Source: Haladaptatus cibarius D43
Lineage (GTDB): Archaea; Halobacteriota; Halobacteria; Halobacteriales; Haladaptataceae
DNA: 64,000 nt
Direction of reading: 5' to 3'
Assembly: GCF_000710615.1 (NCBI RefSeq)
Contig: NZ_JDTH01000002.1
Location: 488,082 to 552,081, forward strand
Shown here: in pieces, positions 1 to 64,000 of the stretch
Layout of the letters: every line of letters begins with the position of its first letter
Position numbering within the stretch: position 1 is the stretch's first letter
Notes under the pieces: generated by a model
Seen by the model: only the letters and a program-made list of their open reading frames with translations
The model's database searches: none
What the model was told of the DNA's origin: nothing
Translations under genes and position numbers: made by a program

Positions 1-189
1 TTCGAGAAGTTAGATGGATGGGCTGGTGGTGAACCGCTCCCCGACGACCCAACAGAGACGTTCCCCGGGCCAGATGGTCGAGAGACTATCGAGGAAGCGA
101 GTGCGAAAGGCCGTATCTCACGAGCAGTGCAGGCGTCTTTCGGTGCTTTCGGGACCGTGTATGACCCATCCGACGGAAGGGTTGACTAA
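1..189 (+). CDS. C-terminal end of an unidentified protein (partial, runs in from the left)
   Basis: Frame 1 is open from the first base to a TAA at 187-189 and gives 62 residues. The composition is acidic and Gly/Pro/Asp-rich (for example GGEPLPDDPTETFPGPDG), as expected for a haloarchaeal coding tail, and it fits better than the other frame that is open here. No domain is recognisable. It points rightward, against the leftward ATPase cluster next to it, so it belongs to another transcription unit, either of the provirus or of the host. The function is unknown, and the start lies outside the window. Confidence 0.5.
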   Translation, partial: FEKLDGWAGGEPLPDDPTETFPGPDGRETIEEASAKGRISRAVQASFGAFGTVYDPSDGRVD

Positions 190-262
190 CAGTAGGTAGT
201 AGCACGGCTTCTACATTCAATCGCTCTTCTAATTCCCGATTGGCGTCACTGTATATTGCCTG

Positions 263-484
263 TTACTCATGTACTTCGCTATCATCACGTCTTCCTTCGC
301 GGAACTGCTTGAAGAGATTCCACCGTTTTAGGTCGATTTCGATTTTCCAGTCATTTTGCGCTAGTCGGTACAAGGCTCTTCCCACCCAGAAGATTGGCCA
401 TGCCCAAAAGAACACGAGGACAAGAAGAGGACCCCACGCTTTTACTGGAGGTAACATACTCTCAACGAAGATATTGGGGAACAT
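263..484 (-). CDS. small single-pass membrane protein, last gene of the leftward provirus cluster
   Basis: A 73-residue reading from ATG 484 has one clear hydrophobic segment (about residues 11-32, with LLVLVFFWAWPIF) followed by a basic and then mixed-charge tail (RLAQNDWKIEIDLKRW...REGRRDD), which suggests a short N-terminus and a cytosolic or inner-face tail. It lies about 100 bp downstream of the packaging-ATPase gene on the same strand. Small membrane proteins are common in internal-membrane viruses such as the SH1 group, but I do not recognise a specific homologue. The start is uncertain: no good Shine-Dalgarno site is visible, and an internal ATG near 457 is possible. Confidence 0.45.
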   Translation of the reverse strand: MFPNIFVESMLPPVKAWGPLLVLVFFWAWPIFWVGRALYRLAQNDWKIEIDLKRWNLFKQFREGRRDDSEVHE

Positions 485-583
485 TACTTTTGTTGCTGTA
501 CTATTCAATATAGGTCACAAGTCGGTCGGTGGTAGCAGACCAAATTCTGCAAAAAGTAACGCTACCACGTCGATAAAAAAGAA

Positions 584-1306
584 TCAGACAGGCAAGGCTT
601 CGTCTACAATTCCATCGTCCGACGCATGATGTGGTCGAACCCGGGTGAGAGTGTTAGTATCGACCTCGGCAAATTCACCGGAGTCTTTGTTCTCAACGAC
701 ACAGCGCCGCTTGCCGAGGTCTTCCAGCGTTTCGGCGTCGAAGCTCGTCATTTTCTGCAACTTCTTGATGTCGTTCTCCTCGATGATCTGGAAGTAAACG
801 CGCTTCTCCGCCTGCGAGATACACGTCTTGTGGAGCAACTGTGGACGCTGGCTGATGTGCAGACACTCGACGTGGTGCTTTCTGCCGCCGGTAATCATTC
901 GCTCGACCCGTTCGTCCGGATCTCCGCCGTTCGGAACGACGTTATGGGATTCGTCACACGAGACGAAGCACGAGCGTCCGAGTTCCTTGCCGAGTGCCAT
1001 TGCCGCCGCCGCACACTGCCCGTACAGTTCGCGGTATTCGGCCTTGGTCAGCCCTTCGGGAACGACGCGCACCGCACCGACACGATGGACAATTCGCAGG
1101 AGGTTGATGCCGCGGTCGAACCGCTCTTTCGTGACGTAGAGCGTCTTGTAGAGTGGGTCGTGGTCAGCATCAGACAGCCCTGATTCTTCGTCTTCCAAAT
1201 CGAAGTGAATGGCGTGGTCGAAGTTCGGAACGACGGCTTCGAGCAGTTGACCAGTGTACCAACTCTTTCCCGTCCCTGACCGGCCTAAGACGACGACGCG
1301 TGCCAT
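584..1306 (-). CDS. virus-type genome-packaging ATPase (FtsK/HerA superfamily, A32-like)
   Basis: This 240-residue P-loop ATPase is expected to drive DNA into preformed internal-membrane capsids. A Walker A motif sits at residues 8-15 (GRSGTGKS), almost at the N-terminus. A Walker B motif lies near 114-119 (FVSCDE), followed by a candidate sensor region around SQRPQLLH. This compact layout is typical of packaging ATPases of tailless icosahedral viruses with an internal membrane (PRD1, STIV and SH1 types) and lacks the large extra domains of cellular HerA. Its stop lies leftmost in the chain of overlapping leftward genes, and the next gene upstream abuts it exactly at 1307. With the capsid-gene block at 3.6-12.5 kb it identifies the region as sphaerolipovirus-like. 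Confidence 0.85.
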   Translation of the reverse strand: MARVVVLGRSGTGKSWYTGQLLEAVVPNFDHAIHFDLEDEESGLSDADHDPLYKTLYVTKERFDRGINLLRIVHRVGAVRVVPEGLTKAEYRELYGQCAAAAMALGKELGRSCFVSCDESHNVVPNGGDPDERVERMITGGRKHHVECLHISQRPQLLHKTCISQAEKRVYFQIIEENDIKKLQKMTSFDAETLEDLGKRRCVVENKDSGEFAEVDTNTLTRVRPHHASDDGIVDEALPV

Positions 1307-1759
1307 CTACGCCTCCCTGTCCGACTGGTCGCTATCTTCGGTGTCACCTGCGTCTTCGTCCTCGATGTCGAGTTCCGTCCAGACCGACTGCTGTTTAGTC
1401 TGGACGAATTGCTGATACTGCTCATCAGAGAGGGCTTCGCGCAGCACGCGGTCGCGGCGCTCAGCCTCTTCGTTGAAGGCTTCGATGAGGCCCGCACCAC
1501 CGTCCGAGAGACAGCCTGCAATCAACTCGCTAGCCGTCTCTGGCGTCATGCGTTCCATTCCCATCGGAATCTCTTGTGAGACAGCGAGCGCCTGGGTGTC
1601 AAGCCGCTGGACGTTGAACACGTCGGCAATGATTTCGGCCATCGAGAAGCGAGCGTCCTCGTCAGTCTGGCGGAGTAGTCCGGCGAATTTCTTCGGATTC
1701 CGCGCGAGCGACGCCAATTTTCGAACGCCAACTTGCTGGCCGAACAGTTCGATTTGCAT
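1307..1759 (-). CDS. conserved provirus protein next to the packaging ATPase, function unknown
   Basis: 150 residues, mixed alpha-helical character, with an acidic tail (DIEDEDAGDTEDSDQSD). There is no transmembrane segment, Cys cluster or recognised motif. Residues 1-30 (QIELFGQQVGVRKLASLARNP) resemble a basic, possibly nucleic-acid-contacting N-terminus. The gene ends at the base before the ATPase start and its start overlaps the stop of the upstream gene (TAATG), so the genes are probably translationally coupled. Position suggests a packaging or assembly accessory protein; that is inference only. Confidence 0.7.
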   Translation of the reverse strand: MQIELFGQQVGVRKLASLARNPKKFAGLLRQTDEDARFSMAEIIADVFNVQRLDTQALAVSQEIPMGMERMTPETASELIAGCLSDGGAGLIEAFNEEAERRDRVLREALSDEQYQQFVQTKQQSVWTELDIEDEDAGDTEDSDQSDREA

Positions 1760-2436
1760 TAGGCGTCACCTCCGGTGCCGAGCAGACCACTAATCGCACT
1801 CGTGAGTTTCTTCACCTGTTCGTCTCCATCCGGACGCATCCATGTCGCAAACGCGGTCGAGATGGCCACCGTCCCGAGTAAGGCCCATGCTGGGTCAACA
1901 TCCTCACCGGGCGTGAAAATGTACTCGTCGGCGAAGCGAGAGGCACACGCGCCCAAGCGGAACGCCGCGAAGGTTTCGGCAAACTCCTTCTCTAGCTTCT
2001 CTTTCTCGTCGCCGTCTTCAAGACCAACCACCAGCATCCGGGCATAGCCCTCGTTGACGGCGGTTTCGATACCTTCGGCCTTGTCTCCATCCACAGACAG
2101 TGGGCCATCGCTCTCGCTCGCTGGAGAGGACGTGGTCGAGTCAGACGACTCGGATTCGGTGTCCGCGTTGTCGGCCTCGTCGCGGTCGTCACCAGCAAAG
2201 CCGAAGTCACCGTCGCCAACTTCGACTTCTTCAATGGTCGGGTCGTCACTGTCGGTCTGTTCGCCGTCAGCGTCCGGCTCCCCGGTGTCCACGTCGGTCA
2301 CATCGGGGGCCGACTCCTCGGCCTCCGCGGACTCATCGAGGCTGGTGTCGCCGTCGATGGCGGGTTCGCCGGGCGTAGGACTGTCGCGGCGGGCGTCGTC
2401 CGCCGGAATGGTTTCGGCGGGAGTTGCGTCCGTCAT
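1759..2436 (-). CDS. acidic provirus protein with a C-terminal membrane segment
   Basis: 225 residues. Residues 1 to about 115 form a highly acidic, Asp/Glu/Ser/Thr-rich, probably disordered region. The last 105 residues are ordered and contain a hydrophobic stretch (AWALLGTVAISTAFATW) followed by a short tail with Lys and Gly. It overlaps the genes on both sides by a few bases. The layout (disordered acidic arm plus membrane anchor) would suit a virion membrane or assembly protein. No family is recognised. Confidence 0.7.
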   Translation of the reverse strand: MTDATPAETIPADDARRDSPTPGEPAIDGDTSLDESAEAEESAPDVTDVDTGEPDADGEQTDSDDPTIEEVEVGDGDFGFAGDDRDEADNADTESESSDSTTSSPASESDGPLSVDGDKAEGIETAVNEGYARMLVVGLEDGDEKEKLEKEFAETFAAFRLGACASRFADEYIFTPGEDVDPAWALLGTVAISTAFATWMRPDGDEQVKKLTSAISGLLGTGGDA

Positions 2437-2879
2437 TCGCGTGCTCCCTTGATTGCGCCTTCGCCTTCGAGAATGCGGGCGACTGCCTCATCCTGTTCTT
2501 GCGGACTGCCCTGCGGGATGGTTTCGGCGGGTGTCTGGTTCGTCGGTTCGACCGCGACCTCAGCCGTCATGTCCTGCACTTTGTCGAACTCCTCTTGCGC
2601 GCGGCCAGAGGGAGCAGTCGAGTCCGTGGAAGCAGGTGCCGTTTCATCGCTGGCAGTGGCGGTGGCGGTCGAGCGACGGCGCTGAACGAGCATCGCCACG
2701 ACGACCAGCACGACGAGTGCAATCCCGACGTGGGTTTTCGAGAGCGACAGCGACGGTGCTGACCCGGACTCCGGGTCGTCCACGTCGGTTGTTGGTTCCG
2801 GTGCGCTGGTTCCGTCTTGTTTCAATTCCTGTGCCGTGTCCGAGAAGTCTTCGAGGTCGTCAGCGTCCGAGTTAGGCAT
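2433..2879 (-). CDS. small acidic single-pass membrane protein of the provirus
   Basis: 148 residues from ATG 2879, which overlaps the stop of the upstream zinc-ribbon gene. A longer in-frame reading exists but runs through that gene. The N-terminal 45 residues are acidic, followed by a transmembrane segment (HVGIALVVLVVVAMLV) and a basic stop-transfer patch QRRRS, then a Thr/Ser/Ala-rich linker and an acidic C-terminus. The orientation predicted from the basic patch is N-out, C-in. It is part of the tightly overlapping leftward cluster ending with the packaging ATPase. Function unknown. Confidence 0.7.
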   Translation of the reverse strand: MPNSDADDLEDFSDTAQELKQDGTSAPEPTTDVDDPESGSAPSLSLSKTHVGIALVVLVVVAMLVQRRRSTATATASDETAPASTDSTAPSGRAQEEFDKVQDMTAEVAVEPTNQTPAETIPQGSPQEQDEAVARILEGEGAIKGARE

Positions 2880-3423
2880 GGGTTTCCTCCGGTGGTCGCT
2901 GGTCGGCTGTCCAACGGAAGATAGCATCACACTGCCTGCACTCGGCAGGATAGCCGGTATTCTGCGCGCCACAATGGTCGCAGTTGAATCGGTTCTCCAG
3001 TTCCTTCGCGTCTGGTTCCGGCTCGTCAGCTTCGATAGCGGCTTGGTAGTCGGCGTCGGTGGCTGCCGTTTCAAAGTCGTCCGGATCGTCGTGGTCGAAC
3101 CGGGCCTGAATCTCGGCCAGTCGCTCGGCCTCGTCGTCTTCGTCGGCCTCGAACTTGCTGAGTAGTATCAAGGTCGGATCGTCCGGGTTGGCGTCGGTCG
3201 GCAGAACGTGGGGTAACGGGTGTTCCTCGAAGTACTCTTTAGAACTCATCGGATTCCACGTCTCACAGCCGAGACAGTAGCGGCGATACCTGTTTCCGGG
3301 CTTCATGCCCGTTGCGATACGTTGGTCGAGGACGGCGACGACGGCGTGGTCGTCGCAGTAGCGGCACGCTTCGATGTCGTGCCCGTCCTCAGAGAGTCGG
3401 GATAGTGTGTCGAGAGAGTTCAT
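2872..3423 (-). CDS. zinc-ribbon protein heading the leftward provirus operon
   Basis: 183 residues with two Cys/His groups. The N-terminal group is CRYCDDH with YCLGC, and the C-terminal group is CDHCG with CRQC. They are separated by a very acidic middle (about residues 85-145). Paired CxxC knuckles indicate two zinc-binding modules, probably for nucleic-acid or protein contact. It is the first gene of the leftward unit and diverges from the capsid operon across a repeat-rich spacer (3424-3633), which makes a regulator of one or both units plausible but unproven. Confidence 0.75.
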   Translation of the reverse strand: MNSLDTLSRLSEDGHDIEACRYCDDHAVVAVLDQRIATGMKPGNRYRRYCLGCETWNPMSSKEYFEEHPLPHVLPTDANPDDPTLILLSKFEADEDDEAERLAEIQARFDHDDPDDFETAATDADYQAAIEADEPEPDAKELENRFNCDHCGAQNTGYPAECRQCDAIFRWTADQRPPEETHA

Positions 3424-3537
3424 AGTCTAGCCAGTTTATAGAGTGAATCAATCAGTCGGAGTCGCGGAACGCCAGTCGTTCCGTGCTCATCTTCGAGTAG
3501 GGTGCGATTCCTGATAACTCTGCGGAGGGGTCGGATA

Positions 3538-3595
3538 CTAATTCACTAATTTGGCCACCAATTCTTCCGCCAATTCACTAATTCACCAATTAATT
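3538..3595. promoter_or_regulatory. iterated YAATT repeats in the divergent provirus promoter region
   Basis: AATTCACTAATT occurs at 3540-3551 and again at 3572-3583, exactly 32 bp apart (about three helical turns). Around and between them are further CAATT or TAATT boxes at 3539, 3547, 3559, 3571, 3579, 3587 and 3591, so most spacings are 8 or 12 bp. The block lies between the leftward zinc-ribbon/ATPase operon and the rightward capsid operon, directly upstream of the latter. The regular spacing is what an array of operators or a curved-DNA promoter would show. The binding protein is unknown. Confidence 0.6.
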
Positions 3596-3633
3596 AGACC
3601 GAATTTATGTCTCACACTCGTAGCGAGAAGTGC

Positions 3634-3930
3634 ATGGCTCAACTAGCAGTGTTTGACGATATTTCAGCTCTTGTCGATGGCGACTTTCTCATCGCTATCG
3701 CAACGATCCTTCTCGGCGCACTCGTGATGGAACGCGCCACAGGCGTCCTGCGTACCCGCCTGTACGACATCGAAACGCGGGGTGGGGATGCACTCTACTC
3801 CGTCATCACCGCGGTACTTATCGTGTTGATTCCGACGCCAGAGCAGTATCGCGTCCACAAAATGAACGTCGCCCTCGGCTGTCTCCTCGGCGGCGGGCGT
3901 GTTGCAGTCGCGGAGTTCGGAGGTATCTAA
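3634..3930 (+). CDS. small virion membrane protein, VP12-like, first gene of the capsid operon
   Basis: 98 residues from ATG 3634. An in-frame ATG at 3607 would add nine residues. The shorter start is preferred because a TATA-like TTTATG lies about 28 bp upstream, as for a leaderless transcript, and because about 98 residues is the size I recall for SH1 VP12. Two hydrophobic segments are visible (FLIAIATILLGALVM and ALYSVITAVLIVLI), separated by a charged loop. The gene immediately precedes the two major capsid genes, as in SH1-type viruses, where VP12 is an internal-membrane protein. The assignment rests on position and topology. Confidence 0.65.
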   Translation: MAQLAVFDDISALVDGDFLIAIATILLGALVMERATGVLRTRLYDIETRGGDALYSVITAVLIVLIPTPEQYRVHKMNVALGCLLGGGRVAVAEFGGI

Positions 3931-4479
3931 ATGACGGTCAGAATTGGCAACAACGAAGAAGGCGAAATCAGCATCGACCAAGATAAGAAGTTCGTCACCG
4001 CCCAGAACGTCACCGCCGCCTCGCCGGACACTCCGGCTTACGTCATCGAAGGCGTCGATAACAAGGTCATTACCATCCTCGCCGGGACAGTCGTCGCGCC
4101 CGAGTTGCGTGATTCCAATGGGGAAAAACTGGATAAAGACACACGCGTCATCATCCAGAAAGCCGACAAGCGCGGCAATCGCCTCGGCGGGTTCATCGTG
4201 TTCAACGGCACGCTGGCCAACTTCGACTACGACCAGATGCGCCTCGACCCCGACCTGATGCGCCACACCAAGCAAACGGTCGTGCTCAAGGAAAAACAGC
4301 AACTCCACGTCTACGTCGAAATTCCGGAGGGCGCGAATGGCCTCGACGAACAGATGTCGCGGCTCACCATCGGGGACGAAACCAGCGACTTCGGCGAACC
4401 CGTCGAAATCGTCAACTGGGACAGCCTCGGCGCGCCCGAACAGCAGGCTGTGAACGCAATGACGCAGGGGGCGAACTAA
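3931..4479 (+). CDS. major capsid protein, VP7-like (small single-beta-barrel MCP)
   Basis: 182 residues, close to the roughly 185 of SH1 VP7. No transmembrane segment or signal peptide; beta-rich alternating sequence with many Val, Thr and Asp. Its start directly follows the stop of the membrane-protein gene, with a GGAGGT site just upstream. In SH1-group viruses VP7 and VP4 are vertical single beta-barrels that together form the capsomers of the icosahedral shell. Adjacency, order (VP12-VP7-VP4) and sizes all agree. I cannot run an alignment, so the identification combines size, order and general character. Confidence 0.75.
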   Translation: MTVRIGNNEEGEISIDQDKKFVTAQNVTAASPDTPAYVIEGVDNKVITILAGTVVAPELRDSNGEKLDKDTRVIIQKADKRGNRLGGFIVFNGTLANFDYDQMRLDPDLMRHTKQTVVLKEKQQLHVYVEIPEGANGLDEQMSRLTIGDETSDFGEPVEIVNWDSLGAPEQQAVNAMTQGAN

Positions 4480-4480
4480 G

Positions 4481-5176
4481 ATGCCCGCCAGCGCCATTGA
4501 ACGCTCGTCACTAACCCACAACGGCTCGACGTTCGGCGAAAGTCACGTCGAACGCAGTCAAAACACGGCGGAGAAGATGTCTACCATCTGTACGTGGGAA
4601 CATCCCCGCAAATTCGAAGGGGCCGAAATGGTTGGCAAGCGCGACGCCACCCGGTTCGTCCCCCGCACTCGCCAGCAACTCACCGGAACGGCGGCAGACG
4701 ACACCGAAGTCGTACTGGCGTCGGACATCATGCCGATTGCAGGCGAACACAAGCTCGATGAGCAGGACTATCGCGTCGTCGTTGCCGTAAACGCGACGAC
4801 CGAGGAAGAAATCGACATCGTGGACGTGGACTACGGGGCCAACTCAGTCGTCTTGGCCGACGACCCGGCGGATGGGGACGACGTGTACCTCTATCCTATC
4901 ATCTCGGAGGGGAGCGTCCAGTACCGAGCACGGAATAACATGGGCTTCGTTGAAGGCGCAGTCTACAAGTGGCCGGTGCCGCTCTATCGCTTCCACGACT
5001 TCCCGCAACTGGCGCGCGGAACCGAAATCAATCTGAATGGCAGCGTCGAGTTCGAGGAACACGACGAATTGGAGTTCCGCATCAACTCGCCCCACCAACT
5101 CTGGTGGGAAGATGAGTACTTCCCCGGCGGCCAGTTCATCTCGTCGGTCGAACAGAAAATCGAACTCACGCTCTAA
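4481..5176 (+). CDS. major capsid protein, VP4-like (large single-beta-barrel MCP)
   Basis: 231 residues, against about 232 recalled for SH1 VP4. Soluble and beta-rich, with a 40-residue N-terminal arm and a C-terminal segment rich in aromatics (HQLWWEDEYFPGGQF). It starts one base after the VP7-like stop, so the two capsid proteins are made from one message, as expected if they co-assemble into capsomers. A perfect hairpin follows the stop and could stabilise the capsid messages. Confidence 0.77.
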   Translation: MPASAIERSSLTHNGSTFGESHVERSQNTAEKMSTICTWEHPRKFEGAEMVGKRDATRFVPRTRQQLTGTAADDTEVVLASDIMPIAGEHKLDEQDYRVVVAVNATTEEEIDIVDVDYGANSVVLADDPADGDDVYLYPIISEGSVQYRARNNMGFVEGAVYKWPVPLYRFHDFPQLARGTEINLNGSVEFEEHDELEFRINSPHQLWWEDEYFPGGQFISSVEQKIELTL

Positions 5177-5181
5177 CGCCG

Positions 5182-5203
5182 TGAGACGGCACTGACCGTC
5201 TCA
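5182..5203 (+). terminator. hairpin after the two major capsid genes (possible attenuator or mRNA processing site)
   Basis: TGAGACGG at 5182-5189 and CCGTCTCA at 5196-5203 form a perfect 8-bp stem with a six-base loop, six bases after the VP4-like stop. No T-run follows directly, and genes continue on the same strand after 43 bp. Partial termination or 3'-end protection that raises capsid expression over downstream genes is more likely than complete termination. Confidence 0.5.
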
Positions 5204-5218
5204 GACTACGATTCTATT

Positions 5219-5452
5219 ATGACACAACTTGATTCGACAGAGAAACCAACGCGCACCGAGGCACTGATTCACAGTCATCCTGAGTATCAGAAACTCGTGA
5301 GCGCACAGCCGCAGACGGCGAGTGCGACGACCGCGACGACCACCACGACGGGGCGGCCAACGCTCGCCATCGAAAAGACCGACCTCGATTTCCTCGTGAA
5401 CGTCGCTCAACTGCTCGTGCTGGTGCTCATCCTCGTGAGGGTCGGCCAATGA
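5219..5452 (+). CDS. small tail-anchored virion protein, VP13-like by position
   Basis: 77 residues: a polar N-terminus, a Thr/Ala-rich stretch (residues 32-45, near-continuous Thr), and a C-terminal transmembrane segment (LVNVAQLLVLVLILVRV). Tail-anchored proteins of this kind sit in the internal membrane of SH1-type virions. The gene lies between the VP4-like and VP2-like genes, the position of VP13 in SH1 as I recall it. The VP2-like start overlaps its stop by four bases. Confidence 0.65.
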   Translation: MTQLDSTEKPTRTEALIHSHPEYQKLVSAQPQTASATTATTTTTGRPTLAIEKTDLDFLVNVAQLLVLVLILVRVGQ

Positions 5453-7695
5453 GGATGGGGCCACGCTTGCGCAACAGCGGGGGCGGCGGTTCCGGTGGCT
5501 CAAGCAACACGCAAGAAGAGGAAAAGGAGGAAGAGAAGGAAAAGGACACCTCAGACTCCTCATCCTCGTCGTCTTCGTCCTCGTCCTCGCCGCCGACGCT
5601 TGGCGGCGTGCGCGGGCCGCGGATTCGAGACGGGGACGTTGGCTCACCGACCGAGACGAGCGAAACGAGCGTCGAGGAGGAGTTCGAAGACCTTGAGGAA
5701 GCGTATGACCGCCAAAAGGCGGAGGAGAACCGCAGTAGTGCGGGCTACGGCAGTGGGAACCGCTCGAAAATCATTGCCGATACCGACGCCGAAAAGGAGA
5801 AAAATACCGAAACACACACCGACTCGGACGAGGAGACGGAAAGCGACCAGACCAACAAGAGCAGCAGCGGCTTTCTGGGCGGCATCGACCATGCGCTGAA
5901 CAACCCCGGCGAGACGGTCGATAACGCATGGCGCGATACCCAGAAGACGTGGGACGACGTGGACGAAGGCACCAAAGATGTCGTTGACGGGACGCTCGAC
6001 AACGACGTGTTCTCGGTGCAGGATACGATTCGGGGCAGTGCCGAACTCGCACTCGGCTACGATTCGAAAGAGCAGTTCGCCCAGGACTCCACGAAACTCG
6101 CCGGAACCATCAAAGACCTCACCCAAGGAAAAGTCGCCGAAGGCACCGCGCTCGATAATCCGCTCACCGCAGGTGTCGTCGATGTCGGCACGTTCCTTGG
6201 TGAATCGTTCATCGCCGAACCATCGAAGGCTATCGTAACCGGCCTGACCGGCCTCGACGTGGACGAGGGCACCGCCGAAGGCGAAGTCGGGGCGGGCGAC
6301 GTACTCGATGTTGCACTCACCGCAACGGGTGGCAAAGCCGTCAAAACGGGGGCGAAAGGCCTCCACCGCCTCTCGAAATCCGATGAAGCGGCCGCTGCGC
6401 TCTCGAAACTCGGCGTGAAGTCGAGTGACGACGGCGTGCGCGTTCTCGGTGGGCCGAACAAAGGCATCTCGATGGCGGACGACACCGCCGAAACCGCGAG
6501 CAAAGCAACGCGAACCACCACAAAGGCAAGTGACGACGTGTCCACGTCCACATCGAAACTGGCGACAGAGATTGAGAACTACAAAAACTCCATTCGCTAC
6601 GGCGACGAGGCCACCGAAACCGCCGTTAAAGGGAGCGACGAGGCCGCTGAAACAGTCGCCAAGGCCAGCGACGAAGGCGAATCGTTGCTCACTCGATTAA
6701 CCAAAACGCGCAAGCGAAAGGCGGCGACGGGCGCAACTGCGGCTGGTGCGACCGGCATCCTCGCCGGAACTGCCTATGACGCCACTGTGGGCTTCGCTCC
6801 CTCGGACTCGCCGAACACGATGTCGTCCGGCGACGGTGACGACACCAATTCCGATGGCAACGGAGACGGAAACGGAAACGGTGGTGACAGCGATTCCGGT
6901 GGGAACGGAGGCGGAGATGGCAACGACTCGGGAGCCGCCATGTGGGGCCAGTTTACCGATGTGGCCGCCCTCGACGGCGGCTGGCTCCTTGGCTATCAAC
7001 AACTCGTCACCGGGTCACGCCGCCGTTGGTTCCTCATCATGGCGCAGGACGAATCGACGATGTTGGTGCTCCAAGCCGGGGGCACTGCGGCGGACGCCCC
7101 AATGATGACCATCGAGGGGCAAGCCGTTCCGGAGTTCAACGCCATGCCGTCGTTCGAGACTGAAACCGACGCCCGGAACGCCCACACGAAATGGCTTCAA
7201 TCGCGTGAGTACGACGGCAACAACCCCGACAACGGGAACCAACCGGACGACTCGCAGTGGAGCGACTGGAAACAGGTCGGCCACGAGAATCCGTGGTTCA
7301 TCACCGGGCGGTCGCACGCCGACGGCGAACGGGTGCAATTCTACGCCGCCGCCGCGATTGAGGGCCTGTCCGTGTTCCTCGGCGCGTCCGGTGGTGTCGT
7401 CGAAACACCGTATCTGTTCACCTCCTACGACGAGTTGAAAGCGGCGCTCGATGCCTACTTCACGAAGGTGTCGAACGGCGAGATTCCCGACGACCGCATA
7501 CCGGACGGCTCGCAACCCAACCGCGAAGAAGTCCGCGAACGAGTGCGTGAATCCGCACAAACCTCCCAGTCCGTGACGAAATCGGTGAGCGAATCACTCA
7601 CCGGCAAGAACGTCGCGCTCGCCGCGGTCGGCGTGGCGGGCCTCGCGGTACTTGCTGGCGGGGGCGACGGCGCGACCGCCGGAGGTGGGGCCTAA
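5449..7695 (+). CDS. large VP2-like structural protein with low-complexity and membrane segments
   Basis: 748 residues, matching my recollection of the size of SH1 VP2. Order along the chain: a Gly/Ser-rich start; an acidic Glu/Lys stretch and a poly-Ser run (about residues 15-45); a charged, probably coiled region to about 150; Ala/Asp/Thr-rich helical repeats with recurring ASDEAAET-type units (to about 420); a hydrophobic segment around GATAAGATGILAGTAYD; an Asn/Gly/Asp linker (about 460-495); a compact, Trp-rich folded C-terminal part; and a final hydrophobic segment VALAAVGVAGLAVLAGGG. The repeats and membrane segments suit an elongated virion protein linking membrane and shell. Homology is inferred from length and order. 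Confidence 0.7.
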   Translation: MRMGPRLRNSGGGGSGGSSNTQEEEKEEEKEKDTSDSSSSSSSSSSSPPTLGGVRGPRIRDGDVGSPTETSETSVEEEFEDLEEAYDRQKAEENRSSAGYGSGNRSKIIADTDAEKEKNTETHTDSDEETESDQTNKSSSGFLGGIDHALNNPGETVDNAWRDTQKTWDDVDEGTKDVVDGTLDNDVFSVQDTIRGSAELALGYDSKEQFAQDSTKLAGTIKDLTQGKVAEGTALDNPLTAGVVDVGTFLGESFIAEPSKAIVTGLTGLDVDEGTAEGEVGAGDVLDVALTATGGKAVKTGAKGLHRLSKSDEAAAALSKLGVKSSDDGVRVLGGPNKGISMADDTAETASKATRTTTKASDDVSTSTSKLATEIENYKNSIRYGDEATETAVKGSDEAAETVAKASDEGESLLTRLTKTRKRKAATGATAAGATGILAGTAYDATVGFAPSDSPNTMSSGDGDDTNSDGNGDGNGNGGDSDSGGNGGGDGNDSGAAMWGQFTDVAALDGGWLLGYQQLVTGSRRRWFLIMAQDESTMLVLQAGGTAADAPMMTIEGQAVPEFNAMPSFETETDARNAHTKWLQSREYDGNNPDNGNQPDDSQWSDWKQVGHENPWFITGRSHADGERVQFYAAAAIEGLSVFLGASGGVVETPYLFTSYDELKAALDAYFTKVSNGEIPDDRIPDGSQPNREEVRERVRESAQTSQSVTKSVSESLTGKNVALAAVGVAGLAVLAGGGDGATAGGGA

Positions 7696-8147
7696 TGGGG
7701 AAGATGGGACTCGCGCTGAAACTGTCCGATAAACTCGGCACGTCAGTCCAGAAGTCGCTGCGCTACATCGACGACGTGGGGAACAAGACCGCACGCAAAT
7801 CACTCGATGAAGCCGCAAGCAAAGGTGATGACGCCCTGCAAATCGGCTGGAAACCCATCGCGGGTGTCGGCGCAGTCGGCGGCGGCGGACTGATTTGGCG
7901 ACAGCAGGCGGTCGAGAAAGCGAAGGCCATCGCCGAACAGGAACAGGCGGCCAGCGACTCTCTCGCCAGCATCGTGGATTCCGACCTGCCGCCGAGTTTG
8001 AAGCAGGAACTCGCTAAGCAGTACGTGCGGAAGTCGTCGGAGTCGAAGGCGAAATCGGGCGGGCTGCCGTTCGAGAACATTCAACAGACGGTGGTCGCAC
8101 TCGTCGTGCTGGCCCTCGTGCTGAAATACGTGTTGGGGGCCGAGTGA
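7695..8147 (+). CDS. tail-anchored virion protein, VP10-like by position
   Basis: 150 residues: a basic and charged helical N-terminal half, a glycine-rich segment (GVGAVGGGGLIW), a Lys/Glu/Gln/Ala helix, and a C-terminal transmembrane segment (TVVALVVLALVLKYVL). It overlaps the VP2-like stop by one base (TAATG) and its own stop overlaps the next start (GTGATG). An internal ATG at 7704 is an alternative start. SH1 encodes small proteins with a C-terminal anchor between VP2 and the spike genes. No enzymatic motif is seen. Confidence 0.65.
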   Translation: MGKMGLALKLSDKLGTSVQKSLRYIDDVGNKTARKSLDEAASKGDDALQIGWKPIAGVGAVGGGGLIWRQQAVEKAKAIAEQEQAASDSLASIVDSDLPPSLKQELAKQYVRKSSESKAKSGGLPFENIQQTVVALVVLALVLKYVLGAE

Positions 8148-8569
8148 TGTTGTCGAGTATGTCCGACGTGTTCGACGACATCCTCGCCGAACTCCGGACG
8201 ATTCGCGTCCATCTGACGAACGAGTCGGCGACCGCGACGGCGACCGACACCACGAGCAGCGTGCAATGGTTCTCGACGGGCACCGACCGCAAGGAACTCG
8301 ACGCGGAGTACACCGAAGCCGAAGATGCATGGGAGAAAATCGACTTCGGGTTTACCGCGAAGACGGTGACCGTGCGCGTCACCGACGACCTGAACGTTTG
8401 TCCGGTTGACCCCTCCGGCGCAACACAGGGTACGAAGATTCGCCCGGAACAGAACGAATCACCGTACTCTCTCGGTGGCGACAACGGTATCGACACAGAA
8501 GCGATTTGGATTCAAGCCGCATCCTCGGCGAACGAGACGCCCCAGTACGAGGTGCAGGCGTTCGCCTAA
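8144..8569 (+). CDS. virion protein, VP9-like by position
   Basis: 141 residues, soluble, no anchor. A short N-terminal helix (SDVFDDILAELRTIRVHL) suited to oligomerisation is followed by a beta-rich domain ending in an aromatic, Gln/Ala-rich strand. A candidate vertex or penton protein, as VP9 lies upstream of the spike genes in SH1. This is an assignment by order; a different minor capsid role is equally possible. An internal ATG at 8159 (MSDVFDD) could be the true start. Confidence 0.6.
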   Translation: MMLSSMSDVFDDILAELRTIRVHLTNESATATATDTTSSVQWFSTGTDRKELDAEYTEAEDAWEKIDFGFTAKTVTVRVTDDLNVCPVDPSGATQGTKIRPEQNESPYSLGGDNGIDTEAIWIQAASSANETPQYEVQAFA

Positions 8570-8590
8570 CGGCGGCTTTCTCTCTTTCAC

Positions 8591-9532
8591 ATGACTTTCG
8601 AATCAGCAATTCAGGCGGACTATGGCACGATGCTCGCAGGCCTGCGCGACACGGTTGGTGGGCTGACGAACTGGACGATAAAAGACGATAGCAGTGACGG
8701 TGCGGCCCAACTCGCCAAGGGCGACTACTTTGTCCTGACGACGAGTGACCCGCAGGAAGACATCTATCTCGGCGTCGAGGCGAACCTCGGCGGCCTCGTG
8801 ATTCAGCACGGCCCGTCGTGGGATGCCGCCAACGGCCAGTGGACTGACCGCTATCAGTTCGACCCGGCACAGACCGGCCAGAACTACCCGCAATATCGGT
8901 ACGAGAACAATCAGGATGTCCACCCGGATGAACACTTTCAGCTCCTCCCGAAAACGAAAGTCCACTCTGACTTTCCGATGCAGATGGGCGATTCGGGCAC
9001 CTACTGGCTGAGCGCGACCGACGAAAAGGGCTTCCAACTCTACTGGCAACGCGAAATCGCCGACGGTGACGACGGCGAACTGTTCGTCGGCGCGGGCAAG
9101 ATAACCCGGGCATGGGACTACACCGCCGCAGACGAACGTGAAGCCGGGTGGGCGCTCGGCTACGGCGATACCAATAACGGGCTAAAACCCGTGCATATGT
9201 CGGAATCTGGCCACTACAACAACAGTTCGGACTTCAACGGTGACAATCGCTACGAACACCACGTCGGCAACAAAGACCAACCGGCGCACGGCCACGTCAA
9301 TCCTGACGCGGAGTTCGACAACTACCCACTGACGAACTCGGTGGTCAGTTCCCGGCAGTATCGGAATGTCGAAGGCCATGATACGGTGATTGGCGATTTC
9401 GACAATTGGGTGCAGGACGAATCGGGTTCCTCGACGGGCCACAAAGACGAGGTGCAAGACGCAGGCGGCGCAGGCGTCTACACCGTCTGCAAGCGCCACA
9501 GTAGCCTCTCGGTGGCGCTCCGCATGGACTAA
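8591..9532 (+). CDS. spike-complex protein, VP3-like by position
   Basis: 313 residues with no signal peptide or membrane segment. Rich in Asp, Gly, Asn, Tyr and Trp, with beta-strand periodicity. The C-terminal third carries many His and Asn (HYNNSSDFNGDNRYEHHVGN). In SH1, VP3 and VP6 form the vertex spikes that contact the host. Here this gene precedes a much larger spike candidate, with only the sequence AC between its TAA and the next ATG. Confidence 0.62.
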   Translation: MTFESAIQADYGTMLAGLRDTVGGLTNWTIKDDSSDGAAQLAKGDYFVLTTSDPQEDIYLGVEANLGGLVIQHGPSWDAANGQWTDRYQFDPAQTGQNYPQYRYENNQDVHPDEHFQLLPKTKVHSDFPMQMGDSGTYWLSATDEKGFQLYWQREIADGDDGELFVGAGKITRAWDYTAADEREAGWALGYGDTNNGLKPVHMSESGHYNNSSDFNGDNRYEHHVGNKDQPAHGHVNPDAEFDNYPLTNSVVSSRQYRNVEGHDTVIGDFDNWVQDESGSSTGHKDEVQDAGGAGVYTVCKRHSSLSVALRMD

Positions 9533-9533
9533 C

Positions 9534-12161
9534 ATGGAGTGGACGACCGCCGCCGACTGGGACGCCGCAACCACTGAGACGACGGTCGAGCATCCGAACG
9601 ACAGTGTGACGCTCGCCGACGGCGCGAGCAGTGGCTCACTCACGACCGCCGCGCAGTCGTCTCCGGCGCTGGCCGTCCCCAACCTCGGCACGACGCTTAC
9701 CAACAGCGTCGGAACGACCACGACCGTCACCGTGACCGAATCGCTTGCTGGTGGTGGCACCGCGACCGACTCGCGGCGCTTCATCACACCGCTCGATAGC
9801 GGCCTTTGGTATGATGATTTCGAGGATGGACTCGGAAGCGAGTGGACGGTTGACGCGACACATCTCATCACCAAAACCAATCGCGTCTACGAGGGCGAGC
9901 AAAGCGTCGGGATAGAAATCTCAGACGCGATTCCGGTGCTTGCGCAGTGTCAGCCCTCTCCAATCGCAGGCGGTCAGCAAATCGCTGGTTTCCGCTTTTA
10001 TTGGCAAGAGGGTCAGAGCAGTTACGGCGGCGGCCTTCGGCTCAAAAACTCGCAGGGAGAGTCTGAGGTTGGATTTGCGACGGATAACCCGCAGTGGATT
10101 GTCCACGACGCAAACGGCACCACCCAACTCAAAGGCGACGACTCCGCATATGGCAACTGGGTCGAAACGCGATTTGTCTTCAACTGGGAGGCAGGGACGT
10201 TTTCGGTGCGCGTTGAGGACTTCGGTACTGGCACAGTTCGCCAGCACTCCGGGCCGCTGAAACACGGCTCCGATGTCGAAACCATCAGTCTTGAAAACTA
10301 TTCGACTGGATGGGGGACAGACTCGAACTGCTGGATGTGGTACGATTCGTTCGCCGTCGAACAGGCCACGCCGACAACGACCGAGAGTACGCCTTTCTTT
10401 GGATTGGACGGCGCGGCGGACTCGGACTACTCGGTGACGCTCGACCTCGACCGCATGGACGACCGTTATGAGCCGTCCGTCGCGTCGGTATCTCTCTCAG
10501 ACGAGTTAGACGCCCAACCCGTGTGGTCGGATACGTTCAACGATGATTCACTCCCCGAATGGGATTTGATTAACGGTGACTGGGACGATTCGGACAACAC
10601 GCTCTATAATACGAGTGGAGAAAACAATTCGTGGATATCACGCCCTGCCGCCGTCGATTACGGGCGCTGGTCGTTCACCCACTACCACGGCCCGCAGTTC
10701 TACGGCGCTAAATTCGTTCTGAGTTCTGTGAAACCACCGGGCGATACCGCCGCACAGCCCGACACCTGCTACAAAATCCAATTCTCGAACTCCAACAACG
10801 GGTACGACCGCTACTTAACCGCCATCGAAAACGGCGCGACAAAGTGGAAGCAGTATCTCGGCGGTGGCGATGACCGCAATTGGCATTCGATAACGCTCGT
10901 CCGCGTTGCGACCGACGACGGTGGTGCGCGCTGGAGTGGGTCGTTTGATAACCGTTCGTTCGTCTACGAAGAAGCGCCCGAGGATGTCGTAGAGGGGCTT
11001 AATTACCTCTCATTTCAGGGTGGGAGCAGTGGTCACCGTTTCGATAGCGTCTCTGTCTCCCGCGACGGCCAGCAGACCGACGACGAGGACGACACCGATG
11101 GCGCGCTCGTGGTTGCGCCGGTCGCATTGAGAGCGACGAGTCGAGTGACGACGCAGACGACAGTCAGCCATCAGTCGGTCGTGGCATCGACGACAACCGC
11201 GACGAGCAGGTCACCAACCCAGTACTATTCGCACGCACCATCAACACCGACCACGACGGCCACACACACCACGACTGCCGCGTGTCGGCCAATCGCCACA
11301 TTCTCCAATGGCGTCTCTGTTCTCGACCTCGTCCGCCTCATGCTGGCCGCCCCCGTCGAAACCGGCGCTCGAACTCGCTCCGTGCATCAGCATCAGGTCT
11401 TCGACGGGGCTATCGAACACAACGACGCCGCACGCCACGGCGCGCTGACTATCGAACGCACGACGTTCCCCGGCTCCGTTCGGCGCGTTCCCTCGGCCCC
11501 GACCATCCGCCTTCGGGCATTCAACTCGGTCACCGACGCCCAGTATGACCAAACCGCCCTTGCGGTGCAACTCAGATCCGCGTCGTCGATGACGACCGGC
11601 CACCATGCGTCGGCCATCGCGAGCGCCGACATCGTTCCCGTCGTTGCGCTCGATTCCGAGTACGACATCGGACAGGCAAGTGCGACACTCGGTGCAGTCG
11701 GTATCGAGCAGGCAACAGAGACACTCGCCGGGACAGCGACTGCGACGACCACCGCGACAACAACCGTCACCGACCACCAGCACGACGCGGTCACCGCGAG
11801 CGCCGACCTGTTCGCTCCGTATCGGCCCATCGGCAACAGCGTCTACCCGCTGACGATGCCGACAGTGAGCGCCGACAGCACCACCGCAGTCGGGAAGGAA
11901 ATGAACGGGGCAGACGTGCAGGCAATCGCCAGCAGCCGGCCAGCGGCGCGTGCGACGACACAGAAGATGGAGACGATCGGTGGCTCTCCACTTGCCGTCC
12001 TGCTTGACGCGAAGACGCCCTACCACCTCGCACGACTCGTCGTGGACATCGCGGACGACGACGGCACGACTCTCCAACCGGACGGCTCCGTACCGGGTGG
12101 CATAGACACGACTGAAGACGTAATCTTCGGCTCACGGTTTAACGGCCTCTCAATGCAGTAA
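9534..12161 (+). CDS. large spike / receptor-binding protein with two lectin-like (ConA/LamG-type) domains
   Basis: 875 residues from ATG 9534. Residues 1-85: Thr/Ala-rich N-terminus. About 85-285: a jelly-roll-like module starting WYDDFEDG and ending WMWYDSFAVEQ. About 325-520: a second module starting WSDTFNDDSLPEWDL and ending HRFDSVSVSRDG. Both follow the opening-strand and closing-strand pattern of LamG/ConA-like glycan-binding domains. About 530-590 is a Thr-rich stretch, then a different C-terminal region. The gene occupies the place of SH1 VP6 but is much longer. Between about 11110 and 11295 the -1 frame looks more like haloarchaeal coding (acidic, high GC at third positions) than this frame, so two compensating indels are possible. 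Confidence 0.68.
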   Translation: MEWTTAADWDAATTETTVEHPNDSVTLADGASSGSLTTAAQSSPALAVPNLGTTLTNSVGTTTTVTVTESLAGGGTATDSRRFITPLDSGLWYDDFEDGLGSEWTVDATHLITKTNRVYEGEQSVGIEISDAIPVLAQCQPSPIAGGQQIAGFRFYWQEGQSSYGGGLRLKNSQGESEVGFATDNPQWIVHDANGTTQLKGDDSAYGNWVETRFVFNWEAGTFSVRVEDFGTGTVRQHSGPLKHGSDVETISLENYSTGWGTDSNCWMWYDSFAVEQATPTTTESTPFFGLDGAADSDYSVTLDLDRMDDRYEPSVASVSLSDELDAQPVWSDTFNDDSLPEWDLINGDWDDSDNTLYNTSGENNSWISRPAAVDYGRWSFTHYHGPQFYGAKFVLSSVKPPGDTAAQPDTCYKIQFSNSNNGYDRYLTAIENGATKWKQYLGGGDDRNWHSITLVRVATDDGGARWSGSFDNRSFVYEEAPEDVVEGLNYLSFQGGSSGHRFDSVSVSRDGQQTDDEDDTDGALVVAPVALRATSRVTTQTTVSHQSVVASTTTATSRSPTQYYSHAPSTPTTTATHTTTAACRPIATFSNGVSVLDLVRLMLAAPVETGARTRSVHQHQVFDGAIEHNDAARHGALTIERTTFPGSVRRVPSAPTIRLRAFNSVTDAQYDQTALAVQLRSASSMTTGHHASAIASADIVPVVALDSEYDIGQASATLGAVGIEQATETLAGTATATTTATTTVTDHQHDAVTASADLFAPYRPIGNSVYPLTMPTVSADSTTAVGKEMNGADVQAIASSRPAARATTQKMETIGGSPLAVLLDAKTPYHLARLVVDIADDDGTTLQPDGSVPGGIDTTEDVIFGSRFNGLSMQ

Positions 12162-12163
12162 CT

Positions 12164-12469
12164 ATGACAAACGCAGACTCTCTCACTCGAACCGAAACCA
12201 GCATCGACACGACGGCTCCCAACGGCGCACCCTCGAACGCCGAACTCGGCGAACGCATCGCTGGGGTCGAAGCGACGGTCGAAGGCCATGATGAGAAACT
12301 AGACGACATCCGGGCGTTGCTCTCCGGACGCCTCGACGACCTCGAACAGTCGCACGATGAGATGGAAGACCAGCATAATCGCCTCTGGTGGGTGTTTCAA
12401 ACCCTCAAGAAAGCCGCCGCTGGAGGGCTTGGCGGCGGTGTCCTACTTGACCTGCTCGGTGTACTCTGA
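12164..12469 (+). CDS. coiled-coil protein with C-terminal hydrophobic segment (XhlA/holin-like architecture)
   Basis: 101 residues: a Thr/Ser-rich start, a heptad-type coiled coil (about residues 28-78, ELGERIAGVEATVEGHDEKL...), a Trp-Trp pair, then a glycine-rich hydrophobic tail (AAAGGLGGGVLLDLLGVL). The layout, helix bundle followed by an aromatic boundary and one membrane helix, is that of XhlA-type phage lysis accessory proteins. A role in membrane permeabilisation or vertex attachment is inference. It starts two bases after the spike gene stop and is the last gene of the structural operon. Confidence 0.6.
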   Translation: MTNADSLTRTETSIDTTAPNGAPSNAELGERIAGVEATVEGHDEKLDDIRALLSGRLDDLEQSHDEMEDQHNRLWWVFQTLKKAAAGGLGGGVLLDLLGVL

Positions 12470-12562
12470 CTCCCTCGGCTCCGCTGTATTACAGAATCCC
12501 GTCGAAGGTGGTTTTGGCGCGACTCCGCGGGGTTTCACGCCAGCGAAAGTCGAATCCTCAAA

Positions 12563-12593
12563 TTGCACATCTCATCGTGATGGCGATGTGCAA
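12563..12593. repeat. inverted repeat and partial direct repeat upstream of the DUF7692-like gene
   Basis: TTGCACATC (12563-12571) and GATGTGCAA (12585-12593) are perfect 9-base arms, with a nested CATC/GATG inside the loop. GATGTGCAA returns at 12711-12719, and both copies are followed by a related stretch (ATGCGAATCGGGTC at about 12604 and ATGCGAATCAAGTC at 12728), so about 33 bp is imperfectly repeated. The second copy includes the start codon of the next gene. It could be an operator, or a duplication left by insertion at the end of the structural operon. Confidence 0.5.
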
Positions 12594-12727
12594 AACGCAC
12601 TAGATGCGAATCGGGTCAATTGTACATTGACTTCGTGAATAGTTCCGATTCACTTCTCGTTATATACTAACTCGGTTTCAGCACCTCCAGCAGAACGGCT
12701 TTGAGACTCCGATGTGCAATCTCATCT

Positions 12728-12976
12728 ATGCGAATCAAGTCGGATGGCAAGTACGAGTATCGGAAGGATCTCTACGACCAAGCAGGCGAACTACTTGGTG
12801 AATCAACGAGGAGCAAAGGCCTCGATGCAAGTGCGGAGTTTACACGGCGAATGATGCGGAATCTCGAACGTGCCGCGGAACATCCTGATATGACGGAAGA
12901 TCTCGCTAAAGTACTAAGTACGCCACAGGTAACGCTCGAATATCGGGTTGAATCGGGAGTTCAAGTCGAAAGGTAA
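12728..12976 (+). CDS. DUF7692-type small haloarchaeal protein
   Basis: 82 residues from ATG 12728. The text MRIKSDGKYEYRKDLYDQ, followed by an AEFTRRMMRNLERAAEHPDMTEDLAKVLSTP-like region, is a pattern I recognise from a small protein common on haloarchaeal plasmids and proviruses. It has ribbon-helix-helix-like proportions (short strand, then helices), so DNA binding is plausible. It stands alone between the structural operon and the toxin-antitoxin pair, with a repeat overlapping its start. Family name from memory; function unknown. Confidence 0.65.
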   Translation: MRIKSDGKYEYRKDLYDQAGELLGESTRSKGLDASAEFTRRMMRNLERAAEHPDMTEDLAKVLSTPQVTLEYRVESGVQVER

Positions 12977-13027
12977 GCTCGGTAGGTGTGCAGTAGGCTT
13001 ATTGACCGCGGAAAACAATCTTTTTCC

Positions 13028-13276
13028 ATGGCAAGTAATCAAGTCACCGACGAAACCACGGTCAACGACGGCCATTCGGTGACGGTGCCATCCCAGATTC
13101 GGGAGGCACTGGACATCGAACCCGGCGACAAACTCCGCTGGCGACTCGACGACGAGGATAATCTCACTGTCGAAGTAGTGAAACAGCGGTTCGGAGCGTT
13201 CGATGATCTTGAACCGGTAGATATTGGAGAGGAGACGAATGCAGTCGAATTAGAGAAGGAATTCGGAGCGTTCTAA
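13028..13276 (+). CDS. AbrB/MazE-type antitoxin
   Basis: 82 residues with a swapped-hairpin AbrB-type DNA-binding domain at residues about 8-50 (DGHSVTVPSQIREALDIEPGDKLRWRL), the classical pattern of two strands, a short helix and a Pro-Gly-Asp turn. The C-terminal acidic tail would wrap and neutralise the toxin. Its TAA shares one base with the toxin ATG. AbrB-PIN pairs usually repress their own promoter. The ORF extends upstream in frame, but ATG 13028 fits the domain boundary. Confidence 0.85.
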   Translation: MASNQVTDETTVNDGHSVTVPSQIREALDIEPGDKLRWRLDDEDNLTVEVVKQRFGAFDDLEPVDIGEETNAVELEKEFGAF

Positions 13277-13704
13277 TGCCGGTCATCGTCGATTCTAATA
13301 TTCTCATCGGCCAGCGATTAGCTCGTGACCAATACCATGAGCAAGCGAACGAAATCGTCCGTGCTATCGACCACGGCGACCTTCCGACAGCTCACATCAC
13401 GAATTACGTTCTTGGTGAAGTACTGAACATCCTTGGACGACGAGCGGGGCACGATGCGGCTGTTGCAACGCTCGACACGCTCATCGAAAGTGCAGGGTTC
13501 GAAATCGTTCACTCCCCGAAGGCAGATTTCACGAGCGGACAAGCACTCTATCGACAGTATCCCTCCCTCACATTTGTTGACGCGCTAACGACGGCGTACA
13601 TGCAACGCGAAGGTATCGAGTACGTCTACAGCTTTGACGATGATTTTGACGCAGTCCAAGATGTTACGCGACTCGATACCGCGAGTAATCCGTTTCGAGG
13701 ATAG
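13276..13704 (+). CDS. vapC: PIN-domain RNase toxin (VapC family)
   Basis: 142 residues, a full PIN domain. The acidic active-site set is visible: D6 (VDSN), E48 (LGEVL), D102 (TFVDALT) and an aspartate cluster at 121-125 (DDDFD), expected to bind Mg2+ or Mn2+. VapC toxins cut tRNA or rRNA when the antitoxin is degraded. It overlaps the AbrB-type antitoxin. On an integrated element it could act as an addiction or anti-virus device. All catalytic residues appear intact. Confidence 0.88.
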   Translation: MPVIVDSNILIGQRLARDQYHEQANEIVRAIDHGDLPTAHITNYVLGEVLNILGRRAGHDAAVATLDTLIESAGFEIVHSPKADFTSGQALYRQYPSLTFVDALTTAYMQREGIEYVYSFDDDFDAVQDVTRLDTASNPFRG

Positions 13705-13889
13705 CCGACCCGATAGCGGTCGAATCACGCTATTGATTATAATATCGTAAGAATACGGGTGAGACACAACCCACAGCCGGTAGTACCGCAGAAACACCGC
13801 AGAACAACCGCACTCAGCAGTAGTCGATAGATGCGTACAGAGGGTGGCTAGCGTGAATGTTTTAGCCTGTGGTTGGTGTGGTGCGGCTC

Positions 13890-13915
13890 ACGGGGGGTTC
13901 GCCGGAACCCCCCGT
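13890..13915 (-). terminator. strong GC hairpin downstream of the leftward coiled-coil gene
   Basis: ACGGGGGGTTC (13890-13900) and GAACCCCCCGT (13905-13915) form a perfect 11-bp stem with a four-base loop. It lies 17 bases beyond the stop of the leftward gene at 13932, and 185 bases beyond the VapC stop on the other strand, so it could end transcription from either side. No U-run is present. The stretch from 13705 to 13889 has no gene I can support. Confidence 0.55.
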
Positions 13916-13931
13916 ATTATGCGATTGTAAT

Positions 13932-14603
13932 CTATCCCTCCCGGTGAGCGCGTACCCAACCGCGAAGGTCGGGATGGTTCCATTCAACGCGGATACTCTT
14001 CTCCTCGACCTTCGTGGTAGCGTCCACGTCCGGATTAGCGAGATGGCCGTCAACGTAGTGGACACCGGGAACTCGTTCGTCCATCTCTTCCATCACGCGA
14101 TAGCCGTCCGTGTTGTACGCACAGCCGTAGTGCGTCGCTACTTCGCGGTAGTTCAGATAGACGACTTCCCCACCCGCTTCCCGTACTTTCTCCTCTGCTC
14201 GACCGAGGACGTTCAGATACTTTTCCTGAACCGTGGCAGACTCGGGACGCTTCGTCTTGAAGTTCAGCAGTCCGGCGTTCTCCCGCGACCGCTCGATGCA
14301 GTCGTACAGTTCGCCTCCGACATTCGCGGCTTCCGCCACAAGGTTCGGCGAACTTGCATCGACGCTACTCCCGTCCTCTAACGAATACTCCCGAACGTCG
14401 TTGATGATACGCGAAACGGACGCTCGAACGCGCTGGTTTTGCTCCTTTTCCTCGTCGAGTTCCGTGCGTAGCTGGTCGTTCTCCGCTTCGAGTTCATCGA
14501 CACGCTCTTCGAGGCGGTCGTTCCGTTCTCGTTCTTCCTCGACTTGCTGTTCGAGATTGGCAACGCGCTCCGCGAGTTCGTCGAGCAGTTCCTCACTGCC
14601 CAT
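13932..14603 (-). CDS. coiled-coil protein of haloarchaeal mobile elements, function unknown
   Basis: 223 residues from ATG 14603, chosen because a perfect AAGGAGGTGAT Shine-Dalgarno site lies just upstream. A longer reading from 14678 lacks one. Residues 1-75 are an uninterrupted heptad coiled coil (LLDELAERVANLEQQVEEER...LEERVDELEAEN). The C-terminal 140 residues form a globular domain with conserved-looking VVYLNYREVATHYGC and HPDLRGWVRAHREG. I know this type only as a recurrent plasmid/provirus protein with zinc-finger neighbours, as here. Dimerisation through the coiled coil is likely. Confidence 0.75.
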   Translation of the reverse strand: MGSEELLDELAERVANLEQQVEEERERNDRLEERVDELEAENDQLRTELDEEKEQNQRVRASVSRIINDVREYSLEDGSSVDASSPNLVAEAANVGGELYDCIERSRENAGLLNFKTKRPESATVQEKYLNVLGRAEEKVREAGGEVVYLNYREVATHYGCAYNTDGYRVMEEMDERVPGVHYVDGHLANPDVDATTKVEEKSIRVEWNHPDLRGWVRAHREG

Positions 14604-14703
14604 ATCGATCACCTCCTTGAGCGACGAGATCCGCACCGCACTCCGTACAGCGATAGCACTGCGAAGATTCCTCTCCACACGTAGAACACCGTCTCTCGGC
14701 CAT
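14593..14703 (-). CDS. 36-residue zinc-finger microprotein
   Basis: ATG 14703 to TGA 14593. The sequence contains CSTC followed by CYRCTEC, four or five cysteines able to hold one Zn2+. A GGAGGTGA site lies upstream. Its 3' end overlaps the start of the coiled-coil gene by 11 bases, and its ATG overlaps the stop of the next zinc-finger gene, so the three are probably co-translated. Small CPxCG-type proteins are abundant in haloarchaea and several have regulatory roles. Confidence 0.65.
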   Translation of the reverse strand: MAERRCSTCGEESSQCYRCTECGADLVAQGGDRYGQ

Positions 14704-14831
14704 CACTCCTCACCTCCCTGTAGTCGCGTAGGATGAACGGTACAACCGCAGGGACTGACGGTTGCGATACTCGGCCCACTCACTATCGTCCACGTTACTT
14801 GCTCGCCGCACTCTGGACAGGTGCGGCTCAT
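14703..14831 (-). CDS. 42-residue CPxCG zinc-finger microprotein
   Basis: ATG 14831 to TGA 14703. CPECG near the N-terminus and CGC near residue 28 form the two zinc knuckles. A GGAGGTGA Shine-Dalgarno site lies about 7 bases upstream of the start. It is the first gene of a three-gene leftward unit (CPxCG protein, second zinc finger, coiled-coil protein) that lies between the VapC gene and tRNA-Gln. Function unknown. Confidence 0.65.
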   Translation of the reverse strand: MSRTCPECGEQVTWTIVSGPSIATVSPCGCTVHPTRLQGGEE

Positions 14832-14893
14832 GCCCTATCACCTCCGCGAGAGAAGTCGCTGTCTCTGTGGGGGATTAGTGTAAAATTTCTGAT

Positions 14894-14965
14894 AGTCCCG
14901 GGCGGATTCGAACCGCCGTCAATGGCTCCAAAGGCCATTATGATTGGCCGCTACACCACGGGACT
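14894..14965 (-). tRNA. tRNA-Gln, anticodon TTG
   Basis: The leftward strand folds as a 72-base tRNA: acceptor arms AGTCCCG and CGGGACT, anticodon stem ATGGC/GCCAT around the loop CTTTGGA (anticodon TTG), and T-arm GGCGG-TTCGAAT-CCGCC. CCA is not encoded. Its 3' end points toward the provirus-like block, the geometry expected if that block integrated into the tRNA 3' end. No second copy of the 3' segment is visible inside the window, so the other attachment site would be to the left of base 1. Confidence 0.95.
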
Positions 14966-15179
14966 GCACTCGCTTTGCTTGTTTGTCCCGTGTACCTCGC
15001 AAATTCGTCAGATTTGCTCACCACCGGATGACGACAAGTCGCCATCCGATCCTCGTCTCACTTCGTTCGACAAGACACCACGGGAGTACGATTGCATTTG
15101 CGGGTAGTGCATCCTCATACAAGTGTGTTGCTTTTCGCTCTGTAATCGTGAAAGAGGAAGCAAGGATTCAGCCTTCAGT

Positions 15180-15608
15180 TTAGTCCGCGCCACCTTCTTC
15201 CACCAGATACGTACACATATCCTCCTCGGCGTGGAAACACTCCGGACACTGCGGTTCGCGGTCGATAATCGTATCAAGTCGTTCGGCCACCGTCTCGTCG
15301 ATGACGCTTTCGAGTTGCTTGGCTTCCATCCGGAAATCATCGACTTCAAGGACGTTTGCGAGGAAGCGTTCGAGGATACAGTAGGTCTGGAGGGCGTCAC
15401 TGGCGCGCTTCTCCCCGTCTTCAGTGAGGGTCGCACCGCGATACTTTTCGTGTTCGACCAACCCGCGCTCTTGGAGCTTGCCGACCATTTCGTTGACGCT
15501 CGCGGGACTCACGCCGAGTCTGTCCGCGAGTGCACCGGTTGCCGCCGGGCCATCTTCGATACGCTGGACGAGATAAATCGTTTTGAGGTACTGGTCTGCC
15601 GTGTTCAT
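15180..15608 (-). CDS. DtxR/MntR-family metal-dependent transcriptional repressor
   Basis: 142 residues: an N-terminal winged helix (residues 1-60, LKTIYLVQRIEDGPAATGALADRLGVSPASVNEMVGKL), a beta wing (YRGATLTEDG), then the metal-binding dimerisation domain with Cys/His/Glu ligands (MEAKQLESVID, CPECFHAEEDMC). No SH3-like third domain, as in most archaeal members. It binds Fe2+ or Mn2+ and then DNA. It ends the sufC-sufB-sufD / ferritin-like gene string with an ATGA overlap, and a TTAGG-N4-CCTAA palindrome stands in front of sufC, so iron-dependent autoregulation of the string is likely. Confidence 0.88.
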   Translation of the reverse strand: MNTADQYLKTIYLVQRIEDGPAATGALADRLGVSPASVNEMVGKLQERGLVEHEKYRGATLTEDGEKRASDALQTYCILERFLANVLEVDDFRMEAKQLESVIDETVAERLDTIIDREPQCPECFHAEEDMCTYLVEEGGAD

Positions 15609-16105
15609 TCTCTGGCCTCCATCAATTTCGCCACTTCTTCGACGCCCTCGGCTTCCTCTGCCCGAATCGCGGTGAGCGTTTCGAGCAGTCGTTCGCGCTC
15701 GACCGCGAACGATGTCTCGCTCGCTTCGATAGCCGTGATGAGGTCGTCGTAGAATTTGTACGCTGTCTCCTCGCCGTGCAGTTGATCGTAGAGAACGCCG
15801 TCGAAATCGTCGGGCGCGGTTTGTGCATACTGCTGTCCAACCAGCAGTTCGATTTCCTCGAACGGAATCGTCTCGGCATCGAGGTCGTCGATGAGAGATT
15901 CCAACCGTTCTCGATGCTCTGCTGACTCTTCACCCGCTTCGGAAAGTAACTCGCGCACGTCTTCGTGAAGTTCGTCCTGCTCCCGCGATGGAAGCGACTC
16001 GAAATGACGCGCGGCCCGTGCCTCGACGAGTTCTTCCAACACGACGCCGATTTGGAGCAAGCGCGCGAGTTGGCGGTCGGACGAGACGCGCTGACCCACA
16101 CTCAT
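15605..16105 (-). CDS. ferritin-like (rubrerythrin-type) domain protein
   Basis: 166 residues from ATG 16105. Long amphipathic helices with spaced Glu/His pairs (EARAARHF, EESAEHRERL, HGEETAYKFYDDL, IRAEEAEG) suit a four-helix di-iron bundle. No C-terminal rubredoxin CxxC pair. It lies between sufD and the DtxR-family regulator, overlapping the regulator by four bases, which suggests iron storage or iron sensing tied to Fe-S cluster assembly. An upstream in-frame ATG would add 33 residues of poor composition and is rejected. Confidence 0.7.
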   Translation of the reverse strand: MSVGQRVSSDRQLARLLQIGVVLEELVEARAARHFESLPSREQDELHEDVRELLSEAGEESAEHRERLESLIDDLDAETIPFEEIELLVGQQYAQTAPDDFDGVLYDQLHGEETAYKFYDDLITAIEASETSFAVERERLLETLTAIRAEEAEGVEEVAKLMEARE

Positions 16106-16212
16106 ATCTCGGGAGACGGGACGAGGAAACTTAACACTCCCTGATGCAGTTTCGTGCAGAAAGAAAAACGAATCAAACGAAGGTGAGAATCGAAAAACGG
16201 CCAAAAAACGCC

Positions 16213-17418
16213 TTATCCGAGACGTTCGACGATTCCGGAATCGAGGTCTTCGCGGAGTTCTTCGACTTCGACTTCGTCCAAGACGGGGACGAAGAACCCT
16301 TCCACGAGCATGTCCTTCGCAAGTTGCGGCGGCACGCCGCGCGAGGTCATATAGAAGAGGTCTTCCTTGTCGATTTGCCCGACCGTCGCCGAGTGACTCG
16401 CTTCGGTGTCGTGGTTGTTGATGATGAGTTTCGGCGAGGCGTCAGCTTCGCTTCCGTCGGACAGCATGAGCGTGTTTTCACGCTGGTAGGAACTGGTGTC
16501 CCACGCTTCGGTTCCGACGTCCTGCACACCTTCGTAGACGGAGCGTGCTTCGTCGTCGAGCACGCCGCGGGTCACGAGGTCTGCGGTCGTGTGCGCCGTG
16601 TTGTGCCAGACGCGCGCCGCGATGTCGAAGTGCTGGTCTTCGTGGCCGAAGAACGCGCCCACGGTCTTCGTCTCGGAGCCTTCGCCGTCGAGGTTCGTCT
16701 CGACGGAGGACTTCGTCAGACGCGAACCGAGGTTACCCTCGATCCAGTTGAGCGTGGCGTAATCCTCGGTGTTGCCGCGCTTCAGCGTGTAGTTGTACGT
16801 CTCCTCGTCCAAGTCTTGGAGAGAACCGTACTGGACGTGGCTGTTCTCGCCAGCCGCGATTTCGACCAGTCCGCTGTAGTAGCGCTCGCCGGAGAGTTCT
16901 TCGCTGTCCTGTCGCTCAAGAATCGTCACCGAACTCGATTCCTCGGTGACGACGAGCGTGTAGTTGAACAGCGATTGGCTCTGCATCGTCGTCCGGATTT
17001 TCACGTCTTCGGCATCGACGCCCTTCGGGACGTAGATGAGCGTCCCGGTCGTGAACAGCGCCGTGGAAAGCGCCGTCAGGTAGTTCTCCTGCGGGTCGAT
17101 GATCGAGCCGAAGTACTCTTTGACGAGGTCTTCGTGTTCGTCCAGCGCGTCAGCCATCGAAAGCACCGAGACGCCTTCCGGTTCGACTCGATCTTTTTGC
17201 TCGTCGGCCGAGAGCGGGTCAACGAAGCCCTCGTAGTCGAGCGCGTCGAGGTTCGTCCAGTCGCGTCCGGGCGTTCGGATGACGTCCGGCATATCGACGT
17301 CGGAAAGCGCGTCGAGCGCGTCGAGACGGGTTTCGAGCAGCCAGTCGGGTTCGCTGAGGTTGCCCGAAATCTCGCGAACGGTTTCCTCCGAGAGGGTGCT
17401 GTGTACCTGCGTGCTCAT
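16213..17418 (-). CDS. sufD: SufD-like Fe-S cluster assembly scaffold subunit
   Basis: 401 residues, family SufBD, with the C-terminal beta-helix domain (about 130-380) made of short repeated strands and the ASHSATVGQIDKEDLFYMTSRG signature that marks SufB/SufD proteins. SufBC2D assembles [Fe-S] clusters from persulphide sulphur and iron at the SufB-SufD interface. It overlaps sufB by four bases (ATGA). It lacks the extended N-terminal region of SufB, which distinguishes it as SufD. Confidence 0.92.
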   Translation of the reverse strand: MSTQVHSTLSEETVREISGNLSEPDWLLETRLDALDALSDVDMPDVIRTPGRDWTNLDALDYEGFVDPLSADEQKDRVEPEGVSVLSMADALDEHEDLVKEYFGSIIDPQENYLTALSTALFTTGTLIYVPKGVDAEDVKIRTTMQSQSLFNYTLVVTEESSSVTILERQDSEELSGERYYSGLVEIAAGENSHVQYGSLQDLDEETYNYTLKRGNTEDYATLNWIEGNLGSRLTKSSVETNLDGEGSETKTVGAFFGHEDQHFDIAARVWHNTAHTTADLVTRGVLDDEARSVYEGVQDVGTEAWDTSSYQRENTLMLSDGSEADASPKLIINNHDTEASHSATVGQIDKEDLFYMTSRGVPPQLAKDMLVEGFFVPVLDEVEVEELREDLDSGIVERLG

Positions 17419-18845
17419 CCGAGACTTCCCTCCATTTCGAGTTCGATGAGGCGGTTCAGCTCCACCGCGTACTCGATTGGAAGCTCTTCGGTGATGGGTT
17501 CGATGAACCCGCTGACGATCATCTGCTTCGCGTCGTCGTCGTCCAATCCGCGGCTCTGGAGGTAGAACACGTCCTCGTCGCCGATTTTACCGACTGTCGC
17601 CTCGTGAGCAACGTCCACGCGGTCTTCGTTGATTTCCATGTACGGCATGGTGTCCGATGTGGATTCGTTGTCGAACATCAGCGCATCACATTCGACCGCA
17701 GTAGACGAGTCCACCGCACCGTCGCTGATGTGGACGAGGCCACGGTAGTTGGTGCGGCCGCCGTCCTTGCTGATGGATTTCGACTCGATTGTCGAGTTCG
17801 TCTTCGGCGCGTTGTGGTACACCTTCGCGCCGGTGTCGATGTTCTGGCCTTCGCCAGCGAATGCGATGGAAATCTGGTTCGCGCTCGCGCCGCGACCCTT
17901 CAGGATGGAACACGGGTACAGCATCGTCGCCTTCGACCCCATGCTTCCCGACACCCATTCCATGCGGCCACCGGCTTCGACGATGGCGCGCTTGGTGTTC
18001 AGGTTGAAGGTGTTCTTCGACCAGTTCTGCACGGTCGAATACTGGACGTGAGCGTCTTCGTCCACGAACACTTCGACGCCGCCGGAGTGGAGGTTGTGGC
18101 TGCCGTATTTCGGCGCGGAACAACCCTCAATGTAGTGGACTTCGGAGCCTTTCTCCGCGATGATGAGCGTGTGCTCGAACTGCCCCATCCCTTCGGAGTT
18201 CATGCGGAAGTACGCCTGCACGGGCATTTGCACCGTCACGTCTTCCGGAACGTAGACGAACGACCCGCCGGACCAGACCGCACCGTGCAGTGCCGCGAAC
18301 TTGTTGTCGCTCGGCGGCACGCACTTCGTCATGAAGTACTCTTTGACGAGGTCTTCGTGCTCCTGAACCGCTCGATCCATATTACAGAAGACGACGCCCT
18401 TCTCCTCCCACTGATCTTGCATGTTCTGGTAGACGACTTCGGACTCGTACTGGGCACCGACGCCGGAGAGCGCCTTGCGCTCGGCTTCCGGAATACCCAG
18501 CTTTTCGAAGGTGTCCTTGATGTCGTCCGGGAGGTCATCCCAGCTATCTGCACCCTCGCGTTTATCAACGTCGGGGCGGATGTAGGGGACGATTTCTTCG
18601 ACATCGAGTTCTGTGAGGTCGGGCTGGCCGGGCCAGTCCGTCGGCAGGGGCATGTTCTGGTAGTGCTCCAGTGCACGGAGACGGCGCTGAAGCATCCATT
18701 CGGGCTCGTCCTTGTCCTCGCTGATGAGGCGGACGACCTCTTCGGTCAGACCCTTATTGGATTTGACCGCGGCCCGCTGTTCTTTCTTGAACTCGAACCG
18801 TTCTTCGGTATCTGTCTCTTTCAAGTGGTCCTGTTCTGAACTCAT
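17415..18845 (-). CDS. sufB: SufB Fe-S cluster assembly scaffold protein
   Basis: 476 residues, the usual SufB length, with the typical N-terminal helical region (EPEWMLQRRLRALEHYQNMPLP), the middle segment VGAQYESEVVYQNMQDQWEEK, and the beta-helix core containing GCSAPKYGSHNLHSGGVEVFV and AHEATVGKIGDEDVFYLQSRGL. It is the main scaffold of the SUF machinery and the partner of the SufC ATPase. The gene follows sufC by nine bases and overlaps sufD, so all three are made from one leftward message. Confidence 0.95.
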   Translation of the reverse strand: MSSEQDHLKETDTEERFEFKKEQRAAVKSNKGLTEEVVRLISEDKDEPEWMLQRRLRALEHYQNMPLPTDWPGQPDLTELDVEEIVPYIRPDVDKREGADSWDDLPDDIKDTFEKLGIPEAERKALSGVGAQYESEVVYQNMQDQWEEKGVVFCNMDRAVQEHEDLVKEYFMTKCVPPSDNKFAALHGAVWSGGSFVYVPEDVTVQMPVQAYFRMNSEGMGQFEHTLIIAEKGSEVHYIEGCSAPKYGSHNLHSGGVEVFVDEDAHVQYSTVQNWSKNTFNLNTKRAIVEAGGRMEWVSGSMGSKATMLYPCSILKGRGASANQISIAFAGEGQNIDTGAKVYHNAPKTNSTIESKSISKDGGRTNYRGLVHISDGAVDSSTAVECDALMFDNESTSDTMPYMEINEDRVDVAHEATVGKIGDEDVFYLQSRGLDDDDAKQMIVSGFIEPITEELPIEYAVELNRLIELEMEGSLG

Positions 18846-18854
18846 AGTATCACC

Positions 18855-19760
18855 TTATGCGGTTTGGTAGACTTCGTCACGAACCCAGTCGTACCCTTTG
18901 TCTTCGAGTTGCTCGGCGAGTTCCGGCCCGCCTTCCATGACGATTTCGCCGTCGAGCATGATGTGAACCGTATCAGGTTCGACATAATCGAGGATACGCT
19001 GGTAGTGGGTAATCTGGAGGATACCAGTACCCTGTTCGTCGCGCAGTGCGTTGATTCCGTCCGATACGTCCTGCAATCGGTCGATGTCCAGCCCGGAGTC
19101 GATTTCGTCCAGCACCGCGATGGACGGTTCGAGAATTGCGGCCTGCAGAACCTCGTTCTGCTTTTTCTCTCCGCCGGAGAAGCCAGCGTTGAGGTACCGC
19201 ATTGCGAACTTTTCGTCCATGTCGAGCAGTTCCATCTTCTCTTTGAGGAGCTCCTGGAACTCGGCGACGCCGACCTCGCCGTTGTCGGCGGGGCCTTCCA
19301 TCGGACTGGTTTCGTAGCCGGTTTCTTCTTCCGCTTCTTCCTCGCCCTCGTCTTCCTCGAAGAGTTCTTCGCGCTCTTCGAGTTTTGCGTTGAGTGCAGT
19401 GCGGAGGAAGTTCGACATCGTCACACCTTCGATTTCGGCAGGGTACTGGAACGCGAGGAAAACGCCGAGCGCGGCGCGCTCGTTCGGTTCCAGTTCAAGG
19501 AGATTCCACGTTCGCATGTCGTCCGGAATCTCGATGTTCTCGAATTCGTCTTCATCGAGGTGGAGGAGAACCTCTCCCTCGGTTACTTCGTAGGCAGGGT
19601 GTCCTGCAACGACCTTCGATGTCGTCGATTTACCACTCCCGTTCGGTCCCATCAGAGCGTGAATCTCGCCGGTTTTGACTTCGAGATCGACGCCTTTGAG
19701 GATTTCTTCATCTTCTTCCACGACCTCTGCGTGGACATTTTTTAGTTCAAGCGTTGCCAT
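18855..19760 (-). CDS. sufC: SufC ABC-type ATPase of the SUF system
   Basis: 301 residues from ATG 19760 (MATLELKN). Walker A at 38-46 (GPNGSGKST), signature FSGGEK at 194-199, Walker B with LDEIDSGLD around 216-224. Longer than bacterial SufC (about 250) because of an acidic insertion at residues 128-160 (EEREELFEEDEGEEEAEEE), probably a surface adaptation to high salt. It powers conformational change of SufBD. First gene of the operon. An in-frame extension to 19805 would run through the operator palindrome and is rejected. Confidence 0.95.
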   Translation of the reverse strand: MATLELKNVHAEVVEEDEEILKGVDLEVKTGEIHALMGPNGSGKSTTSKVVAGHPAYEVTEGEVLLHLDEDEFENIEIPDDMRTWNLLELEPNERAALGVFLAFQYPAEIEGVTMSNFLRTALNAKLEEREELFEEDEGEEEAEEETGYETSPMEGPADNGEVGVAEFQELLKEKMELLDMDEKFAMRYLNAGFSGGEKKQNEVLQAAILEPSIAVLDEIDSGLDIDRLQDVSDGINALRDEQGTGILQITHYQRILDYVEPDTVHIMLDGEIVMEGGPELAEQLEDKGYDWVRDEVYQTA

Positions 19761-19761
19761 G

Positions 19762-19775
19762 TTAGGTTCACCTAA
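19762..19775 (-). promoter_or_regulatory. DtxR-type operator palindrome in front of the suf operon
   Basis: TTAGGTTCACCTAA is a perfect TTAGG-N4-CCTAA palindrome ending two bases before the sufC ATG. It resembles the binding sites of archaeal and bacterial DtxR/MntR/SirR-family repressors. On the leftward strand a TATA-like TTATGG lies about 30 bp further upstream (about 19803-19808), so a bound repressor would cover the transcription start. The cognate regulator is probably the DtxR-family gene at the far end of the same string. Confidence 0.7.
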
Positions 19776-19910
19776 GACGTGTAGAGCAAGGGCATATCGT
19801 CCCATAACCGTTTCGCATTCGTATGCAATCGGTTTTCGGAAAGAAAAAATTCTTTTCGCTGAGCGGAAAAACCGCGCAATTATTTGTCTTTTTTCTATAC
19901 AGTATCTATT

Positions 19911-22592
19911 CTACATGAAGCTGCTCAAACCGGTTTGTTGCTGTCCCGTTTTTACTTCTTCCCACGAGATGTCGAGGGCTTCCAGCACTCTCGCAATCGG
20001 CCCTTTGAGCGTCTTGTCGAGCATCTTGTCCCAGTCCACTTCGAACTCCTCAGGAATCTGGTCTGCGTACTCGAAACAGATAACGTCCTGTTCGCGCTTG
20101 AACTCGCCGTACAACGGGTCTGTGCGGGCGTCGAATCCTTCGTCGTTTTCCATGCGCTCGAAGAACGACGGGTGGACTTTCTTCAAGTAGAGTCGTTTCG
20201 GCTTGCTTCCGCGCTGGAAGTTGGTGCCGAGTAAGAGGTTTGCGTACTTGGCACCGCGAACCTGTGCGGTGTCAGTGTCGTAGTTGTCGAGTCGTTTGCC
20301 GATTCCGCCGGGAATGGCGATTTCGTCCAACCCGACAGTGCCGCCGAGGAAATCCTCGATAACGTCGTGGACGTAGGTTTCTACGTCCGCTAAATCCTCA
20401 CCAGTGACAATCATCTCGATGACCTGCCGCTGGACTTCCTTCGTAATCGGCGCGATGTCCGAACGTTTGTACTCGAATCCGGTGATGTCGATGTCGTCTA
20501 CCTCCTTGCCCTCTTTCCAGACGATGTGACCCGCGTAACGTTTTTTCTTGCCCGCTTGGAAGAACCGGCGGTACAGTTTCTCGAACTCGATCTGGAAACG
20601 GTGGTTGTCCGCGTTGAGGTCTTCGCGCGCGAACTCGTCGTATCTCGCGTTGATGTGTTCCTCGATTTCGAAGGACTGTTCGAGGGCGTCTTCTTTCTCG
20701 ATGTCACCGCCGAGTTCCAACATGACCGAGTCAGTGTCACCGTATGCCACGTTGTAGTCGATTTCGTTCGCCGCGGTTTCGGTGAACTCGATGACTTCCC
20801 GGCCGGTTGCGGTGATGGCCGCACCCATCTCCTTGTCGTAGAGACGGAATCGTTCCCACCCCAAGACGCCGTACAGCGAGTTCATTATCACCTTTATTGC
20901 GGCCTGCTGACGGTCAAAAACCTCGTACTCCGCGCTCCCCGGTTTGTGTTCGTTCCGGAACGATTTTTTCTCCTCTCGCTCGCTCAGCGTCTCGTTGATG
21001 ATTTCCCGAACGATTCCATCCGGTTCCTTGCGGAAGTGGCTCCCGTTCGGCGCGACGTAGGTGTCGCCGTCGTACACATCCGGGTCAACCGACGTTTCCG
21101 GCGACAGATTGAGCGTCACCATGCACATCGGATACAGCGACTTTAGGTCGAGCACCGTGACGTTCTCCCGGACTCCCGTAATCGGTTCGAACACCGCGCC
21201 GCCCTCGTAATCCTCGGCTTCGAACTGCCCCTTCGACGGCAGCGCGAACTGGTTGTGCGCTTTGTGCAGGACGTACACGTCCACCGCGTCGCCGGGCGTC
21301 GTCGCGTCTTCGAGTTTACAGCCGACGAACTCCGCGACTTCCCGCCAGAAGGTGACGATGTCCTGTTTCTTGTCGAGTTCGACACAGAGTTCCACGTCCC
21401 GAATGTTGTATTCGAGCAGTCGCGTCGGGTTCTGTTCCCAAAGGTCACCGATGTCGCCCGCGTAGCGCTCCTTGCCGACGCCGAGTTCCGTTTCGCCCAC
21501 GGCGTCCAGCCGGTACGAGTCGAGTTCGGTGAACTGGGTTCGCTTGTAGGCGTACAGTAGGTCGAAGACGACGCGGCCCTTGATTGTCGGCCCACCCCAA
21601 TCGCTTCGCCAGACTTCGTCTATGCGCGACAGTCGCTCGTAATCGAGGTCGTAGTCGTGGTGCTGTCCTTCCAATCGTTCCAGTCGGTCTAAGAAGTACG
21701 GCGCGTCGAAATCGTCGAAGTTCCAGCCCGTGAGCACGTCCGGGTTGGTTTCCGAGATGTAATCGAGGAATGCGTCCAACATGGCCTCTTCTTCCTCGAA
21801 CGTTCTAACCTCGATTTCGGGGCCGTCGCGGAGCGGTTCGTACTCCGGAACGCTCTCCGGTAGGTCGGCGTCGCCGTCGGGTGCGTCGAACAGCCACGCG
21901 ATGTATTCGTCGCGGTAGGAGTCGTGACTGGCGAGACAGATGATGGGTTCTTCGCCGTCTTCCGGGAAGCCGGAACGGTCGTCGACCTCGATGTCGAAGG
22001 TGTGAACGCGCAGATTCGTCTGCACGTCCGTCGCTTCGACTTCGTTCTCCTGGACGACGAGGTCGCCGTCGTCTTGCCGACGTTCCGGAATCCGAATTCC
22101 GCTTTTGATGTCCTTGTCGATAAGGAATCGGTTCGGAAAGAGGATGTCCGCCTCGTAGTGGTCGAACTGATCGCGAATGTTTCCCACGTCGCGCGGCGTT
22201 CGCCCGAAAATTTTCGTTAGCTTTTCGCCGCGGATACTCTCGTAGCCGTCCTCGGAACCGGTGAGTCGGTCGTCGCTTAGTTTCTCCTCGGTGAGCGATT
22301 CCGTCGGTGCGTAGAAGTACGGTCTGAAGCCGACGACACGGACGTGTTCGTGTTCGTCGGCTTCAGTTCGCCCGAAAACGTGAATTATCGGCGTTTCATC
22401 GTCGCCGTATCCGTCGATGGTGTAATCGACCTGCGTCACTGCGAGTTCGATGTCGCCTTGTGAGTCCGGAAGCCAGTCCGTATCGGCATCGACGACGGCC
22501 GCTGTCGCGTCGTCGTTTCCCGCAACGGCGTGGGCTTCTGCCGCGGGGCGTTCGCCCTCGCCCGCGAAGTCACCAAGCCCAGATTGAGTCAT
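19911..22592 (-). CDS. polB: replicative family-B DNA polymerase, intein-free
   Basis: 893 residues from ATG 22592. The 3'-5' exonuclease domain has the DIE motif (HTFDIEVDD) and the NFDDFDAPYFLDR region. The polymerase domain has DLKSLYP, the NSLYGVLGW motif and the catalytic YGDTDSVM. The length indicates that none of the inteins often found in haloarchaeal polB is present. The C-terminus QTGLSSFM matches a PCNA-binding PIP box (Qxx-aliphatic-xx-F), and the N-terminus (QSGLGDFA) is also PIP-like. A T-rich stretch after the stop (19861-19910) may end the transcript. The longer upstream reading is rejected because composition changes before MTQSGLG. Confidence 0.95.
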   Translation of the reverse strand: MTQSGLGDFAGEGERPAAEAHAVAGNDDATAAVVDADTDWLPDSQGDIELAVTQVDYTIDGYGDDETPIIHVFGRTEADEHEHVRVVGFRPYFYAPTESLTEEKLSDDRLTGSEDGYESIRGEKLTKIFGRTPRDVGNIRDQFDHYEADILFPNRFLIDKDIKSGIRIPERRQDDGDLVVQENEVEATDVQTNLRVHTFDIEVDDRSGFPEDGEEPIICLASHDSYRDEYIAWLFDAPDGDADLPESVPEYEPLRDGPEIEVRTFEEEEAMLDAFLDYISETNPDVLTGWNFDDFDAPYFLDRLERLEGQHHDYDLDYERLSRIDEVWRSDWGGPTIKGRVVFDLLYAYKRTQFTELDSYRLDAVGETELGVGKERYAGDIGDLWEQNPTRLLEYNIRDVELCVELDKKQDIVTFWREVAEFVGCKLEDATTPGDAVDVYVLHKAHNQFALPSKGQFEAEDYEGGAVFEPITGVRENVTVLDLKSLYPMCMVTLNLSPETSVDPDVYDGDTYVAPNGSHFRKEPDGIVREIINETLSEREEKKSFRNEHKPGSAEYEVFDRQQAAIKVIMNSLYGVLGWERFRLYDKEMGAAITATGREVIEFTETAANEIDYNVAYGDTDSVMLELGGDIEKEDALEQSFEIEEHINARYDEFAREDLNADNHRFQIEFEKLYRRFFQAGKKKRYAGHIVWKEGKEVDDIDITGFEYKRSDIAPITKEVQRQVIEMIVTGEDLADVETYVHDVIEDFLGGTVGLDEIAIPGGIGKRLDNYDTDTAQVRGAKYANLLLGTNFQRGSKPKRLYLKKVHPSFFERMENDEGFDARTDPLYGEFKREQDVICFEYADQIPEEFEVDWDKMLDKTLKGPIARVLEALDISWEEVKTGQQQTGLSSFM

Positions 22593-22699
22593 GTCGATTG
22601 TTTTTGGCGCTTCCCGGTAAAAACCCTCCCGTTTGCACCGGTTCCTGAAGGGAAAGAGACTTAATGTGCTAACGCTTAGCATAGGCCGAGGTCAAGCCA

Positions 22700-22885
22700 A
22701 TGTCTGACCGTGCAACCGAAGACGGAACGCTGGACCGCGCAGAAACCGAGCTACCGGCTCCCGAGGAGCCGATGAGTTCGATAGAAGCCTATGAGACGGA
22801 GGACGGCGTCGTATTTTACGACGCAGAAAATCCGCTCGGATGGGTGAAGTCGTCGAGTGCGGTCACACTGAAAAAACAAGTCTGA
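22700..22885 (+). CDS. short haloarchaeal protein of unknown function
   Basis: 61 residues, acidic first half (EDGTLDRAETELPAPEEP) and a compact C-terminal half YETEDGVVFYDAENPLGWVKSSSAV that I recognise as recurring in haloarchaea next to replication genes. It diverges from polB across 107 bp that contains the small inverted repeat TGCTAA-CGC-TTAGCA (22667-22681), a candidate shared operator. No enzymatic motif. Confidence 0.75.
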   Translation: MSDRATEDGTLDRAETELPAPEEPMSSIEAYETEDGVVFYDAENPLGWVKSSSAVTLKKQV

Positions 22886-22976
22886 GCTGACTCAGAAGAA
22901 GCGTATGGCCCGACTCCGGATGCGAGTCTGAAGCGACTCCGAACGCTTTTCTCTTTGGGAACGATGTATTAAACCA

Positions 22977-23312
22977 GTGTTCGATAAGTTCGGCCACGAC
23001 GACGAGGGGTCGGATGACCCGGGATACGCCGAAGAGATAGACATGGCACCGGAAGTCCGTGACCCATCTGACCGGTTCGATACCGACCTGCCGTCCGCAC
23101 CGAAACCCATCGACGGAGACGCAGATCCGGAAATACAGAAGGAATTTTGGGCACAAGTCATCCTGTTCAACATCGCCCTGTTCACACTCAGCCTCGGCCT
23201 CATGCTCGTCGGATTCGAACAACGGTGGACGTTCGGTGGTGCACTCGTCGCCGTCGGTATCATCACCTTCGCTCGTGGTTACAGTCGGTATCGCTCCTTC
23301 CAGAAGGACTAA
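22977..23312 (+). CDS. two-helix membrane protein, conserved in haloarchaea
   Basis: 111 residues from GTG 22977 (the first codons read Phe-Asp-Lys-Phe-Gly). An acidic N-terminal half (to about residue 55) is followed by two transmembrane helices (VILFNIALFTLSLGLMLVGF and GALVAVGIITFARGY) and a short basic tail that places the C-terminus inside. It is followed by a winged-helix gene after 25 bp. Function unknown. Confidence 0.78.
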   Translation: MFDKFGHDDEGSDDPGYAEEIDMAPEVRDPSDRFDTDLPSAPKPIDGDADPEIQKEFWAQVILFNIALFTLSLGLMLVGFEQRWTFGGALVAVGIITFARGYSRYRSFQKD

Positions 23313-23337
23313 CCGCGCTCCGTCGCTATTTCGATTT

Positions 23338-23772
23338 ATGCAAACCGTGCGTGACGAGTCGGGTTCTCGGTATCTCCTTCTCAAGCAATCCGATGAATCG
23401 AGTCTCGTCCGCGACCCGCAAACGGGAGATGAGCGCTATCTCGAAAACGACCGACTCACTCCCGTCGAAGGCGAGTCGACGTTAGAAACCGCCGCCGAGA
23501 GAGTGCCCTCGCCCGCTCGCCGAATCCTCACCGCAGTTCACAACGACCGTGCGCTCGGTCTGTTGGTGGAACTGTCCGACCGCGGAGGGCTTCCGGTCAG
23601 GGAACTCCTCTCTGCCTATGACATCTGTGAGAGCGACCTCCACGGCCTTCTCGCGGAGTTTCGCGCCGCCGGACTCATCCGAGAATGCAGGGTCGCTGGC
23701 GAACGTGGCTACGAGTTGACGGACGTGGCAATCGAGGGGCTGAACTCCCTACCCAAGGAGTTCGACCAGTGA
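23338..23772 (+). CDS. winged-helix transcription-regulator-like protein
   Basis: 144 residues from ATG 23338. The N-terminal half is charged and of unknown fold (RDESGSRYLLLKQSDESS...LENDRLTPVEGES). The C-terminal half reads as a winged helix (LLVELSDRGGLPVRELLSAYDICESDLHGLLAEFRAAGLI, wing GERGYELTD). The gene converges on rad50 and the two overlap by 24 bases tail to tail. An in-frame extension to 23059 overlaps the membrane gene and lacks haloarchaeal composition. Confidence 0.75.
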   Translation: MQTVRDESGSRYLLLKQSDESSLVRDPQTGDERYLENDRLTPVEGESTLETAAERVPSPARRILTAVHNDRALGLLVELSDRGGLPVRELLSAYDICESDLHGLLAEFRAAGLIRECRVAGERGYELTDVAIEGLNSLPKEFDQ

Positions 23773-26415
23773 ATCCCCGTGTTCGACGTGCGACCGGTTC
23801 GTCGTCGAATCTTTTTCGACTCGCACGAGGTCGTCCGCGGCCCCGACCAGTTCGTCGTCGTGGCTGACGACGATAATCTGTTCGACACCCAAACCGCGCA
23901 TGGACTCCACGAGTTCGACCAGTTGTGAGACGTGACCCGAATCCAAGAACACCGTCGGTTCGTCGAGAATGAGCGGCGGCATCGGCGCACTGCCTTCGAT
24001 TCCCTCCGCCAGGAGGCGATAAATCGCACACCGCAGACTGAGGTTGAACAGCGCGCGTTCGCCGCCCGATAACTGTTCGGGGTCGAGCGGTTCGCCGTCC
24101 TTCTGATAAATTGTTAGTCGGTATTCACCGTCGAGCGTGATGCGCGAGTACGAATCGTTCTGATAGATGAGGTCGAACACTTCGTTCAGCATTCGTTCTA
24201 AGTTTTCGACGTTTCGCTGGCGGAGTTCCGCCCGAAGGTCGCCGTACATCGCCTGCAAGTCGTCAGCTTCGTCGTACAGCGATTCGAGAGCATCCACGCG
24301 GGAGACAACCTCTTTCCGTCGTTCTCGGAGATTTTCGAGGGCTTCGATTTCACCGCGAACGCCGCCGATTCGGTCGATGAGGTCGTCTCGTTGCTCCCGG
24401 AGGGTTTCTAACTCCTCGCCGACCTGTTCGAGATACGTTTCCGCCCGCTGTTTGCTCTCGCGCGCCTTTTCGACTTCGGATTCGTCGTACAGTCCCTCCA
24501 GTTCGGTTCGACGCGAGCGTTTTTCCGCGAGACGGTTGCGTCGCTGGTCGTTCAGTTCCTGTAGATGTGTTCGTTTTTCGGCGAGGCGGTCGAGTTCGCC
24601 CTCCGCATCCTCTATTTTGTCGTGGATGGAGTGGATTCGCTCGATTCGGGTTTTGGCGTCGGAAATGGACTGTTCTTCCCCTTCGAGTTCCGCAACTGAT
24701 TCCCGATGTGTTTCTGCCTTCGATTCGAGTTCAGTCGCATCTTCTACCCTTCCCTCCGCGTCTTCGGTCAGTTCGTCCGCCTCCTCGCGGAGGGTTTCGA
24801 CCTGTTCACGCTTTTCCTCGACTGCTGTCTCGCGGCTTTCCACCAACTGCTCGACGTTTTGCCGGTTGGTTCGCAGTTCGTTCACGCGGTTTTCGGCGGC
24901 CACGAGCGATTCCGCAGTTTCGATTTTCGATTCCAAATTGCGCTGCTTTTCGCGGAGTTCTTCGAGTTCGGATTCCAGTTCCGCCACTCGTTCCCGGTCT
25001 TCGGCTATCGTATCGACGTGTGGCGATTCTTCGACCGACTGCCCGCATTCCGGGCATTTCCCTGCATCCAGCAGTTTCTCGGCTTCTTCGACCTGCTCTT
25101 TGGCGGTTTGGAGTTTCGTCCGACATTCCGTCGCTTCCTCACGGCAGTCCGCCAGTTCCGAGCGAAGGGAATCGAGGTGGTCGCTCGCCTCGCCAAATTC
25201 AATTGGTGCATTTTCGAACGACTCGCGCTCGGATTCGATTTCGGCGTCGAACTCCGACAGTTTCTCCCGCCGGTCTTCGAGTTCGCCGGTCACGGCTTCG
25301 ATTTCTTTCGTGAGTTTCTCGGCTCGATTGCGTTTTTTGCGCGCTCGTGCTTCGAGTTCCTCCGCACGTTCCGCGAGGTTCGACGCCTGATTGTCGAACA
25401 TCTGGGCTTTCATCCGGGCGTCTTCTAACCGTTCGCTGACCTCGTCGTCCTTCGTCTCCAGTTCGTCCAATCGTGTGGAGAGTTCGTTCTCTGTTGCCGT
25501 GTCCAGTTCCGTTTCTCGCAGTTCGGTGTCGATGGTGGATTCCAACTCCGAGATTTCGTCCCGAATCTCGCTCGCCCGCTCGCGCAGAGAGTCGTGTTCT
25601 TGTTCCGCCTCCGTAATTTCTGCCTGCAACCCCTCGATGTCGTCTTCGAGCGCCGACAGTTCCTCGCGTTTTTCGTCGTGAGATTCGAGAACGTTTTTCG
25701 CGTCGTCGAGCGCCTGCTGGGCCTTCTCGCGTTGATCCTCGTAATTTTCGATGTCGGACTCCATCTCGTTGCGCTCCGATTCGAGGTCGTTGAGAAGACC
25801 GTGGAGATTTTTCTCCTCCTTCGCTACGATTTGCGTATCGAGTTCAGAAAGGCTTCCGCGCCGGTCGTCGAGAACGCTTTTCACGCCGAGGCGGGCGTCG
25901 CTGGCGCGTTCGCGGTACTTTTCCAATTTCCCCAACTGGAGGAGGTCGTCTATCATGTCCTGTCGCTGGGCAGGCGTCGCGTTGATGAGTTTGTTCACCT
26001 CGCCTTGCCGGACGTAGGCGCAGTTGACGAACGCATCGGCGTCCATGCGGAACAGCGAGGCGATGTGATTGCGCACGTCGCGCGCGCCGTCGAAACTCCC
26101 GTCGGGCGTTTCGAGGACGCATTTCGCGGTTTGGGCGGAGTCGCCAGTCGCGCGAATCCGTCGATGAATGTGATAGTCGCCGCCAGCGTGTTTGAACCAG
26201 AGTTCGATTTCCGCGTCCTCCGCGCCGATGGTGACGACATCCTCCAAGGTGCGATCGAGCGCGTTCGCGCCGTAAAGCGCGAAAAAGCACGCTTCGAGCA
26301 GGGATGATTTGCCACTGCCGTTGAGTCCGTGGATGACCGTGACGCCGGTGTCGAGTCGCAAATCCGCGTCCTCGTAGCATTTGAAGTTCGAAAGGCGAAT
26401 CCGGTCGAATCTCAC
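23749..26415 (-). CDS. rad50: Rad50 SMC-like DNA double-strand-break repair ATPase
   Basis: 888 residues: N-terminal ATPase half with Walker A (GLNGSGKSS, residues about 31-39), two long coiled-coil arms, the zinc hook (KCPECGQS, about residue 440) that links two Rad50 arms, and the C-terminal half with LSGGERALFNLSLR and Walker B (LILDEPTVFLDSGH). It works with Mre11 in break resection and tethering. The start overlaps the mre11 stop (ATGA). Confidence 0.96.
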   Translation of the reverse strand: MRFDRIRLSNFKCYEDADLRLDTGVTVIHGLNGSGKSSLLEACFFALYGANALDRTLEDVVTIGAEDAEIELWFKHAGGDYHIHRRIRATGDSAQTAKCVLETPDGSFDGARDVRNHIASLFRMDADAFVNCAYVRQGEVNKLINATPAQRQDMIDDLLQLGKLEKYRERASDARLGVKSVLDDRRGSLSELDTQIVAKEEKNLHGLLNDLESERNEMESDIENYEDQREKAQQALDDAKNVLESHDEKREELSALEDDIEGLQAEITEAEQEHDSLRERASEIRDEISELESTIDTELRETELDTATENELSTRLDELETKDDEVSERLEDARMKAQMFDNQASNLAERAEELEARARKKRNRAEKLTKEIEAVTGELEDRREKLSEFDAEIESERESFENAPIEFGEASDHLDSLRSELADCREEATECRTKLQTAKEQVEEAEKLLDAGKCPECGQSVEESPHVDTIAEDRERVAELESELEELREKQRNLESKIETAESLVAAENRVNELRTNRQNVEQLVESRETAVEEKREQVETLREEADELTEDAEGRVEDATELESKAETHRESVAELEGEEQSISDAKTRIERIHSIHDKIEDAEGELDRLAEKRTHLQELNDQRRNRLAEKRSRRTELEGLYDESEVEKARESKQRAETYLEQVGEELETLREQRDDLIDRIGGVRGEIEALENLRERRKEVVSRVDALESLYDEADDLQAMYGDLRAELRQRNVENLERMLNEVFDLIYQNDSYSRITLDGEYRLTIYQKDGEPLDPEQLSGGERALFNLSLRCAIYRLLAEGIEGSAPMPPLILDEPTVFLDSGHVSQLVELVESMRGLGVEQIIVVSHDDELVGAADDLVRVEKDSTTNRSHVEHGDSLVELLG

Positions 26416-27845
26416 AGGTAATCCTCCATGGATACTTGGTCGTCTCCGGAACTGTTGTCGGTGGTATCGATTGTGTCCGTAGACTCAGTTGTCCCGGTGC
26501 TGTCCTCGGAGTCCGCCGTCTCGGTGTCATCCTCAGATTCTCCACCGTCTGCCGTCGCAGTCTCCGCAGATGTGTCTGTTGCTGATTCACCGGTCACTGA
26601 TTCTACCGTGTCCGAGGAATCGTTTGTTGAACTTTCCAGTTCGTCACTCACACCAGAAACCTCGTCCGTGGTTTCTTCTTTTTCGTCCGTCGATTCGTCT
26701 GCCAGTTCGGCCTCTGCTTCCGCGTTTTCGGGTGCCGGTTCGAATGCTTCAACGTCCTCCGAGATGCGGTCTGCGACGTGTTCTTCGACCGCAGTTCGGA
26801 CGTTCGAATCCGCAACTTTGCTCGCGCGAACGATTTCGTCCACGTCGTGTGCAGTCTCACTGAGTCCCATCTCACGAACTCGACTTCTAACCGCGTCGTC
26901 TGGGTCGGCAAAGGAAACGGAAAGGTCGTCCGCTTCGGCTTCGATTTCCCGGCGGTCGGTGACTCGGGTGACGAGTGCGCCTTCGTCCAAGGCGAACTCT
27001 TCGACTCGTGCGGCGGTTACATCTCCGCCCTCGCCGTCGATGGTAATCAGCGCGACCGAATCGGTCAGGTCGTACTCTCGAACGACATCCCGGATGCGGT
27101 CGATTCCCTCGTCCTCGTTGAGTTCAACTGAAATAAATTCGAAATCGCGGGTTTCGATTCCGCGGCGCGACAGCGCCACGTCGCCGTCGAACGTGACGAT
27201 GTTGTAGCCGCGAGCATCGCGCTCGCTGGCGCTCGCGCGCTCGGTGGAACCGCAGTAAGTAACCCACGCCTCCTCGACACGTTCTTTTCCGTGTTTGTGG
27301 TTGTCACCGAGCAACATCGCGTCGAAATCGATCGACGCCTCGCTCAAGACGATCTCCGACTCCCAGTTGCCAAAGTCGAAGGGAGTGAACAGTCCGTGCG
27401 CGACGAGCGCAGAATGTTCCTGTTCGTGCGGAGAAAATTGGTATTCGAGGTCGTCGCGCTTCGATTCGGGAACGTGGTCTAACCCGTAAAACGCGGTGTT
27501 GCCAATCACGGTCGGGTCTGCCCCGAGTCGCGTTGCGAGTCCGAGCGTTTCGAGCAGGTCGAGCCACTGTTCGCCGCGCGTACTCTCGTGGTTGCCGACG
27601 ATGGCGAGAAACGGAATCTCGGCCCGTTCGAGTTTCCGGAGGACGGAAATCGTTCCGTGAAGGTCGGAGAGTCCGGGTCGGCGGTCGTGAAACAAATCGC
27701 CAGCGTGAATGACGGCGTCGAAATCGTCTTCGATTGCGTCATCCACGACGCTGTCGAACGCCGCAAGGAAATCGTCCCGTCGCTCGGGCGAATGATACTG
27801 CCGATACCCGATATGGGTGTCGCCCGTGTGAATCACCCGTGTCAT
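26412..27845 (-). CDS. mre11: Mre11 DNA double-strand-break repair nuclease
   Basis: 477 residues. Phosphoesterase motifs are all present: DTHIGY, HAGDLFHD, GNHE, and LLGDNHKH for the metal site. The catalytic and capping domains occupy about residues 1-370. The last 100 residues are a Ser/Thr/Glu/Asp-rich disordered tail typical of haloarchaea. It ends DQVSMEDYL, which fits a PCNA-binding PIP box (Q-x-x-M-x-x-Y-L) and could bring the nuclease to the clamp. Co-transcribed with rad50. Confidence 0.95.
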   Translation of the reverse strand: MTRVIHTGDTHIGYRQYHSPERRDDFLAAFDSVVDDAIEDDFDAVIHAGDLFHDRRPGLSDLHGTISVLRKLERAEIPFLAIVGNHESTRGEQWLDLLETLGLATRLGADPTVIGNTAFYGLDHVPESKRDDLEYQFSPHEQEHSALVAHGLFTPFDFGNWESEIVLSEASIDFDAMLLGDNHKHGKERVEEAWVTYCGSTERASASERDARGYNIVTFDGDVALSRRGIETRDFEFISVELNEDEGIDRIRDVVREYDLTDSVALITIDGEGGDVTAARVEEFALDEGALVTRVTDRREIEAEADDLSVSFADPDDAVRSRVREMGLSETAHDVDEIVRASKVADSNVRTAVEEHVADRISEDVEAFEPAPENAEAEAELADESTDEKEETTDEVSGVSDELESSTNDSSDTVESVTGESATDTSAETATADGGESEDDTETADSEDSTGTTESTDTIDTTDNSSGDDQVSMEDYL

Positions 27846-28047
27846 TGATTTGTTCGTTGGCTTCCTGCTGTTAAATGATTTCCGTGAGAGCCACGGTGTG
27901 GTCGATGGCGAATCGGGTCTCGCTCCGGTGAGCCGGAGGAAAAATCAGGAGACGTCTTAGCAAATCGGCAGGGAAACGATTTCGAAATCACGGCCCGGAT
28001 TGGACGTGTGTTCTGATATAAACGTTCGGCTTCAGTAGTTCGATACA

Positions 28048-28323
28048 CTACTCGATGTCGAGCGTGTAGAGGCGCTTTCGGGCGTCCGAGAACGAAAACC
28101 GCGAATCGACGAGGTCTTGGTCTTCGAGTCGGTTCAGCGCGTAGCGAACCGTTCGGGGCGGCAGGAGCGTTTCGTCGGCCAGTTCGCTCTGGGTCATCGT
28201 CTCGTTGTACTCCAACACCTTTGCGACCAACTTTGCACTGGGCGGGAGGTCGCGGACTGCCTCGGTCGAATCCGCATCTTGCAGTCGATTAGTACTCGTT
28301 TGGGATAGCTTTGGAACACTCAT
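28048..28323 (-). CDS. small winged-helix transcription regulator
   Basis: 91 residues, essentially one winged helix-turn-helix: SAKLVAKVLEYNETMTQSELADETLLPPRTVRYALNRLEDQDLV and a basic wing (DARKRLYTLDIE). The MarR/TrmB-like layout without an effector domain is common in haloarchaea. It diverges from the proteasome nucleotidase gene over 150 bp and could regulate it or itself. The 202-bp space between it and mre11 contains only short ORFs of poor composition. Confidence 0.82.
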   Translation of the reverse strand: MSVPKLSQTSTNRLQDADSTEAVRDLPPSAKLVAKVLEYNETMTQSELADETLLPPRTVRYALNRLEDQDLVDSRFSFSDARKRLYTLDIE

Positions 28324-28473
28324 CGACTACCCATTTCAGATACAGGGTGATAATATTTCCTATTCAATTTTATTACCCACAGGAATTATCACGGGCGGCT
28401 GTGGAGCGGTAAAACAGCGCGAAAAGGTCGGTCACCCGAAGCCTCTTAAGAGACAGGCGCTTATCCGGAACTG

Positions 28474-29691
28474 ATGACCGATACTGTGGATGACGTAGAA
28501 CTCCCCTACGACGAGGAGAGTACGTCCAGACAGGAGAAAATAGAGGCACTCCAAGAGCGCCTCGAAGTCCTCGAATCCCAGAACGAGGAGATGCGGGACA
28601 AGCTCCTCGACGCGAACGCAGAGAACAACAAGTACCAACAGAAGCTCGAACGGCTCACACACGAGAACAAGAAGCTAAAGCAGTCCCCGTTGTTCGTCGC
28701 CACCGTTCAGGAGATTACGGACGAGGGCGTTATCATCAAACAGCACGGTAACAATCAGGAAGCTGTTACCGAAGTGACTGATGAGATGCACACCGACCTC
28801 GAACCGGATTCCCGCGTCGCCGTCAACAACTCTCTCTCTATCGTAAAGACCCTTGACGACGAGACGGACGTCCGTGCCCGCGTGATGCAAGTCACGAAGA
28901 GTCCCGAAGTCACCTACGAGGACATCGGCGGACTGAAAGAACAGATGAACGAAGTCCGCGAGACGGTCGAGATGCCGCTCGAAAGCCCCGAAATGTTCAC
29001 CGAAGTCGGCATCGACCCGCCGTCCGGCGTTCTGCTCTACGGCCCACCGGGAACCGGAAAGACGATGCTGGCGAAGGCAGTCGCCAACCAAACCGACGCG
29101 ACCTTCATTAAGATGGCCGGGTCGGAACTCGTCCACAAATTCATCGGCGAGGGTGCGAAACTCGTCCGTGACCTGTTCGAAGTCGCTCGCCAGCACGAAC
29201 CTGCTGTGCTCTTCATCGACGAAATCGACGCCATCGCGTCGAAGCGCACCGACTCGAAGACCTCCGGCGATGCCGAAGTTCAGCGCACGATGATGCAGTT
29301 GCTCTCAGAGATGGATGGCTTCGAAGACCGCGGCGAAATCCGCATCATCGCCGCCACCAACCGCTTCGACATGCTCGACCGCGCGATTCTCCGCCCCGGT
29401 CGTTTCGACCGCCTCATCGAGGTGCCGAACCCGAACGACGAGGGCAGAGAACAGATCTTCCGCATCCACACCCGCGGCATGAACGTCGCCGACGACGTGG
29501 ACTTCGAGAAACTCGCCGTCGAGACGGGCGACGCCAGCGGTGCCGATATCAAGGCCATCTGTACCGAAGCCGGGATGTTCGCCATCCGCGACGACCGCAC
29601 CGAAATCACGATGCAGGACTTCGAAGACGCACGGGAGAAAATCGAGGCGGAAGACGACGAAAGCGACGAAGTCTCCAAGACGTTCGCCTAA
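28474..29691 (+). CDS. pan: proteasome-activating nucleotidase (PAN), AAA+ ATPase
   Basis: 405 residues: an N-terminal coiled coil (about 19-70), an OB domain (about 73-140), and an AAA+ module with Walker A GPPGTGKT (190-197), Walker B VLFIDEIDAI, sensor-1 IIAATNR and arginine-finger RPGRFDR. It unfolds proteins and feeds them into the 20S proteasome. The C-terminus (KTFA) has Phe at the penultimate place rather than the Tyr of a canonical HbYX motif, so gate-opening contacts may differ. A TATA-like CTTAAG about 27 bp before the ATG suggests a leaderless transcript. Confidence 0.95.
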   Translation: MTDTVDDVELPYDEESTSRQEKIEALQERLEVLESQNEEMRDKLLDANAENNKYQQKLERLTHENKKLKQSPLFVATVQEITDEGVIIKQHGNNQEAVTEVTDEMHTDLEPDSRVAVNNSLSIVKTLDDETDVRARVMQVTKSPEVTYEDIGGLKEQMNEVRETVEMPLESPEMFTEVGIDPPSGVLLYGPPGTGKTMLAKAVANQTDATFIKMAGSELVHKFIGEGAKLVRDLFEVARQHEPAVLFIDEIDAIASKRTDSKTSGDAEVQRTMMQLLSEMDGFEDRGEIRIIAATNRFDMLDRAILRPGRFDRLIEVPNPNDEGREQIFRIHTRGMNVADDVDFEKLAVETGDASGADIKAICTEAGMFAIRDDRTEITMQDFEDAREKIEAEDDESDEVSKTFA

Positions 29692-30057
29692 GCGAACCGT
29701 CTAACACAGTCGGTCTTTTTCGCGTGTCTGCTTGTTCTGTCTTTTAATGGTGCCTATTTTGGTAGAGTGACGACCGCAGAAGTCACACCTTCATGCCTGC
29801 GAAAGACTTCGTCTTTCGCGGCACCTGAAAACTGTTGGTTTTCCGCGACTCGCAACCGTTTCGCGTTTACTCACCCGAGGAAATCTTTTATTTCTTCTGG
29901 CGAAGAGGAGAAAGGAACGAGTGGATCTGCCACAAGTGACTGCCCGAGCGAGGGCGTGACCGATAACCAGCAGTTGCCCTCAATATCTCGTCAAAACCAA
30001 TAGTATAGTCTTGCAGACATAGGTTACGTCTAACAATCGTAGTCAGAATAATTTTGA
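29692..30057. other. gene-poor spacer with a perfect hairpin
   Basis: 366 bp between PAN and a small membrane gene. GCGAAAGAC (29799-29807) and GTCTTTCGC (29811-29819) form a perfect 9-bp stem with a three-base loop, about 108 bp after the PAN stop. A T-rich run follows the PAN gene more closely (29712-29760) and is the likelier terminator. A GTG-initiated frame (29767-30003) is open but rich in Ser, Arg and Phe, unlike neighbouring proteins, so I do not call it a gene. It may be an eroded insertion remnant. Confidence 0.45.
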
Positions 30058-30201
30058 CTATGCCACACCCATCAGGTCAAAAATCAGATACGGCACGCCG
30101 AACAACAGAACGGTCATCACGGCGAGGATGAGCAGGTAGGACGCAATCGTGCCCGCCGCGGTTAGCCACGCGGGGTGGTCGAAATCGGCTGGAAGGTTCA
30201 T
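30058..30201 (-). CDS. 47-residue single-span membrane microprotein
   Basis: ATG 30201 to TAG 30058. It begins MNLPADFDHPAWLTAAGT and continues into one long hydrophobic helix (SYLLILAVMTVLLFGVPYLIF). I recognise this as a small membrane protein found widely in haloarchaeal genomes, always of about this size, which supports it as a real gene despite its length. The Trp and the acidic N-terminus suggest N-out orientation. Function unknown. Confidence 0.75.
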   Translation of the reverse strand: MNLPADFDHPAWLTAAGTIASYLLILAVMTVLLFGVPYLIFDLMGVA

Positions 30202-30231
30202 ACACGACTGTTCGGCGGGAGTACCTAAATC

Positions 30232-30507
30232 CTACCGGAAAAGGGGGGCAGTCAGCGAATAGAGTATGACTAACAAACAGGCTGTGGAAGCCACTAATAA
30301 AATACCTCGGAACAATCCAGAGAGAGGTTTCTCTTTAGACTCGTAATAATATTCAATTGACATAGCCAAAAAGAGAAATAGTAATGAAAAATCTGCGTAA
30401 AGAGAAATCGAAGACGTTTCCTCTGTCCACCGTACGACAGTTCGGAGAGCAACCCCGACAGCGCCGAGAAGAAAAACCCATAGCAGATACGCTTTTGGGC
30501 ATTTCAT
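30232..30507 (-). CDS. hypothetical three-helix membrane protein
   Basis: 91 residues with about three hydrophobic helices (AYLLWVFLLGAVGVAL, DFSLLFLFLAMSIEYYY, GILLVASTACLLVILYSLTAPL). Lys- and Tyr-rich and less GC-biased than its neighbours: its codons contain many A/T third positions and the flanking DNA is AT-rich, which hints at recent acquisition or relaxed selection. No family is recognised. Confidence 0.6.
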   Translation of the reverse strand: MKCPKAYLLWVFLLGAVGVALRTVVRWTEETSSISLYADFSLLFLFLAMSIEYYYESKEKPLSGLFRGILLVASTACLLVILYSLTAPLFR

Positions 30508-30598
30508 GAGAGAGTATTTACTAATTCTAAATATATGAGTTTATACTCAGTCGAAATCGGGCCGTCTGTGTATTATATTATACGCTAGAGTGGGCGTG

Positions 30599-30796
30599 CT
30601 ATCGAATGATATCCCCGATTCTGCGGGCCTGCCCGCCGAGTGAGGGATTTTTCTCCACGATTCGCAGGACTTCGTGGTCGGTCACGTCGAAGTAGGATTT
30701 CTGGGTCGCGTCCTCGATGAGGTCTTTTTCGAGTCGGAACTCGGTTCCTTCGTGAACCACATCGACGCCCTCGTCATCGAATGAAAGAGTAGTCAT
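30599..30796 (-). CDS. DUF5800-type small haloarchaeal protein
   Basis: 65 residues: MTTLSFDDEGVDVVHEGTEF, then an Asp/Glu/Lys helix and a C-terminal ADP-like turn SLGGQARRIGDIIR. It matches my memory of the DUF5800 family, short cytosolic proteins restricted to haloarchaea. It diverges from the bactofilin-like gene over about 150 bp of AT-rich promoter sequence. Function unknown. Confidence 0.78.
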   Translation of the reverse strand: MTTLSFDDEGVDVVHEGTEFRLEKDLIEDATQKSYFDVTDHEVLRIVEKNPSLGGQARRIGDIIR

Positions 30797-30943
30797 ACTC
30801 CGGCGTTAGCCCCCGACGGATAAAAAAGCTGTAGAATAGCTATCGGCACACAGGTGTTTGGGAACGTAGCACATCCCAACTCGGCAGACGAGCGTCAGAC
30901 GTTCTCGGGAGGATTTATTACGCGGGAATCGTTGGTAGGATGT

Positions 30944-31903
30944 GTGCCGCTCCGCTCCGACCCTCTGGATGAACTTTCGATTCCCGACGGGACGACCGTC
31001 GAAGAACACGACCTCGTGACCGACGGCAACATCATCGTCGGCGCACAGAGTACTGTCGAGTTCGGCGTGCGCGGGAACCACGTCATCGCGGGCGAGCGAG
31101 CGACCTTTGGTGGACATATCGAAGCAAAAGCAGACTGTCGCCTCGACCTCTGGTCGGAGGTCGATGGCGACGTTCTCGTCGGACAGGACGCCTACTTGGG
31201 CGAGCGCGTCCACATCGCCGGACGATTGATGGTCAGCGGTGACCTCGACATCGGGGACGACGTGCAAATCGACGACGGATTCGAAGCGAACGGCTGGATT
31301 GTCATCCGAAATCCGATGCCGACCGTCGTGTTCCTCTTCGTCTATCTCTCGCAGTTGCTTCGACTGGGTGAGGAAGAAGCCGCGAAAAACGTTATCGACG
31401 AGATGTTGGACGAGAGCGAGGCCGAGCCGGCGGTCATCCCGCGAAGCGCCCACGTCAGCGACGATGCGTGGCGCGTTTCGACCCCTGCGACAATCGGGGG
31501 CGAATGCCGACTGCACGGCAACATCCGCGCCGAGGAAATCGAGATGGGTTCGAACACCGAACTGTTCGGCAGTCTTCGCGCTCGCGGCGACATCGTCGTG
31601 GGAGAGAAGACGCGAATCCACGGCGACGTGACGACCCGCAATGGAACCGTCGTTTTGGAAGACGGGGCGGAAGTGCTGGGAGACGTAGCCTGCACAGACC
31701 TCGAATTTCACGAAAACGCAACCGCAGACGGAACTATGCGTGCCCGCGGCGAGATGACGATGATTCGAAGCGAGCGACGAAAGCCGACTGGTGAATCCGA
31801 TGGCGAAAACGAAGGCGAGGAGACGGAAGATGCCGTCGAGACGGCGGAAGCCGCCCATCAGCGGGAACGAGGCGCGGGAGACGGCCCTGCTCCGCAAGCC
31901 TGA
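30944..31903 (+). CDS. polymer-forming (bactofilin-like) beta-helix protein
   Basis: 319 residues from GTG 30944 (reads VPLRSDPLDELSIPDGTTVEEHD). The start is chosen because the protein family begins at this point and a GGTAGGA site lies just upstream; a longer reading from 30854 has no support. Two blocks of short beta-strand repeats (about 12-115 and 175-270: IVGAQSTVEFGVRGNHVIAGER, GDVLVGQDAYLGERVHIAGR and similar) indicate a left- or right-handed beta-helix, split by a hydrophobic segment MPTVVFLFVYLSQLL. The C-terminus is acidic and disordered. The repeats suggest self-polymerisation at the membrane; the biological role is unknown. Confidence 0.8.
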   Translation: MPLRSDPLDELSIPDGTTVEEHDLVTDGNIIVGAQSTVEFGVRGNHVIAGERATFGGHIEAKADCRLDLWSEVDGDVLVGQDAYLGERVHIAGRLMVSGDLDIGDDVQIDDGFEANGWIVIRNPMPTVVFLFVYLSQLLRLGEEEAAKNVIDEMLDESEAEPAVIPRSAHVSDDAWRVSTPATIGGECRLHGNIRAEEIEMGSNTELFGSLRARGDIVVGEKTRIHGDVTTRNGTVVLEDGAEVLGDVACTDLEFHENATADGTMRARGEMTMIRSERRKPTGESDGENEGEETEDAVETAEAAHQRERGAGDGPAPQA

Positions 31904-32073
31904 ATATTGACACATTTCGGCAATTACCTCACGGAAGTGACAGACATCACCAGCGGATAGTATTTCGACCGAATGTCAGATATTTGTTGACTTCCCAACA
32001 GTATAATAACCTCCGGGGGCTTTGGTACTTGGTGACGCATGCAAACTAAACACACTCTCGGTTGGTGGTATCA

Positions 32074-32922
32074 ATGCACTCGGTCGTGTTGACGAAAGGC
32101 GTTCCCGACTTCCGCGAAGGGCAGGTGTCGTTCGACGAGGACGGTCACTTAGAACGCGGACGGACGCCGACGGTGATGAACCCGAACGACGAATTCGCCC
32201 TCAAGGCCGCCCTCCAGACGAAAGTAAAACACGGCGGGCAGGTGAGCGCGATGAGCATGGGGCCGCCGGGCTACGCCGACGTGCTCCGCGAAGCGATGAC
32301 GGTGTACGCGGACGACTGCTATCTCCTCTCCGACCGTGAGATGGCCGCTGCAGACACGTGGGCGACGGCGATTACCCTCTCGGCGGGTATCGAGAAAATC
32401 GGCGAACCGGACTTGGTTTTCGCGGGCTTCAAAACCGCAGACGGGGAGACGGGACAGACTGGCCCGCAGACGGCGTGGTGTTTGGACTATCCCATCATCA
32501 CCCACGTCATCGCGATGGAAGTCGATGAGGACGAACGACAGGTGCGCGCGAAACGACTCGTGGAGGGTGACGTAGACGAAATCGAAACAGTCACCGCGCC
32601 GCTCCCGGCGTTCATCGTGACCGACCCGGAGTACGAACCATCGTACCGAAAGGCGGCCCACCGACTCCAGAAAAAGCGACTGAAAGCCGAAACCGAAGAA
32701 CGCGCCGAGGAGTACGAAGAGTACCTCTCGACGTGGGACCACGCCGACCTCAATCTCGACCCGGAGTACATCGGACTGGACGGGTCGCCGACAATCGTGT
32801 CGTCGGTTGACCCGATTCCGAAGGCTCCGGCAGAGCGGGACGCCACGATGGTCACGCCCGACGACGAGGGGGCGATGGAGGACGTGCTCGAAACGATGCG
32901 GCCATTTGCGACGGGGGACTGA
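32074..32922 (+). CDS. etfB: electron-transfer flavoprotein beta subunit
   Basis: 282 residues from ATG 32074. ETF-beta fold with VLTKGVPDF at the start, the AMP-binding region (MSMGPPGYADVLREAMTVYADDCYLLSDRE), and the DLVFAGFKTADGETGQTGPQTAWCLDYP signature of Fix/ETF-beta. It carries electrons from acyl-CoA dehydrogenases with EtfA. A TATA-like GTATAATAAC at 32001-32010 is the likely promoter, leaving a leader of about 40 bases. etfA follows after two bases. Confidence 0.94.
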   Translation: MHSVVLTKGVPDFREGQVSFDEDGHLERGRTPTVMNPNDEFALKAALQTKVKHGGQVSAMSMGPPGYADVLREAMTVYADDCYLLSDREMAAADTWATAITLSAGIEKIGEPDLVFAGFKTADGETGQTGPQTAWCLDYPIITHVIAMEVDEDERQVRAKRLVEGDVDEIETVTAPLPAFIVTDPEYEPSYRKAAHRLQKKRLKAETEERAEEYEEYLSTWDHADLNLDPEYIGLDGSPTIVSSVDPIPKAPAERDATMVTPDDEGAMEDVLETMRPFATGD

Positions 32923-32924
32923 TA

Positions 32925-34475
32925 ATGACGAACGAAAATCCCGGCGACCGAACCGTCGAGGAACTGGAAGAAGACGTACAGACCGTAGAAGACCCGGGTG
33001 CTTTGGACGACCTGCTCACGGACGAAGAAGAAGGTAAGGACAGAAAAACCGCGAAGGAGGTCATCCAAGCCCGAATCGACGAACTGGAAGCCGAGACGAA
33101 AGGTGGCGAAGCGACAGAAGACACGGAAACCGAAGGCGAGTACGAAGAGACGGCGGAGGACGTAGAAGACCCCGAGGAGGCCGAAGAAACGGCGGCGGAA
33201 TCGGACGCGTCCGATTCCGCCGCAGACGCCGATACATCTGATGACGAAGCGGAAGGAGACGACGGACTCACCCATCCTACCGCGGACAAAAAACACGTTC
33301 GGGCGCTGGACGACGGCGTTTACCGCGACATGTGGGTGTACTGTGAGACGCAGGGCGGTGAACTCCTCGACGTGTCGAAGGAGATGCTCGGCAAGGCCCG
33401 CGAATTGATGGACGACTACGAAACAGAGTACGGCGGCGACGAACGAGTCGTCGCCGTACTCGTCGGCGACGACATGCGCGACCTCGCGGAGGAATGTATC
33501 GCGCTCGGCGCGGATGTGGCGGTGTACCACGACGACGACCGACTGGAGCGATTCCGCCACAAGCCATACACCGAAATCGTGGCGGATATGGCGCGAACCG
33601 ATGCTGACTGGAAGGAGTACGACAAACCGCGCTACTTCCTCTTTCCGGCGACGAACAACGGACGCGACCTCTCCGCGCAGGTACAGGGTGAACTCGACTC
33701 CGGACTCGCGAGCGACTGTTCCGGCCTGACCATCACGAACGAACTCATCTCGAATCCGGTGAAAACCGGCACGCCCGGCGAGAAGGTGGATTTCGAGCGC
33801 ATCCTGCACATGAAGCGCCCGGACTTCTCCGGGTTCGAGTACTCGACCATCCTCTGTATCGACAACCCCGACCGGGAGTTCCATCCGCAAGGTTGTTCCG
33901 TGATTCCGGGCAGTTTCGACGCGATGGAGGCCGACCCGGGACGCGAGGGCGAAATCGTTTCACACGACATCGACACGCCGGACGACTGGTACCGCGTGGA
34001 AGTCACGGACTGGGACACCCTCGATACCGGCGTCGATTTGACCGGACGGGAAGTCGTCGTCGCAATCGGTCGCGGAATCGGCGACGACCCGACGGAAGGA
34101 ATCGAACTCGCCTTAGACCTCGTGGACGCCTTCGACGACGCCGACCTCGGTTTGTCTCGGGGTGTCGTGACGGCATCCTACAGCGTGGACGGCCACGTCG
34201 AGCAGTACGTCAGCGAGGAGCGCCAAATCGGCGAAACCGGCCAAATCGTTCAACCGCCACTCTACATCGCGGCGGGCATCAGCGGCGCGATTCAGCACAA
34301 GGTCGGGATGGATGAGTCGGAGACGATTATCTCGATTAATACGGATACGGACGCCGATATCAAGGATTTCAGCGACTACTTCATCGAAGGCGATCTGTTC
34401 GAAGTGTTTCCTCGCCTCACCGAGGCAGTCGAGGCGGGCGAACTGGATGCGGTCGTGGCGGAAGACGATGACTGA
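32925..34475 (+). CDS. etfA: electron-transfer flavoprotein alpha subunit with N-terminal acidic extension
   Basis: 516 residues, about 190 more than a plain EtfA. The first 115 residues are acidic and probably mostly disordered (ELEEDVQTVEDPGALDDLLTDEEEG at the start suggests a short helical motif). The catalytic ETF-alpha part begins near residue 125 (RALDDGVYRDMWVYCETQGGELLD). The FAD-binding C-terminus is clear: AGISGAIQHKVGMDESETIISINTDTDADI. The extension is typical of haloarchaeal EtfA and may be an interaction arm for dehydrogenases. Confidence 0.93.
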   Translation: MTNENPGDRTVEELEEDVQTVEDPGALDDLLTDEEEGKDRKTAKEVIQARIDELEAETKGGEATEDTETEGEYEETAEDVEDPEEAEETAAESDASDSAADADTSDDEAEGDDGLTHPTADKKHVRALDDGVYRDMWVYCETQGGELLDVSKEMLGKARELMDDYETEYGGDERVVAVLVGDDMRDLAEECIALGADVAVYHDDDRLERFRHKPYTEIVADMARTDADWKEYDKPRYFLFPATNNGRDLSAQVQGELDSGLASDCSGLTITNELISNPVKTGTPGEKVDFERILHMKRPDFSGFEYSTILCIDNPDREFHPQGCSVIPGSFDAMEADPGREGEIVSHDIDTPDDWYRVEVTDWDTLDTGVDLTGREVVVAIGRGIGDDPTEGIELALDLVDAFDDADLGLSRGVVTASYSVDGHVEQYVSEERQIGETGQIVQPPLYIAAGISGAIQHKVGMDESETIISINTDTDADIKDFSDYFIEGDLFEVFPRLTEAVEAGELDAVVAEDDD

Positions 34476-34494
34476 ACATGGTAACTGACAGCCA

Positions 34495-36168
34495 ATGACA
34501 GGAGAATACGAACAGTACGAAGCTGTCGTAGTCGGTGCTGGCCCCGGCGGGGCGGCGGCGGCCGCGACGCTCGCACGCAACGGAATCGAAACGCTCGTCC
34601 TGGAACGCGGTGCCGAAGCCGGGTCGAAAAACGTCTCTGGCGGCCTCATCTACGCCGAGGAGTCGGCCCCCTACACCATCGACTCGCTCTTTCCCGACTT
34701 CCGCGAAGAGGCTGCAGAACGTCCGATTACGAGCTACAACATCCACAACGTCGCCGACGAGAAGGTGAAATCGTTCGACATCACCCGCCTCCACGAACAC
34801 GATACGGAGTGGTCTGACGCCGTCCTCCGAAGAAAGATGGACTCGTGGCTCGCAGACCGGGTTCACGAAATGACGAGCGAAACCGGCGGCGGCCTGCTGA
34901 CCGGCGTTCGAGTGAACGGTTTGCTCCGCGAGAACGGCAAAATCGTCGGCGTCACCTGCGACGAACTCGACCCAATCAAGGCCGACTTTATCATCGCGGC
35001 GGACGGTGTGAACAGCGAACTCGCCCGCGACGCCGGACTGATGAACTGGGACGAACCGGACGAATGGTTCCAAGGGGTGAAGGCCGTCATCGACATGCCG
35101 GAAGACGTTATCGCGGAGCGGTTCGGTGTGTCCCCGGATACGGGCGAAGCACACCTCTTCTCGGGCAACCTCTTCGATGACGTTCGCGGCGGCGGTTTCC
35201 TCTACACGAATCAGGATTCGCTGTCGATTGGCACCGTGTTCCACCTCGACAGCTTGGTCGCAGAGGAGGCGGAACCGCACGAACTGCTCGACAATCTGCT
35301 CACGCATCCACTCCTCGCCCAGTGGTTGAACGGCCACTACGACGAGGTGGAGTACAGCGCGAAACTCGTCCCTGATTCGAAGAAGGCGGCTCACCCCGCA
35401 CCGCACCGCGGGCGACTCGCCCTCGTCGGAGATGCTGGCGGGCAGATGCAGGCCCAAGGGCCGATTATCAAGGGAATGAACCACGCCGTGACCGCTGGCG
35501 CGCTCGCCGCCGAGGCCTTTGCCGAGGCGCGAATGCGCGGCGACCCGGAGAAGGCCGGGCGGCTGTACGAGAAGAAATTGAAAGACGAGGGCGTGATGGG
35601 GAAACTGCGTCCGAAGCAGTACCGAACCCTCGGACGACTCGGCGAGAACGGGACAATTGCAAACCTCACCGACAACCTTCTCACGTCGCCAATTGGCCGT
35701 GCCGTACTTCGCTCTGGTGCGATGGAGTCGCAACTGGAACGCCTGTACGGTTCGCCGTTCCTCTCCTCGATGATTCCGGACACGAAGACTCCCTACGTCA
35801 CGTTGCCGACGGTTATCGCAGAGGAGTTGGGAACCGAAATCGAAGACGCGAACGAAGTCGAACCGAAGAGCCTCGCCGACAGAATCGGCGACCTGACCTA
35901 CGACACCGACGTTGGTAATCCGCACATCCGCCTGCGAAACGACTCCTACGAAGCCAGTGGTGCGGCGGTTTCGGCCTGCCCCGTCAGCGCGAAAGACTTC
36001 GGTGGTGGCTGTTACCGTGAGGAAACCGTGCAGATGAACGGCCACGAGGAGAAAATCGTGAGCCTCGACACGCAACCATGCGTCGAATGTGGCACTTGTG
36101 CCGTCGTCGCCGAGACGGAGTGGGAACATCCGCGCGGCGACAAAGGCGTGGAGTTCAAGCAAGGGTGA
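34495..36168 (+). CDS. fixC: ETF:quinone oxidoreductase (FixC) with fused FixX-like iron-sulphur tail
   Basis: 557 residues. N-terminal FAD-binding motif VVVGAGPGGAAAA at 12-24, the ETF-QO-type region NVSGGLIYAEE, and the GDAGGQMQAQGPIIKGMNHAVTAG FAD signature in the middle. The C-terminal 65 residues contain Cys at about 495, 506, 529, 532 and 535 (ACPVS and CVECGTC), enough for a [4Fe-4S] cluster, so the FixX ferredoxin is fused to FixC. It passes ETF electrons to the membrane quinone. Third gene of the etfB-etfA-fixC operon. Confidence 0.92.
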   Translation: MTGEYEQYEAVVVGAGPGGAAAAATLARNGIETLVLERGAEAGSKNVSGGLIYAEESAPYTIDSLFPDFREEAAERPITSYNIHNVADEKVKSFDITRLHEHDTEWSDAVLRRKMDSWLADRVHEMTSETGGGLLTGVRVNGLLRENGKIVGVTCDELDPIKADFIIAADGVNSELARDAGLMNWDEPDEWFQGVKAVIDMPEDVIAERFGVSPDTGEAHLFSGNLFDDVRGGGFLYTNQDSLSIGTVFHLDSLVAEEAEPHELLDNLLTHPLLAQWLNGHYDEVEYSAKLVPDSKKAAHPAPHRGRLALVGDAGGQMQAQGPIIKGMNHAVTAGALAAEAFAEARMRGDPEKAGRLYEKKLKDEGVMGKLRPKQYRTLGRLGENGTIANLTDNLLTSPIGRAVLRSGAMESQLERLYGSPFLSSMIPDTKTPYVTLPTVIAEELGTEIEDANEVEPKSLADRIGDLTYDTDVGNPHIRLRNDSYEASGAAVSACPVSAKDFGGGCYREETVQMNGHEEKIVSLDTQPCVECGTCAVVAETEWEHPRGDKGVEFKQG

Positions 36169-36193
36169 GCGAAGACAAGAGGGAATTCCCATC

Positions 36194-36574
36194 ATGACCG
36201 AACACCGCGACCGAATCGCCGACCTCGCAAACCGAGCACAGGCCGACCGGGAGTCGTTCGACCCGCCCGAAAATCCGCCCGACGAGGAGCGCGCGGTGTC
36301 CATTCTGCGCTCGGGCGTCGGCGACGTCGTCTCGGTGTACGTCGAAGGGCGAACCGGCGAGTTCGTGCGATTCAACGAATGGGAGATGACGCGACTGGAG
36401 CAGGCATTAAACGACTGGTTGGCGCTGTACGCACGCTGTTACGGCCACGAAATAGAGACAGAGTTCACGGTTCGGGAAGTCGCGGAACTGGTCGTGAAGA
36501 CCCACAATATTCACGACACGGTGCAACTGCTGACCCGAATTCCGCGGCCCGAAGTTCGCCGCGCGCGGCGCTAG
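36194..36574 (+). CDS. conserved haloarchaeal hypothetical protein
   Basis: 126 residues from ATG 36194. Mostly helical, with an acidic, proline-rich first third and a C-terminus rich in Arg (IPRPEVRRARR). No recognised motif. It lies 25 bp after fixC, so it may be transcribed with the ETF operon, and it overlaps the convergent DUF2267-type gene by four bases. An upstream in-frame ATG would run into fixC and is rejected. Confidence 0.72.
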   Translation: MTEHRDRIADLANRAQADRESFDPPENPPDEERAVSILRSGVGDVVSVYVEGRTGEFVRFNEWEMTRLEQALNDWLALYARCYGHEIETEFTVREVAELVVKTHNIHDTVQLLTRIPRPEVRRARR

Positions 36575-36966
36575 TCGAACGCTTCTTCGTTTCCGACGAG
36601 TTCGAACAGCGGGTCGTACTCGTCCGGCAACTGCTGGCGAACCTGTTGGTATTCTCCCTCTGGAACGACTTCTGCGACGAGCGACAGCACGCCTTTCGCG
36701 TGAAAGAGCGCGTCCTGTCGCTCGATTCCTTCGCGCTCCGCTACCCTGTCTACGAACTCGTCGAAATGGAATCGCTGGCCGGATTCCGCCCGTTCGAGAT
36801 ACCAGTCGATTTCCATCGGGAGCGGCCCCGCGAGATCTTTGGCTTCCCCCTCCTGTAATCGCTCGCCGAGCGTCGTCAGCGTGGCGCGAATCGCCCGAAC
36901 CGTCTTTCCTTGCTCGCCTAACTTCAGTCGGTGCTGTACCTGTCCGATGAAATCACTGTAGTTCAT
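36571..36966 (-). CDS. DUF2267-type protein
   Basis: 131 residues from ATG 36966 (MNYSDFIGQVQHRLKLGEQGKTVRAIRATLTTLGERL). The sequence matches the DUF2267 pattern: helical, with the VRATLTTLGERLxxGEAKDLAGPLPMEIDWYL-like core and a DEFVDRVAEREGI segment. It is a cytosolic protein of unknown function, common in haloarchaea and bacteria. The upstream ORF continues to 37074 but the first 36 residues have no haloarchaeal character. Confidence 0.85.
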   Translation of the reverse strand: MNYSDFIGQVQHRLKLGEQGKTVRAIRATLTTLGERLQEGEAKDLAGPLPMEIDWYLERAESGQRFHFDEFVDRVAEREGIERQDALFHAKGVLSLVAEVVPEGEYQQVRQQLPDEYDPLFELVGNEEAFD

Positions 36967-37049
36967 ATTCTCCCCCAAACGTGGAACGACGGGACAGTAC
37001 AAGAATCGAATGGGAGAACGGGATGGGTCGGAGTCGGTAGCAATCGACA

Positions 37050-37298
37050 CAACCGGAATGGCGCGCGCTGGCACTGGTCCGAGGCGTTTACCGCCGAGGG
37101 TCAGTGGTGATAGCGTGCGAGGTCTTCCGGAACGAAGTTCTCGTGAGCGAAGCGAGCGAGGGCATGGAAGAGGTTTCCTCTTCCGGAGTGACGGAATGGC
37201 TTGTCAGAGCCTTGCTCTAACGGTGGATGACCGAAACGAGCGATAGCGAGTTGGAGGAATCGGTTGTGGTGGCGGTTTGCGGTTTCATTGGAGTCGTG
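37050..37298 (+). repeat. dispersed intergenic repeat, copy A
   Basis: The core starts with ATGGCGCGCGCTGGCAC (37058), runs through GAGGCGTTTACCGCCGA and AGCGTGCGAGG, and ends in GTGGCGG...GAGTCGTG at about 37298. The same order is found at 39708-39920 (leftward) and 60360-60512. The start can be read as a short ORF (MARAGTGPRRLPP...), but the reading diverges after about 20 residues between copies. It fills most of the 443-bp space between the DUF2267-type gene and dodecin. Confidence 0.75.
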
Positions 37299-37409
37299 GT
37301 TTGCTCACTCTCGTTCAATTATATTGTATCGAAGCAAATCACGATGCCAAGGACCAACCCAAAGCGCGGCCACAAAACGCTACCCGGATGCTGGCGTAGG
37401 GTGGATGCC

Positions 37410-37616
37410 ATGACGGCAGTAAAAATCATCAAAGTGCTCGGCACGTCCGAAGAATCGTGGGAAGACGCCGCGCGAGAAGCAGTCGAACAAGCGAACCAGA
37501 CTATCGACGACATCCACGGTATCGAAGTCGAAGATTGGACGGCGAGCGTCGAGAACGGCCAGATTACGGAGTACAAAGCGACGGTCGAAGTCGCGTTCCC
37601 GGTTCGCCACGAATAA
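37410..37616 (+). CDS. dodecin (flavin-binding dodecamer protein)
   Basis: 68 residues from ATG 37410, the usual size. Pattern VKIIKVLGTSEESWEDAAREAVEQANQTI (strand, then helix), then the second and third strands with the conserved Trp in VEDWTASVENGQI that stacks on the flavin. Haloarchaeal dodecins store riboflavin and protect it from photochemistry. An upstream in-frame reading from 37227 runs through the repeat and is rejected. Confidence 0.93.
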   Translation: MTAVKIIKVLGTSEESWEDAAREAVEQANQTIDDIHGIEVEDWTASVENGQITEYKATVEVAFPVRHE

Positions 37617-37633
37617 ACGGGGGTGGCGGTCGT

Positions 37634-38656
37634 TCAGCGAAGTTCCCAGAACGCCTTTTTCGGCTCCGAGAGGCTCATGAAGTTGAATGCCCAGTAAATT
37701 GGAGATGAATCCGTTTCGACTTGGTATGCAAGTTCACCACGGCGCGTCTCACCGTCTGCAATATCCGACCCTTCCGAGTACGACTGACTGAGCGAACTCG
37801 TCGCGTTGATATTCGAACCGTAGGAAAGACCGGTTCCAGTTTTGAGTTGCATTTGAAGGAGCGTCGAAACGGTGAGTGGCTCCCCGGTTTCGTTCGTAAT
37901 TGAGAAATCCGGAATGACGTACTCGTGTCCGTCCTCCGCACTCGTGAACTCACCGAGAGAGGTTTCGGTTCGAACGTCATGAACCGTGACGGTAATTCCA
38001 TCGTGAGTGACCGATTTTCCGGGTGATTTGATGTTCGCGTTGAGCGACTGTTCGAGGTCACCAATTGAATCCGCCTCGGAACCGAGGTCGATTGTTACAC
38101 GTTCATAATCGAATAGTTCGAACGCGCTGAAATCAAACTGCATAGTGAGATTTTCGGCACCACTCGGCGCTTCGAAGACGACATCCCCGCGAGCGATCTC
38201 TCCGGGGGCTAGCAGACCACTCTCGATTGGGTGGTCGGTACTACTGAACGATGCGTCGTAAACGTGGTTTTCGCTGTCTTTTAGTCGAGTTTGCCAGAAA
38301 CTATTGAAGTCGATGAACTCGCTGCTCGTGTTCTTCACTGCGAGTCGAACGACGATGAAGGTGTTTCCGCTTTGTGCTTCCGAGAACTCATCCAACTGTT
38401 CCGATTTTTCGACTGAACGAGCAACCATCGCCAAACTGTCATCTTTGACGACTTCGCCAAGAACCGCATTCGCAGAGTTCCGACTCTCGCTATCATCCGT
38501 GTCGGAACCGGTCGTCGTTTTGGCGTCATCGTTCCCCGATGGAGAACCAGTCGATTCCGGATCATCCGATGCGGTGTCGCTGGAACAACCGGCGAGGGCA
38601 GTAGTTGCACTAACGGCTAAGAAGGTACGACGGAACCAAAGGTTTGTCTCCTGCAT
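37634..38656 (-). CDS. Tat-type lipoprotein with two DUF4352-like domains
   Basis: 340 residues from ATG 38656. A twin-arginine (FRRTFLAVSATTALAGC) signal ends in a lipobox, so the Cys should carry the lipid anchor. A Ser/Asp/Thr-rich linker follows, then two beta-sandwich domains of the DUF4352 type (about 85-190: TFIVVRLAVKNTSSEFIDFNSFWQTRLKDSE; and about 205-330: EYVIPDFSITNETGEPLTVSTLLQMQLK). Similar proteins bind ligands or partners at the cell surface. Function unknown. Confidence 0.8.
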   Translation of the reverse strand: MQETNLWFRRTFLAVSATTALAGCSSDTASDDPESTGSPSGNDDAKTTTGSDTDDSESRNSANAVLGEVVKDDSLAMVARSVEKSEQLDEFSEAQSGNTFIVVRLAVKNTSSEFIDFNSFWQTRLKDSENHVYDASFSSTDHPIESGLLAPGEIARGDVVFEAPSGAENLTMQFDFSAFELFDYERVTIDLGSEADSIGDLEQSLNANIKSPGKSVTHDGITVTVHDVRTETSLGEFTSAEDGHEYVIPDFSITNETGEPLTVSTLLQMQLKTGTGLSYGSNINATSSLSQSYSEGSDIADGETRRGELAYQVETDSSPIYWAFNFMSLSEPKKAFWELR

Positions 38657-38798
38657 TGTAACACTACACACCATATATCAAATTAAATTTGTTGATGTTC
38701 TATTTTATTAGGAAGAGAATAACACGCATAGATTCACTCGAACTATCTCTGAAAATGCGTTCTATGAAGAATGTATTAAAATTCGAAAAAGTGACTCG

Positions 38799-39530
38799 CT
38801 ATAGTTTTACCGCCATCATCACCTCGTCCACGTAGTCGCCGCCGATTTTGTAGTGGTTTTTCCGAATCGCCTCGGTTTCCCAGCCGTGGGCTTTGAGGAA
38901 GTCGATGGCGTTCTGGTTGGTCGAGGGGGCGCTCTGGTACACCTTTTCGTAGCCGTTCGACCCGGCCCACTCCAATCCGCGTTCGAGCAGATGGCTTCCG
39001 ATTCCGTGACCGGTGTACTCGTCCAAGACGCCGACGGTCAACTCCGCCGTGTGGCTGAGTTTGTCCAGTTCGGGCGCGTGGAGGTGCACCCACCCGACCA
39101 CGTCGTCGTTCACCGTGGCGACGAAGAACATCCGCGATTGGAGTTCGTTGTGCCGGAGCAGGGCCTCCTGATGGTCGATTTCGTCCGCGACGGTTTCGGC
39201 GACGATATAAGTTCCTTCCTCCGCGACCTGTCGAATCGCGCCGACGATTCCCGTCAGGTCTTCCTGCCGGGCAGGGCGGATGATGAACTCTATATCTTCA
39301 TCGAGGAACTCCTCTTCCGCCCCGGTTTCGAGCGAGACGAACAGAATCCCATCGTCCTCCGAGAGGTAGCCGTCTCGACGGAGGATGGCGACGTGGTGGA
39401 GGAACCCACTCGGGTCGATGCCGAGCGACTGCTGTACGTCGTCCGCATCGGCCGTCCCGTGCTGTTCTACGTATTCGTAGATTTGCTTACGGTCTTCGTG
39501 GCCGAACTCTAGTTTCTCGGAGAACTCCAT
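38799..39530 (-). CDS. GNAT N-acetyltransferase with N-terminal helix-turn-helix
   Basis: 243 residues from ATG 39530. Residues 1-75 read as a winged helix (IYEYVEQHGTADADDVQQSLGIDPSGFLHHVAILRRDGYL). The C-terminal half is a GNAT fold with FFVATVNDDVVGWVHLHA, the acetyl-CoA loop LDEYTGHGIGSHLLERGLEWA (G-x-GIGSHLL), and the final substrate strand. The fusion of a DNA-binding-like module to an acetyltransferase suggests the HTH acts as a regulatory or dimerisation part. Substrate unknown. Confidence 0.88.
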   Translation of the reverse strand: MEFSEKLEFGHEDRKQIYEYVEQHGTADADDVQQSLGIDPSGFLHHVAILRRDGYLSEDDGILFVSLETGAEEEFLDEDIEFIIRPARQEDLTGIVGAIRQVAEEGTYIVAETVADEIDHQEALLRHNELQSRMFFVATVNDDVVGWVHLHAPELDKLSHTAELTVGVLDEYTGHGIGSHLLERGLEWAGSNGYEKVYQSAPSTNQNAIDFLKAHGWETEAIRKNHYKIGGDYVDEVMMAVKL

Positions 39531-39707
39531 GCACACTGTTACCACTTATCCCTACTTATTATTAACGATGGTTTTGACGGCGTACTGAGAGAACGAGTTC
39601 TATGTGAGTTGTGCCGATACGTTGGGCCACACAGTGCTGACTCCAAACGGAACTATGACTAAAACAGGATAGAAGCAATTTGATTTGCTGTATATTTTCG
39701 TTAACAA

Positions 39708-39920
39708 CTCACGACTCCACTGAAAACCGCCACCGCACCGCGACAGCCACACCCTCCCCAACAGATTCTTTCGCTCATTTCACTCGCTCAGTCTCCACCG
39801 TCAGAGACACGCGCTGACGAACCGTTCGCTCGCCCCACTCACGAAGACCTCGCACGCTGTCAACACAGGGTTTCGGCGGTAAACGCCTCAGCCCTGTGCC
39901 AGCGCGCGCCATTTCGGTTG
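39708..39920 (-). repeat. dispersed intergenic repeat, copy B
   Basis: On the leftward strand: ATGGCGCGCGCTGGCACAG (starts 39912), then GAGGCGTTTACCGCCGAAA, TGTGTTGACAGCGTGCGAGG, a less conserved middle, GGGGAGGGTGTGG, and GTGGCGGTTTTCAGTGGAG with GTCGTG at about 39710. It matches copy A along its length and copy C in both ends. It sits in the 484-bp space between the GNAT gene and the YchF-type gene, which otherwise has no feature I can support. Confidence 0.75.
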
Positions 39921-40014
39921 CGAAAATTCGACCGTTTGTGTCTCCGCTCAATCTCTCCTTTCCCCATCTCGAAAAACCGAAAGGCAATTCCCGATATCCC
40001 TGTTACCGACGAGC

Positions 40015-41196
40015 ATGATTTCCATCGCGCTCGCGGGCAAACCAAACGCCGGGAAGTCCACGTTTTACAAATCCGCAACGCTGGCCGAGGTGGACGTAGC
40101 GAACTACCCCTTCACCACCATCGACGCGAATCGGGGCGTGAGCCACGTCCGCACGGACTGTCCCTGTCTCTCCCGCGACGAACGATGCGGCAACGAACAC
40201 TGCCACGACGGCAAACGCTACGTCCCAATCGAACTGCTCGACGTGGCCGGACTCGTCCCGGGCGCGCACGAAGGTCGAGGTTTGGGCAATCAGTTCTTGG
40301 ACGCACTGACGAACGCCGACGCAATCATCAACGTCGTGGACGCCTCCGGCGGAACCAACGAGGAGGGCGAACCCGTCGAAGTCGGCACTTACGACCCGGT
40401 CGAGGAAGTCGATTTCATCGAGGAGGAGATGAACCAGTGGCTCGCGGGCATCATCGAACGCAACTGGGAAACCGTGGTGCGCCAATCGCGCTCGCCCGGA
40501 TTCGACATCGACGAAGCTCTCTCGGAGATGCTGACGGGATTCGGCGCGAGCGAACACGAAGTGGCCGCCAGCCTTCGCGAACTCGAATACCCCGACGACC
40601 CCCAACAGTGGACGGACGACCACCGCGAAGCCCTCGCCCGCGACATTCGCGCTCGAACCAAACCAATCATCCTCGTGGCGAACAAAGCCGACATCGCGCC
40701 CGAAGAGAACATCGAACGACTGCGCGAAACCGGCAAACCGGTCATTCCCGCGACTGCCGAGGGAGAACTCGCGCTCCGGCAAGGCGTCGAAGCGGGCGTC
40801 GTGGACTACGATTCGGGCGACGACGATTTCGAAATCGTCGGCGACCTGAGCGACCAACAGCAGGCGGGACTCGAACGAATCAGAGGTGTCATGCAGGAGT
40901 GGGGCGGAACCGGCGTGCAGGACGCCCTCGACACCGCCGTCTACGACCTGCTCGACAGAATCACGGCCTATCCCGTGCAGAACGAATCGAAGTGGACGGA
41001 CGGCCAAGGAAACGTCCTTCCCGACGCCTTCTTGCTTCCCGACGGTTCGACCCCGCCAGACCTCGCGTATGCAGTTCACAGCGACATCGGCGACGGCTAT
41101 CTCCACGCCGTAAACGCGAAGACGAACCGCGACATCAGCGACTCATACGAGTTAGAAGAGGGCGACGTGATAAAAATCGTGAGTACGGCGAAGTAG
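40015..41196 (+). CDS. YchF/Obg-type GTPase with C-terminal TGS domain
   Basis: 393 residues. G1 motif GKPNAGKST (8-16), the switch region YPFTTIDANRGV, G3 DVAGLVPGAHEGRGLGNQFLDAL and the G4-like NKAD. A cysteine group (CPCLSRDERCGNEHC, about 50-64) may bind zinc and is typical of archaeal members. The C-terminal 60 residues form a TGS domain (LPDGSTPPDLAYAVHSDIGDGYLHAVNAK). YchF-type proteins bind ribosomes. It stands alone. Confidence 0.92.
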   Translation: MISIALAGKPNAGKSTFYKSATLAEVDVANYPFTTIDANRGVSHVRTDCPCLSRDERCGNEHCHDGKRYVPIELLDVAGLVPGAHEGRGLGNQFLDALTNADAIINVVDASGGTNEEGEPVEVGTYDPVEEVDFIEEEMNQWLAGIIERNWETVVRQSRSPGFDIDEALSEMLTGFGASEHEVAASLRELEYPDDPQQWTDDHREALARDIRARTKPIILVANKADIAPEENIERLRETGKPVIPATAEGELALRQGVEAGVVDYDSGDDDFEIVGDLSDQQQAGLERIRGVMQEWGGTGVQDALDTAVYDLLDRITAYPVQNESKWTDGQGNVLPDAFLLPDGSTPPDLAYAVHSDIGDGYLHAVNAKTNRDISDSYELEEGDVIKIVSTAK

Positions 41197-41287
41197 CGAA
41201 ACTCCGGATTGACCTCGTTTTCCAGTACGAGCAGCATCGACCGACTAACGGACGGAATCGGTCAAAAAGCTATGGTCGGAAAGGGAA

Positions 41288-42175
41288 TCAGCCTTCCAAA
41301 AATTCGACCAGCAGGTCGTTCACTTGCTCCGGTTGATCATTTTGTACCCAGTGACTCGCGTTGGGCAGTCGCTCGATCCGGAGGTTCGGAACCCATCGTT
41401 CCATTCCTTCCGTCAGTTCGACTCGGAGGGCCGCGTCCTGTTCGCCCCAAATCAGTAGGGTGGGTTCCTGCACTGTGGAATCACCCCGGGAACCACCGAA
41501 TAGCGTTTTCAGTTCGTCCCGTGCCTGTTCCCGAAACAGCGCCCGGTAGTAGTTAATCGAACTCGTCAACGCACCCGGTTGCGCAGCGGCCTCGACGTAT
41601 CGCTGAATGTCGGTTTCATCGAAGGCGTCCGGATTTGCCGCGCCGTCGCGGAACAGTTCCGCGATGGGAGTGTAGTTGCGAATGGAAAACAGACGTTCGG
41701 GGAGCCACGGCAGTTGAAAGTAGAACACGTACCACGAGCGCCGCAGTTGTTCCGGCGTTCGGAGCAGTTCTCGAAACCGTTCCGGATGCGGCGCGTTCAG
41801 CACCGCGAGTTTCTCGACTCGCTCGGAATGGCGAATGGCGACTTCCCACGCGATAAGGCCGCCCCAGTCGTGGCCGACAACGTGGGCTGATTCTTCGCCG
41901 AGATGGTCAATCAGTCCCAGAACGTCGCCGACCAGTTCGTCGATTTCGTACTGTTCGACGCCGTGCGGTTTCTCGGAGGCGTTGTAGCCGCGCAAATCCG
42001 GCGCGACGACGCGGTATCCTGCCGCCGCGAGCGCCGGAATCTGTTTCTGCCAGGAGTACCAGAACTCCGGAAATCCGTGCAGGAGGACGATCAGCGGCCC
42101 CTCACCGGCTTCGACGTAGTGGAGACGAACGCCGTTGACGATTGCGTCGTCGTGAGTCAGTTTTTCCGATGACAT
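41288..42175 (-). CDS. alpha/beta-fold epoxide hydrolase
   Basis: 295 residues from ATG 42175 (MSSEKLTHDD). HGFPEFWYSW at about 35-44 gives the oxyanion hole, GHDWGG at about 106-111 carries the nucleophile Asp, and NASHWVQ near the end gives the catalytic His. The cap region (about 135-210) has Tyr residues (RSWYVFYFQLPWLPE, NYYRALF) expected to activate the epoxide. The HGFPE and GHDWGG pair separates it from lipases (nucleophile Ser). A longer ORF to 42355 is rejected on composition. Confidence 0.87.
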   Translation of the reverse strand: MSSEKLTHDDAIVNGVRLHYVEAGEGPLIVLLHGFPEFWYSWQKQIPALAAAGYRVVAPDLRGYNASEKPHGVEQYEIDELVGDVLGLIDHLGEESAHVVGHDWGGLIAWEVAIRHSERVEKLAVLNAPHPERFRELLRTPEQLRRSWYVFYFQLPWLPERLFSIRNYTPIAELFRDGAANPDAFDETDIQRYVEAAAQPGALTSSINYYRALFREQARDELKTLFGGSRGDSTVQEPTLLIWGEQDAALRVELTEGMERWVPNLRIERLPNASHWVQNDQPEQVNDLLVEFLEG

Positions 42176-42254
42176 GAATCTGAACGTAGGTATGCCGACG
42201 ATGCGGTTGCTGGTAAAGCTTGAGATAGGAGGAAAATGAAGAGTGTAGTGCTCG

Positions 42255-42683
42255 CTATCGCAGGTGACCGATGTGGTCGTCCATCTCGCGCGCAAGCGGA
42301 ATCGAACCGGGACGAATCCAAAAGTAGTCGTAGACGACCCCCTCGTCCTCGCCATCTCCGGTGACCGTGTGTCGCCACTGGTCGCGGGATTCCTTCGCGA
42401 TGAGGTGGAAGAAATGACGACGATACGCTTTTGGCTTCTCGTGGTGTTGCCACACGTCCGTCGTCAGGGGTCGTACTGACTCGAACCCCGTCAGACCGCT
42501 TTCTTCCTTCACTTCCCGAACGACCGCCTCGCGCGGCGACTCCCCGTCCTCGATACCCCCTTTCGGAATCTGCACGCCTCCCGCCGGGTTCGGATGCTCG
42601 AACACGAGCAGTTCGCGGGACTCCGCCCCATCGCGGGTGACGTAGGCGTAGGCTTTTTCCTCGGTAAACGTTGATTCGGTCAC
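42255..42683 (-). CDS. NUDIX hydrolase
   Basis: 142 residues with a full Nudix box (GGIEDGESPREAVVREVKEESG), needed to bind Mg2+ and cut a nucleoside diphosphate linked to another group. The N-terminal part has the YAYVTRDGAESRELLVFEHPN strands. It belongs to the class with an acidic insertion (EDEGVVYDYFWIRPG) resembling MutT/diphosphoinositol-type enzymes. The substrate cannot be told from sequence. Confidence 0.88.
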   Translation of the reverse strand: MTESTFTEEKAYAYVTRDGAESRELLVFEHPNPAGGVQIPKGGIEDGESPREAVVREVKEESGLTGFESVRPLTTDVWQHHEKPKAYRRHFFHLIAKESRDQWRHTVTGDGEDEGVVYDYFWIRPGSIPLAREMDDHIGHLR

Positions 42684-42788
42684 GAGTACAATCGTTAGAT
42701 GAAGGGGAGGGGTGTAAGTGTCCCGGTCAGGATTTTTCGCTGAAATCGTCTTCGGCAGTCAGCTACACTACCCGAAAACCGTAAGAAA

Positions 42789-43640
42789 TTACGACAGGGG
42801 TCGGAACCAGACCGCCGCGAGCAGAAGCGCGAGGAAGACGTACGACCCGCGAATTAGAAGCATCGTGGCCAATTCCGGCCCGGTTCGGTGGGCGACGACG
42901 CCGACAACCGCGAAGGCCAGCACCGCGAGAACGGAACTTGGCGGAAACACGTTCGCCACGACGAATCCGAGGACACAGAGTAGGGAGCCCGCCATGAGCA
43001 AAAATGCCGTCGTCCGGGCGCGTTCGCGTCCGAGAACGACAGCCACGGTTCGTTTCGAAATGGAGCGGTCGTAGTCGTAATCCTGTGCGTCGTCGATGAC
43101 TTTCACACCGGAAAGGAGGACGAAAAAGACGCCAGCGAACGCGAGCGCAATCGGCGCGAGCGTTTGGGTCTGCGTGTAGAACCCGCCGAGGATGGCAAGC
43201 GCGATTCCGAGCGGGTAGCCTCCGGTTGCGGAAATCGGGTGCATGTCGAGTTGCGGCGCGTGAAGGTAGCCGATGAACCACCCCGGAAGCGTGATGAGTG
43301 CAGCACCGATTCCAACGATGGCCCAAAGCCCGGCGAGACAAAGAGTGAAAACCGCAGTCGCGGCGGCAAGGAGGAGTTTGCATCCTCGCTCTGTGAGTGG
43401 ATGGTCGTCGTCCTCACCGCGGACGTGAAAATCGACGTAGCCGTCCTTGACGTGGGCCGTATAGACTCCGGCGAAGATGGCTGTCATGTGGAGTGCACCC
43501 GTCAGGAGCGAGAACTGTCCGGCGAGCATGCTCCCGAACCACGACGCCGCGATGGGTGGAAGCATGAACACCGGATGAATCTGGGAGACGACGGCGCGGA
43601 GGGCGGGGACTGCGCCGTAGCCATGGCGCGAAATGGACAT
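42789..43640 (-). CDS. UbiA-family prenyltransferase-like membrane protein
   Basis: 283 residues with about eight transmembrane helices. A first acidic cluster (KDGYVDFHVRGEDDDHPLT, about 64-82) and a second (IDDAQDYDYDRSISKRT, about 184-200) are at the positions of the two Asp-rich, Mg2+-prenyl-diphosphate sites of UbiA enzymes, though the first is not a textbook NDxxDxxxD. It probably transfers an isoprenoid in lipid or quinone metabolism; the acceptor is unknown. Confidence 0.82.
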   Translation of the reverse strand: MSISRHGYGAVPALRAVVSQIHPVFMLPPIAASWFGSMLAGQFSLLTGALHMTAIFAGVYTAHVKDGYVDFHVRGEDDDHPLTERGCKLLLAAATAVFTLCLAGLWAIVGIGAALITLPGWFIGYLHAPQLDMHPISATGGYPLGIALAILGGFYTQTQTLAPIALAFAGVFFVLLSGVKVIDDAQDYDYDRSISKRTVAVVLGRERARTTAFLLMAGSLLCVLGFVVANVFPPSSVLAVLAFAVVGVVAHRTGPELATMLLIRGSYVFLALLLAAVWFRPLS

Positions 43641-43722
43641 GGCATCAAATCACGGGGGCAAAGAAGATAAAATCTCAGGTCAGTTGAAATACGTAGTCAA
43701 AAAACAGCTCGCCGATTGCCGA

Positions 43723-44844
43723 TTATCGAACCGCGTTCGCCGCCTCGTCCATGATTTCGAGAGCCTCCTTGATTTCCTCAACGCCGGTTGCGTAGGAGAT
43801 GCGGGCGTAGCCAGCGCCGTTTTCGCCGAAGGCTTCGCCGGGGACGACGACGACGCCGCGGGAAAGCACTTCGTCAATCCACCCCTCGGGCACTTTCGGC
43901 ATGGCGTAAAAAGCTCCGGACGGCGTCGGCGTTTCGAGGCCGATGTCGGACAGGCCGTCGAGAAGCACGTCCCGGCGTTCCTCGAACGAGGACACCATCT
44001 CCTGCACCGGGTCTTGTGGCCCGGAAAGCGCACCTTTCGCGGCGAACTGTGCCGGGGCGCTCGCGCAGGCTTGGACGTACTGGTGAACCCGGAGCATACG
44101 CTCGATTCGGCGTTCGCTTCCGGCGACCCAGCCGAGTCGCCAGCCGGTCATCGAGTAGGTTTTCGAGCAGGCGTTGACGATGACGACGTTGTCCGATTCC
44201 GCGAACTCCATCGGCGAGTGGTGGTCACCGTCGAAGACGATGTGTTCGTACACTTCGTCCGTAATACAGAGTACGTCGTGTTCGTCCGCGATGCGGGCGA
44301 ACTCACGGATGTCTTCCTCAGGCGAAACTGCGCCGGTCGGATTGCCGGGACTGTTCACGACGAACGCCGCGGTGTCGTCCGTAATCGCGTCCTCGACATC
44401 TGCGGGGTCGAGTGTGAGGTCTTCACGGACTGCCACTGGTTTCGGCGTCCCGCCAGCGATGTGCGTGAGGGCGTCGTAGGCGACGAATCCGGGGTCGGGG
44501 AAGATGACCTCTTCTCCCTGATTTACGTGGGCCTCCATGACGAGGTGGAGGGCTTCGCTCCCGCCCGCGGTGGCGATGATGTTCTCCGGCGGAACGTCGA
44601 GGTCGTTGTCGCGCTCGTGCTTCGCGCTGATGGCCTCTCGGAGTTCTACAATGCCTTTGTTCGATGTGTAGGCGTCCGTCGCGCCGGATTCGATGGCGTC
44701 GAGTGCGGCCTGTCGTGCGTGCGCTGGAGTTGGAAAGTCTGGTTGGCCGATGCCGAGGTTGATGGCGTCATCACCTGCGGCTTCGAACACTTTCCGAATC
44801 CCGCTAATCGATACGTGTTCGACCCTATCCGAAAAGCCGGTCAT
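43723..44844 (-). CDS. class I/II pyridoxal-phosphate aminotransferase
   Basis: 373 residues. The PLP lysine is in NACSKTYSMTGWRLGW (about 231-246). IGQPDFPTPAHARQAALDAI, NSPGNPTGAV and ITDEVYEHIVFDGDHHS are the other fold-type I landmarks, and a C-terminal Arg (ARISYATG) binds the substrate carboxylate. It resembles aspartate/aromatic aminotransferases of archaea (AspC-like). The exact amino donor is not determinable. Confidence 0.92.
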   Translation of the reverse strand: MTGFSDRVEHVSISGIRKVFEAAGDDAINLGIGQPDFPTPAHARQAALDAIESGATDAYTSNKGIVELREAISAKHERDNDLDVPPENIIATAGGSEALHLVMEAHVNQGEEVIFPDPGFVAYDALTHIAGGTPKPVAVREDLTLDPADVEDAITDDTAAFVVNSPGNPTGAVSPEEDIREFARIADEHDVLCITDEVYEHIVFDGDHHSPMEFAESDNVVIVNACSKTYSMTGWRLGWVAGSERRIERMLRVHQYVQACASAPAQFAAKGALSGPQDPVQEMVSSFEERRDVLLDGLSDIGLETPTPSGAFYAMPKVPEGWIDEVLSRGVVVVPGEAFGENGAGYARISYATGVEEIKEALEIMDEAANAVR

Positions 44845-44910
44845 ACGCCCGAAACCACGGAGCGGGGGGCGATAATTCTTCTCCTCGGCTACTCGACAGC
44901 CGTGTTCGTT

Positions 44911-45060
44911 TTATTCGACCTGTGCACGAAGGGATTCGAGGTGGTCGTCAAGGACGGAAAGAGCGGCGTCAGCGTCCATGTAGCCGTTTTCGTACTCTGA
45001 ATACACTTTGTCAACATCGCGGAGAAATTGGGTCAAATCAACGTTGTCGGATTCACTCAT
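44911..45060 (-). CDS. 49-residue acidic helical protein
   Basis: ATG 45060 to the stop at 44911: MSESDNVDLTQFLRDVDKV, then YSEYENGYMDADAALSVLDDHLESLRAQV, an amphipathic helix with heptad spacing. Acidic, in line with the host proteome. No family recognised. Its upstream extension to 45141 is rich in Asn and Arg and is rejected. It lies in front of the AT-rich promoter region (45061-45210) of the divergent M23 peptidase. Confidence 0.55.
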   Translation of the reverse strand: MSESDNVDLTQFLRDVDKVYSEYENGYMDADAALSVLDDHLESLRAQVE

Positions 45061-45210
45061 ATTCGACCGAAGGCACTTCGAACGCAAAAACGTCCTGTTT
45101 GCATACTGAGAGTGGTTATCCGAATATAAATTAAATACCACAACTCTACCTTAAATAATATATCTACTATAATAAATCTTAATAGCGACTAGCAGAGTTT
45201 TCCATATGCG

Positions 45211-45966
45211 ATGTCAGAAAAATTCAATCGACGGTCGATACTCAAATCGCTCGGAACCGCGGCAACCGCCGGAACCGCAACGGTCGCACTGAGCGGTTCG
45301 GCGAGTGCGTTTACAATGGACGAACGCGTTGAAGTCACGGCGAGTGCACTGAACACGCGGGAACAGCCCGGAACCGACCAGCCAGTCGTCGCTACGCTGA
45401 ACAACGGCGAAGTCGGCGAAATCATGAATGGCCCGACCACGAAAGACGGCTACACGTGGTGGGGTGTCCACTGGCTCGACCGCAATGTGTGGGGCTGGTC
45501 GGTTGAGCAGTACCTTCAGTCCACGTCCGGCGGCGGCGGCGGTGCGGACTTCGATTGGCCAATTACCGGCTACATCACCTCGCCGTATTCGTCGCCATCT
45601 CGACCGGGCCACCTCGCGGTGGACTTCGGAGCCAACCAGAACGTCGGCGAGCCGATTTACGCGGCCCGCGATGGTGTGGTTGACATCCGAGACTACCAAG
45701 CCAGCGGCTGTGGCAACTACCTCAAACTCGGCCACGAAAACGGTTATCAGACGATGTACTGTCATCTGAACAGTTTCGACGTTGTGCAGGGCGAAAGCGT
45801 CTCGCGCGGCCAGAAAATCGGTGGCATGGGCGACACCGGCAATTCCACCGCGCCACACCTCCACTTCACCATCGAGCAAAACCGCAACCACCTTTCGATT
45901 CCGGGTAACGACGGCGACAACGTCACCGCAGGCACCGCAATTCCGAAGGACTACTCCGGAATCTGA
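45211..45966 (+). CDS. Tat-exported M23-family metallopeptidase with SH3-like domain
   Basis: 251 residues: a twin-arginine signal (NRRSILKSLG, then TATVALSGSASA), a bacterial-type SH3 domain (about 38-103: VTASALNTREQPGTDQPVVATLNNGEVGEI), a Gly-rich linker, and an M23/LytM peptidase domain. The zinc and catalytic residues are all there: H134 and D138 (HLAVD), H185 (YCHLN), H216 and H218 (HLH). M23 enzymes cut peptide bridges in bacterial cell walls. Haloarchaea have no peptidoglycan, so the likely targets are other cells. Confidence 0.9.
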   Translation: MSEKFNRRSILKSLGTAATAGTATVALSGSASAFTMDERVEVTASALNTREQPGTDQPVVATLNNGEVGEIMNGPTTKDGYTWWGVHWLDRNVWGWSVEQYLQSTSGGGGGADFDWPITGYITSPYSSPSRPGHLAVDFGANQNVGEPIYAARDGVVDIRDYQASGCGNYLKLGHENGYQTMYCHLNSFDVVQGESVSRGQKIGGMGDTGNSTAPHLHFTIEQNRNHLSIPGNDGDNVTAGTAIPKDYSGI

Positions 45967-46132
45967 AATCGACGCAGTCGCAGGCACCGAAAACTACCAG
46001 TCGTTTTTTACGCGTCGAAATCGGGTGATTGTGTAGTCGCTGAAGTCGACGAGCGAAACGGTAATTATCGGAATGGACACAACCGCCAGCGGCCAGCAGT
46101 TCTCCGCGAGTGAGGAGTGCTTTTGGTGCAGA

Positions 46133-46174
46133 TTTTGCCAGCGAGCGGGCCAATAGCGCGCTCGCGCGGCAAAA
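46133..46174 (-). terminator. GC-rich hairpin next to the PAC2-family gene
   Basis: TTTTGCC (46133-46139) with GCGAGCG (46141-46147) pairs with CGCTCGC (46159-46165) and GGCAAAA (46168-46174): a 14-bp interrupted stem with an 11-base loop. On the leftward strand it follows the stop of the PAC2 gene by four bases and ends in a run of As and Ts, so it may terminate it. The surrounding spacer (45967-46178) also has an open frame on the leftward strand (ends near 45997, reading ...DFSDYTITRFRRVKNDW) that I do not call a gene. Confidence 0.5.
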
Positions 46175-46178
46175 GGTG

Positions 46179-46925
46179 CTATTGGAACATCCGCAGTGGT
46201 TGTGCCTGCGAACTCTCTTCGGATTCGGCCTGTTGCATGCGCTGGGCGAGTTGTTCTTTCTGTTCGCGGATGTCTTCTGCCCGCTCCACGAGGTCGTCGG
46301 TGTCCACATCGATATCCGTAATCGGGGCGATACCGTCCTTGATGAGGACTTGGGCCGCCGCCGGGTCGGGGAACTGCGGGTCGGACTGGACGATGAGGCC
46401 GATTGCGTCGAGTCCGAGTTTTCCCGCGCGGTGCAAAAGCGCGCCGGTCGGCCCGCTGACCGCACCCGTTTCGTTCGGGAAGTCGATTCCGCGGTCGTCC
46501 AGTAGGTCTCCCATATCACCAGTCGAAACGCCGTACAGTTCGGGAACCGTCCCGGCCTCTTTCTGGTGTGGAAGGCCGCTCAGATAGAGCGGCGTCGCGT
46601 CTTTCGACTGAATCCACGAGGAAACGCATTTCGCAAACTGCGGCGACCCGTCGGCAGACACGGGCACGTCGCTTTTGAGCGCGACCAGGTTCCGCTCCTC
46701 GTCGGCGTACAGTCGAACGGGAGGCAGAAGTTCGCGGTCGTCGCCGTCGTACACCGCGATTTCCGGAATCCCGTCGCAGTCGATGCCCGCGTAGTAGGTC
46801 ATGTCGAACTCCTCTACGATGTGGTCGGTGGCGATTTTTCCGACCAATCCGAGTCCCGGAAGGCCCTCGATCAGTGTCGGCGCGTCGAGTTCGATGTCCT
46901 CCGCAACCACGGTGATATTGCTCAT
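46179..46925 (-). CDS. PAC2-family (proteasome-assembly-chaperone-like) protein
   Basis: 248 residues. N-terminal IEGLPGLGLVGKIATDHIVEEF and the C-terminal coiled tail (LVERAEDIREQKEQLAQRMQQAESEE) mark the archaeal PAC2/PbaB-like family (COG1938), suggested to chaperone proteasome assembly. The long spacing from the proteasome-activating ATPase gene (17 kb) shows no operon link. Start at ATG 46925, no signal peptide. Confidence 0.87.
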   Translation of the reverse strand: MSNITVVAEDIELDAPTLIEGLPGLGLVGKIATDHIVEEFDMTYYAGIDCDGIPEIAVYDGDDRELLPPVRLYADEERNLVALKSDVPVSADGSPQFAKCVSSWIQSKDATPLYLSGLPHQKEAGTVPELYGVSTGDMGDLLDDRGIDFPNETGAVSGPTGALLHRAGKLGLDAIGLIVQSDPQFPDPAAAQVLIKDGIAPITDIDVDTDDLVERAEDIREQKEQLAQRMQQAESEESSQAQPLRMFQ

Positions 46926-47033
46926 ACATCACAGTTCGGGCGGCTTCAACTTAAAAAGGAGGGAGTGTTCAGTTATCGAACCCGTCACGTCGCTCCGAAA
47001 CCCACAAACACCTCTCGCACGCAGTGACGAGTA

Positions 47034-47939
47034 ATGGACGCACTGGAGCGATACGAACCCATCATCGACGACTTCGAGGCGTTTCGCGCCGCCTGCGAAC
47101 GCCCGCTCCCGTCGGTCGTTCGGGTGAACGAAATCAAAGCGACCCGCAAGCAGGTGACCGAGGCGTTCGACGCCGAGGGGGTCGCGTGGGAATCGCGCGA
47201 CTGGAACGAGAACGTGCTGAAAATCGACAGCAGTCCCGGAAACACGTGGCCGTCCTTCCACGGCTGGACGCACGGACAGGAGGAAGTCTCTTCCATCTCG
47301 GCGTTCGCGCTCGACCCGGAACCCGGCGAGCGCGTCCTCGACTCCTGTGCCGCGCCCGGGAGCAAGACGACGCAACTCGGCGCGTTGATGGACGACGATG
47401 GACTCATCGTCGCCAACGACAGCAATCTCGGACGGCTGTCCGCGCTTCGATTCAACACCGAACGACTCGGAGTTACCTGCGTCGCCGTGACAAATCAGGA
47501 CGCGCGCAACTTCTCGCTCAAACCGTTCGGCATCGAGGCGTTCGACTCGACACTCGTTGACGTTCCGTGTTCCTGTGAAGGGACGATCCGAAAGAATCCG
47601 ACCGCGTTGGACGATTGGAGCCTCGATCACATCGAAGGCGTCGCGGGCGTGCAGAGGGGAATCCTTCGCCGGGCGATTCAAGCCACGAAAGAAGGCGGCA
47701 GCGTCGTCTACTCCACCTGTACCTTCGCGCCCGAGGAAAACGAAGCCGTTCTGGACTACGTTCTCAAACGCGAAGACTGCCGATTGGTCGAGTACGACAT
47801 TGGTCTTCAATCTGAACCCGGACTCACCGAATGGCAGGGCGACGAATACGACGACAGCATCCGGAAGGCAAAACGGTTCTATCCGCACCACAACGACACT
47901 GGCGGGTTCTTCTGCGCGAAACTGGAGGTTGGAACATGA
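47034..47939 (+). CDS. m5C RNA methyltransferase (NOL1/NOP2/Sun family)
   Basis: 301 residues. AdoMet fold with motif I (VLDSCAAPGSKTTQLGALM), and two catalytic cysteines: DVPCSCEGT (motif IV) and YSTCTF (motif VI). It methylates C5 of cytosine in tRNA or rRNA. No PUA domain is attached; the next gene, overlapping it by four bases (ATGA), encodes one. Confidence 0.92.
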   Translation: MDALERYEPIIDDFEAFRAACERPLPSVVRVNEIKATRKQVTEAFDAEGVAWESRDWNENVLKIDSSPGNTWPSFHGWTHGQEEVSSISAFALDPEPGERVLDSCAAPGSKTTQLGALMDDDGLIVANDSNLGRLSALRFNTERLGVTCVAVTNQDARNFSLKPFGIEAFDSTLVDVPCSCEGTIRKNPTALDDWSLDHIEGVAGVQRGILRRAIQATKEGGSVVYSTCTFAPEENEAVLDYVLKREDCRLVEYDIGLQSEPGLTEWQGDEYDDSIRKAKRFYPHHNDTGGFFCAKLEVGT

Positions 47940-48454
47940 GCGAGCAATCGACAAAAACGAACGACGGCCAGCGCTTCGATCGCCTTCCCGCGACTGCCGA
48001 GGAACGCGACGTCGCCGGGCGTGCGACACGAGAGGAGATCATCGACTGGTGGGAAGACCGATTTGGAGTCGCACCCGAGACGTTCGAGAGCTACTCGTTT
48101 TGGGAGAAGGGTAAGGGGAAAATCTGGATTCTCCGCGGTGACCTCGATTCGCCGGTCCACATCGAAGCCCTCGGGATGACGTTCCTCCGTACTCGACAGC
48201 GACACTGGAAACCGACGACGAACGCGGCCCAGCGGTTCGGCGGATTCGCCAACAAAAACGTCATCGAACTGGACGACGAGCAAGCGAGTCGGTTCGTGCG
48301 CGGAGACGACCAAGAACTCGATTGGGGCGGCGACTGGGGCTACCTCATCGTGAGCCACGAAATCACGGGCGGGCGGGAACCGCTCGGCGTCGGGTCGTAT
48401 CTCCACGGAGAACTCCAGTCGCTCGTTCCGAAAGGGCGACAGCGCGACCTGTAG
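47936..48454 (+). CDS. separate PUA-like RNA-binding protein, partner of the m5C methyltransferase
   Basis: 172 residues. Reads EKGKGKIWILRGDLDSPVHIEALGMTFLRTRQRHWKPT at the middle and GVGSYLHGELQSLVPKGRQ at the end, a pattern that matches the C-terminal RNA-binding PUA-like domain found fused to RsmF-type methyltransferases. Here it is a separate gene overlapping the methyltransferase gene, so the enzyme is probably a two-subunit form. RNA positioning is the expected role. Confidence 0.72.
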   Translation: MSEQSTKTNDGQRFDRLPATAEERDVAGRATREEIIDWWEDRFGVAPETFESYSFWEKGKGKIWILRGDLDSPVHIEALGMTFLRTRQRHWKPTTNAAQRFGGFANKNVIELDDEQASRFVRGDDQELDWGGDWGYLIVSHEITGGREPLGVGSYLHGELQSLVPKGRQRDL

Positions 48455-48487
48455 CGGAGTAGCTCAAACGACCAAAGTCGGTCGTTC

Positions 48488-49990
48488 CTAACCGCTTCGC
48501 CGAACAGTTCCGCCGCTCAGTCCTTCCCACTCGACCGCGTAGCCGAGTTCGGAAAGAACTGCACTTGCGTCCTCGATTCCGGATTCGCCGAGAAGTTTTT
48601 CGACCTCCGAGTACGCCATCCCGTCCTCGATTTCGTCCCGCAGTTCGGCGAGAATCGCGGGACGAATCAGCGTCCGACCGACTCGGTCGTGTTCTGGAAA
48701 CGCCTTGTCCTCGATGGCGTCCTCGCTGACGCCGTGCTTGTCGGCGAGGTCAGCGAGTGAAATCGCGTCCTCGCCCGGAACGATTTCGTCCGGAAGCGAC
48801 TCCGCGCTCTCGGCCACCAACTCGTCTTCGTAGCGTCTGAGCGCGGCGCGAACGTCTTTGACGCGAATCCGACCAGAATAGGGTATCGCGCGATGGTCAC
48901 GGGCCGTGATTTCCTCGCCCACTCCGAGTGATTCGTCCACGGCGACGAGCAGTTCGTCTTCGACGGTGTCGAGTTGCGACAGTTTCTTTTCGACGTACTC
49001 CGGTGTCCAGAAGCCCATGATTTCGAAGAAAACGCGGAAATCGGCGTGTCGGTAGTCGAACGCGAAATCGGGAATCATCACTTTCGCGCCCGCCTTCAGC
49101 GGTTCCGGTTCGCGCACGAGGTTCCAGTCCAACCCGAGCGCGGCGAATCGCGCGGCGAACTCGCGTTCCACATCGCTGTCGAACGAAACGTCGCCGATTG
49201 GTTCCGAACCCGGCGGCCGAACCGGGTCGCAATCGGAGAGGGTGAGGTTGCGCTTGGTTCCGGAATCGTCGATGGTCGCAGTGAGGCGCCATTCGGCCGC
49301 TTTGACGATGGTTCGGAGCAGGCGCGCAAATCGCGTTCCGTACCGTCGTGTGGCGCGAAAGAGCGCGTCTGGGCCAGTGACGACAACTTCCCGCCCTCGG
49401 TCTGTTTTGCGGATTTCGTACATCAGCCGAAGTCGCTTGACGGCGGAGACGAGCGCTTTCGGATCGGAACTCCGAACGCGGAGTTCCGTCGCGTCGAACA
49501 GCGCGGTTTGGGCGAGCGAGAGGTTGTACTGAGCGACCAGTTCGTCGGGCTTCCAGCGCGAGTCGAAGGAGGCCAAGATTTGGCGTTTCTCCAAATCGGC
49601 GTACAGCGAGTTTTCGATGTCGTCCGGCGTTACGTCGAGTCGGTCTGCAGCGCGCTTGAGTGCGGTTTTGCGGTCGGAGTCGCGTGCGACTCCGACCGCC
49701 TCGGCTTCCTCGAAAGCGACGTTTCGAGCGTGTTCCGGAAGAATGGATGCCCGCGGTTCGAACGTCGATTCGCGTTCGAGCAGTTTGGCGAACCCCCGAA
49801 CGAGTTTGAAATGCGGTGCGTCGGGTTCGAGGTCGGCGAGGGCCGACCGGAGTACAGAACGCGGTTCGCCGACGTGGCCTTGGTACGTTCCGAGGACGCG
49901 CGCGGCGAGCGGGCGGTGTTCTCGTCCGGCGAACTGCGGATGGTAGCCTCCTCCGGCGCGAGACACCCGGAGCAGGTCTTTCGTGAGCAC
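48488..49990 (-). CDS. Bax1/DUF790 nuclease, partner of XPB helicase
   Basis: 500 residues from GTG 49990 (reads VLTKDLLRVSRAGGGYHPQF, the family's usual start). DUF790 proteins bind and activate XPB; the C-terminal half has a PD-(D/E)xK-like pattern (PDFAFDYR, FFEIMGFW) of a structure-specific nuclease. The C-terminal 100 residues have helix-turn-helix-like repeats (SLADLADKHGVSEDAIED). XPB is encoded 1.2 kb upstream on the same strand, with two small genes between. Confidence 0.88.
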   Translation of the reverse strand: MLTKDLLRVSRAGGGYHPQFAGREHRPLAARVLGTYQGHVGEPRSVLRSALADLEPDAPHFKLVRGFAKLLERESTFEPRASILPEHARNVAFEEAEAVGVARDSDRKTALKRAADRLDVTPDDIENSLYADLEKRQILASFDSRWKPDELVAQYNLSLAQTALFDATELRVRSSDPKALVSAVKRLRLMYEIRKTDRGREVVVTGPDALFRATRRYGTRFARLLRTIVKAAEWRLTATIDDSGTKRNLTLSDCDPVRPPGSEPIGDVSFDSDVEREFAARFAALGLDWNLVREPEPLKAGAKVMIPDFAFDYRHADFRVFFEIMGFWTPEYVEKKLSQLDTVEDELLVAVDESLGVGEEITARDHRAIPYSGRIRVKDVRAALRRYEDELVAESAESLPDEIVPGEDAISLADLADKHGVSEDAIEDKAFPEHDRVGRTLIRPAILAELRDEIEDGMAYSEVEKLLGESGIEDASAVLSELGYAVEWEGLSGGTVRRSG

Positions 49991-50068
49991 GATTCGACGT
50001 AGGGAAGGAACGTACAAAAGCCGTCGGAATGAGAAGATTCATTCCGCGTGGCCCAATGGGTGTGGAGT

Positions 50069-50455
50069 ATGCGCAGACGAAATGCCCTCCAGCAGTTCGG
50101 TTTGGTTGCCGCCCTCGCTTCGACCGGCGGTTGTGCTTCTATTCTCGGTGGTGGGAGCGAGTCGGACGACGGCGACAGAGCGCGCTCGGGCGATTTGGAG
50201 ACAATCGGCATCGACAGCATCGTCGAAGGCGACAACGGAAATCTCGTCGTCGTCGTCAACATCGAGAATCACGGCGATAGTCAGTCCTCAGCAAAGCTCA
50301 ATGTGGCCGCCACCATCGGCGAGACAGTACACGAAAAGACGCCGGAAGTGACCGTTCCGGGCGGTCAAACGAAAGGCGTCCGAATCCCGTTCGAAGTCGA
50401 GTATTCGAAGTACGAGGAGGCGTCGCGGACGAGCATCGACCTCGACTTGAAATAA
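50069..50455 (+). CDS. small Tat-type lipoprotein, FxLYD-like beta-sandwich
   Basis: 128 residues from ATG 50069. Signal MRRRNALQQFGLVAALAST with a lipobox GGC, then a linker (GGGSESDDGDRARS) and a single beta-sandwich domain (LVVVVNIENHGDSQSSAKLNVAATI, KTPEVTVPGGQTKGVRIPFEV), like FxLYD or CARDB-type domains. Membrane-anchored, function unknown. It is embedded on the opposite strand between the Bax1 and XPB genes. Confidence 0.72.
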   Translation: MRRRNALQQFGLVAALASTGGCASILGGGSESDDGDRARSGDLETIGIDSIVEGDNGNLVVVVNIENHGDSQSSAKLNVAATIGETVHEKTPEVTVPGGQTKGVRIPFEVEYSKYEEASRTSIDLDLK

Positions 50456-50980
50456 CTACAACACCATTCCCGCGACGAGTGCGATGACGATTATTTTTTT
50501 GACGATGATGACCGCGATGACGGTCTGTTTCATCGACAACGACCGTGCCCACGTGACGAATCGGCGCAGATAGCCCGGTGAGCGTGCGAGTTCTCGCGCG
50601 AGCAATTCGAGTTCCGTTCGGAACGTCTCGGTCACCGAGCCTTCCCCGTCGGTGTACGCAAGGGTGGAAATCGGAACCCAACCATGACCGGTGTACCGAA
50701 CCGTCAGCGACAGCCCTTCGAGGTGGCCGATCTGCGCGAACTCGAATCCGTGATCGTCCGTCAGCGATTCGAGTTTGCGCACGTCCCGGTCGTCGTCCAA
50801 CTCGTACACCAACCGTTTCGAATCGGTCGTCCAATCGAAGGCGAGCGTGAGGACGACCTGTTCGTTGCTCACGTACACGTGTTCGACGGTCGCCGTCTCA
50901 GTGTTGCCGTCCCGCTCTTTTTGCCTCGCGGTCAGCAGCTCGTACTTCTCGGTCATGGGGTCGGTGGATGCGTGGGCCAT
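50456..50980 (-). CDS. hypothetical protein with C-terminal membrane anchor
   Basis: 174 residues. A soluble beta-rich part (about 25-120: ATVEHVYVSNEQVVLTLAFDW...LTVRYTGHGWVPISTLAYTD) is followed by a basic helix and a transmembrane segment at the end (TVIAVIIVKKIIVIALVAGMVL), so the protein is probably tail-anchored with the domain in the cytosol. It converges on the lipoprotein gene. ATG 50956 is an alternative start. No family is recognised. Confidence 0.65.
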   Translation of the reverse strand: MAHASTDPMTEKYELLTARQKERDGNTETATVEHVYVSNEQVVLTLAFDWTTDSKRLVYELDDDRDVRKLESLTDDHGFEFAQIGHLEGLSLTVRYTGHGWVPISTLAYTDGEGSVTETFRTELELLARELARSPGYLRRFVTWARSLSMKQTVIAVIIVKKIIVIALVAGMVL

Positions 50981-51209
50981 CTGTCCGTTTTACCTCGTAT
51001 TGAAACCGTACTACCGCATATCGGAAGGGGGTTCCCCCGAAAGCCATGTCAGAGGGGAGGGGGGTCGCCCCCATTTGACGAAACGAACAGTCGGGTATTG
51101 AGTACTCACAAAATAGTATGGAAACTATGCAAACCATCCGGAGTACCGAAACCATCGGAAGTAGTGAAACGAAAGAAAGCAGGAAAGCAAGCAAATCGGA
51201 ACCCCAGCC

Positions 51210-52562
51210 TCAGCGGCGGCGGTTCGCCACTCGGACTTCCGCGGTTTCCGTCGTGACGACTTCGTAGAGGATCGCGCGCCCACCGTCCGCTTTCGGGCGG
51301 AGAATTCGCCCGAGTCGTTGCGTGAACTCGCGCTCGCTTCCGCTTCCCGAGAGGACGACTGCGACGTTGGCATCGGGGACGTCAACCCCCTCATCCAGAA
51401 CGTTAGACGTGATGACGCGGGAGTACACCCCTCGTCGGAATCGGTCGAGTATCTCGCGGCGTTCCGCCGTGGCGGTCTGGTGCGTAATCGCGGGAATCAA
51501 AAATCGTTCCGAAAGTCGGTAGACGAGGTCGTTGTGGGCGGTGAACACGATAACGCGGTCGTCGCGGTGCTGACGCAAAATATCCGCGAGCGCGGTCACC
51601 TTTCCCTCGCTATTCATCATGATGTCTCGCGCGCGTTGGTTCGCAAGCAGTGCTTCGCGGGCTTTCGGGTCGTTTCCGGAGCGTTTGACGAGTTCGAGAT
51701 AGTCGCTCCCGCTTTTCATTTCGATGCTCGACTGCGCGAGATACCGGGTGAAAACCTGCTGTTTGCGTTCGTATCGCTCGCGCTCTTCAGGCGTGAGTTC
51801 GACCGTCAGACGTTTTACGTCGTAGGGTGCGAGGTGCTCTCCCGCCAAATCGTCCACGTCGATGTCGAACACCTTTGGCCCGACGAGGTCTGCGACGATT
51901 TCGTGTGCGCCGTCGGGGCGCTCGAACGTCGCCGTCAACCCCATTCGTGCTGGTGCCGCGAGAAGGCGCGCGATTTCGCGGTAGCCCTCGCCGCCAAGAT
52001 GGTGTACCTCGTCGAAAATCACGAGGCCGAATCGGTCGCCGATGTCGTCCGCCCGGAGGTAGGCCGAATCGTAGGTCGAAACCGTGAGGGCTTCCACGCG
52101 CTGTTCGCCGCCGCCGAGTCGCCCGATTGGCACGTCGAACTCAGTTTCGAGGATTTTTCGCCATTGTTCGAGCAGGTCGATGGTCGGGACGACGACGAGT
52201 GTCGGCGTCTGACACTCCTCGATTGCTTTGACGCCGATAACCGTTTTTCCGCTTCCGGTGGGGAGTTCGAGTACGCCGCGGCGATTCGTGTCGTCCCACG
52301 AATCGAGGGCGTCGGCCTGATACTCCCGCAGGTCGTAGGCAGAAAGAATTGTGGGAAGTTCGGGCAGGTCGAGGACGGAATCTTCTGTCGTGATGTTCTG
52401 TGAATCGAAATAGTCACAGAGTGCGGCGTAGCGAAACGCGGACGCACGCCGAGTTTTCGAACGAGGGTCGGGTTCAGTAAACGGGAGGTCGGATGGAGCG
52501 CAGTCGCCGTGGATTTCGACCCGGAGCGTTCCGCCCTCGAAGGAGATAGTCACGTCGGCCAC
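51210..52562 (-). CDS. XPB/Rad25 superfamily-2 DNA helicase
   Basis: 450 residues from GTG 52562. N-terminal damage-recognition-like region; motif I at about residues 110-117 (LPTGSGKT), motif II DEVHH, motif III GLTATFE, motif VI QRLGRILRPK. The RED and thumb motifs of XPB are probable in the middle. XPB with Bax1 unwinds and cuts bubbles in nucleotide-excision repair. The upstream in-frame reading is Arg-rich and rejected. Confidence 0.92.
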   Translation of the reverse strand: MADVTISFEGGTLRVEIHGDCAPSDLPFTEPDPRSKTRRASAFRYAALCDYFDSQNITTEDSVLDLPELPTILSAYDLREYQADALDSWDDTNRRGVLELPTGSGKTVIGVKAIEECQTPTLVVVPTIDLLEQWRKILETEFDVPIGRLGGGEQRVEALTVSTYDSAYLRADDIGDRFGLVIFDEVHHLGGEGYREIARLLAAPARMGLTATFERPDGAHEIVADLVGPKVFDIDVDDLAGEHLAPYDVKRLTVELTPEERERYERKQQVFTRYLAQSSIEMKSGSDYLELVKRSGNDPKAREALLANQRARDIMMNSEGKVTALADILRQHRDDRVIVFTAHNDLVYRLSERFLIPAITHQTATAERREILDRFRRGVYSRVITSNVLDEGVDVPDANVAVVLSGSGSEREFTQRLGRILRPKADGGRAILYEVVTTETAEVRVANRRR

Positions 52563-52585
52563 ACCGAAACTGGGGATTCTGCGGT

Positions 52586-53344
52586 CTAAAAGGTGCCGAG
52601 GCTGGCTTGCAGGCTTCGGTCGGTCGCGCCCGCTTCGAGTTCGTAGCCCACCAAATCCCGCATGTCGGTGGCGTAGGCCGTCCCGCCCCGTTCGAGCACG
52701 AGAACGCGACCCTGTGTCCCGACGACAGTGCCGCTGGCGAGCGTTTCGTGAACCGGGGCGGAGGCGAGTTCGAAGCCGTAATCGAAGTCGAAACTGTCGA
52801 TTGGGTCGAAAGAAGAGAGTGCGTCGTTCCACGCGGATTCATCGACGCTTCGGTTGAGGTCACGAATCTTCATCGGAACCCGCACGCGGTCGGTGAAGTT
52901 TTCCGCGATTTCGGCTTCGAGTTGACGGGCGATTCGCCCGTCTTTCACGGTCTGAAGGTGGACGGCGCGGTCTGCGCCCTGCTCTCGTAGTCGGGTTTCG
53001 AGTCGCCATTCGCGGGTGACGCCGACTTTGAACGTCGTGGGGGCGAACGCCGCGAGATAGATTGCGTGGTCTTCGTAGCAGTCCATCTCGTCTTTGAGAC
53101 AGGTGCCGGTACAGCGGGCGCAAATCCACGTCGAAGTGTGTGCATCGCAGTAGGGTGTTCCGGGTCGGGCGCAGGAAACGTGTACCGAACCGTCGAACGT
53201 CCCGGCGCAGTGTCGCTGACCGAGCGTGTATTCGAGTTCCGAACCTGCTACCAGTTTTTCGCGCGAAAGAGAATCCTCGTCACTCACCAACAGGGCAGGC
53301 GCGCCATCTCCGGATGCACCGGTGTCGTACCCGACGATTTGCAC
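52586..53344 (-). CDS. DUF2797 family protein
   Basis: 252 residues. The Cys-rich centre fits the DUF2797 pattern: CAGTFDG, CARPGTPYCDAH, CARCTGTCLKDEMDCYEDH, with zinc-type spacing. The region after it has AAFAPTTFKVGVTREWRLETRLREQGADRAVHL, another family hallmark. It was shown in no system that I know of. It precedes XPB on the same strand with a 23-bp gap, so co-transcription with the repair helicase is possible. Confidence 0.88.
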   Translation of the reverse strand: MQIVGYDTGASGDGAPALLVSDEDSLSREKLVAGSELEYTLGQRHCAGTFDGSVHVSCARPGTPYCDAHTSTWICARCTGTCLKDEMDCYEDHAIYLAAFAPTTFKVGVTREWRLETRLREQGADRAVHLQTVKDGRIARQLEAEIAENFTDRVRVPMKIRDLNRSVDESAWNDALSSFDPIDSFDFDYGFELASAPVHETLASGTVVGTQGRVLVLERGGTAYATDMRDLVGYELEAGATDRSLQASLGTF

Positions 53345-53475
53345 GACAGATGATTGGTACCGGCCAACTAAAAGGGGTATCGTTCGTCAGAGAGATATTT
53401 TGGCAACCAATAGATATGTTCTTGAATGTGATTAAAATTGAATAGAATTGGAATATTTGAAGAGCGGCAAAACGC

Positions 53476-53483
53476 TTTAATAA
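53476..53483 (+). promoter_or_regulatory. TATA-type element for the orphan propeptide gene, leaderless spacing
   Basis: TTTAATAA lies 24-31 bases before the GTG at 53507, the distance expected when the transcript starts at or near the start codon. Similar TATA-like elements lie about 28-34 bases before the first two proteases (near 53907 and 55253) and before the third (TTTAATAC at 56494), so each gene in this island seems to have its own promoter. Confidence 0.55.
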
Positions 53484-53506
53484 TCTGTGTGTTGTAGCAA
53501 CATAAC

Positions 53507-53734
53507 GTGGTGGACAGTGACACAGAGGATTCCGGGCAAGACGTAGTGGAGGTGAACGTCGGATTCGATGGTGGCGAAGGTCGAAAGACAGTGAGAGACA
53601 CCTCCGTAGAAGTCATTCGTGAATTCAACTCACTCGATGTTGTGACCGTCCGGATTCCACGTTCTGCGTGGACGAGGCTGGAAGACCATCCCGAAATCAG
53701 ATACGTCGAGGAGAATGGACAAACGGGCGCATAG
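53507..53734 (+). CDS. free-standing I9-type propeptide-like protein (putative protease inhibitor)
   Basis: 75 residues from GTG 53507. VEVNVGFDGGEGRKTVRD and EVIREFNSLDVVTVRIPR-type text aligns through its length with the propeptides of the three neighbouring subtilases (for example VEVNVGFSSARGKAMARS and EVVREFNSIDTMTIRVPK), and ends RYVEENGQTGA just where those proteins cross into the catalytic domain. There is no Tat signal and no catalytic part. Subtilase propeptides fold and inhibit the mature enzyme, so this gene looks like a dedicated intracellular inhibitor or chaperone. It could also be a remnant of a lost protease, but it starts and ends cleanly. Confidence 0.72.
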   Translation: MVDSDTEDSGQDVVEVNVGFDGGEGRKTVRDTSVEVIREFNSLDVVTVRIPRSAWTRLEDHPEIRYVEENGQTGA

Positions 53735-53939
53735 GTTCGTTATGGTTTGATACCGACGTGACTGCATCAACTCGATTCCGATGCCAGCGACGATACCCGT
53801 TTGAGCCGCTGGCCGCAAACTTTACCAGCATTATTCCATAGATAAAATCTAAGTTTTAAGTATTAGATATACTTATAAAAATATTGTCTTAAATTAAAAT
53901 CAAAGGTTTTTTATTCCGTGGTATGCTCTCACAAATCGT

Positions 53940-55130
53940 ATGCCAAGGAAAGCCAATGGCGTTTCGCGGCGGAATGTACTCAAACTCACTGGTGGCTCGC
54001 TGGCGGCGGCCGGTGCGACTGGTCTTGCATCTGCGGCACCGACTGACAAGGTGGAAGTCAACGTCGGGTTCAGCAGCGCACGTGGGAAAGCAATGGCCCG
54101 AAGCAGTGCGGACGAGGTCGTTCGAGAGTTCAACTCCATCGACACGATGACGATTCGAGTGCCAAAGCAGGCGGCAACTGCACTCGAAAAGAATCCGAAT
54201 ATTCGCTACGTCGAAGCGAACGGTACGATGGAAGCCCTCGCGGAAACCGAACCGTGGGGCATCGACCGCGTCGATGCAGAGGTCGCTCACGCAAACGGTG
54301 ACCTCGGCGCAGGTGCCGACATCGCAATCGTCGACACGGGAATCGACGACGACCACCCAGACCTGCAAGACCACCTCGGCTCCGGCGAGGCGTTCGTCTC
54401 CTGTGGTAACGGTGGCTACTTCGGAAACTGTGCGTTCTCCGGAAACAGCAACTCCTGTAACGTTTCGTGGTCGGACGACAACGACCACGGTACCCACTGT
54501 GCCGGTACCGCGGCAGGCGACGACAACACGGAAGGCGTCATCGGCGTCGCACCGAACGCGACGCTCCACGCGGTCAAAGTTCTAGACTGTGCGGGTAGCG
54601 GTTCGTTCTCCGACATCGCCGCCGGTGTCGAGTACGTCGCCGACCAAGGCTGGGACGTCGCCAGCCTGAGCCTCGGTGGCTCGTCCAGTTCCTCGGCGCT
54701 CCGCGATGCAGTTCAGTACGCCTACGACAACGGCGTCTCGATTATCGCCGCCGCTGGTAACTCCGGTCAGTGTACCGACTGTGTCGGCTACCCTGCCGCC
54801 TACCCAGAGACTATCGCAGTCGCGTCCTCGAACAAAAGCGACGGTCAGTCGTCGTTCTCCAGCCAAGGGCCGGAAGTTGACATCATCGCACCCGGTACGG
54901 ACGTCTACTCGACCGTTCCGAGCGGCTACGCGACGTTCTCCGGAACTTCGATGGCGACGCCGCACGTCGCCGGTGCTGTCGGTCAACTGATGGCGCAGGG
55001 CTACTCGGCCCGTGACGCGGAGAGCCAAATCCTGAGCACGGCCAAAGACATCGGCCTGCCAGAGAACGAGCAAGGACAGGGCCTCCTCGACGTGGCCGCC
55101 GCGCTCGGCTACGACTCCAGCGACAACTAA
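53940..55130 (+). CDS. Tat-exported subtilisin-like serine protease (halolysin), first of three
   Basis: 396 residues. Tat signal SRRNVLK at 9-15 and a cleavage-like ASAAP. I9 propeptide about 37-98. S8 catalytic domain with D132 (VDTG), H183 (DHGTHCAG), oxyanion N274 (AAGNSG) and S337 (SGTSMATPH). A Cys-rich insertion (C155, C164, C173, with C187, C217, C278 and C281) is not shared by its neighbours except the CVGY pair. No C-terminal extension, unlike halolysin R4-type enzymes. Secreted scavenger protease; the folded form is exported through Tat, so activity in the cytoplasm must be held back. Confidence 0.93.
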   Translation: MPRKANGVSRRNVLKLTGGSLAAAGATGLASAAPTDKVEVNVGFSSARGKAMARSSADEVVREFNSIDTMTIRVPKQAATALEKNPNIRYVEANGTMEALAETEPWGIDRVDAEVAHANGDLGAGADIAIVDTGIDDDHPDLQDHLGSGEAFVSCGNGGYFGNCAFSGNSNSCNVSWSDDNDHGTHCAGTAAGDDNTEGVIGVAPNATLHAVKVLDCAGSGSFSDIAAGVEYVADQGWDVASLSLGGSSSSSALRDAVQYAYDNGVSIIAAAGNSGQCTDCVGYPAAYPETIAVASSNKSDGQSSFSSQGPEVDIIAPGTDVYSTVPSGYATFSGTSMATPHVAGAVGQLMAQGYSARDAESQILSTAKDIGLPENEQGQGLLDVAAALGYDSSDN

Positions 55131-55285
55131 CCGACGGTCGCTCCCGTTTCACTCGTTTTACGCCGTTTCGGTAGACTGTGGCGTACTGGTGACGATACCA
55201 CTCCGCTATAACATTCAAAGAAAATAAGTATAATTTAAATCTATTATATCAGGAATTATACCTAACGATATTCTCTGTATCATTG

Positions 55286-56410
55286 ATGGTGAAACAAAGC
55301 CACACACGACGAAATGTGCTGAAAGCGACAGGTGCCTCTGTTACCGCACTCGGCGGCAGTGGTGTTGCCGCGGGACGGGAGAACGTTCGAGAAGTGAACG
55401 TTGGATTCGACAGTGCGTCCGCACGGCGATTCGCAGTTGAGGCGTCGAACGACGTCGTTCGTGAGTTCGATTCGATTACCGCGCTGACGATTCGCGTTCC
55501 CAAACAGGCAATCACCGCGCTCGAAAGTGCACCGGACGTAAACTACGTCGAGGAGAACGGTCAGATGCGTGCCCTCGCGGAAACCCTTCCGTGGGGCGTT
55601 GACCGCATCGACGCCGATGTCGCACAGACGAACGGCTACACAGGCGCAGGCGCGGACGTGGCGGTCGTGGACACGGGAATCGACGCCGACCACCCCGACC
55701 TGCAAGCAAATCTCGGAAACGGCAAGACGTATCACGGCAGTTCGTGGTCGGACGAGAACGGCCACGGAACCCACGTCGCAGGAACGATTGCGGCGGTCAA
55801 CAACTACTCCGGCGTCGGAAGCATCGCGCCCGACGCAACCCTCCACGCGGTGAAAGCGCTGAACAGCTACGGAAGCGGGTCGTACTCCGACATCGCGGCG
55901 GGTATCGAATGGGCCGCGAATCAGGGACACGACGTTATCAACCTGAGCCTCGGCGGGAGCAAGTCCGCGACCATCGAAAGCGCGGTCGAATACGCCTACA
56001 GCCAAGGCTCGCTTCTCGTCGGTGCCGGGGGCGGTTCCGGGCCGTGTAGTGAGAGTTGTGTGGGCTATCCCGCCGCAGAACCGGAAGTTATCGCGGTCGG
56101 TGCCACGAACGAGAACGACGGTCGGGCGAGTTTCTCCAGCCAAGGGCCGGAAATCGAACTCGCAGGTTCCGGGACGGACATCTATTCGACCTACTACGAC
56201 AACACCTACGAGACGCTGTCAGGCACGTCGATGGCGACTGCGCACGTCGCTGGTGCCGCGGCACAGGTTACCGCTGCTGGCTACTCGAACACGGATGCGC
56301 GCCAGCGACTCCGCGACACCGCGGAAGACCTCGGCCTGCCGAGCGACGAGCAAGGATACGGTTTGGTCGATGTAGCGGCCGCACTTGGTCTGAACTCGGC
56401 GGATAACTAA
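55286..56410 (+). CDS. Tat-exported subtilisin-like protease homologue with altered oxyanion hole, second of three
   Basis: 374 residues from ATG 55286. Tat signal TRRNVLK at 7-13, I9 propeptide about 34-95. D129 (VDTG), H160 (GHGTHVAG) and S315 (SGTSMATAH) are intact, but where the others have AAGNSG this one has AGGGSG, so the oxyanion Asn is Gly (position 250), and the Pro after the catalytic Ser motif is Ala. Either activity is reduced or a different geometry is used. The rest of the domain is well conserved, so this is not a decaying pseudogene. Confidence 0.92.
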   Translation: MVKQSHTRRNVLKATGASVTALGGSGVAAGRENVREVNVGFDSASARRFAVEASNDVVREFDSITALTIRVPKQAITALESAPDVNYVEENGQMRALAETLPWGVDRIDADVAQTNGYTGAGADVAVVDTGIDADHPDLQANLGNGKTYHGSSWSDENGHGTHVAGTIAAVNNYSGVGSIAPDATLHAVKALNSYGSGSYSDIAAGIEWAANQGHDVINLSLGGSKSATIESAVEYAYSQGSLLVGAGGGSGPCSESCVGYPAAEPEVIAVGATNENDGRASFSSQGPEIELAGSGTDIYSTYYDNTYETLSGTSMATAHVAGAAAQVTAAGYSNTDARQRLRDTAEDLGLPSDEQGYGLVDVAAALGLNSADN

Positions 56411-56527
56411 CTTCTGGCTCAAGTCGCCGATTTCCGCCCCGTACTGTTATTTTCAAATTAAAAAATATTAATTAATATATTTCCTAGAGAAAAATTTAAT
56501 ACAAACCCGGCCATTCTTTCACATGCG

Positions 56528-57655
56528 ATGCAAGGTAACAAAGATAGCGTTTCACGACGTAACGTCCTCAAAGCAACTGGTGGAGCCGCGGCGGCGATTT
56601 CCGTTACTGGTTTTGCAAACGCGAAGCCGAACGATTTGGTGGAAGTCAACGTCGGTGTTAAAAGCGCGAACGGGCGAGCGATGGCCCGCGACGCAGCAGA
56701 TGAAGTCGTTCGTGAGTTCGATTTCGATGCTCTGACGATTCGTGTTCCGAAAAAAGCGGCGACGGCTTTGCAGAAGCGCTCCAGCGTACGCTACGTCGAA
56801 GCAAACGGCCAGATGCACGCTCTCGCGGACTCAGTCCCGTGGGGCGTTGACCGCGTTGACGCGGAGCAGGCACACGCAGACGGCTATACCGGTTCAGGTG
56901 CTCACATCGCTATCCTCGACACGGGTATCGACAGCAACCACTCAGACCTCGACAACGTCAGCTACGGACGTGGATTCGGCTACAGCACGTGGGAGGACGG
57001 CAACGGTCACGGTACCCACTGTGCCGGTATCGCGGCGGCCGAAAACGACGGCCAAGGCATCAAAGGTGTCGCACCCGATGCGACCCTCCACGCCGGTAAA
57101 GTGCTGAGCGACAGCGGCAGTGGTTCGTTCTCCGACATCGCGGCCGGTGTCGAATGGACTGCGAACCAAGGCTTCGACGTGGCCAGCATGAGCCTCGGTG
57201 GCTCCTCCGGTTCCTACGCGCTCCAAGACGCCTGTAACTACGCCAACAACAGCGGCGTCTTCGTCGTCGCGGCGGCGGGCAACTCCGGCCCATGTTCGTA
57301 CTGTGTCGGCTACCCGGCAGTGTACGACTCGGTCATGGCGGTCAGTTCAACGAACTCCAGCGACGGCCTGTCGTCGTTCTCCAGCCAAGGACCGGAAATC
57401 GAAATCGCCGCACCCGGTTCGAACATCAACTCGACGTACCCCGGCGGTGGCTACAACACGCTTTCGGGTACCTCGATGGCGTGCCCACACGTCGCCGGTG
57501 CCGCTGGCGTCCTGATGGCAGCGGGCTACTCGAACTCGGGCGCTCGCAGTCAACTCAAGAACACGGCGGAGAACATCGGCCTGTCGAGCAACGAGTCCGG
57601 TTCCGGCCTCCTCGATGTGGCGGCCGCAGTCGGTTCGCCAACGTGGGATAACTAA
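56528..57655 (+). CDS. Tat-exported subtilisin-like serine protease (halolysin), third of three
   Basis: 375 residues. Tat signal SRRNVLK at 9-15 with NAKPND after it, I9 propeptide about 36-98, D131 (LDTG), H161 (GHGTHCAG), N252 (AAAGNSG) and S316 (SGTSMACPH). Close in sequence and length to the first protease, so the three arose by tandem duplication. A TATA-like TTTAATAC lies about 30 bases before the ATG. The next gene, on the same strand, encodes a BsuPI-like proteinase inhibitor. Confidence 0.93.
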   Translation: MQGNKDSVSRRNVLKATGGAAAAISVTGFANAKPNDLVEVNVGVKSANGRAMARDAADEVVREFDFDALTIRVPKKAATALQKRSSVRYVEANGQMHALADSVPWGVDRVDAEQAHADGYTGSGAHIAILDTGIDSNHSDLDNVSYGRGFGYSTWEDGNGHGTHCAGIAAAENDGQGIKGVAPDATLHAGKVLSDSGSGSFSDIAAGVEWTANQGFDVASMSLGGSSGSYALQDACNYANNSGVFVVAAAGNSGPCSYCVGYPAVYDSVMAVSSTNSSDGLSSFSSQGPEIEIAAPGSNINSTYPGGGYNTLSGTSMACPHVAGAAGVLMAAGYSNSGARSQLKNTAENIGLSSNESGSGLLDVAAAVGSPTWDN

Positions 57656-57776
57656 GCCGAACCGCTCGGTTCTCGTTCGCTGTCATCCATTTTTACGCGT
57701 CCTTCGAGCGGAGAACTGTCTCTACCGACTGAACGTCCCAGAAGCTTTTCGAATCATCGCGTCCAAGAATGAATCA

Positions 57777-58109
57777 ATGACGCTCGAAAGCGAACTGACG
57801 GCGACTCCCGGCGACGGCAACGTCGAGTTCGAACTGACGGTGAAAAATCCCAGCGACGACCCGGTAGACGTTACCTTCCGAAGCGGCCTCAAGGCGGATT
57901 TCGCCGTCCTCGAAGACGACCAAGAAATCTGGCGCGCGAGCGATGGACGAATGTTCACGCAGGCGCTTCAGTCGGAGACGTTCGACCCGGATTCGGAACG
58001 GACGTATTCGGGTGGGTGGGCAGACCCGGCGCCGGGCTACTACACCGTCGTCGCGACGCTCGAAATCATGGAAGAAGACGTAGAAGCGCGAACCGACTTC
58101 TCGATCTGA
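57777..58109 (+). CDS. BsuPI-type intracellular proteinase inhibitor
   Basis: 110 residues from ATG 57777. The pattern VEFELTVKNPSDDPVDVTFRSG, DFAVLEDDQEIWRASDGRMFTQ, and a final GYYTVVATLEI strand is that of BsuPI, a beta-sandwich inhibitor that binds intracellular subtilisin in Bacillus. No signal peptide, so it should stay in the cytoplasm. It lies 121 bp after the third protease and points the same way. Its role here, to hold Tat-exported proteases in check before export, is inference. Confidence 0.85.
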   Translation: MTLESELTATPGDGNVEFELTVKNPSDDPVDVTFRSGLKADFAVLEDDQEIWRASDGRMFTQALQSETFDPDSERTYSGGWADPAPGYYTVVATLEIMEEDVEARTDFSI

Positions 58110-58133
58110 TTGATTCGAAATCGACAGAAAGCC

Positions 58134-59111
58134 TTACTCCAGCTTTTCGTACAACTGTTCTGCGGCCTGCCGAACGGCCTCGTCACTGCTCTGGGCGGGT
58201 TGCCAGCCGAGTGCGGACAGTTTCTCGATGGAGAGGCGCATCTTCGGCACGTCGCCGGTCCAACCCCGGTCGCCGCCGGTGTACTCGTATTCCGGATTCA
58301 AATCCATCACGTCGGCCACGATGTCGGCAATCGCGTTGACTGAGGTGGTCGTCTTCGTGCCGAGATTGTAGGTGTGCATAGCACCATCGGACGGCGTCCG
58401 ATGTGCCGCCGAGTTCCTCTCAGCAACATCGTCCGCATTTTCCACGACGTAGCGAATCGCTTCAGTACACTCCGTAACGTGCATGTATGACTTTTCTTGG
58501 AGTCCGTTGCCGAGAATCGTGAGCAAGTCGGGGTTCTCGTCCAGTTTTTCCACGAAGTCCGGAACGACGCCTGCGCCGAATCGCGCGCCGACGATATTTG
58601 CAAAGCGGAAGTTCCACACCGTGAAATCGTAGGAGTGCGCGAACGTGGAGAGGAGTGCCTCCTCGGAGAGCTTTGCCGACCCGTAGATGCTGATGGGTTC
58701 GAGGGGGGCGTAATCCTCCGGCGTCGGGCGCGGAGCCTCGCCGTAGACGGTCGAAGAAGAGGTGAAGACGAAGTTCGTCACGCCGACCTCGTCCATCCGT
58801 TCGAGAATGTTGTAGGTCATTTCGCCGTTTTCCTCGAACTGCGGGCGCGGGTCGTCCGTGTTGACGTACTTGTCCGCGGCGGCGAAGTGGAAGACGGCGT
58901 CCAACTCGCTCGTGATGACATCGCTAACTCGGGCTTCGTCCGTCAAATCCGCCTGCACGAACTCGGCATCGTCCGGGATGGAGGAGCGAATCCCGTTGGA
59001 GAGGTCGTCTGCGACCACCACTTCGTTGTCTTCGACGAGGTCTTCGACCATCTGCGAGCCGACGAGTCCCGCACCGCCGGTTACGAGCACTCGCTTACCG
59101 GAGAGTTGCAT
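58134..59111 (-). CDS. NAD-dependent sugar epimerase/dehydratase (SDR family)
   Basis: 325 residues from ATG 59111. Rossmann motif TGGAGLVGSQ near the N-terminus (GxxGxxG), DLSNG for the ribose of NAD, catalytic Ser/Tyr/Lys set SSSTVYGEA, then YGSAK (YxxxK) near residue 145. Similar to UDP-glucose 4-epimerase-like enzymes that make sugar donors for S-layer and N-glycosylation. The substrate is unknown. It converges on the BsuPI gene. Confidence 0.9.
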   Translation of the reverse strand: MQLSGKRVLVTGGAGLVGSQMVEDLVEDNEVVVADDLSNGIRSSIPDDAEFVQADLTDEARVSDVITSELDAVFHFAAADKYVNTDDPRPQFEENGEMTYNILERMDEVGVTNFVFTSSSTVYGEAPRPTPEDYAPLEPISIYGSAKLSEEALLSTFAHSYDFTVWNFRFANIVGARFGAGVVPDFVEKLDENPDLLTILGNGLQEKSYMHVTECTEAIRYVVENADDVAERNSAAHRTPSDGAMHTYNLGTKTTTSVNAIADIVADVMDLNPEYEYTGGDRGWTGDVPKMRLSIEKLSALGWQPAQSSDEAVRQAAEQLYEKLE

Positions 59112-59195
59112 GCACCAATCTGTGCTGGTTATCCGCAAGTGTGTTCCGGTCTTCGAAGCGTCCGCAAAAAACAGTGTGTAACCAGTTGTTCGTCG

Positions 59196-59417
59196 TTAGC
59201 AACCGCCGTCGTCACCGCCGCCGCCACCGCTGATGGGTTCGTCAGCTGCTGGACACGGAACGTCCATCATCGGAGAGACGGAGTTCGAGTACGTAATCGG
59301 GGACGAGACGGAAGTTGCGTCTACGTCGTTCGTAATCGGTGCGTCCATCGCGGTTGCGCCCCCCGTGAAGATGAGCGTGACCGCCACGAAAACAGCAAAC
59401 AGTTGTGTTGACTTCAT
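59196..59417 (-). CDS. small secreted protein with Gly/Asp-rich C-terminus and two Cys
   Basis: 73 residues: a Sec-type signal (MKSTQLFAVFVAVTLIFTGGATA), a short mature region rich in Ser, Thr, Asp and Pro, and a final GGGGGDDGGC. Two Cys (DVPCPAADEP and the last residue) could form a disulphide. The arrangement recalls small exported peptides such as halocins, but no motif supports this. It has its own AT-rich upstream region (59418-59571). Confidence 0.6.
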   Translation of the reverse strand: MKSTQLFAVFVAVTLIFTGGATAMDAPITNDVDATSVSSPITYSNSVSPMMDVPCPAADEPISGGGGGDDGGC

Positions 59418-59571
59418 TTGTAATTTCCGACTGGTTCAGCATAACTTCACCAGCTAAAACAATATCAATTTTGTATTTTAATATATGTTAGCAAATAATG
59501 CTAGGCTTGCCGGAAAGCAACTGAAATCGAATTTCGAAACCACCTAACCGCTCCGCGCGTCATCAGCGAGT

Positions 59572-60114
59572 ATGCAAACCGAAACCGAGGTTACCGTCGT
59601 CCGTCTCGGCCACCGACCCGGACGCGACGAGCGAATGACGACACACGTCGGACTCACCGCCCGAGCGTTGGGTGCAGGCCGCGTCGTCCTCCCGGACAAC
59701 GCCGGAAAATCGCGCGACACCATCGTGGACATCACGGAGCGATTCGGCGGCCCCTTCGAGGTCGAGTGCTCGGAGAGCCAGAAGGCGCTCATCCGAAACT
59801 GGGAGGGAAAAGTCGTCCACCTGACGATGTACGGCGAGCGCGTGCAGGACGTGGAGGAAGACGTTCGGGAAACGTGGAGCGACGAACCGCTGCTCGTCGT
59901 CGTCGGTGCCGAAAAGGTTTCTTTCGACGTGTACGAGGCCGCGGACTGGAACGTCGGCGTGACGAATCAGCCACACTCCGAGGTCGCCGGATTGGCCGTC
60001 TTTCTGGATAGGTTGTTCGAGGGCCGAGAACTCGACCGGGAGTGGGAGGACGCAGACCAGCGCGTGATTCCCAAAGCAACCGGGAAACGGGTTGAATCAG
60101 TTGACGAGGAGTAG
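59572..60114 (+). CDS. trm56: tRNA (cytidine(56)-2'-O)-methyltransferase Trm56
   Basis: 180 residues, a SPOUT-class enzyme: VVRLGHRPGRDERMTTHVGLTARALGA near the N-terminus is the family hallmark, and the knotted AdoMet-binding part (LLVVVGAEKVSFDVYEAADWNVGVTNQPHSEVAGLAVFLDRL) follows. It methylates the 2'-hydroxyl of C56 in the T-loop of archaeal tRNAs. It stands alone. A dispersed repeat and a 520-bp spacer follow. Confidence 0.94.
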   Translation: MQTETEVTVVRLGHRPGRDERMTTHVGLTARALGAGRVVLPDNAGKSRDTIVDITERFGGPFEVECSESQKALIRNWEGKVVHLTMYGERVQDVEEDVRETWSDEPLLVVVGAEKVSFDVYEAADWNVGVTNQPHSEVAGLAVFLDRLFEGRELDREWEDADQRVIPKATGKRVESVDEE

Positions 60115-60634
60115 AAGGGATATTTTCTGGATTGGCTCATGTAGACGCTGTTTGGAGTTCTTTTTTCTGCGGTTAGCAAATCACGACAACACACGACCGC
60201 CGCCGCATTAGCCCACACACCTCCCCAACCGATTGCGTTCCTCGCTTCGCACCGGTACTCATTCCTCGTGTGATAATTCGCAACTCCTCGGACGACGAGA
60301 CCTCGGGTTTGCCAACGCACGCACCACTGAATTTACGTCGGTTTTAGCAAGCCCAAACGCTCCACGATGGCGCGCGCTGGCGCAGGGTGGAGGCGTTCAC
60401 CGCCGAAGCCCTGTGCTGACAGCGTGCGAGGGATGAGTGAACGAGTGCCAGCGAGTGAGGGAGTCGGTTGGGGAGGGTGTGGCCCGCGGTGGCAGTTCAT
60501 TTGAGTCGTGATCACCTATCGCCATATCCGAAAATACGTCGTAACAAACGAATCTACAAAACTCATGATTTCATTCGCGGCAAACCCGACCAAGTGACGG
60601 CAGTTATTTTTCCCCTGCCGCAAGACCACCAACC
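60115..60634. other. 520-bp spacer holding a dispersed repeat with outer inverted ends
   Basis: The spacer between Trm56 and the thiolase gene contains a copy of the dispersed repeat (60360-60512). Around it are ATCACGAC (60180-60187) and GTCGTGAT (60505-60512), perfect inverted 8-base ends, and a further inverted pair, ACCTCCCCAACCG near 60219 and CGGTTGGGGAGGGT near 60465. The layout resembles a mobile element without a transposase (MITE-like). No ORF of haloarchaeal composition is visible. Confidence 0.6.
60360..60512 (+). repeat. dispersed intergenic repeat, copy C
   Basis: ATGGCGCGCGCTGGCGCAG (from 60367), GAGGCGTTCACCGCCGAAG, TGTGCTGACAGCGTGCGAGG, GGGGAGGGTGTGG and GTGGCAG...GTCGTG, in the same order as copies A and B. 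Copies A and C are 23 kb apart. The core is conserved at about 60 of 70 bases among the three copies. The reading frame from the ATG again breaks off in a different place in each copy, which speaks against a conserved protein. Confidence 0.75.
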
Positions 60635-61822
60635 ATGCGAGACGCCTATCTCGTCGGCGCGGCCCAGACGGATTTCGGATCGTTCCCCGACGAAAGCTAT
60701 CGGTCGCTGTTCCGAACCGCCTTTGAGGCGGCCGCAGACAGCGTTCCGGCGGGCATCGACCCGGATGACGTGGACGAAGCGTTCGTCGGCACGCTCGGTG
60801 TCGGCGGGCGACAACTCGGCCTCTCCGGGCCTGCCGTAACCGAACACGTCGGACTCGACGGAATCCCCTGCACCCGCGTCGAAAACGCCTGCGCCGCGAG
60901 CGGATTCGCGGGACGGCACGCCGTGCAAGCCGTGAAAAGCGGCATGGCAGACGTGGCCCTCGCGGGCGGGGTCGAAATCATGACCGACACGTCGAGCGAC
61001 GCGACGAAATACTGGCTCGGCGTCTCCGGAGAAACCGAGTGGGAACGACTCTCCGGAACGACGTTTTCGGGCGTCTACGCCCAGATGGCCGACGCGCACA
61101 TGGAAGAGTACGGAACCACCAGCGAACACCTCTCGCGGGTGGCGGTGAAAAACCACTCGAACGGTGCAAAAAACCCGCACGCACACCTCGGCTTCGAGTG
61201 TTCGCTTGAAGATGCGGAAAACGCGCCTGTCGTCGCCGACCCCCTCACGCTCTATCACTGCTGTCCGACCACTGACGGGGCGGCCTGCGCCCTCGTCGTC
61301 AGCGAAGACGTAGTTGACGAGTACACCGACGACCCGATTCGAATCGCGGGTGTCGGCGCGGCGAGCGACCAAGTCGGACTGTTCCAGCGCGAATCGTACA
61401 CCTCGGTTCCGGCCTCGAAAGAGGCGGGAGAACAGGCCTACGAAATGGCCGGAGTGACCCCAAAAGACATCGACTTCGCGGAGGTGCACGACTGCTTCGC
61501 AATCGCGGAACTGCTGGCCTACGAAGACCTCGGCTTCTGTGAACCGGGAGAAGCGGGCAAATTCGTGGAATCCGGCGCAACAGAACTCGGCGGTGAGCGC
61601 CCCGTCAACACCTCTGGCGGCCTGAAATCGAAGGGCCATCCAATCGGCGCGACCGGCGCGGGGCAGTTGGTCGAAGCCTTCAAGCAACTCTCGGGCAAGG
61701 CGGGAGAACGACAGGTCGAAGGCGCGACCTGCGGCCTGACCCACAACGTCGGCGGCAGTGGCGGTGCGGCGGTCGTCCACGTCCTTGAGCGCGAAAACGA
61801 ACTGGAGGTGGATGCACAATGA
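60635..61822 (+). CDS. thiolase-family acyl-CoA acetyltransferase (SCP2-like)
   Basis: 395 residues. The active-site Cys is C86 (ENACAASGFAGR), with the HDCFAIAE and GHPIGATGAGQ motifs and the closing HNVGGSGGAAVVHVLE. The pattern is closer to SCP2/archaeal acetoacetyl-CoA thiolases than to FadA. Its stop overlaps the next gene (ATGA). It likely cleaves or forms 3-oxoacyl-CoA together with the neighbouring DUF35-fused protein. Confidence 0.92.
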   Translation: MRDAYLVGAAQTDFGSFPDESYRSLFRTAFEAAADSVPAGIDPDDVDEAFVGTLGVGGRQLGLSGPAVTEHVGLDGIPCTRVENACAASGFAGRHAVQAVKSGMADVALAGGVEIMTDTSSDATKYWLGVSGETEWERLSGTTFSGVYAQMADAHMEEYGTTSEHLSRVAVKNHSNGAKNPHAHLGFECSLEDAENAPVVADPLTLYHCCPTTDGAACALVVSEDVVDEYTDDPIRIAGVGAASDQVGLFQRESYTSVPASKEAGEQAYEMAGVTPKDIDFAEVHDCFAIAELLAYEDLGFCEPGEAGKFVESGATELGGERPVNTSGGLKSKGHPIGATGAGQLVEAFKQLSGKAGERQVEGATCGLTHNVGGSGGAAVVHVLERENELEVDAQ

Positions 61823-63261
61823 ATTCGAAAGAAAGCGTAATTCCGAACATCGCCGCAGTCGGAGCCTACGCACCCCGATTCCGAATTTCGGCGGACGAGT
61901 TCCGCGAGGCGTGGGGGCAGTTCCACGCCGCGGGAGTCAACGAAAAGGCGGTTCCGGAAGCCGACGAGGACGCCCTGACGATGGCCTACGAGGCCGGAAG
62001 ACGGGCGCTTTCCGCCGCCGGAAACCCCGACGTTTCCTTCCTCGCATTTGCTTCGACCACGCCACCGATGGCGGAAGAAGACCTGACCGCCAGACTCGGC
62101 GGGATGCTCGACGTGTCGGAGACGGCGACTCGGCACATCTTCACGGGAAGTACTCGGGCGGGAACCAGAGCACTCGTGGCCGGACTGTCCGCCGGGCCCT
62201 GGGAGGACGGCGTCGGCTTGGTTATCACCGCGGATTGTCCGCGCGGAAAACCCGATTCCGCAGAAGAACACGGCGCGGGTGCGGGTTCGGCGGCGTTCGT
62301 CCTCGATGAGAACGGTGCCGCCAGCGTCGTCCAGCAGGCAGAATACGGAAGCGAGTTCCCCGGAACTCGCTTCCGAGGAACCGGCGAGGAAGCGGTCGAA
62401 GGCCTCGGCGTGACCGGCTACGACCGGCGAGCGTTTTCCGAAACGCTCGCCGGGGCGGTCGGACAGTTGGACTTCGATGCTGAAAACGTAGACGTTGCCG
62501 GTGTGCAAGCCCCGAACGGAAAGCTTCCGTACCGCGCGGCGGGCGCGCTCGGCGTCGGAGTCGAAGAAATTCAGGCGGGCGCGCTCGTCCACGAACTCGG
62601 CGATACCGGCGCGGCGAGCGTCCCGCTGAGTTTGGCGAAAGCCCTCTCGGAGGGCCACGAACGAATTCTGTTGGCGTCGTTCGGAAGCGGCGCGGGCGCG
62701 GACGCCCTACTCGTGGACGCAGGCGACGTTCCGGTTTCAATAGCGCTCGACGGCGACGACCCCGTTTCCTATGCGGAATACCTCCGCAAGCGCGGCGAAC
62801 TCACCTCCGGCCCGCCGAGCGGCGGGGGTGCCTACGTCAGCGTTCCGTCGTGGCGGCGCACGCTCGACCAGCGACACCGACTGCTGGCCGGAAAATGCCC
62901 CGACTGCGGCGCGCTTTCCTTCCCACCGGAAGGTGCCTGTAGCGGCTGTAAATCGCTGGTCGAATACGACGAGGTGCAGTTGACAGGCACGGGAACCATA
63001 GAAGCCGTGACGACGATTTCTCAAGGTGGTGCCCCACCAGAGTTCGCGGAACAGCAGGCCAAGTCGGGCGACTTCGACGTGGCAATCGTCGCGCTCGACG
63101 GGCCAGCGGGAGAGACTGCGAGCGCCCCTGCGCAGGTGACCGGCGCGGACACTGGAATCCTCGAAATCGGCGATTCGGTAGAGACGACGATGCGCAGAAT
63201 CTACACGCAAGAAGGCGTAACGAGGTATGGGTTTAAAATTCGACCAACGGTCGAACTGTAA
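61819..63261 (+). CDS. HMG-CoA-synthase-fold pseudoenzyme fused to a DUF35 zinc-ribbon/OB domain
   Basis: 480 residues. About 10-305 align with archaeal HMG-CoA synthase (VGAYAPRFRIS, AVPEADEDALTMAYEAGRRAL, PNGKLPYRA, ILLASFGSGAGADALLV). The catalytic Glu, Cys and His of that family are replaced by T80, T112 and Q230 by my hand alignment, so condensation chemistry is not expected. About 350-470 is a DUF35 module with zinc ligands C360, C363, C374, C377 and an OB fold. In archaeal mevalonate complexes a separate DUF35 protein bridges thiolase and HMGCS, so this fusion probably scaffolds the upstream thiolase. Confidence 0.85.
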   Translation: MNSKESVIPNIAAVGAYAPRFRISADEFREAWGQFHAAGVNEKAVPEADEDALTMAYEAGRRALSAAGNPDVSFLAFASTTPPMAEEDLTARLGGMLDVSETATRHIFTGSTRAGTRALVAGLSAGPWEDGVGLVITADCPRGKPDSAEEHGAGAGSAAFVLDENGAASVVQQAEYGSEFPGTRFRGTGEEAVEGLGVTGYDRRAFSETLAGAVGQLDFDAENVDVAGVQAPNGKLPYRAAGALGVGVEEIQAGALVHELGDTGAASVPLSLAKALSEGHERILLASFGSGAGADALLVDAGDVPVSIALDGDDPVSYAEYLRKRGELTSGPPSGGGAYVSVPSWRRTLDQRHRLLAGKCPDCGALSFPPEGACSGCKSLVEYDEVQLTGTGTIEAVTTISQGGAPPEFAEQQAKSGDFDVAIVALDGPAGETASAPAQVTGADTGILEIGDSVETTMRRIYTQEGVTRYGFKIRPTVEL

Positions 63262-63786
63262 ATCAAGCCGGGAGTCTTTCCGGAGGTGGTTCAAAACCCG
63301 GCCATTGACTGGATTTTGAATAAGCAGATGGTTCGACTATCCGTGTCTCCAAACGTCACCTAATAAATCTGATTTTAAATCATAAAACAATTCACCCTAT
63401 TTTCTTCGACAGTTCGCGACACCAGTGGCTCCGGTTTCAGTTCCGAAAGAATCGTTAGTCTCGTGTACCCCTACCCGAGACAATTAACCGATTTGCCGGT
63501 TACGGTAAAAGCTTTCTGCAAACAGTTGGAGCCACAATACGTTTCGTTAATTCAGCCGATTTCGGCGACGAACACGTTTAAAACCGTGTTTAAGACGATA
63601 TTTCAGCAGCAATAAATGATATTCAGTTTTCATTACTGTGAAGTACTGTCGTTCAAACTGCGGTGGAGCACCGAAGAAGAAACCCGAATCGACAATCCTG
63701 TCATTCGAAGTGACCACTGACTGCAAAACCCAGCAATTCAATCGCGTAGAACAACGTTTTTCGTGCGCCCCCGCGCCTTTCCGGAT
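63262..63786. other. AT-richer spacer without a recognisable gene
   Basis: 525 bp between the DUF35 fusion and the dehydrogenase gene, with AT content above the window average. The reading frames present are short or lack acidic composition. No repeat seen elsewhere, no RNA gene and no strong hairpin was found. The last 60 bases hold the promoter of the next gene: its start ATG follows CCCCCGCGCCTTTCCGGAT with no Shine-Dalgarno site, so the transcript may be leaderless. Confidence 0.6.
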
Positions 63787-64000
63787 ATGAAGGTAGCAGT
63801 ACTCGGTGCAGGGACGATGGGGCACGGAATCGCACAGGTCACCGCCATGGCGGGCCACGACGTGATTTTGCGCGATATCGAGCAGGACTTCGTGGACAAC
63901 GGAATCGAGAGCATTTCCGCAAATCTCCAAGGTGGCGTCGAACGCGACAAAGTGACCGCCGACGAAAAGGAAGTCACCCTCGACAGAATCTCGGGAACTA
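63787..64000 (+). CDS. 3-hydroxyacyl-CoA dehydrogenase, N-terminal part (runs off the right end)
   Basis: 71 codons are visible from ATG 63787. VAVLGAGTMGHGIAQVTAMAGHDV gives the GxGxMGxGIAxxxAxxG NAD-binding motif of the family, followed by DIEQDFVDNGIESISANL, where the Asp binds the NAD ribose. Third enzyme of a likely acyl-CoA degradation set beginning at the thiolase, although a 525-bp gap separates it. Electrons would pass to ETF, whose genes lie 30 kb away. Confidence 0.92.
   Translation, partial: MKVAVLGAGTMGHGIAQVTAMAGHDVILRDIEQDFVDNGIESISANLQGGVERDKVTADEKEVTLDRISGT

Follow-up and report, generated by a model that had tools for sequence, protein, structure and literature searches.

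How does a cell escape self-digestion when the proteases that it exports through the Tat pathway are already folded and activate themselves? The locus described here makes this question testable. In the window (the whole stretch of Haladaptatus cibarius D43 DNA that was analysed, 64,000 nucleotides), five open reading frames follow one another on the + strand at 53507-58109, in agreement with the run of five genes on one strand that had originally been predicted at these positions (Table 1). A solitary propeptide-like gene, hereafter solitary I9, is followed by three subtilase genes (S8a, S8b, and S8c) and a BsuPI gene, and the array is bordered by genes that we take to be DUF2797-like on the left and NAD-dependent epimerase-like and Trm56-like on the right. 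Because Tat exports folded proteins, the subtilases can self-activate before export. We put the chance at roughly two in three that solitary I9 is a stand-alone inhibitor of the propeptide type, which would act in the cytoplasm and block the adjacent Tat-exported subtilases before they leave the cell; this reading draws on sequence comparison and a predicted structure.

Table 1. Positions in the window of the array, its promoter element, and its borders
Feature	Position	Strand	Basis or remark
Left border: conserved 252-aa gene (presumed DUF2797-like)	52586..53344	-	adjoins the array or BsuPI on the left in genomes across Halobacteriales
TATA-box region of the solitary I9 gene	53475..53489	+	TTTAATAA at 53476-53483
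Solitary propeptide-like (I9-type) protein, 75 aa, GTG start, without signal peptide; candidate cytoplasmic subtilase inhibitor	53507..53734	+	
S8a, short Tat subtilase, 396 aa, without C-terminal extension, own propeptide	53940..55130	+	PF00082 E=1.8e-53; motifs of the active site
S8b, Tat subtilase with propeptide, oxyanion-hole Asn to Gly	55283..56410	+	Gly shared by all 7 Haladaptatus orthologues and 10 sister-genus genes
S8c, Tat subtilase, 375 aa, own propeptide	56528..57655	+	PF00082 E=9e-55, weak TAT_signal match
BsuPI/IPI-family protein, 110 aa, without signal peptide; candidate intracellular inhibitor	57777..58109	+	PF12690 E=1.6e-26
Right border: NAD-dependent epimerase-like gene (presumed)	58134..59108	-	conserved right neighbour of BsuPI
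Trm56-like gene (presumed), beyond the epimerase-like gene	59572-60114		conserved right neighbour of BsuPI

The three subtilases

All three proteases match Pfam Peptidase_S8 (E ~1e-52 to 1e-55) and carry RR Tat-type leaders as well as their own propeptides. With 375-396 aa they end with the S8 domain and are therefore relatives of the classical halolysins that lack the C-terminal extension (CTE). The earlier description of three tandem halolysins with Tat signals and propeptides held for the leaders and the propeptides; the S8 triad is present, and a C-terminal extension of the kind found in SptA is absent. The catalytic D, H, and S are present in each of 109 aligned subtilase genes; S8a and S8c retain both the triad and the oxyanion-hole Asn.

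The triad is also intact in S8b, but here Gly takes the place of the oxyanion-hole Asn (GAGGGSG), and TSMATP reads TSMATA, a Pro-to-Ala change behind the catalytic Ser motif. This Gly recurs in all seven Haladaptatus orthologues and in ten genes of the sister genus, and these 17 genes from two genera cluster in the tree, together with two unaltered genes. S8b belongs to the array of seven of the nine Haladaptatus species, where it evolves under purifying selection (dN/dS 0.16); genomes G002 and G006 possess solitary I9 and an array without S8b. Laboratory substitution of the oxyanion-hole Asn in subtilisin greatly lowers activity, which makes S8b a candidate pseudoprotease that may be weakly active or inactive, and the Gly-type genes a candidate conserved family of pseudo- or attenuated subtilases. 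A second, independent impaired copy was observed in G006 (H. salinisoli), where an array member on a long branch (L053, reverse complement of 6411-7559) lacks two residues, the oxyanion Asn among them (AAA--SG), and reads GSSMSAPH at the catalytic Ser. Outside the window, the genome under study contains another cluster of S8 matches (L134; G000:C2:106500-113000), several of them partial and possibly representing broken or divergent subtilases.

The solitary propeptide-like gene

The 75-aa reading frame scores 20.7 bits against PF22148 (Fervidolysin_NPro-like), just below the curated cut-off of 21, and gave no Pfam match to PF05922 (I9) at E<=1. It is ~50% identical to the propeptides of the adjacent subtilases and, judged by this similarity, clearly homologous to them. 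AlphaFold predicts a propeptide fold with the order E-H-E-E-H-E (pLDDT 82.5; core ~90, tails uncertain), for which Foldseek returned 1spb_P as top match, albeit with modest E-values (4e-3). In a structure comparison, the best PDB matches were propeptide-subtilisin complexes (Tk-subtilisin, BPN') and POIA1 bound to BPN', with Z scores of 7.2-8.3; values of 7-8 lie near the tool's stated background, yet the top rows were almost all propeptides. Independently, the sequence profile of solitary I9 retrieved 1spb_P (E=7.5e-7). A predicted propeptide fold alone is no proof of inhibition.

Two features would bear on the contact with a protease. Glu68 and Asn70 are invariant among the orthologues of nine Haladaptatus species and correspond to a known helix-capping pair (Glu69/Asp71 in BPN', Glu146/Asn148 in SUB1-ProM; PMC6993865). 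The C-terminus had been predicted to coincide exactly with the propeptide-catalytic boundary; instead, the protein of the window stops at P2 in the alignment to 1spb_P, one residue before the inferred P1, and the proteins of three other Haladaptatus species overrun that boundary, reaching Leu or Phe at P1 plus two more residues (GALDA, GTLDA, GAFDD).

The original prediction had exposed itself to refutation by a lack of conservation in related genomes, and this refutation failed: orthologues of 75-78 aa with 55-79% identity exist in all nine Haladaptatus genomes, which excludes chance as the source of the observation. In every species the gene occupies the gap that separates the DUF2797-like gene from the first subtilase, which it precedes by ~90-300 bp. 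Its median pairwise dN/dS across the nine species is 0.21, close to the medians of its neighbours (BsuPI 0.19, S8a 0.20, S8b 0.16, S8c 0.22), the frame is open in all nine, and substitutions by codon position (645:539:1321) show a third-position excess; solitary I9 is under purifying selection, like the adjacent proteases. In a propeptide tree the nine solitary copies form one clade with 100/100 support on a long stem, although this tree rests on 75 columns and the neighbours of the clade are weakly placed. A single deep clade on a long stem points, most likely, to one capture event after which the gene was maintained.

Further details of the gene also matched what had been predicted, and for solitary I9 the observation is better supported than was first stated. 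It stands alone, with a stop codon directly after the domain in place of a fused catalytic domain, and it has its own TATA box: TTTAATAA is conserved in eight of the nine species, the ninth having TTTACTAC. In the window the box ends 23 nt before the GTG start codon, and since haloarchaeal genes with leaderless transcripts usually have their TATA box at about this distance, the transcript looks leaderless. In seven of nine species an in-frame stop lies 2-7 codons upstream of the start, which leaves no room for an encoded signal peptide, as expected of the signal-less 75-aa protein that had been proposed; the open frame measures 77-103 aa in eight of the nine genomes, and G008 has a longer upstream open frame.

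Within the genomes searched, solitary I9 is a Haladaptatus feature. Outside this genus no solitary copy was found among the 28 family genomes, where the other propeptide matches were fused to proteases except for broken or contig-end copies, nor among 145 genomes of the order, nor by a PF22148 profile search of the order (140 genomes). Short propeptide matches in G013 and G027 were rejected as frameshifted protease genes and one in G019 as a contig end. A scan of genome contigs likewise matched Haladaptatus only, and named records with the gene comprise H. litoreus, H. pallidirubidus, H. halobius, H. salinisoli, and Haladaptatus sp. DYF46.

A candidate cytoplasmic guard

The proposed role has a plausible use, because the halolysin SptA self-activates and reaches its mature form within the cell, and the expressing host dies when a mutation of the Tat signal blocks secretion (PMC6085418). 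Archaeal subtilisin propeptides, moreover, can inhibit at nM concentrations (PMC10580911). By analogy with yeast, fungi, plants, and Plasmodium, a propeptide copy acting in trans would be the simplest such guard, and the cell probably carries one against its own exported proteases. As we picture it, solitary I9 would have arisen once, in the Haladaptatus ancestor, from a related Tat-exported subtilase that lost its signal and catalytic domain and retained the propeptide; the signal-less product would remain in the cytoplasm, dock its beta-sheet on the catalytic domain, capped by Glu68/Asn70, and place its C-terminal tail in subsites S4-S2, thereby blocking a prematurely mature enzyme. Binding, inhibition, targets, and cytoplasmic role are all inferred here. 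Against this reading speaks that each array subtilase already has its own cis propeptide, that solitary I9 is dispensed with by most haloarchaea and also by the sister genus, whose arrays have 1-10 members, and that the protein of the window lacks a P1 residue and scores just under the PF22148 cut-off.

Other explanations of the gene were considered. Besides inhibiting, subtilisin propeptides act as chaperones (PMC10580911), Tat requires folded cargo, and solitary I9 shares the propeptide fold and interface; it might thus serve mainly as a trans-acting foldase for the subtilases in the cytoplasm before export, which we regard as unlikely given that all array members retain their own propeptide and that in sister genera these enzymes fold in the absence of a solitary copy. 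Less probable still is that it chiefly serves S8b, with its deficient oxyanion hole, by forming a stable hetero-complex with it or by regulating it: S8b is indeed conserved under purifying selection in seven of nine members of the genus, but the sister genus has S8b-type genes without solitary I9, and G002 and G006 show the reverse. Homology to the neighbouring propeptides and a position inside their array would also fit a duplicated subtilase gene in decay, of which a fragment is left, yet we give this hardly any credence; conservation in nine of nine species free of stops and frameshifts, a dN/dS of ~0.21, a single deep clade, and a conserved promoter speak strongly against a gene remnant.

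Among known proteins, SUB1-ProM of Plasmodium is close to the inhibitory guard that we favour; it shares a Glu/Asn helix-capping pair and a C-terminal tail one residue short of the cognate propeptide, a likeness drawn from its description and not from sequence alignment (PMC6993865). SUB1-ProM is a proven potent inhibitor of SUB1, eukaryotic and probably located in the parasitophorous vacuole (PMC6993865), whereas solitary I9 is archaeal, signal-less, and a candidate inhibitor only. POIA1, yeast proteinase B inhibitor 2, and Arabidopsis SPI-1 (stand-alone inhibitors in MEROPS I9) are likewise small, free-standing, and of propeptide fold, and POIA1 in complex with BPN' (1v5i_B) superimposes on our model with Z 7.2 over 64 residues at 2.2 A. 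These three are described as lacking significant sequence similarity (PMC6993865), whereas solitary I9 is ~50% identical to the propeptides encoded beside it and plainly descends from the type of protease that it would control.

The logic of a cytoplasmic partner for an exported protease is also known from bacteria, in the staphostatins, SpeB-Spi, and PopC-PopD. Staphostatins and Spi are cytoplasmic partners of exported proteases and act on cysteine proteases, and Spi resembles the propeptide of its protease. PopD is reported to form a complex with PopC and to block its secretion (PMC6434023). In the open-licence literature we found no description of a solitary propeptide gene beside haloarchaeal subtilases; the stand-alone propeptide-like subtilase inhibitors that we found described come from fungi, plants, and apicomplexans, and solitary I9 would be an archaeal case.

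The BsuPI gene and its locus

By sequence, the last protein of the array is a member of the family of Bacillus subtilis IPI/BsuPI (3ISY; protease Isp1), with 92.6 bits against PF12690 (cut-off 22.9; E=1.6e-26) and E=1.3e-8 against the 3ISY sequence. Its start is most likely at 57777, the position common to its orthologues, and a 164-aa frame from 57615 was rejected as an over-extension. The gene is single-copy in 28 of 28 family genomes and occurs in 78 of the 145 order genomes, its tree follows taxonomy, and it is vertically inherited at a fixed locus across Halobacteriales. The usual setting, DUF2797(-), BsuPI(+), epimerase(-), Trm56(+), contains no protease: no subtilase lies beside BsuPI in 43 of 53 non-family and 4 of 28 family genomes. 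Where subtilase genes occur at the locus, they are directly upstream and on the BsuPI strand (24 of 28 family genomes; 10 of the 53 others, from six genera and five families).

Is BsuPI, then, a passive resident gene at whose locus subtilase arrays were inserted without coming under its control? We give this close to an even chance. It fits the protease-free loci and the taxonomic course of the BsuPI tree, as well as the removal of the family from MEROPS because its members could be inhibitors or competing substrates, a dispute that extends even to B. subtilis IPI (PMC3901451). On the other side, the adjacency recurs in eight genera of six families, forces at least five label changes on the BsuPI tree, and in G040, G063, and G077 is found in a pair that sits apart from the usual neighbours. 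Nor is it due to chance, since a same-strand S8 gene <1 kb upstream of BsuPI is expected in only ~1 genome in 1000 by our own estimate (~10 S8 genes per 3.9 Mb). The adjacency could stem from an ancestral arrangement and not from shared function; its recurrence in several lineages is suggestive, though no proof, of the latter. According to Rigden et al. (2013), IPI homologues do not occur in the vicinity of subtilisin genes in any complete genome (PMC3901451), a statement contradicted by the Halobacteriales loci, including the window, where BsuPI adjoins Tat-exported subtilases. At these loci nature supplies protease partners that could help to decide if members of the BsuPI/IPI family truly inhibit.

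The original prediction had joined the two small proteins into a two-layer system. Its first layer stands in that solitary I9 is conserved, signal-less, and propeptide-like; a matched pair with BsuPI does not, for solitary I9 is restricted to Haladaptatus while BsuPI is order-wide and usually without an adjacent protease. Most BsuPI genes therefore have no I9 partner, co-occurrence of the two near S8 genes, which it had been proposed to search for, is limited to Haladaptatus among the genomes searched, and we reject a fixed pairing. As an older, order-wide gene, BsuPI may still add a second, structurally unrelated inhibitor beside subtilase arrays, though less certainly than solitary I9 the first. 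Coordination of the two layers is conjecture, and it seems doubtful that a captured propeptide and BsuPI together form a cytoplasmic safety system that silences a self-activating Tat subtilase array, including one impaired decoy, until export.

Across the BsuPI loci of 53 Halobacteriales genomes (L077-L129), the order DUF2797-BsuPI-epimerase-Trm56 persists while subtilases (1-10) have repeatedly been inserted or lost. An unusually large expansion occurs in G012, a member of the sister genus, where ten subtilase genes in tandem separate BsuPI from the DUF2797-like gene (L067:3435-16636).
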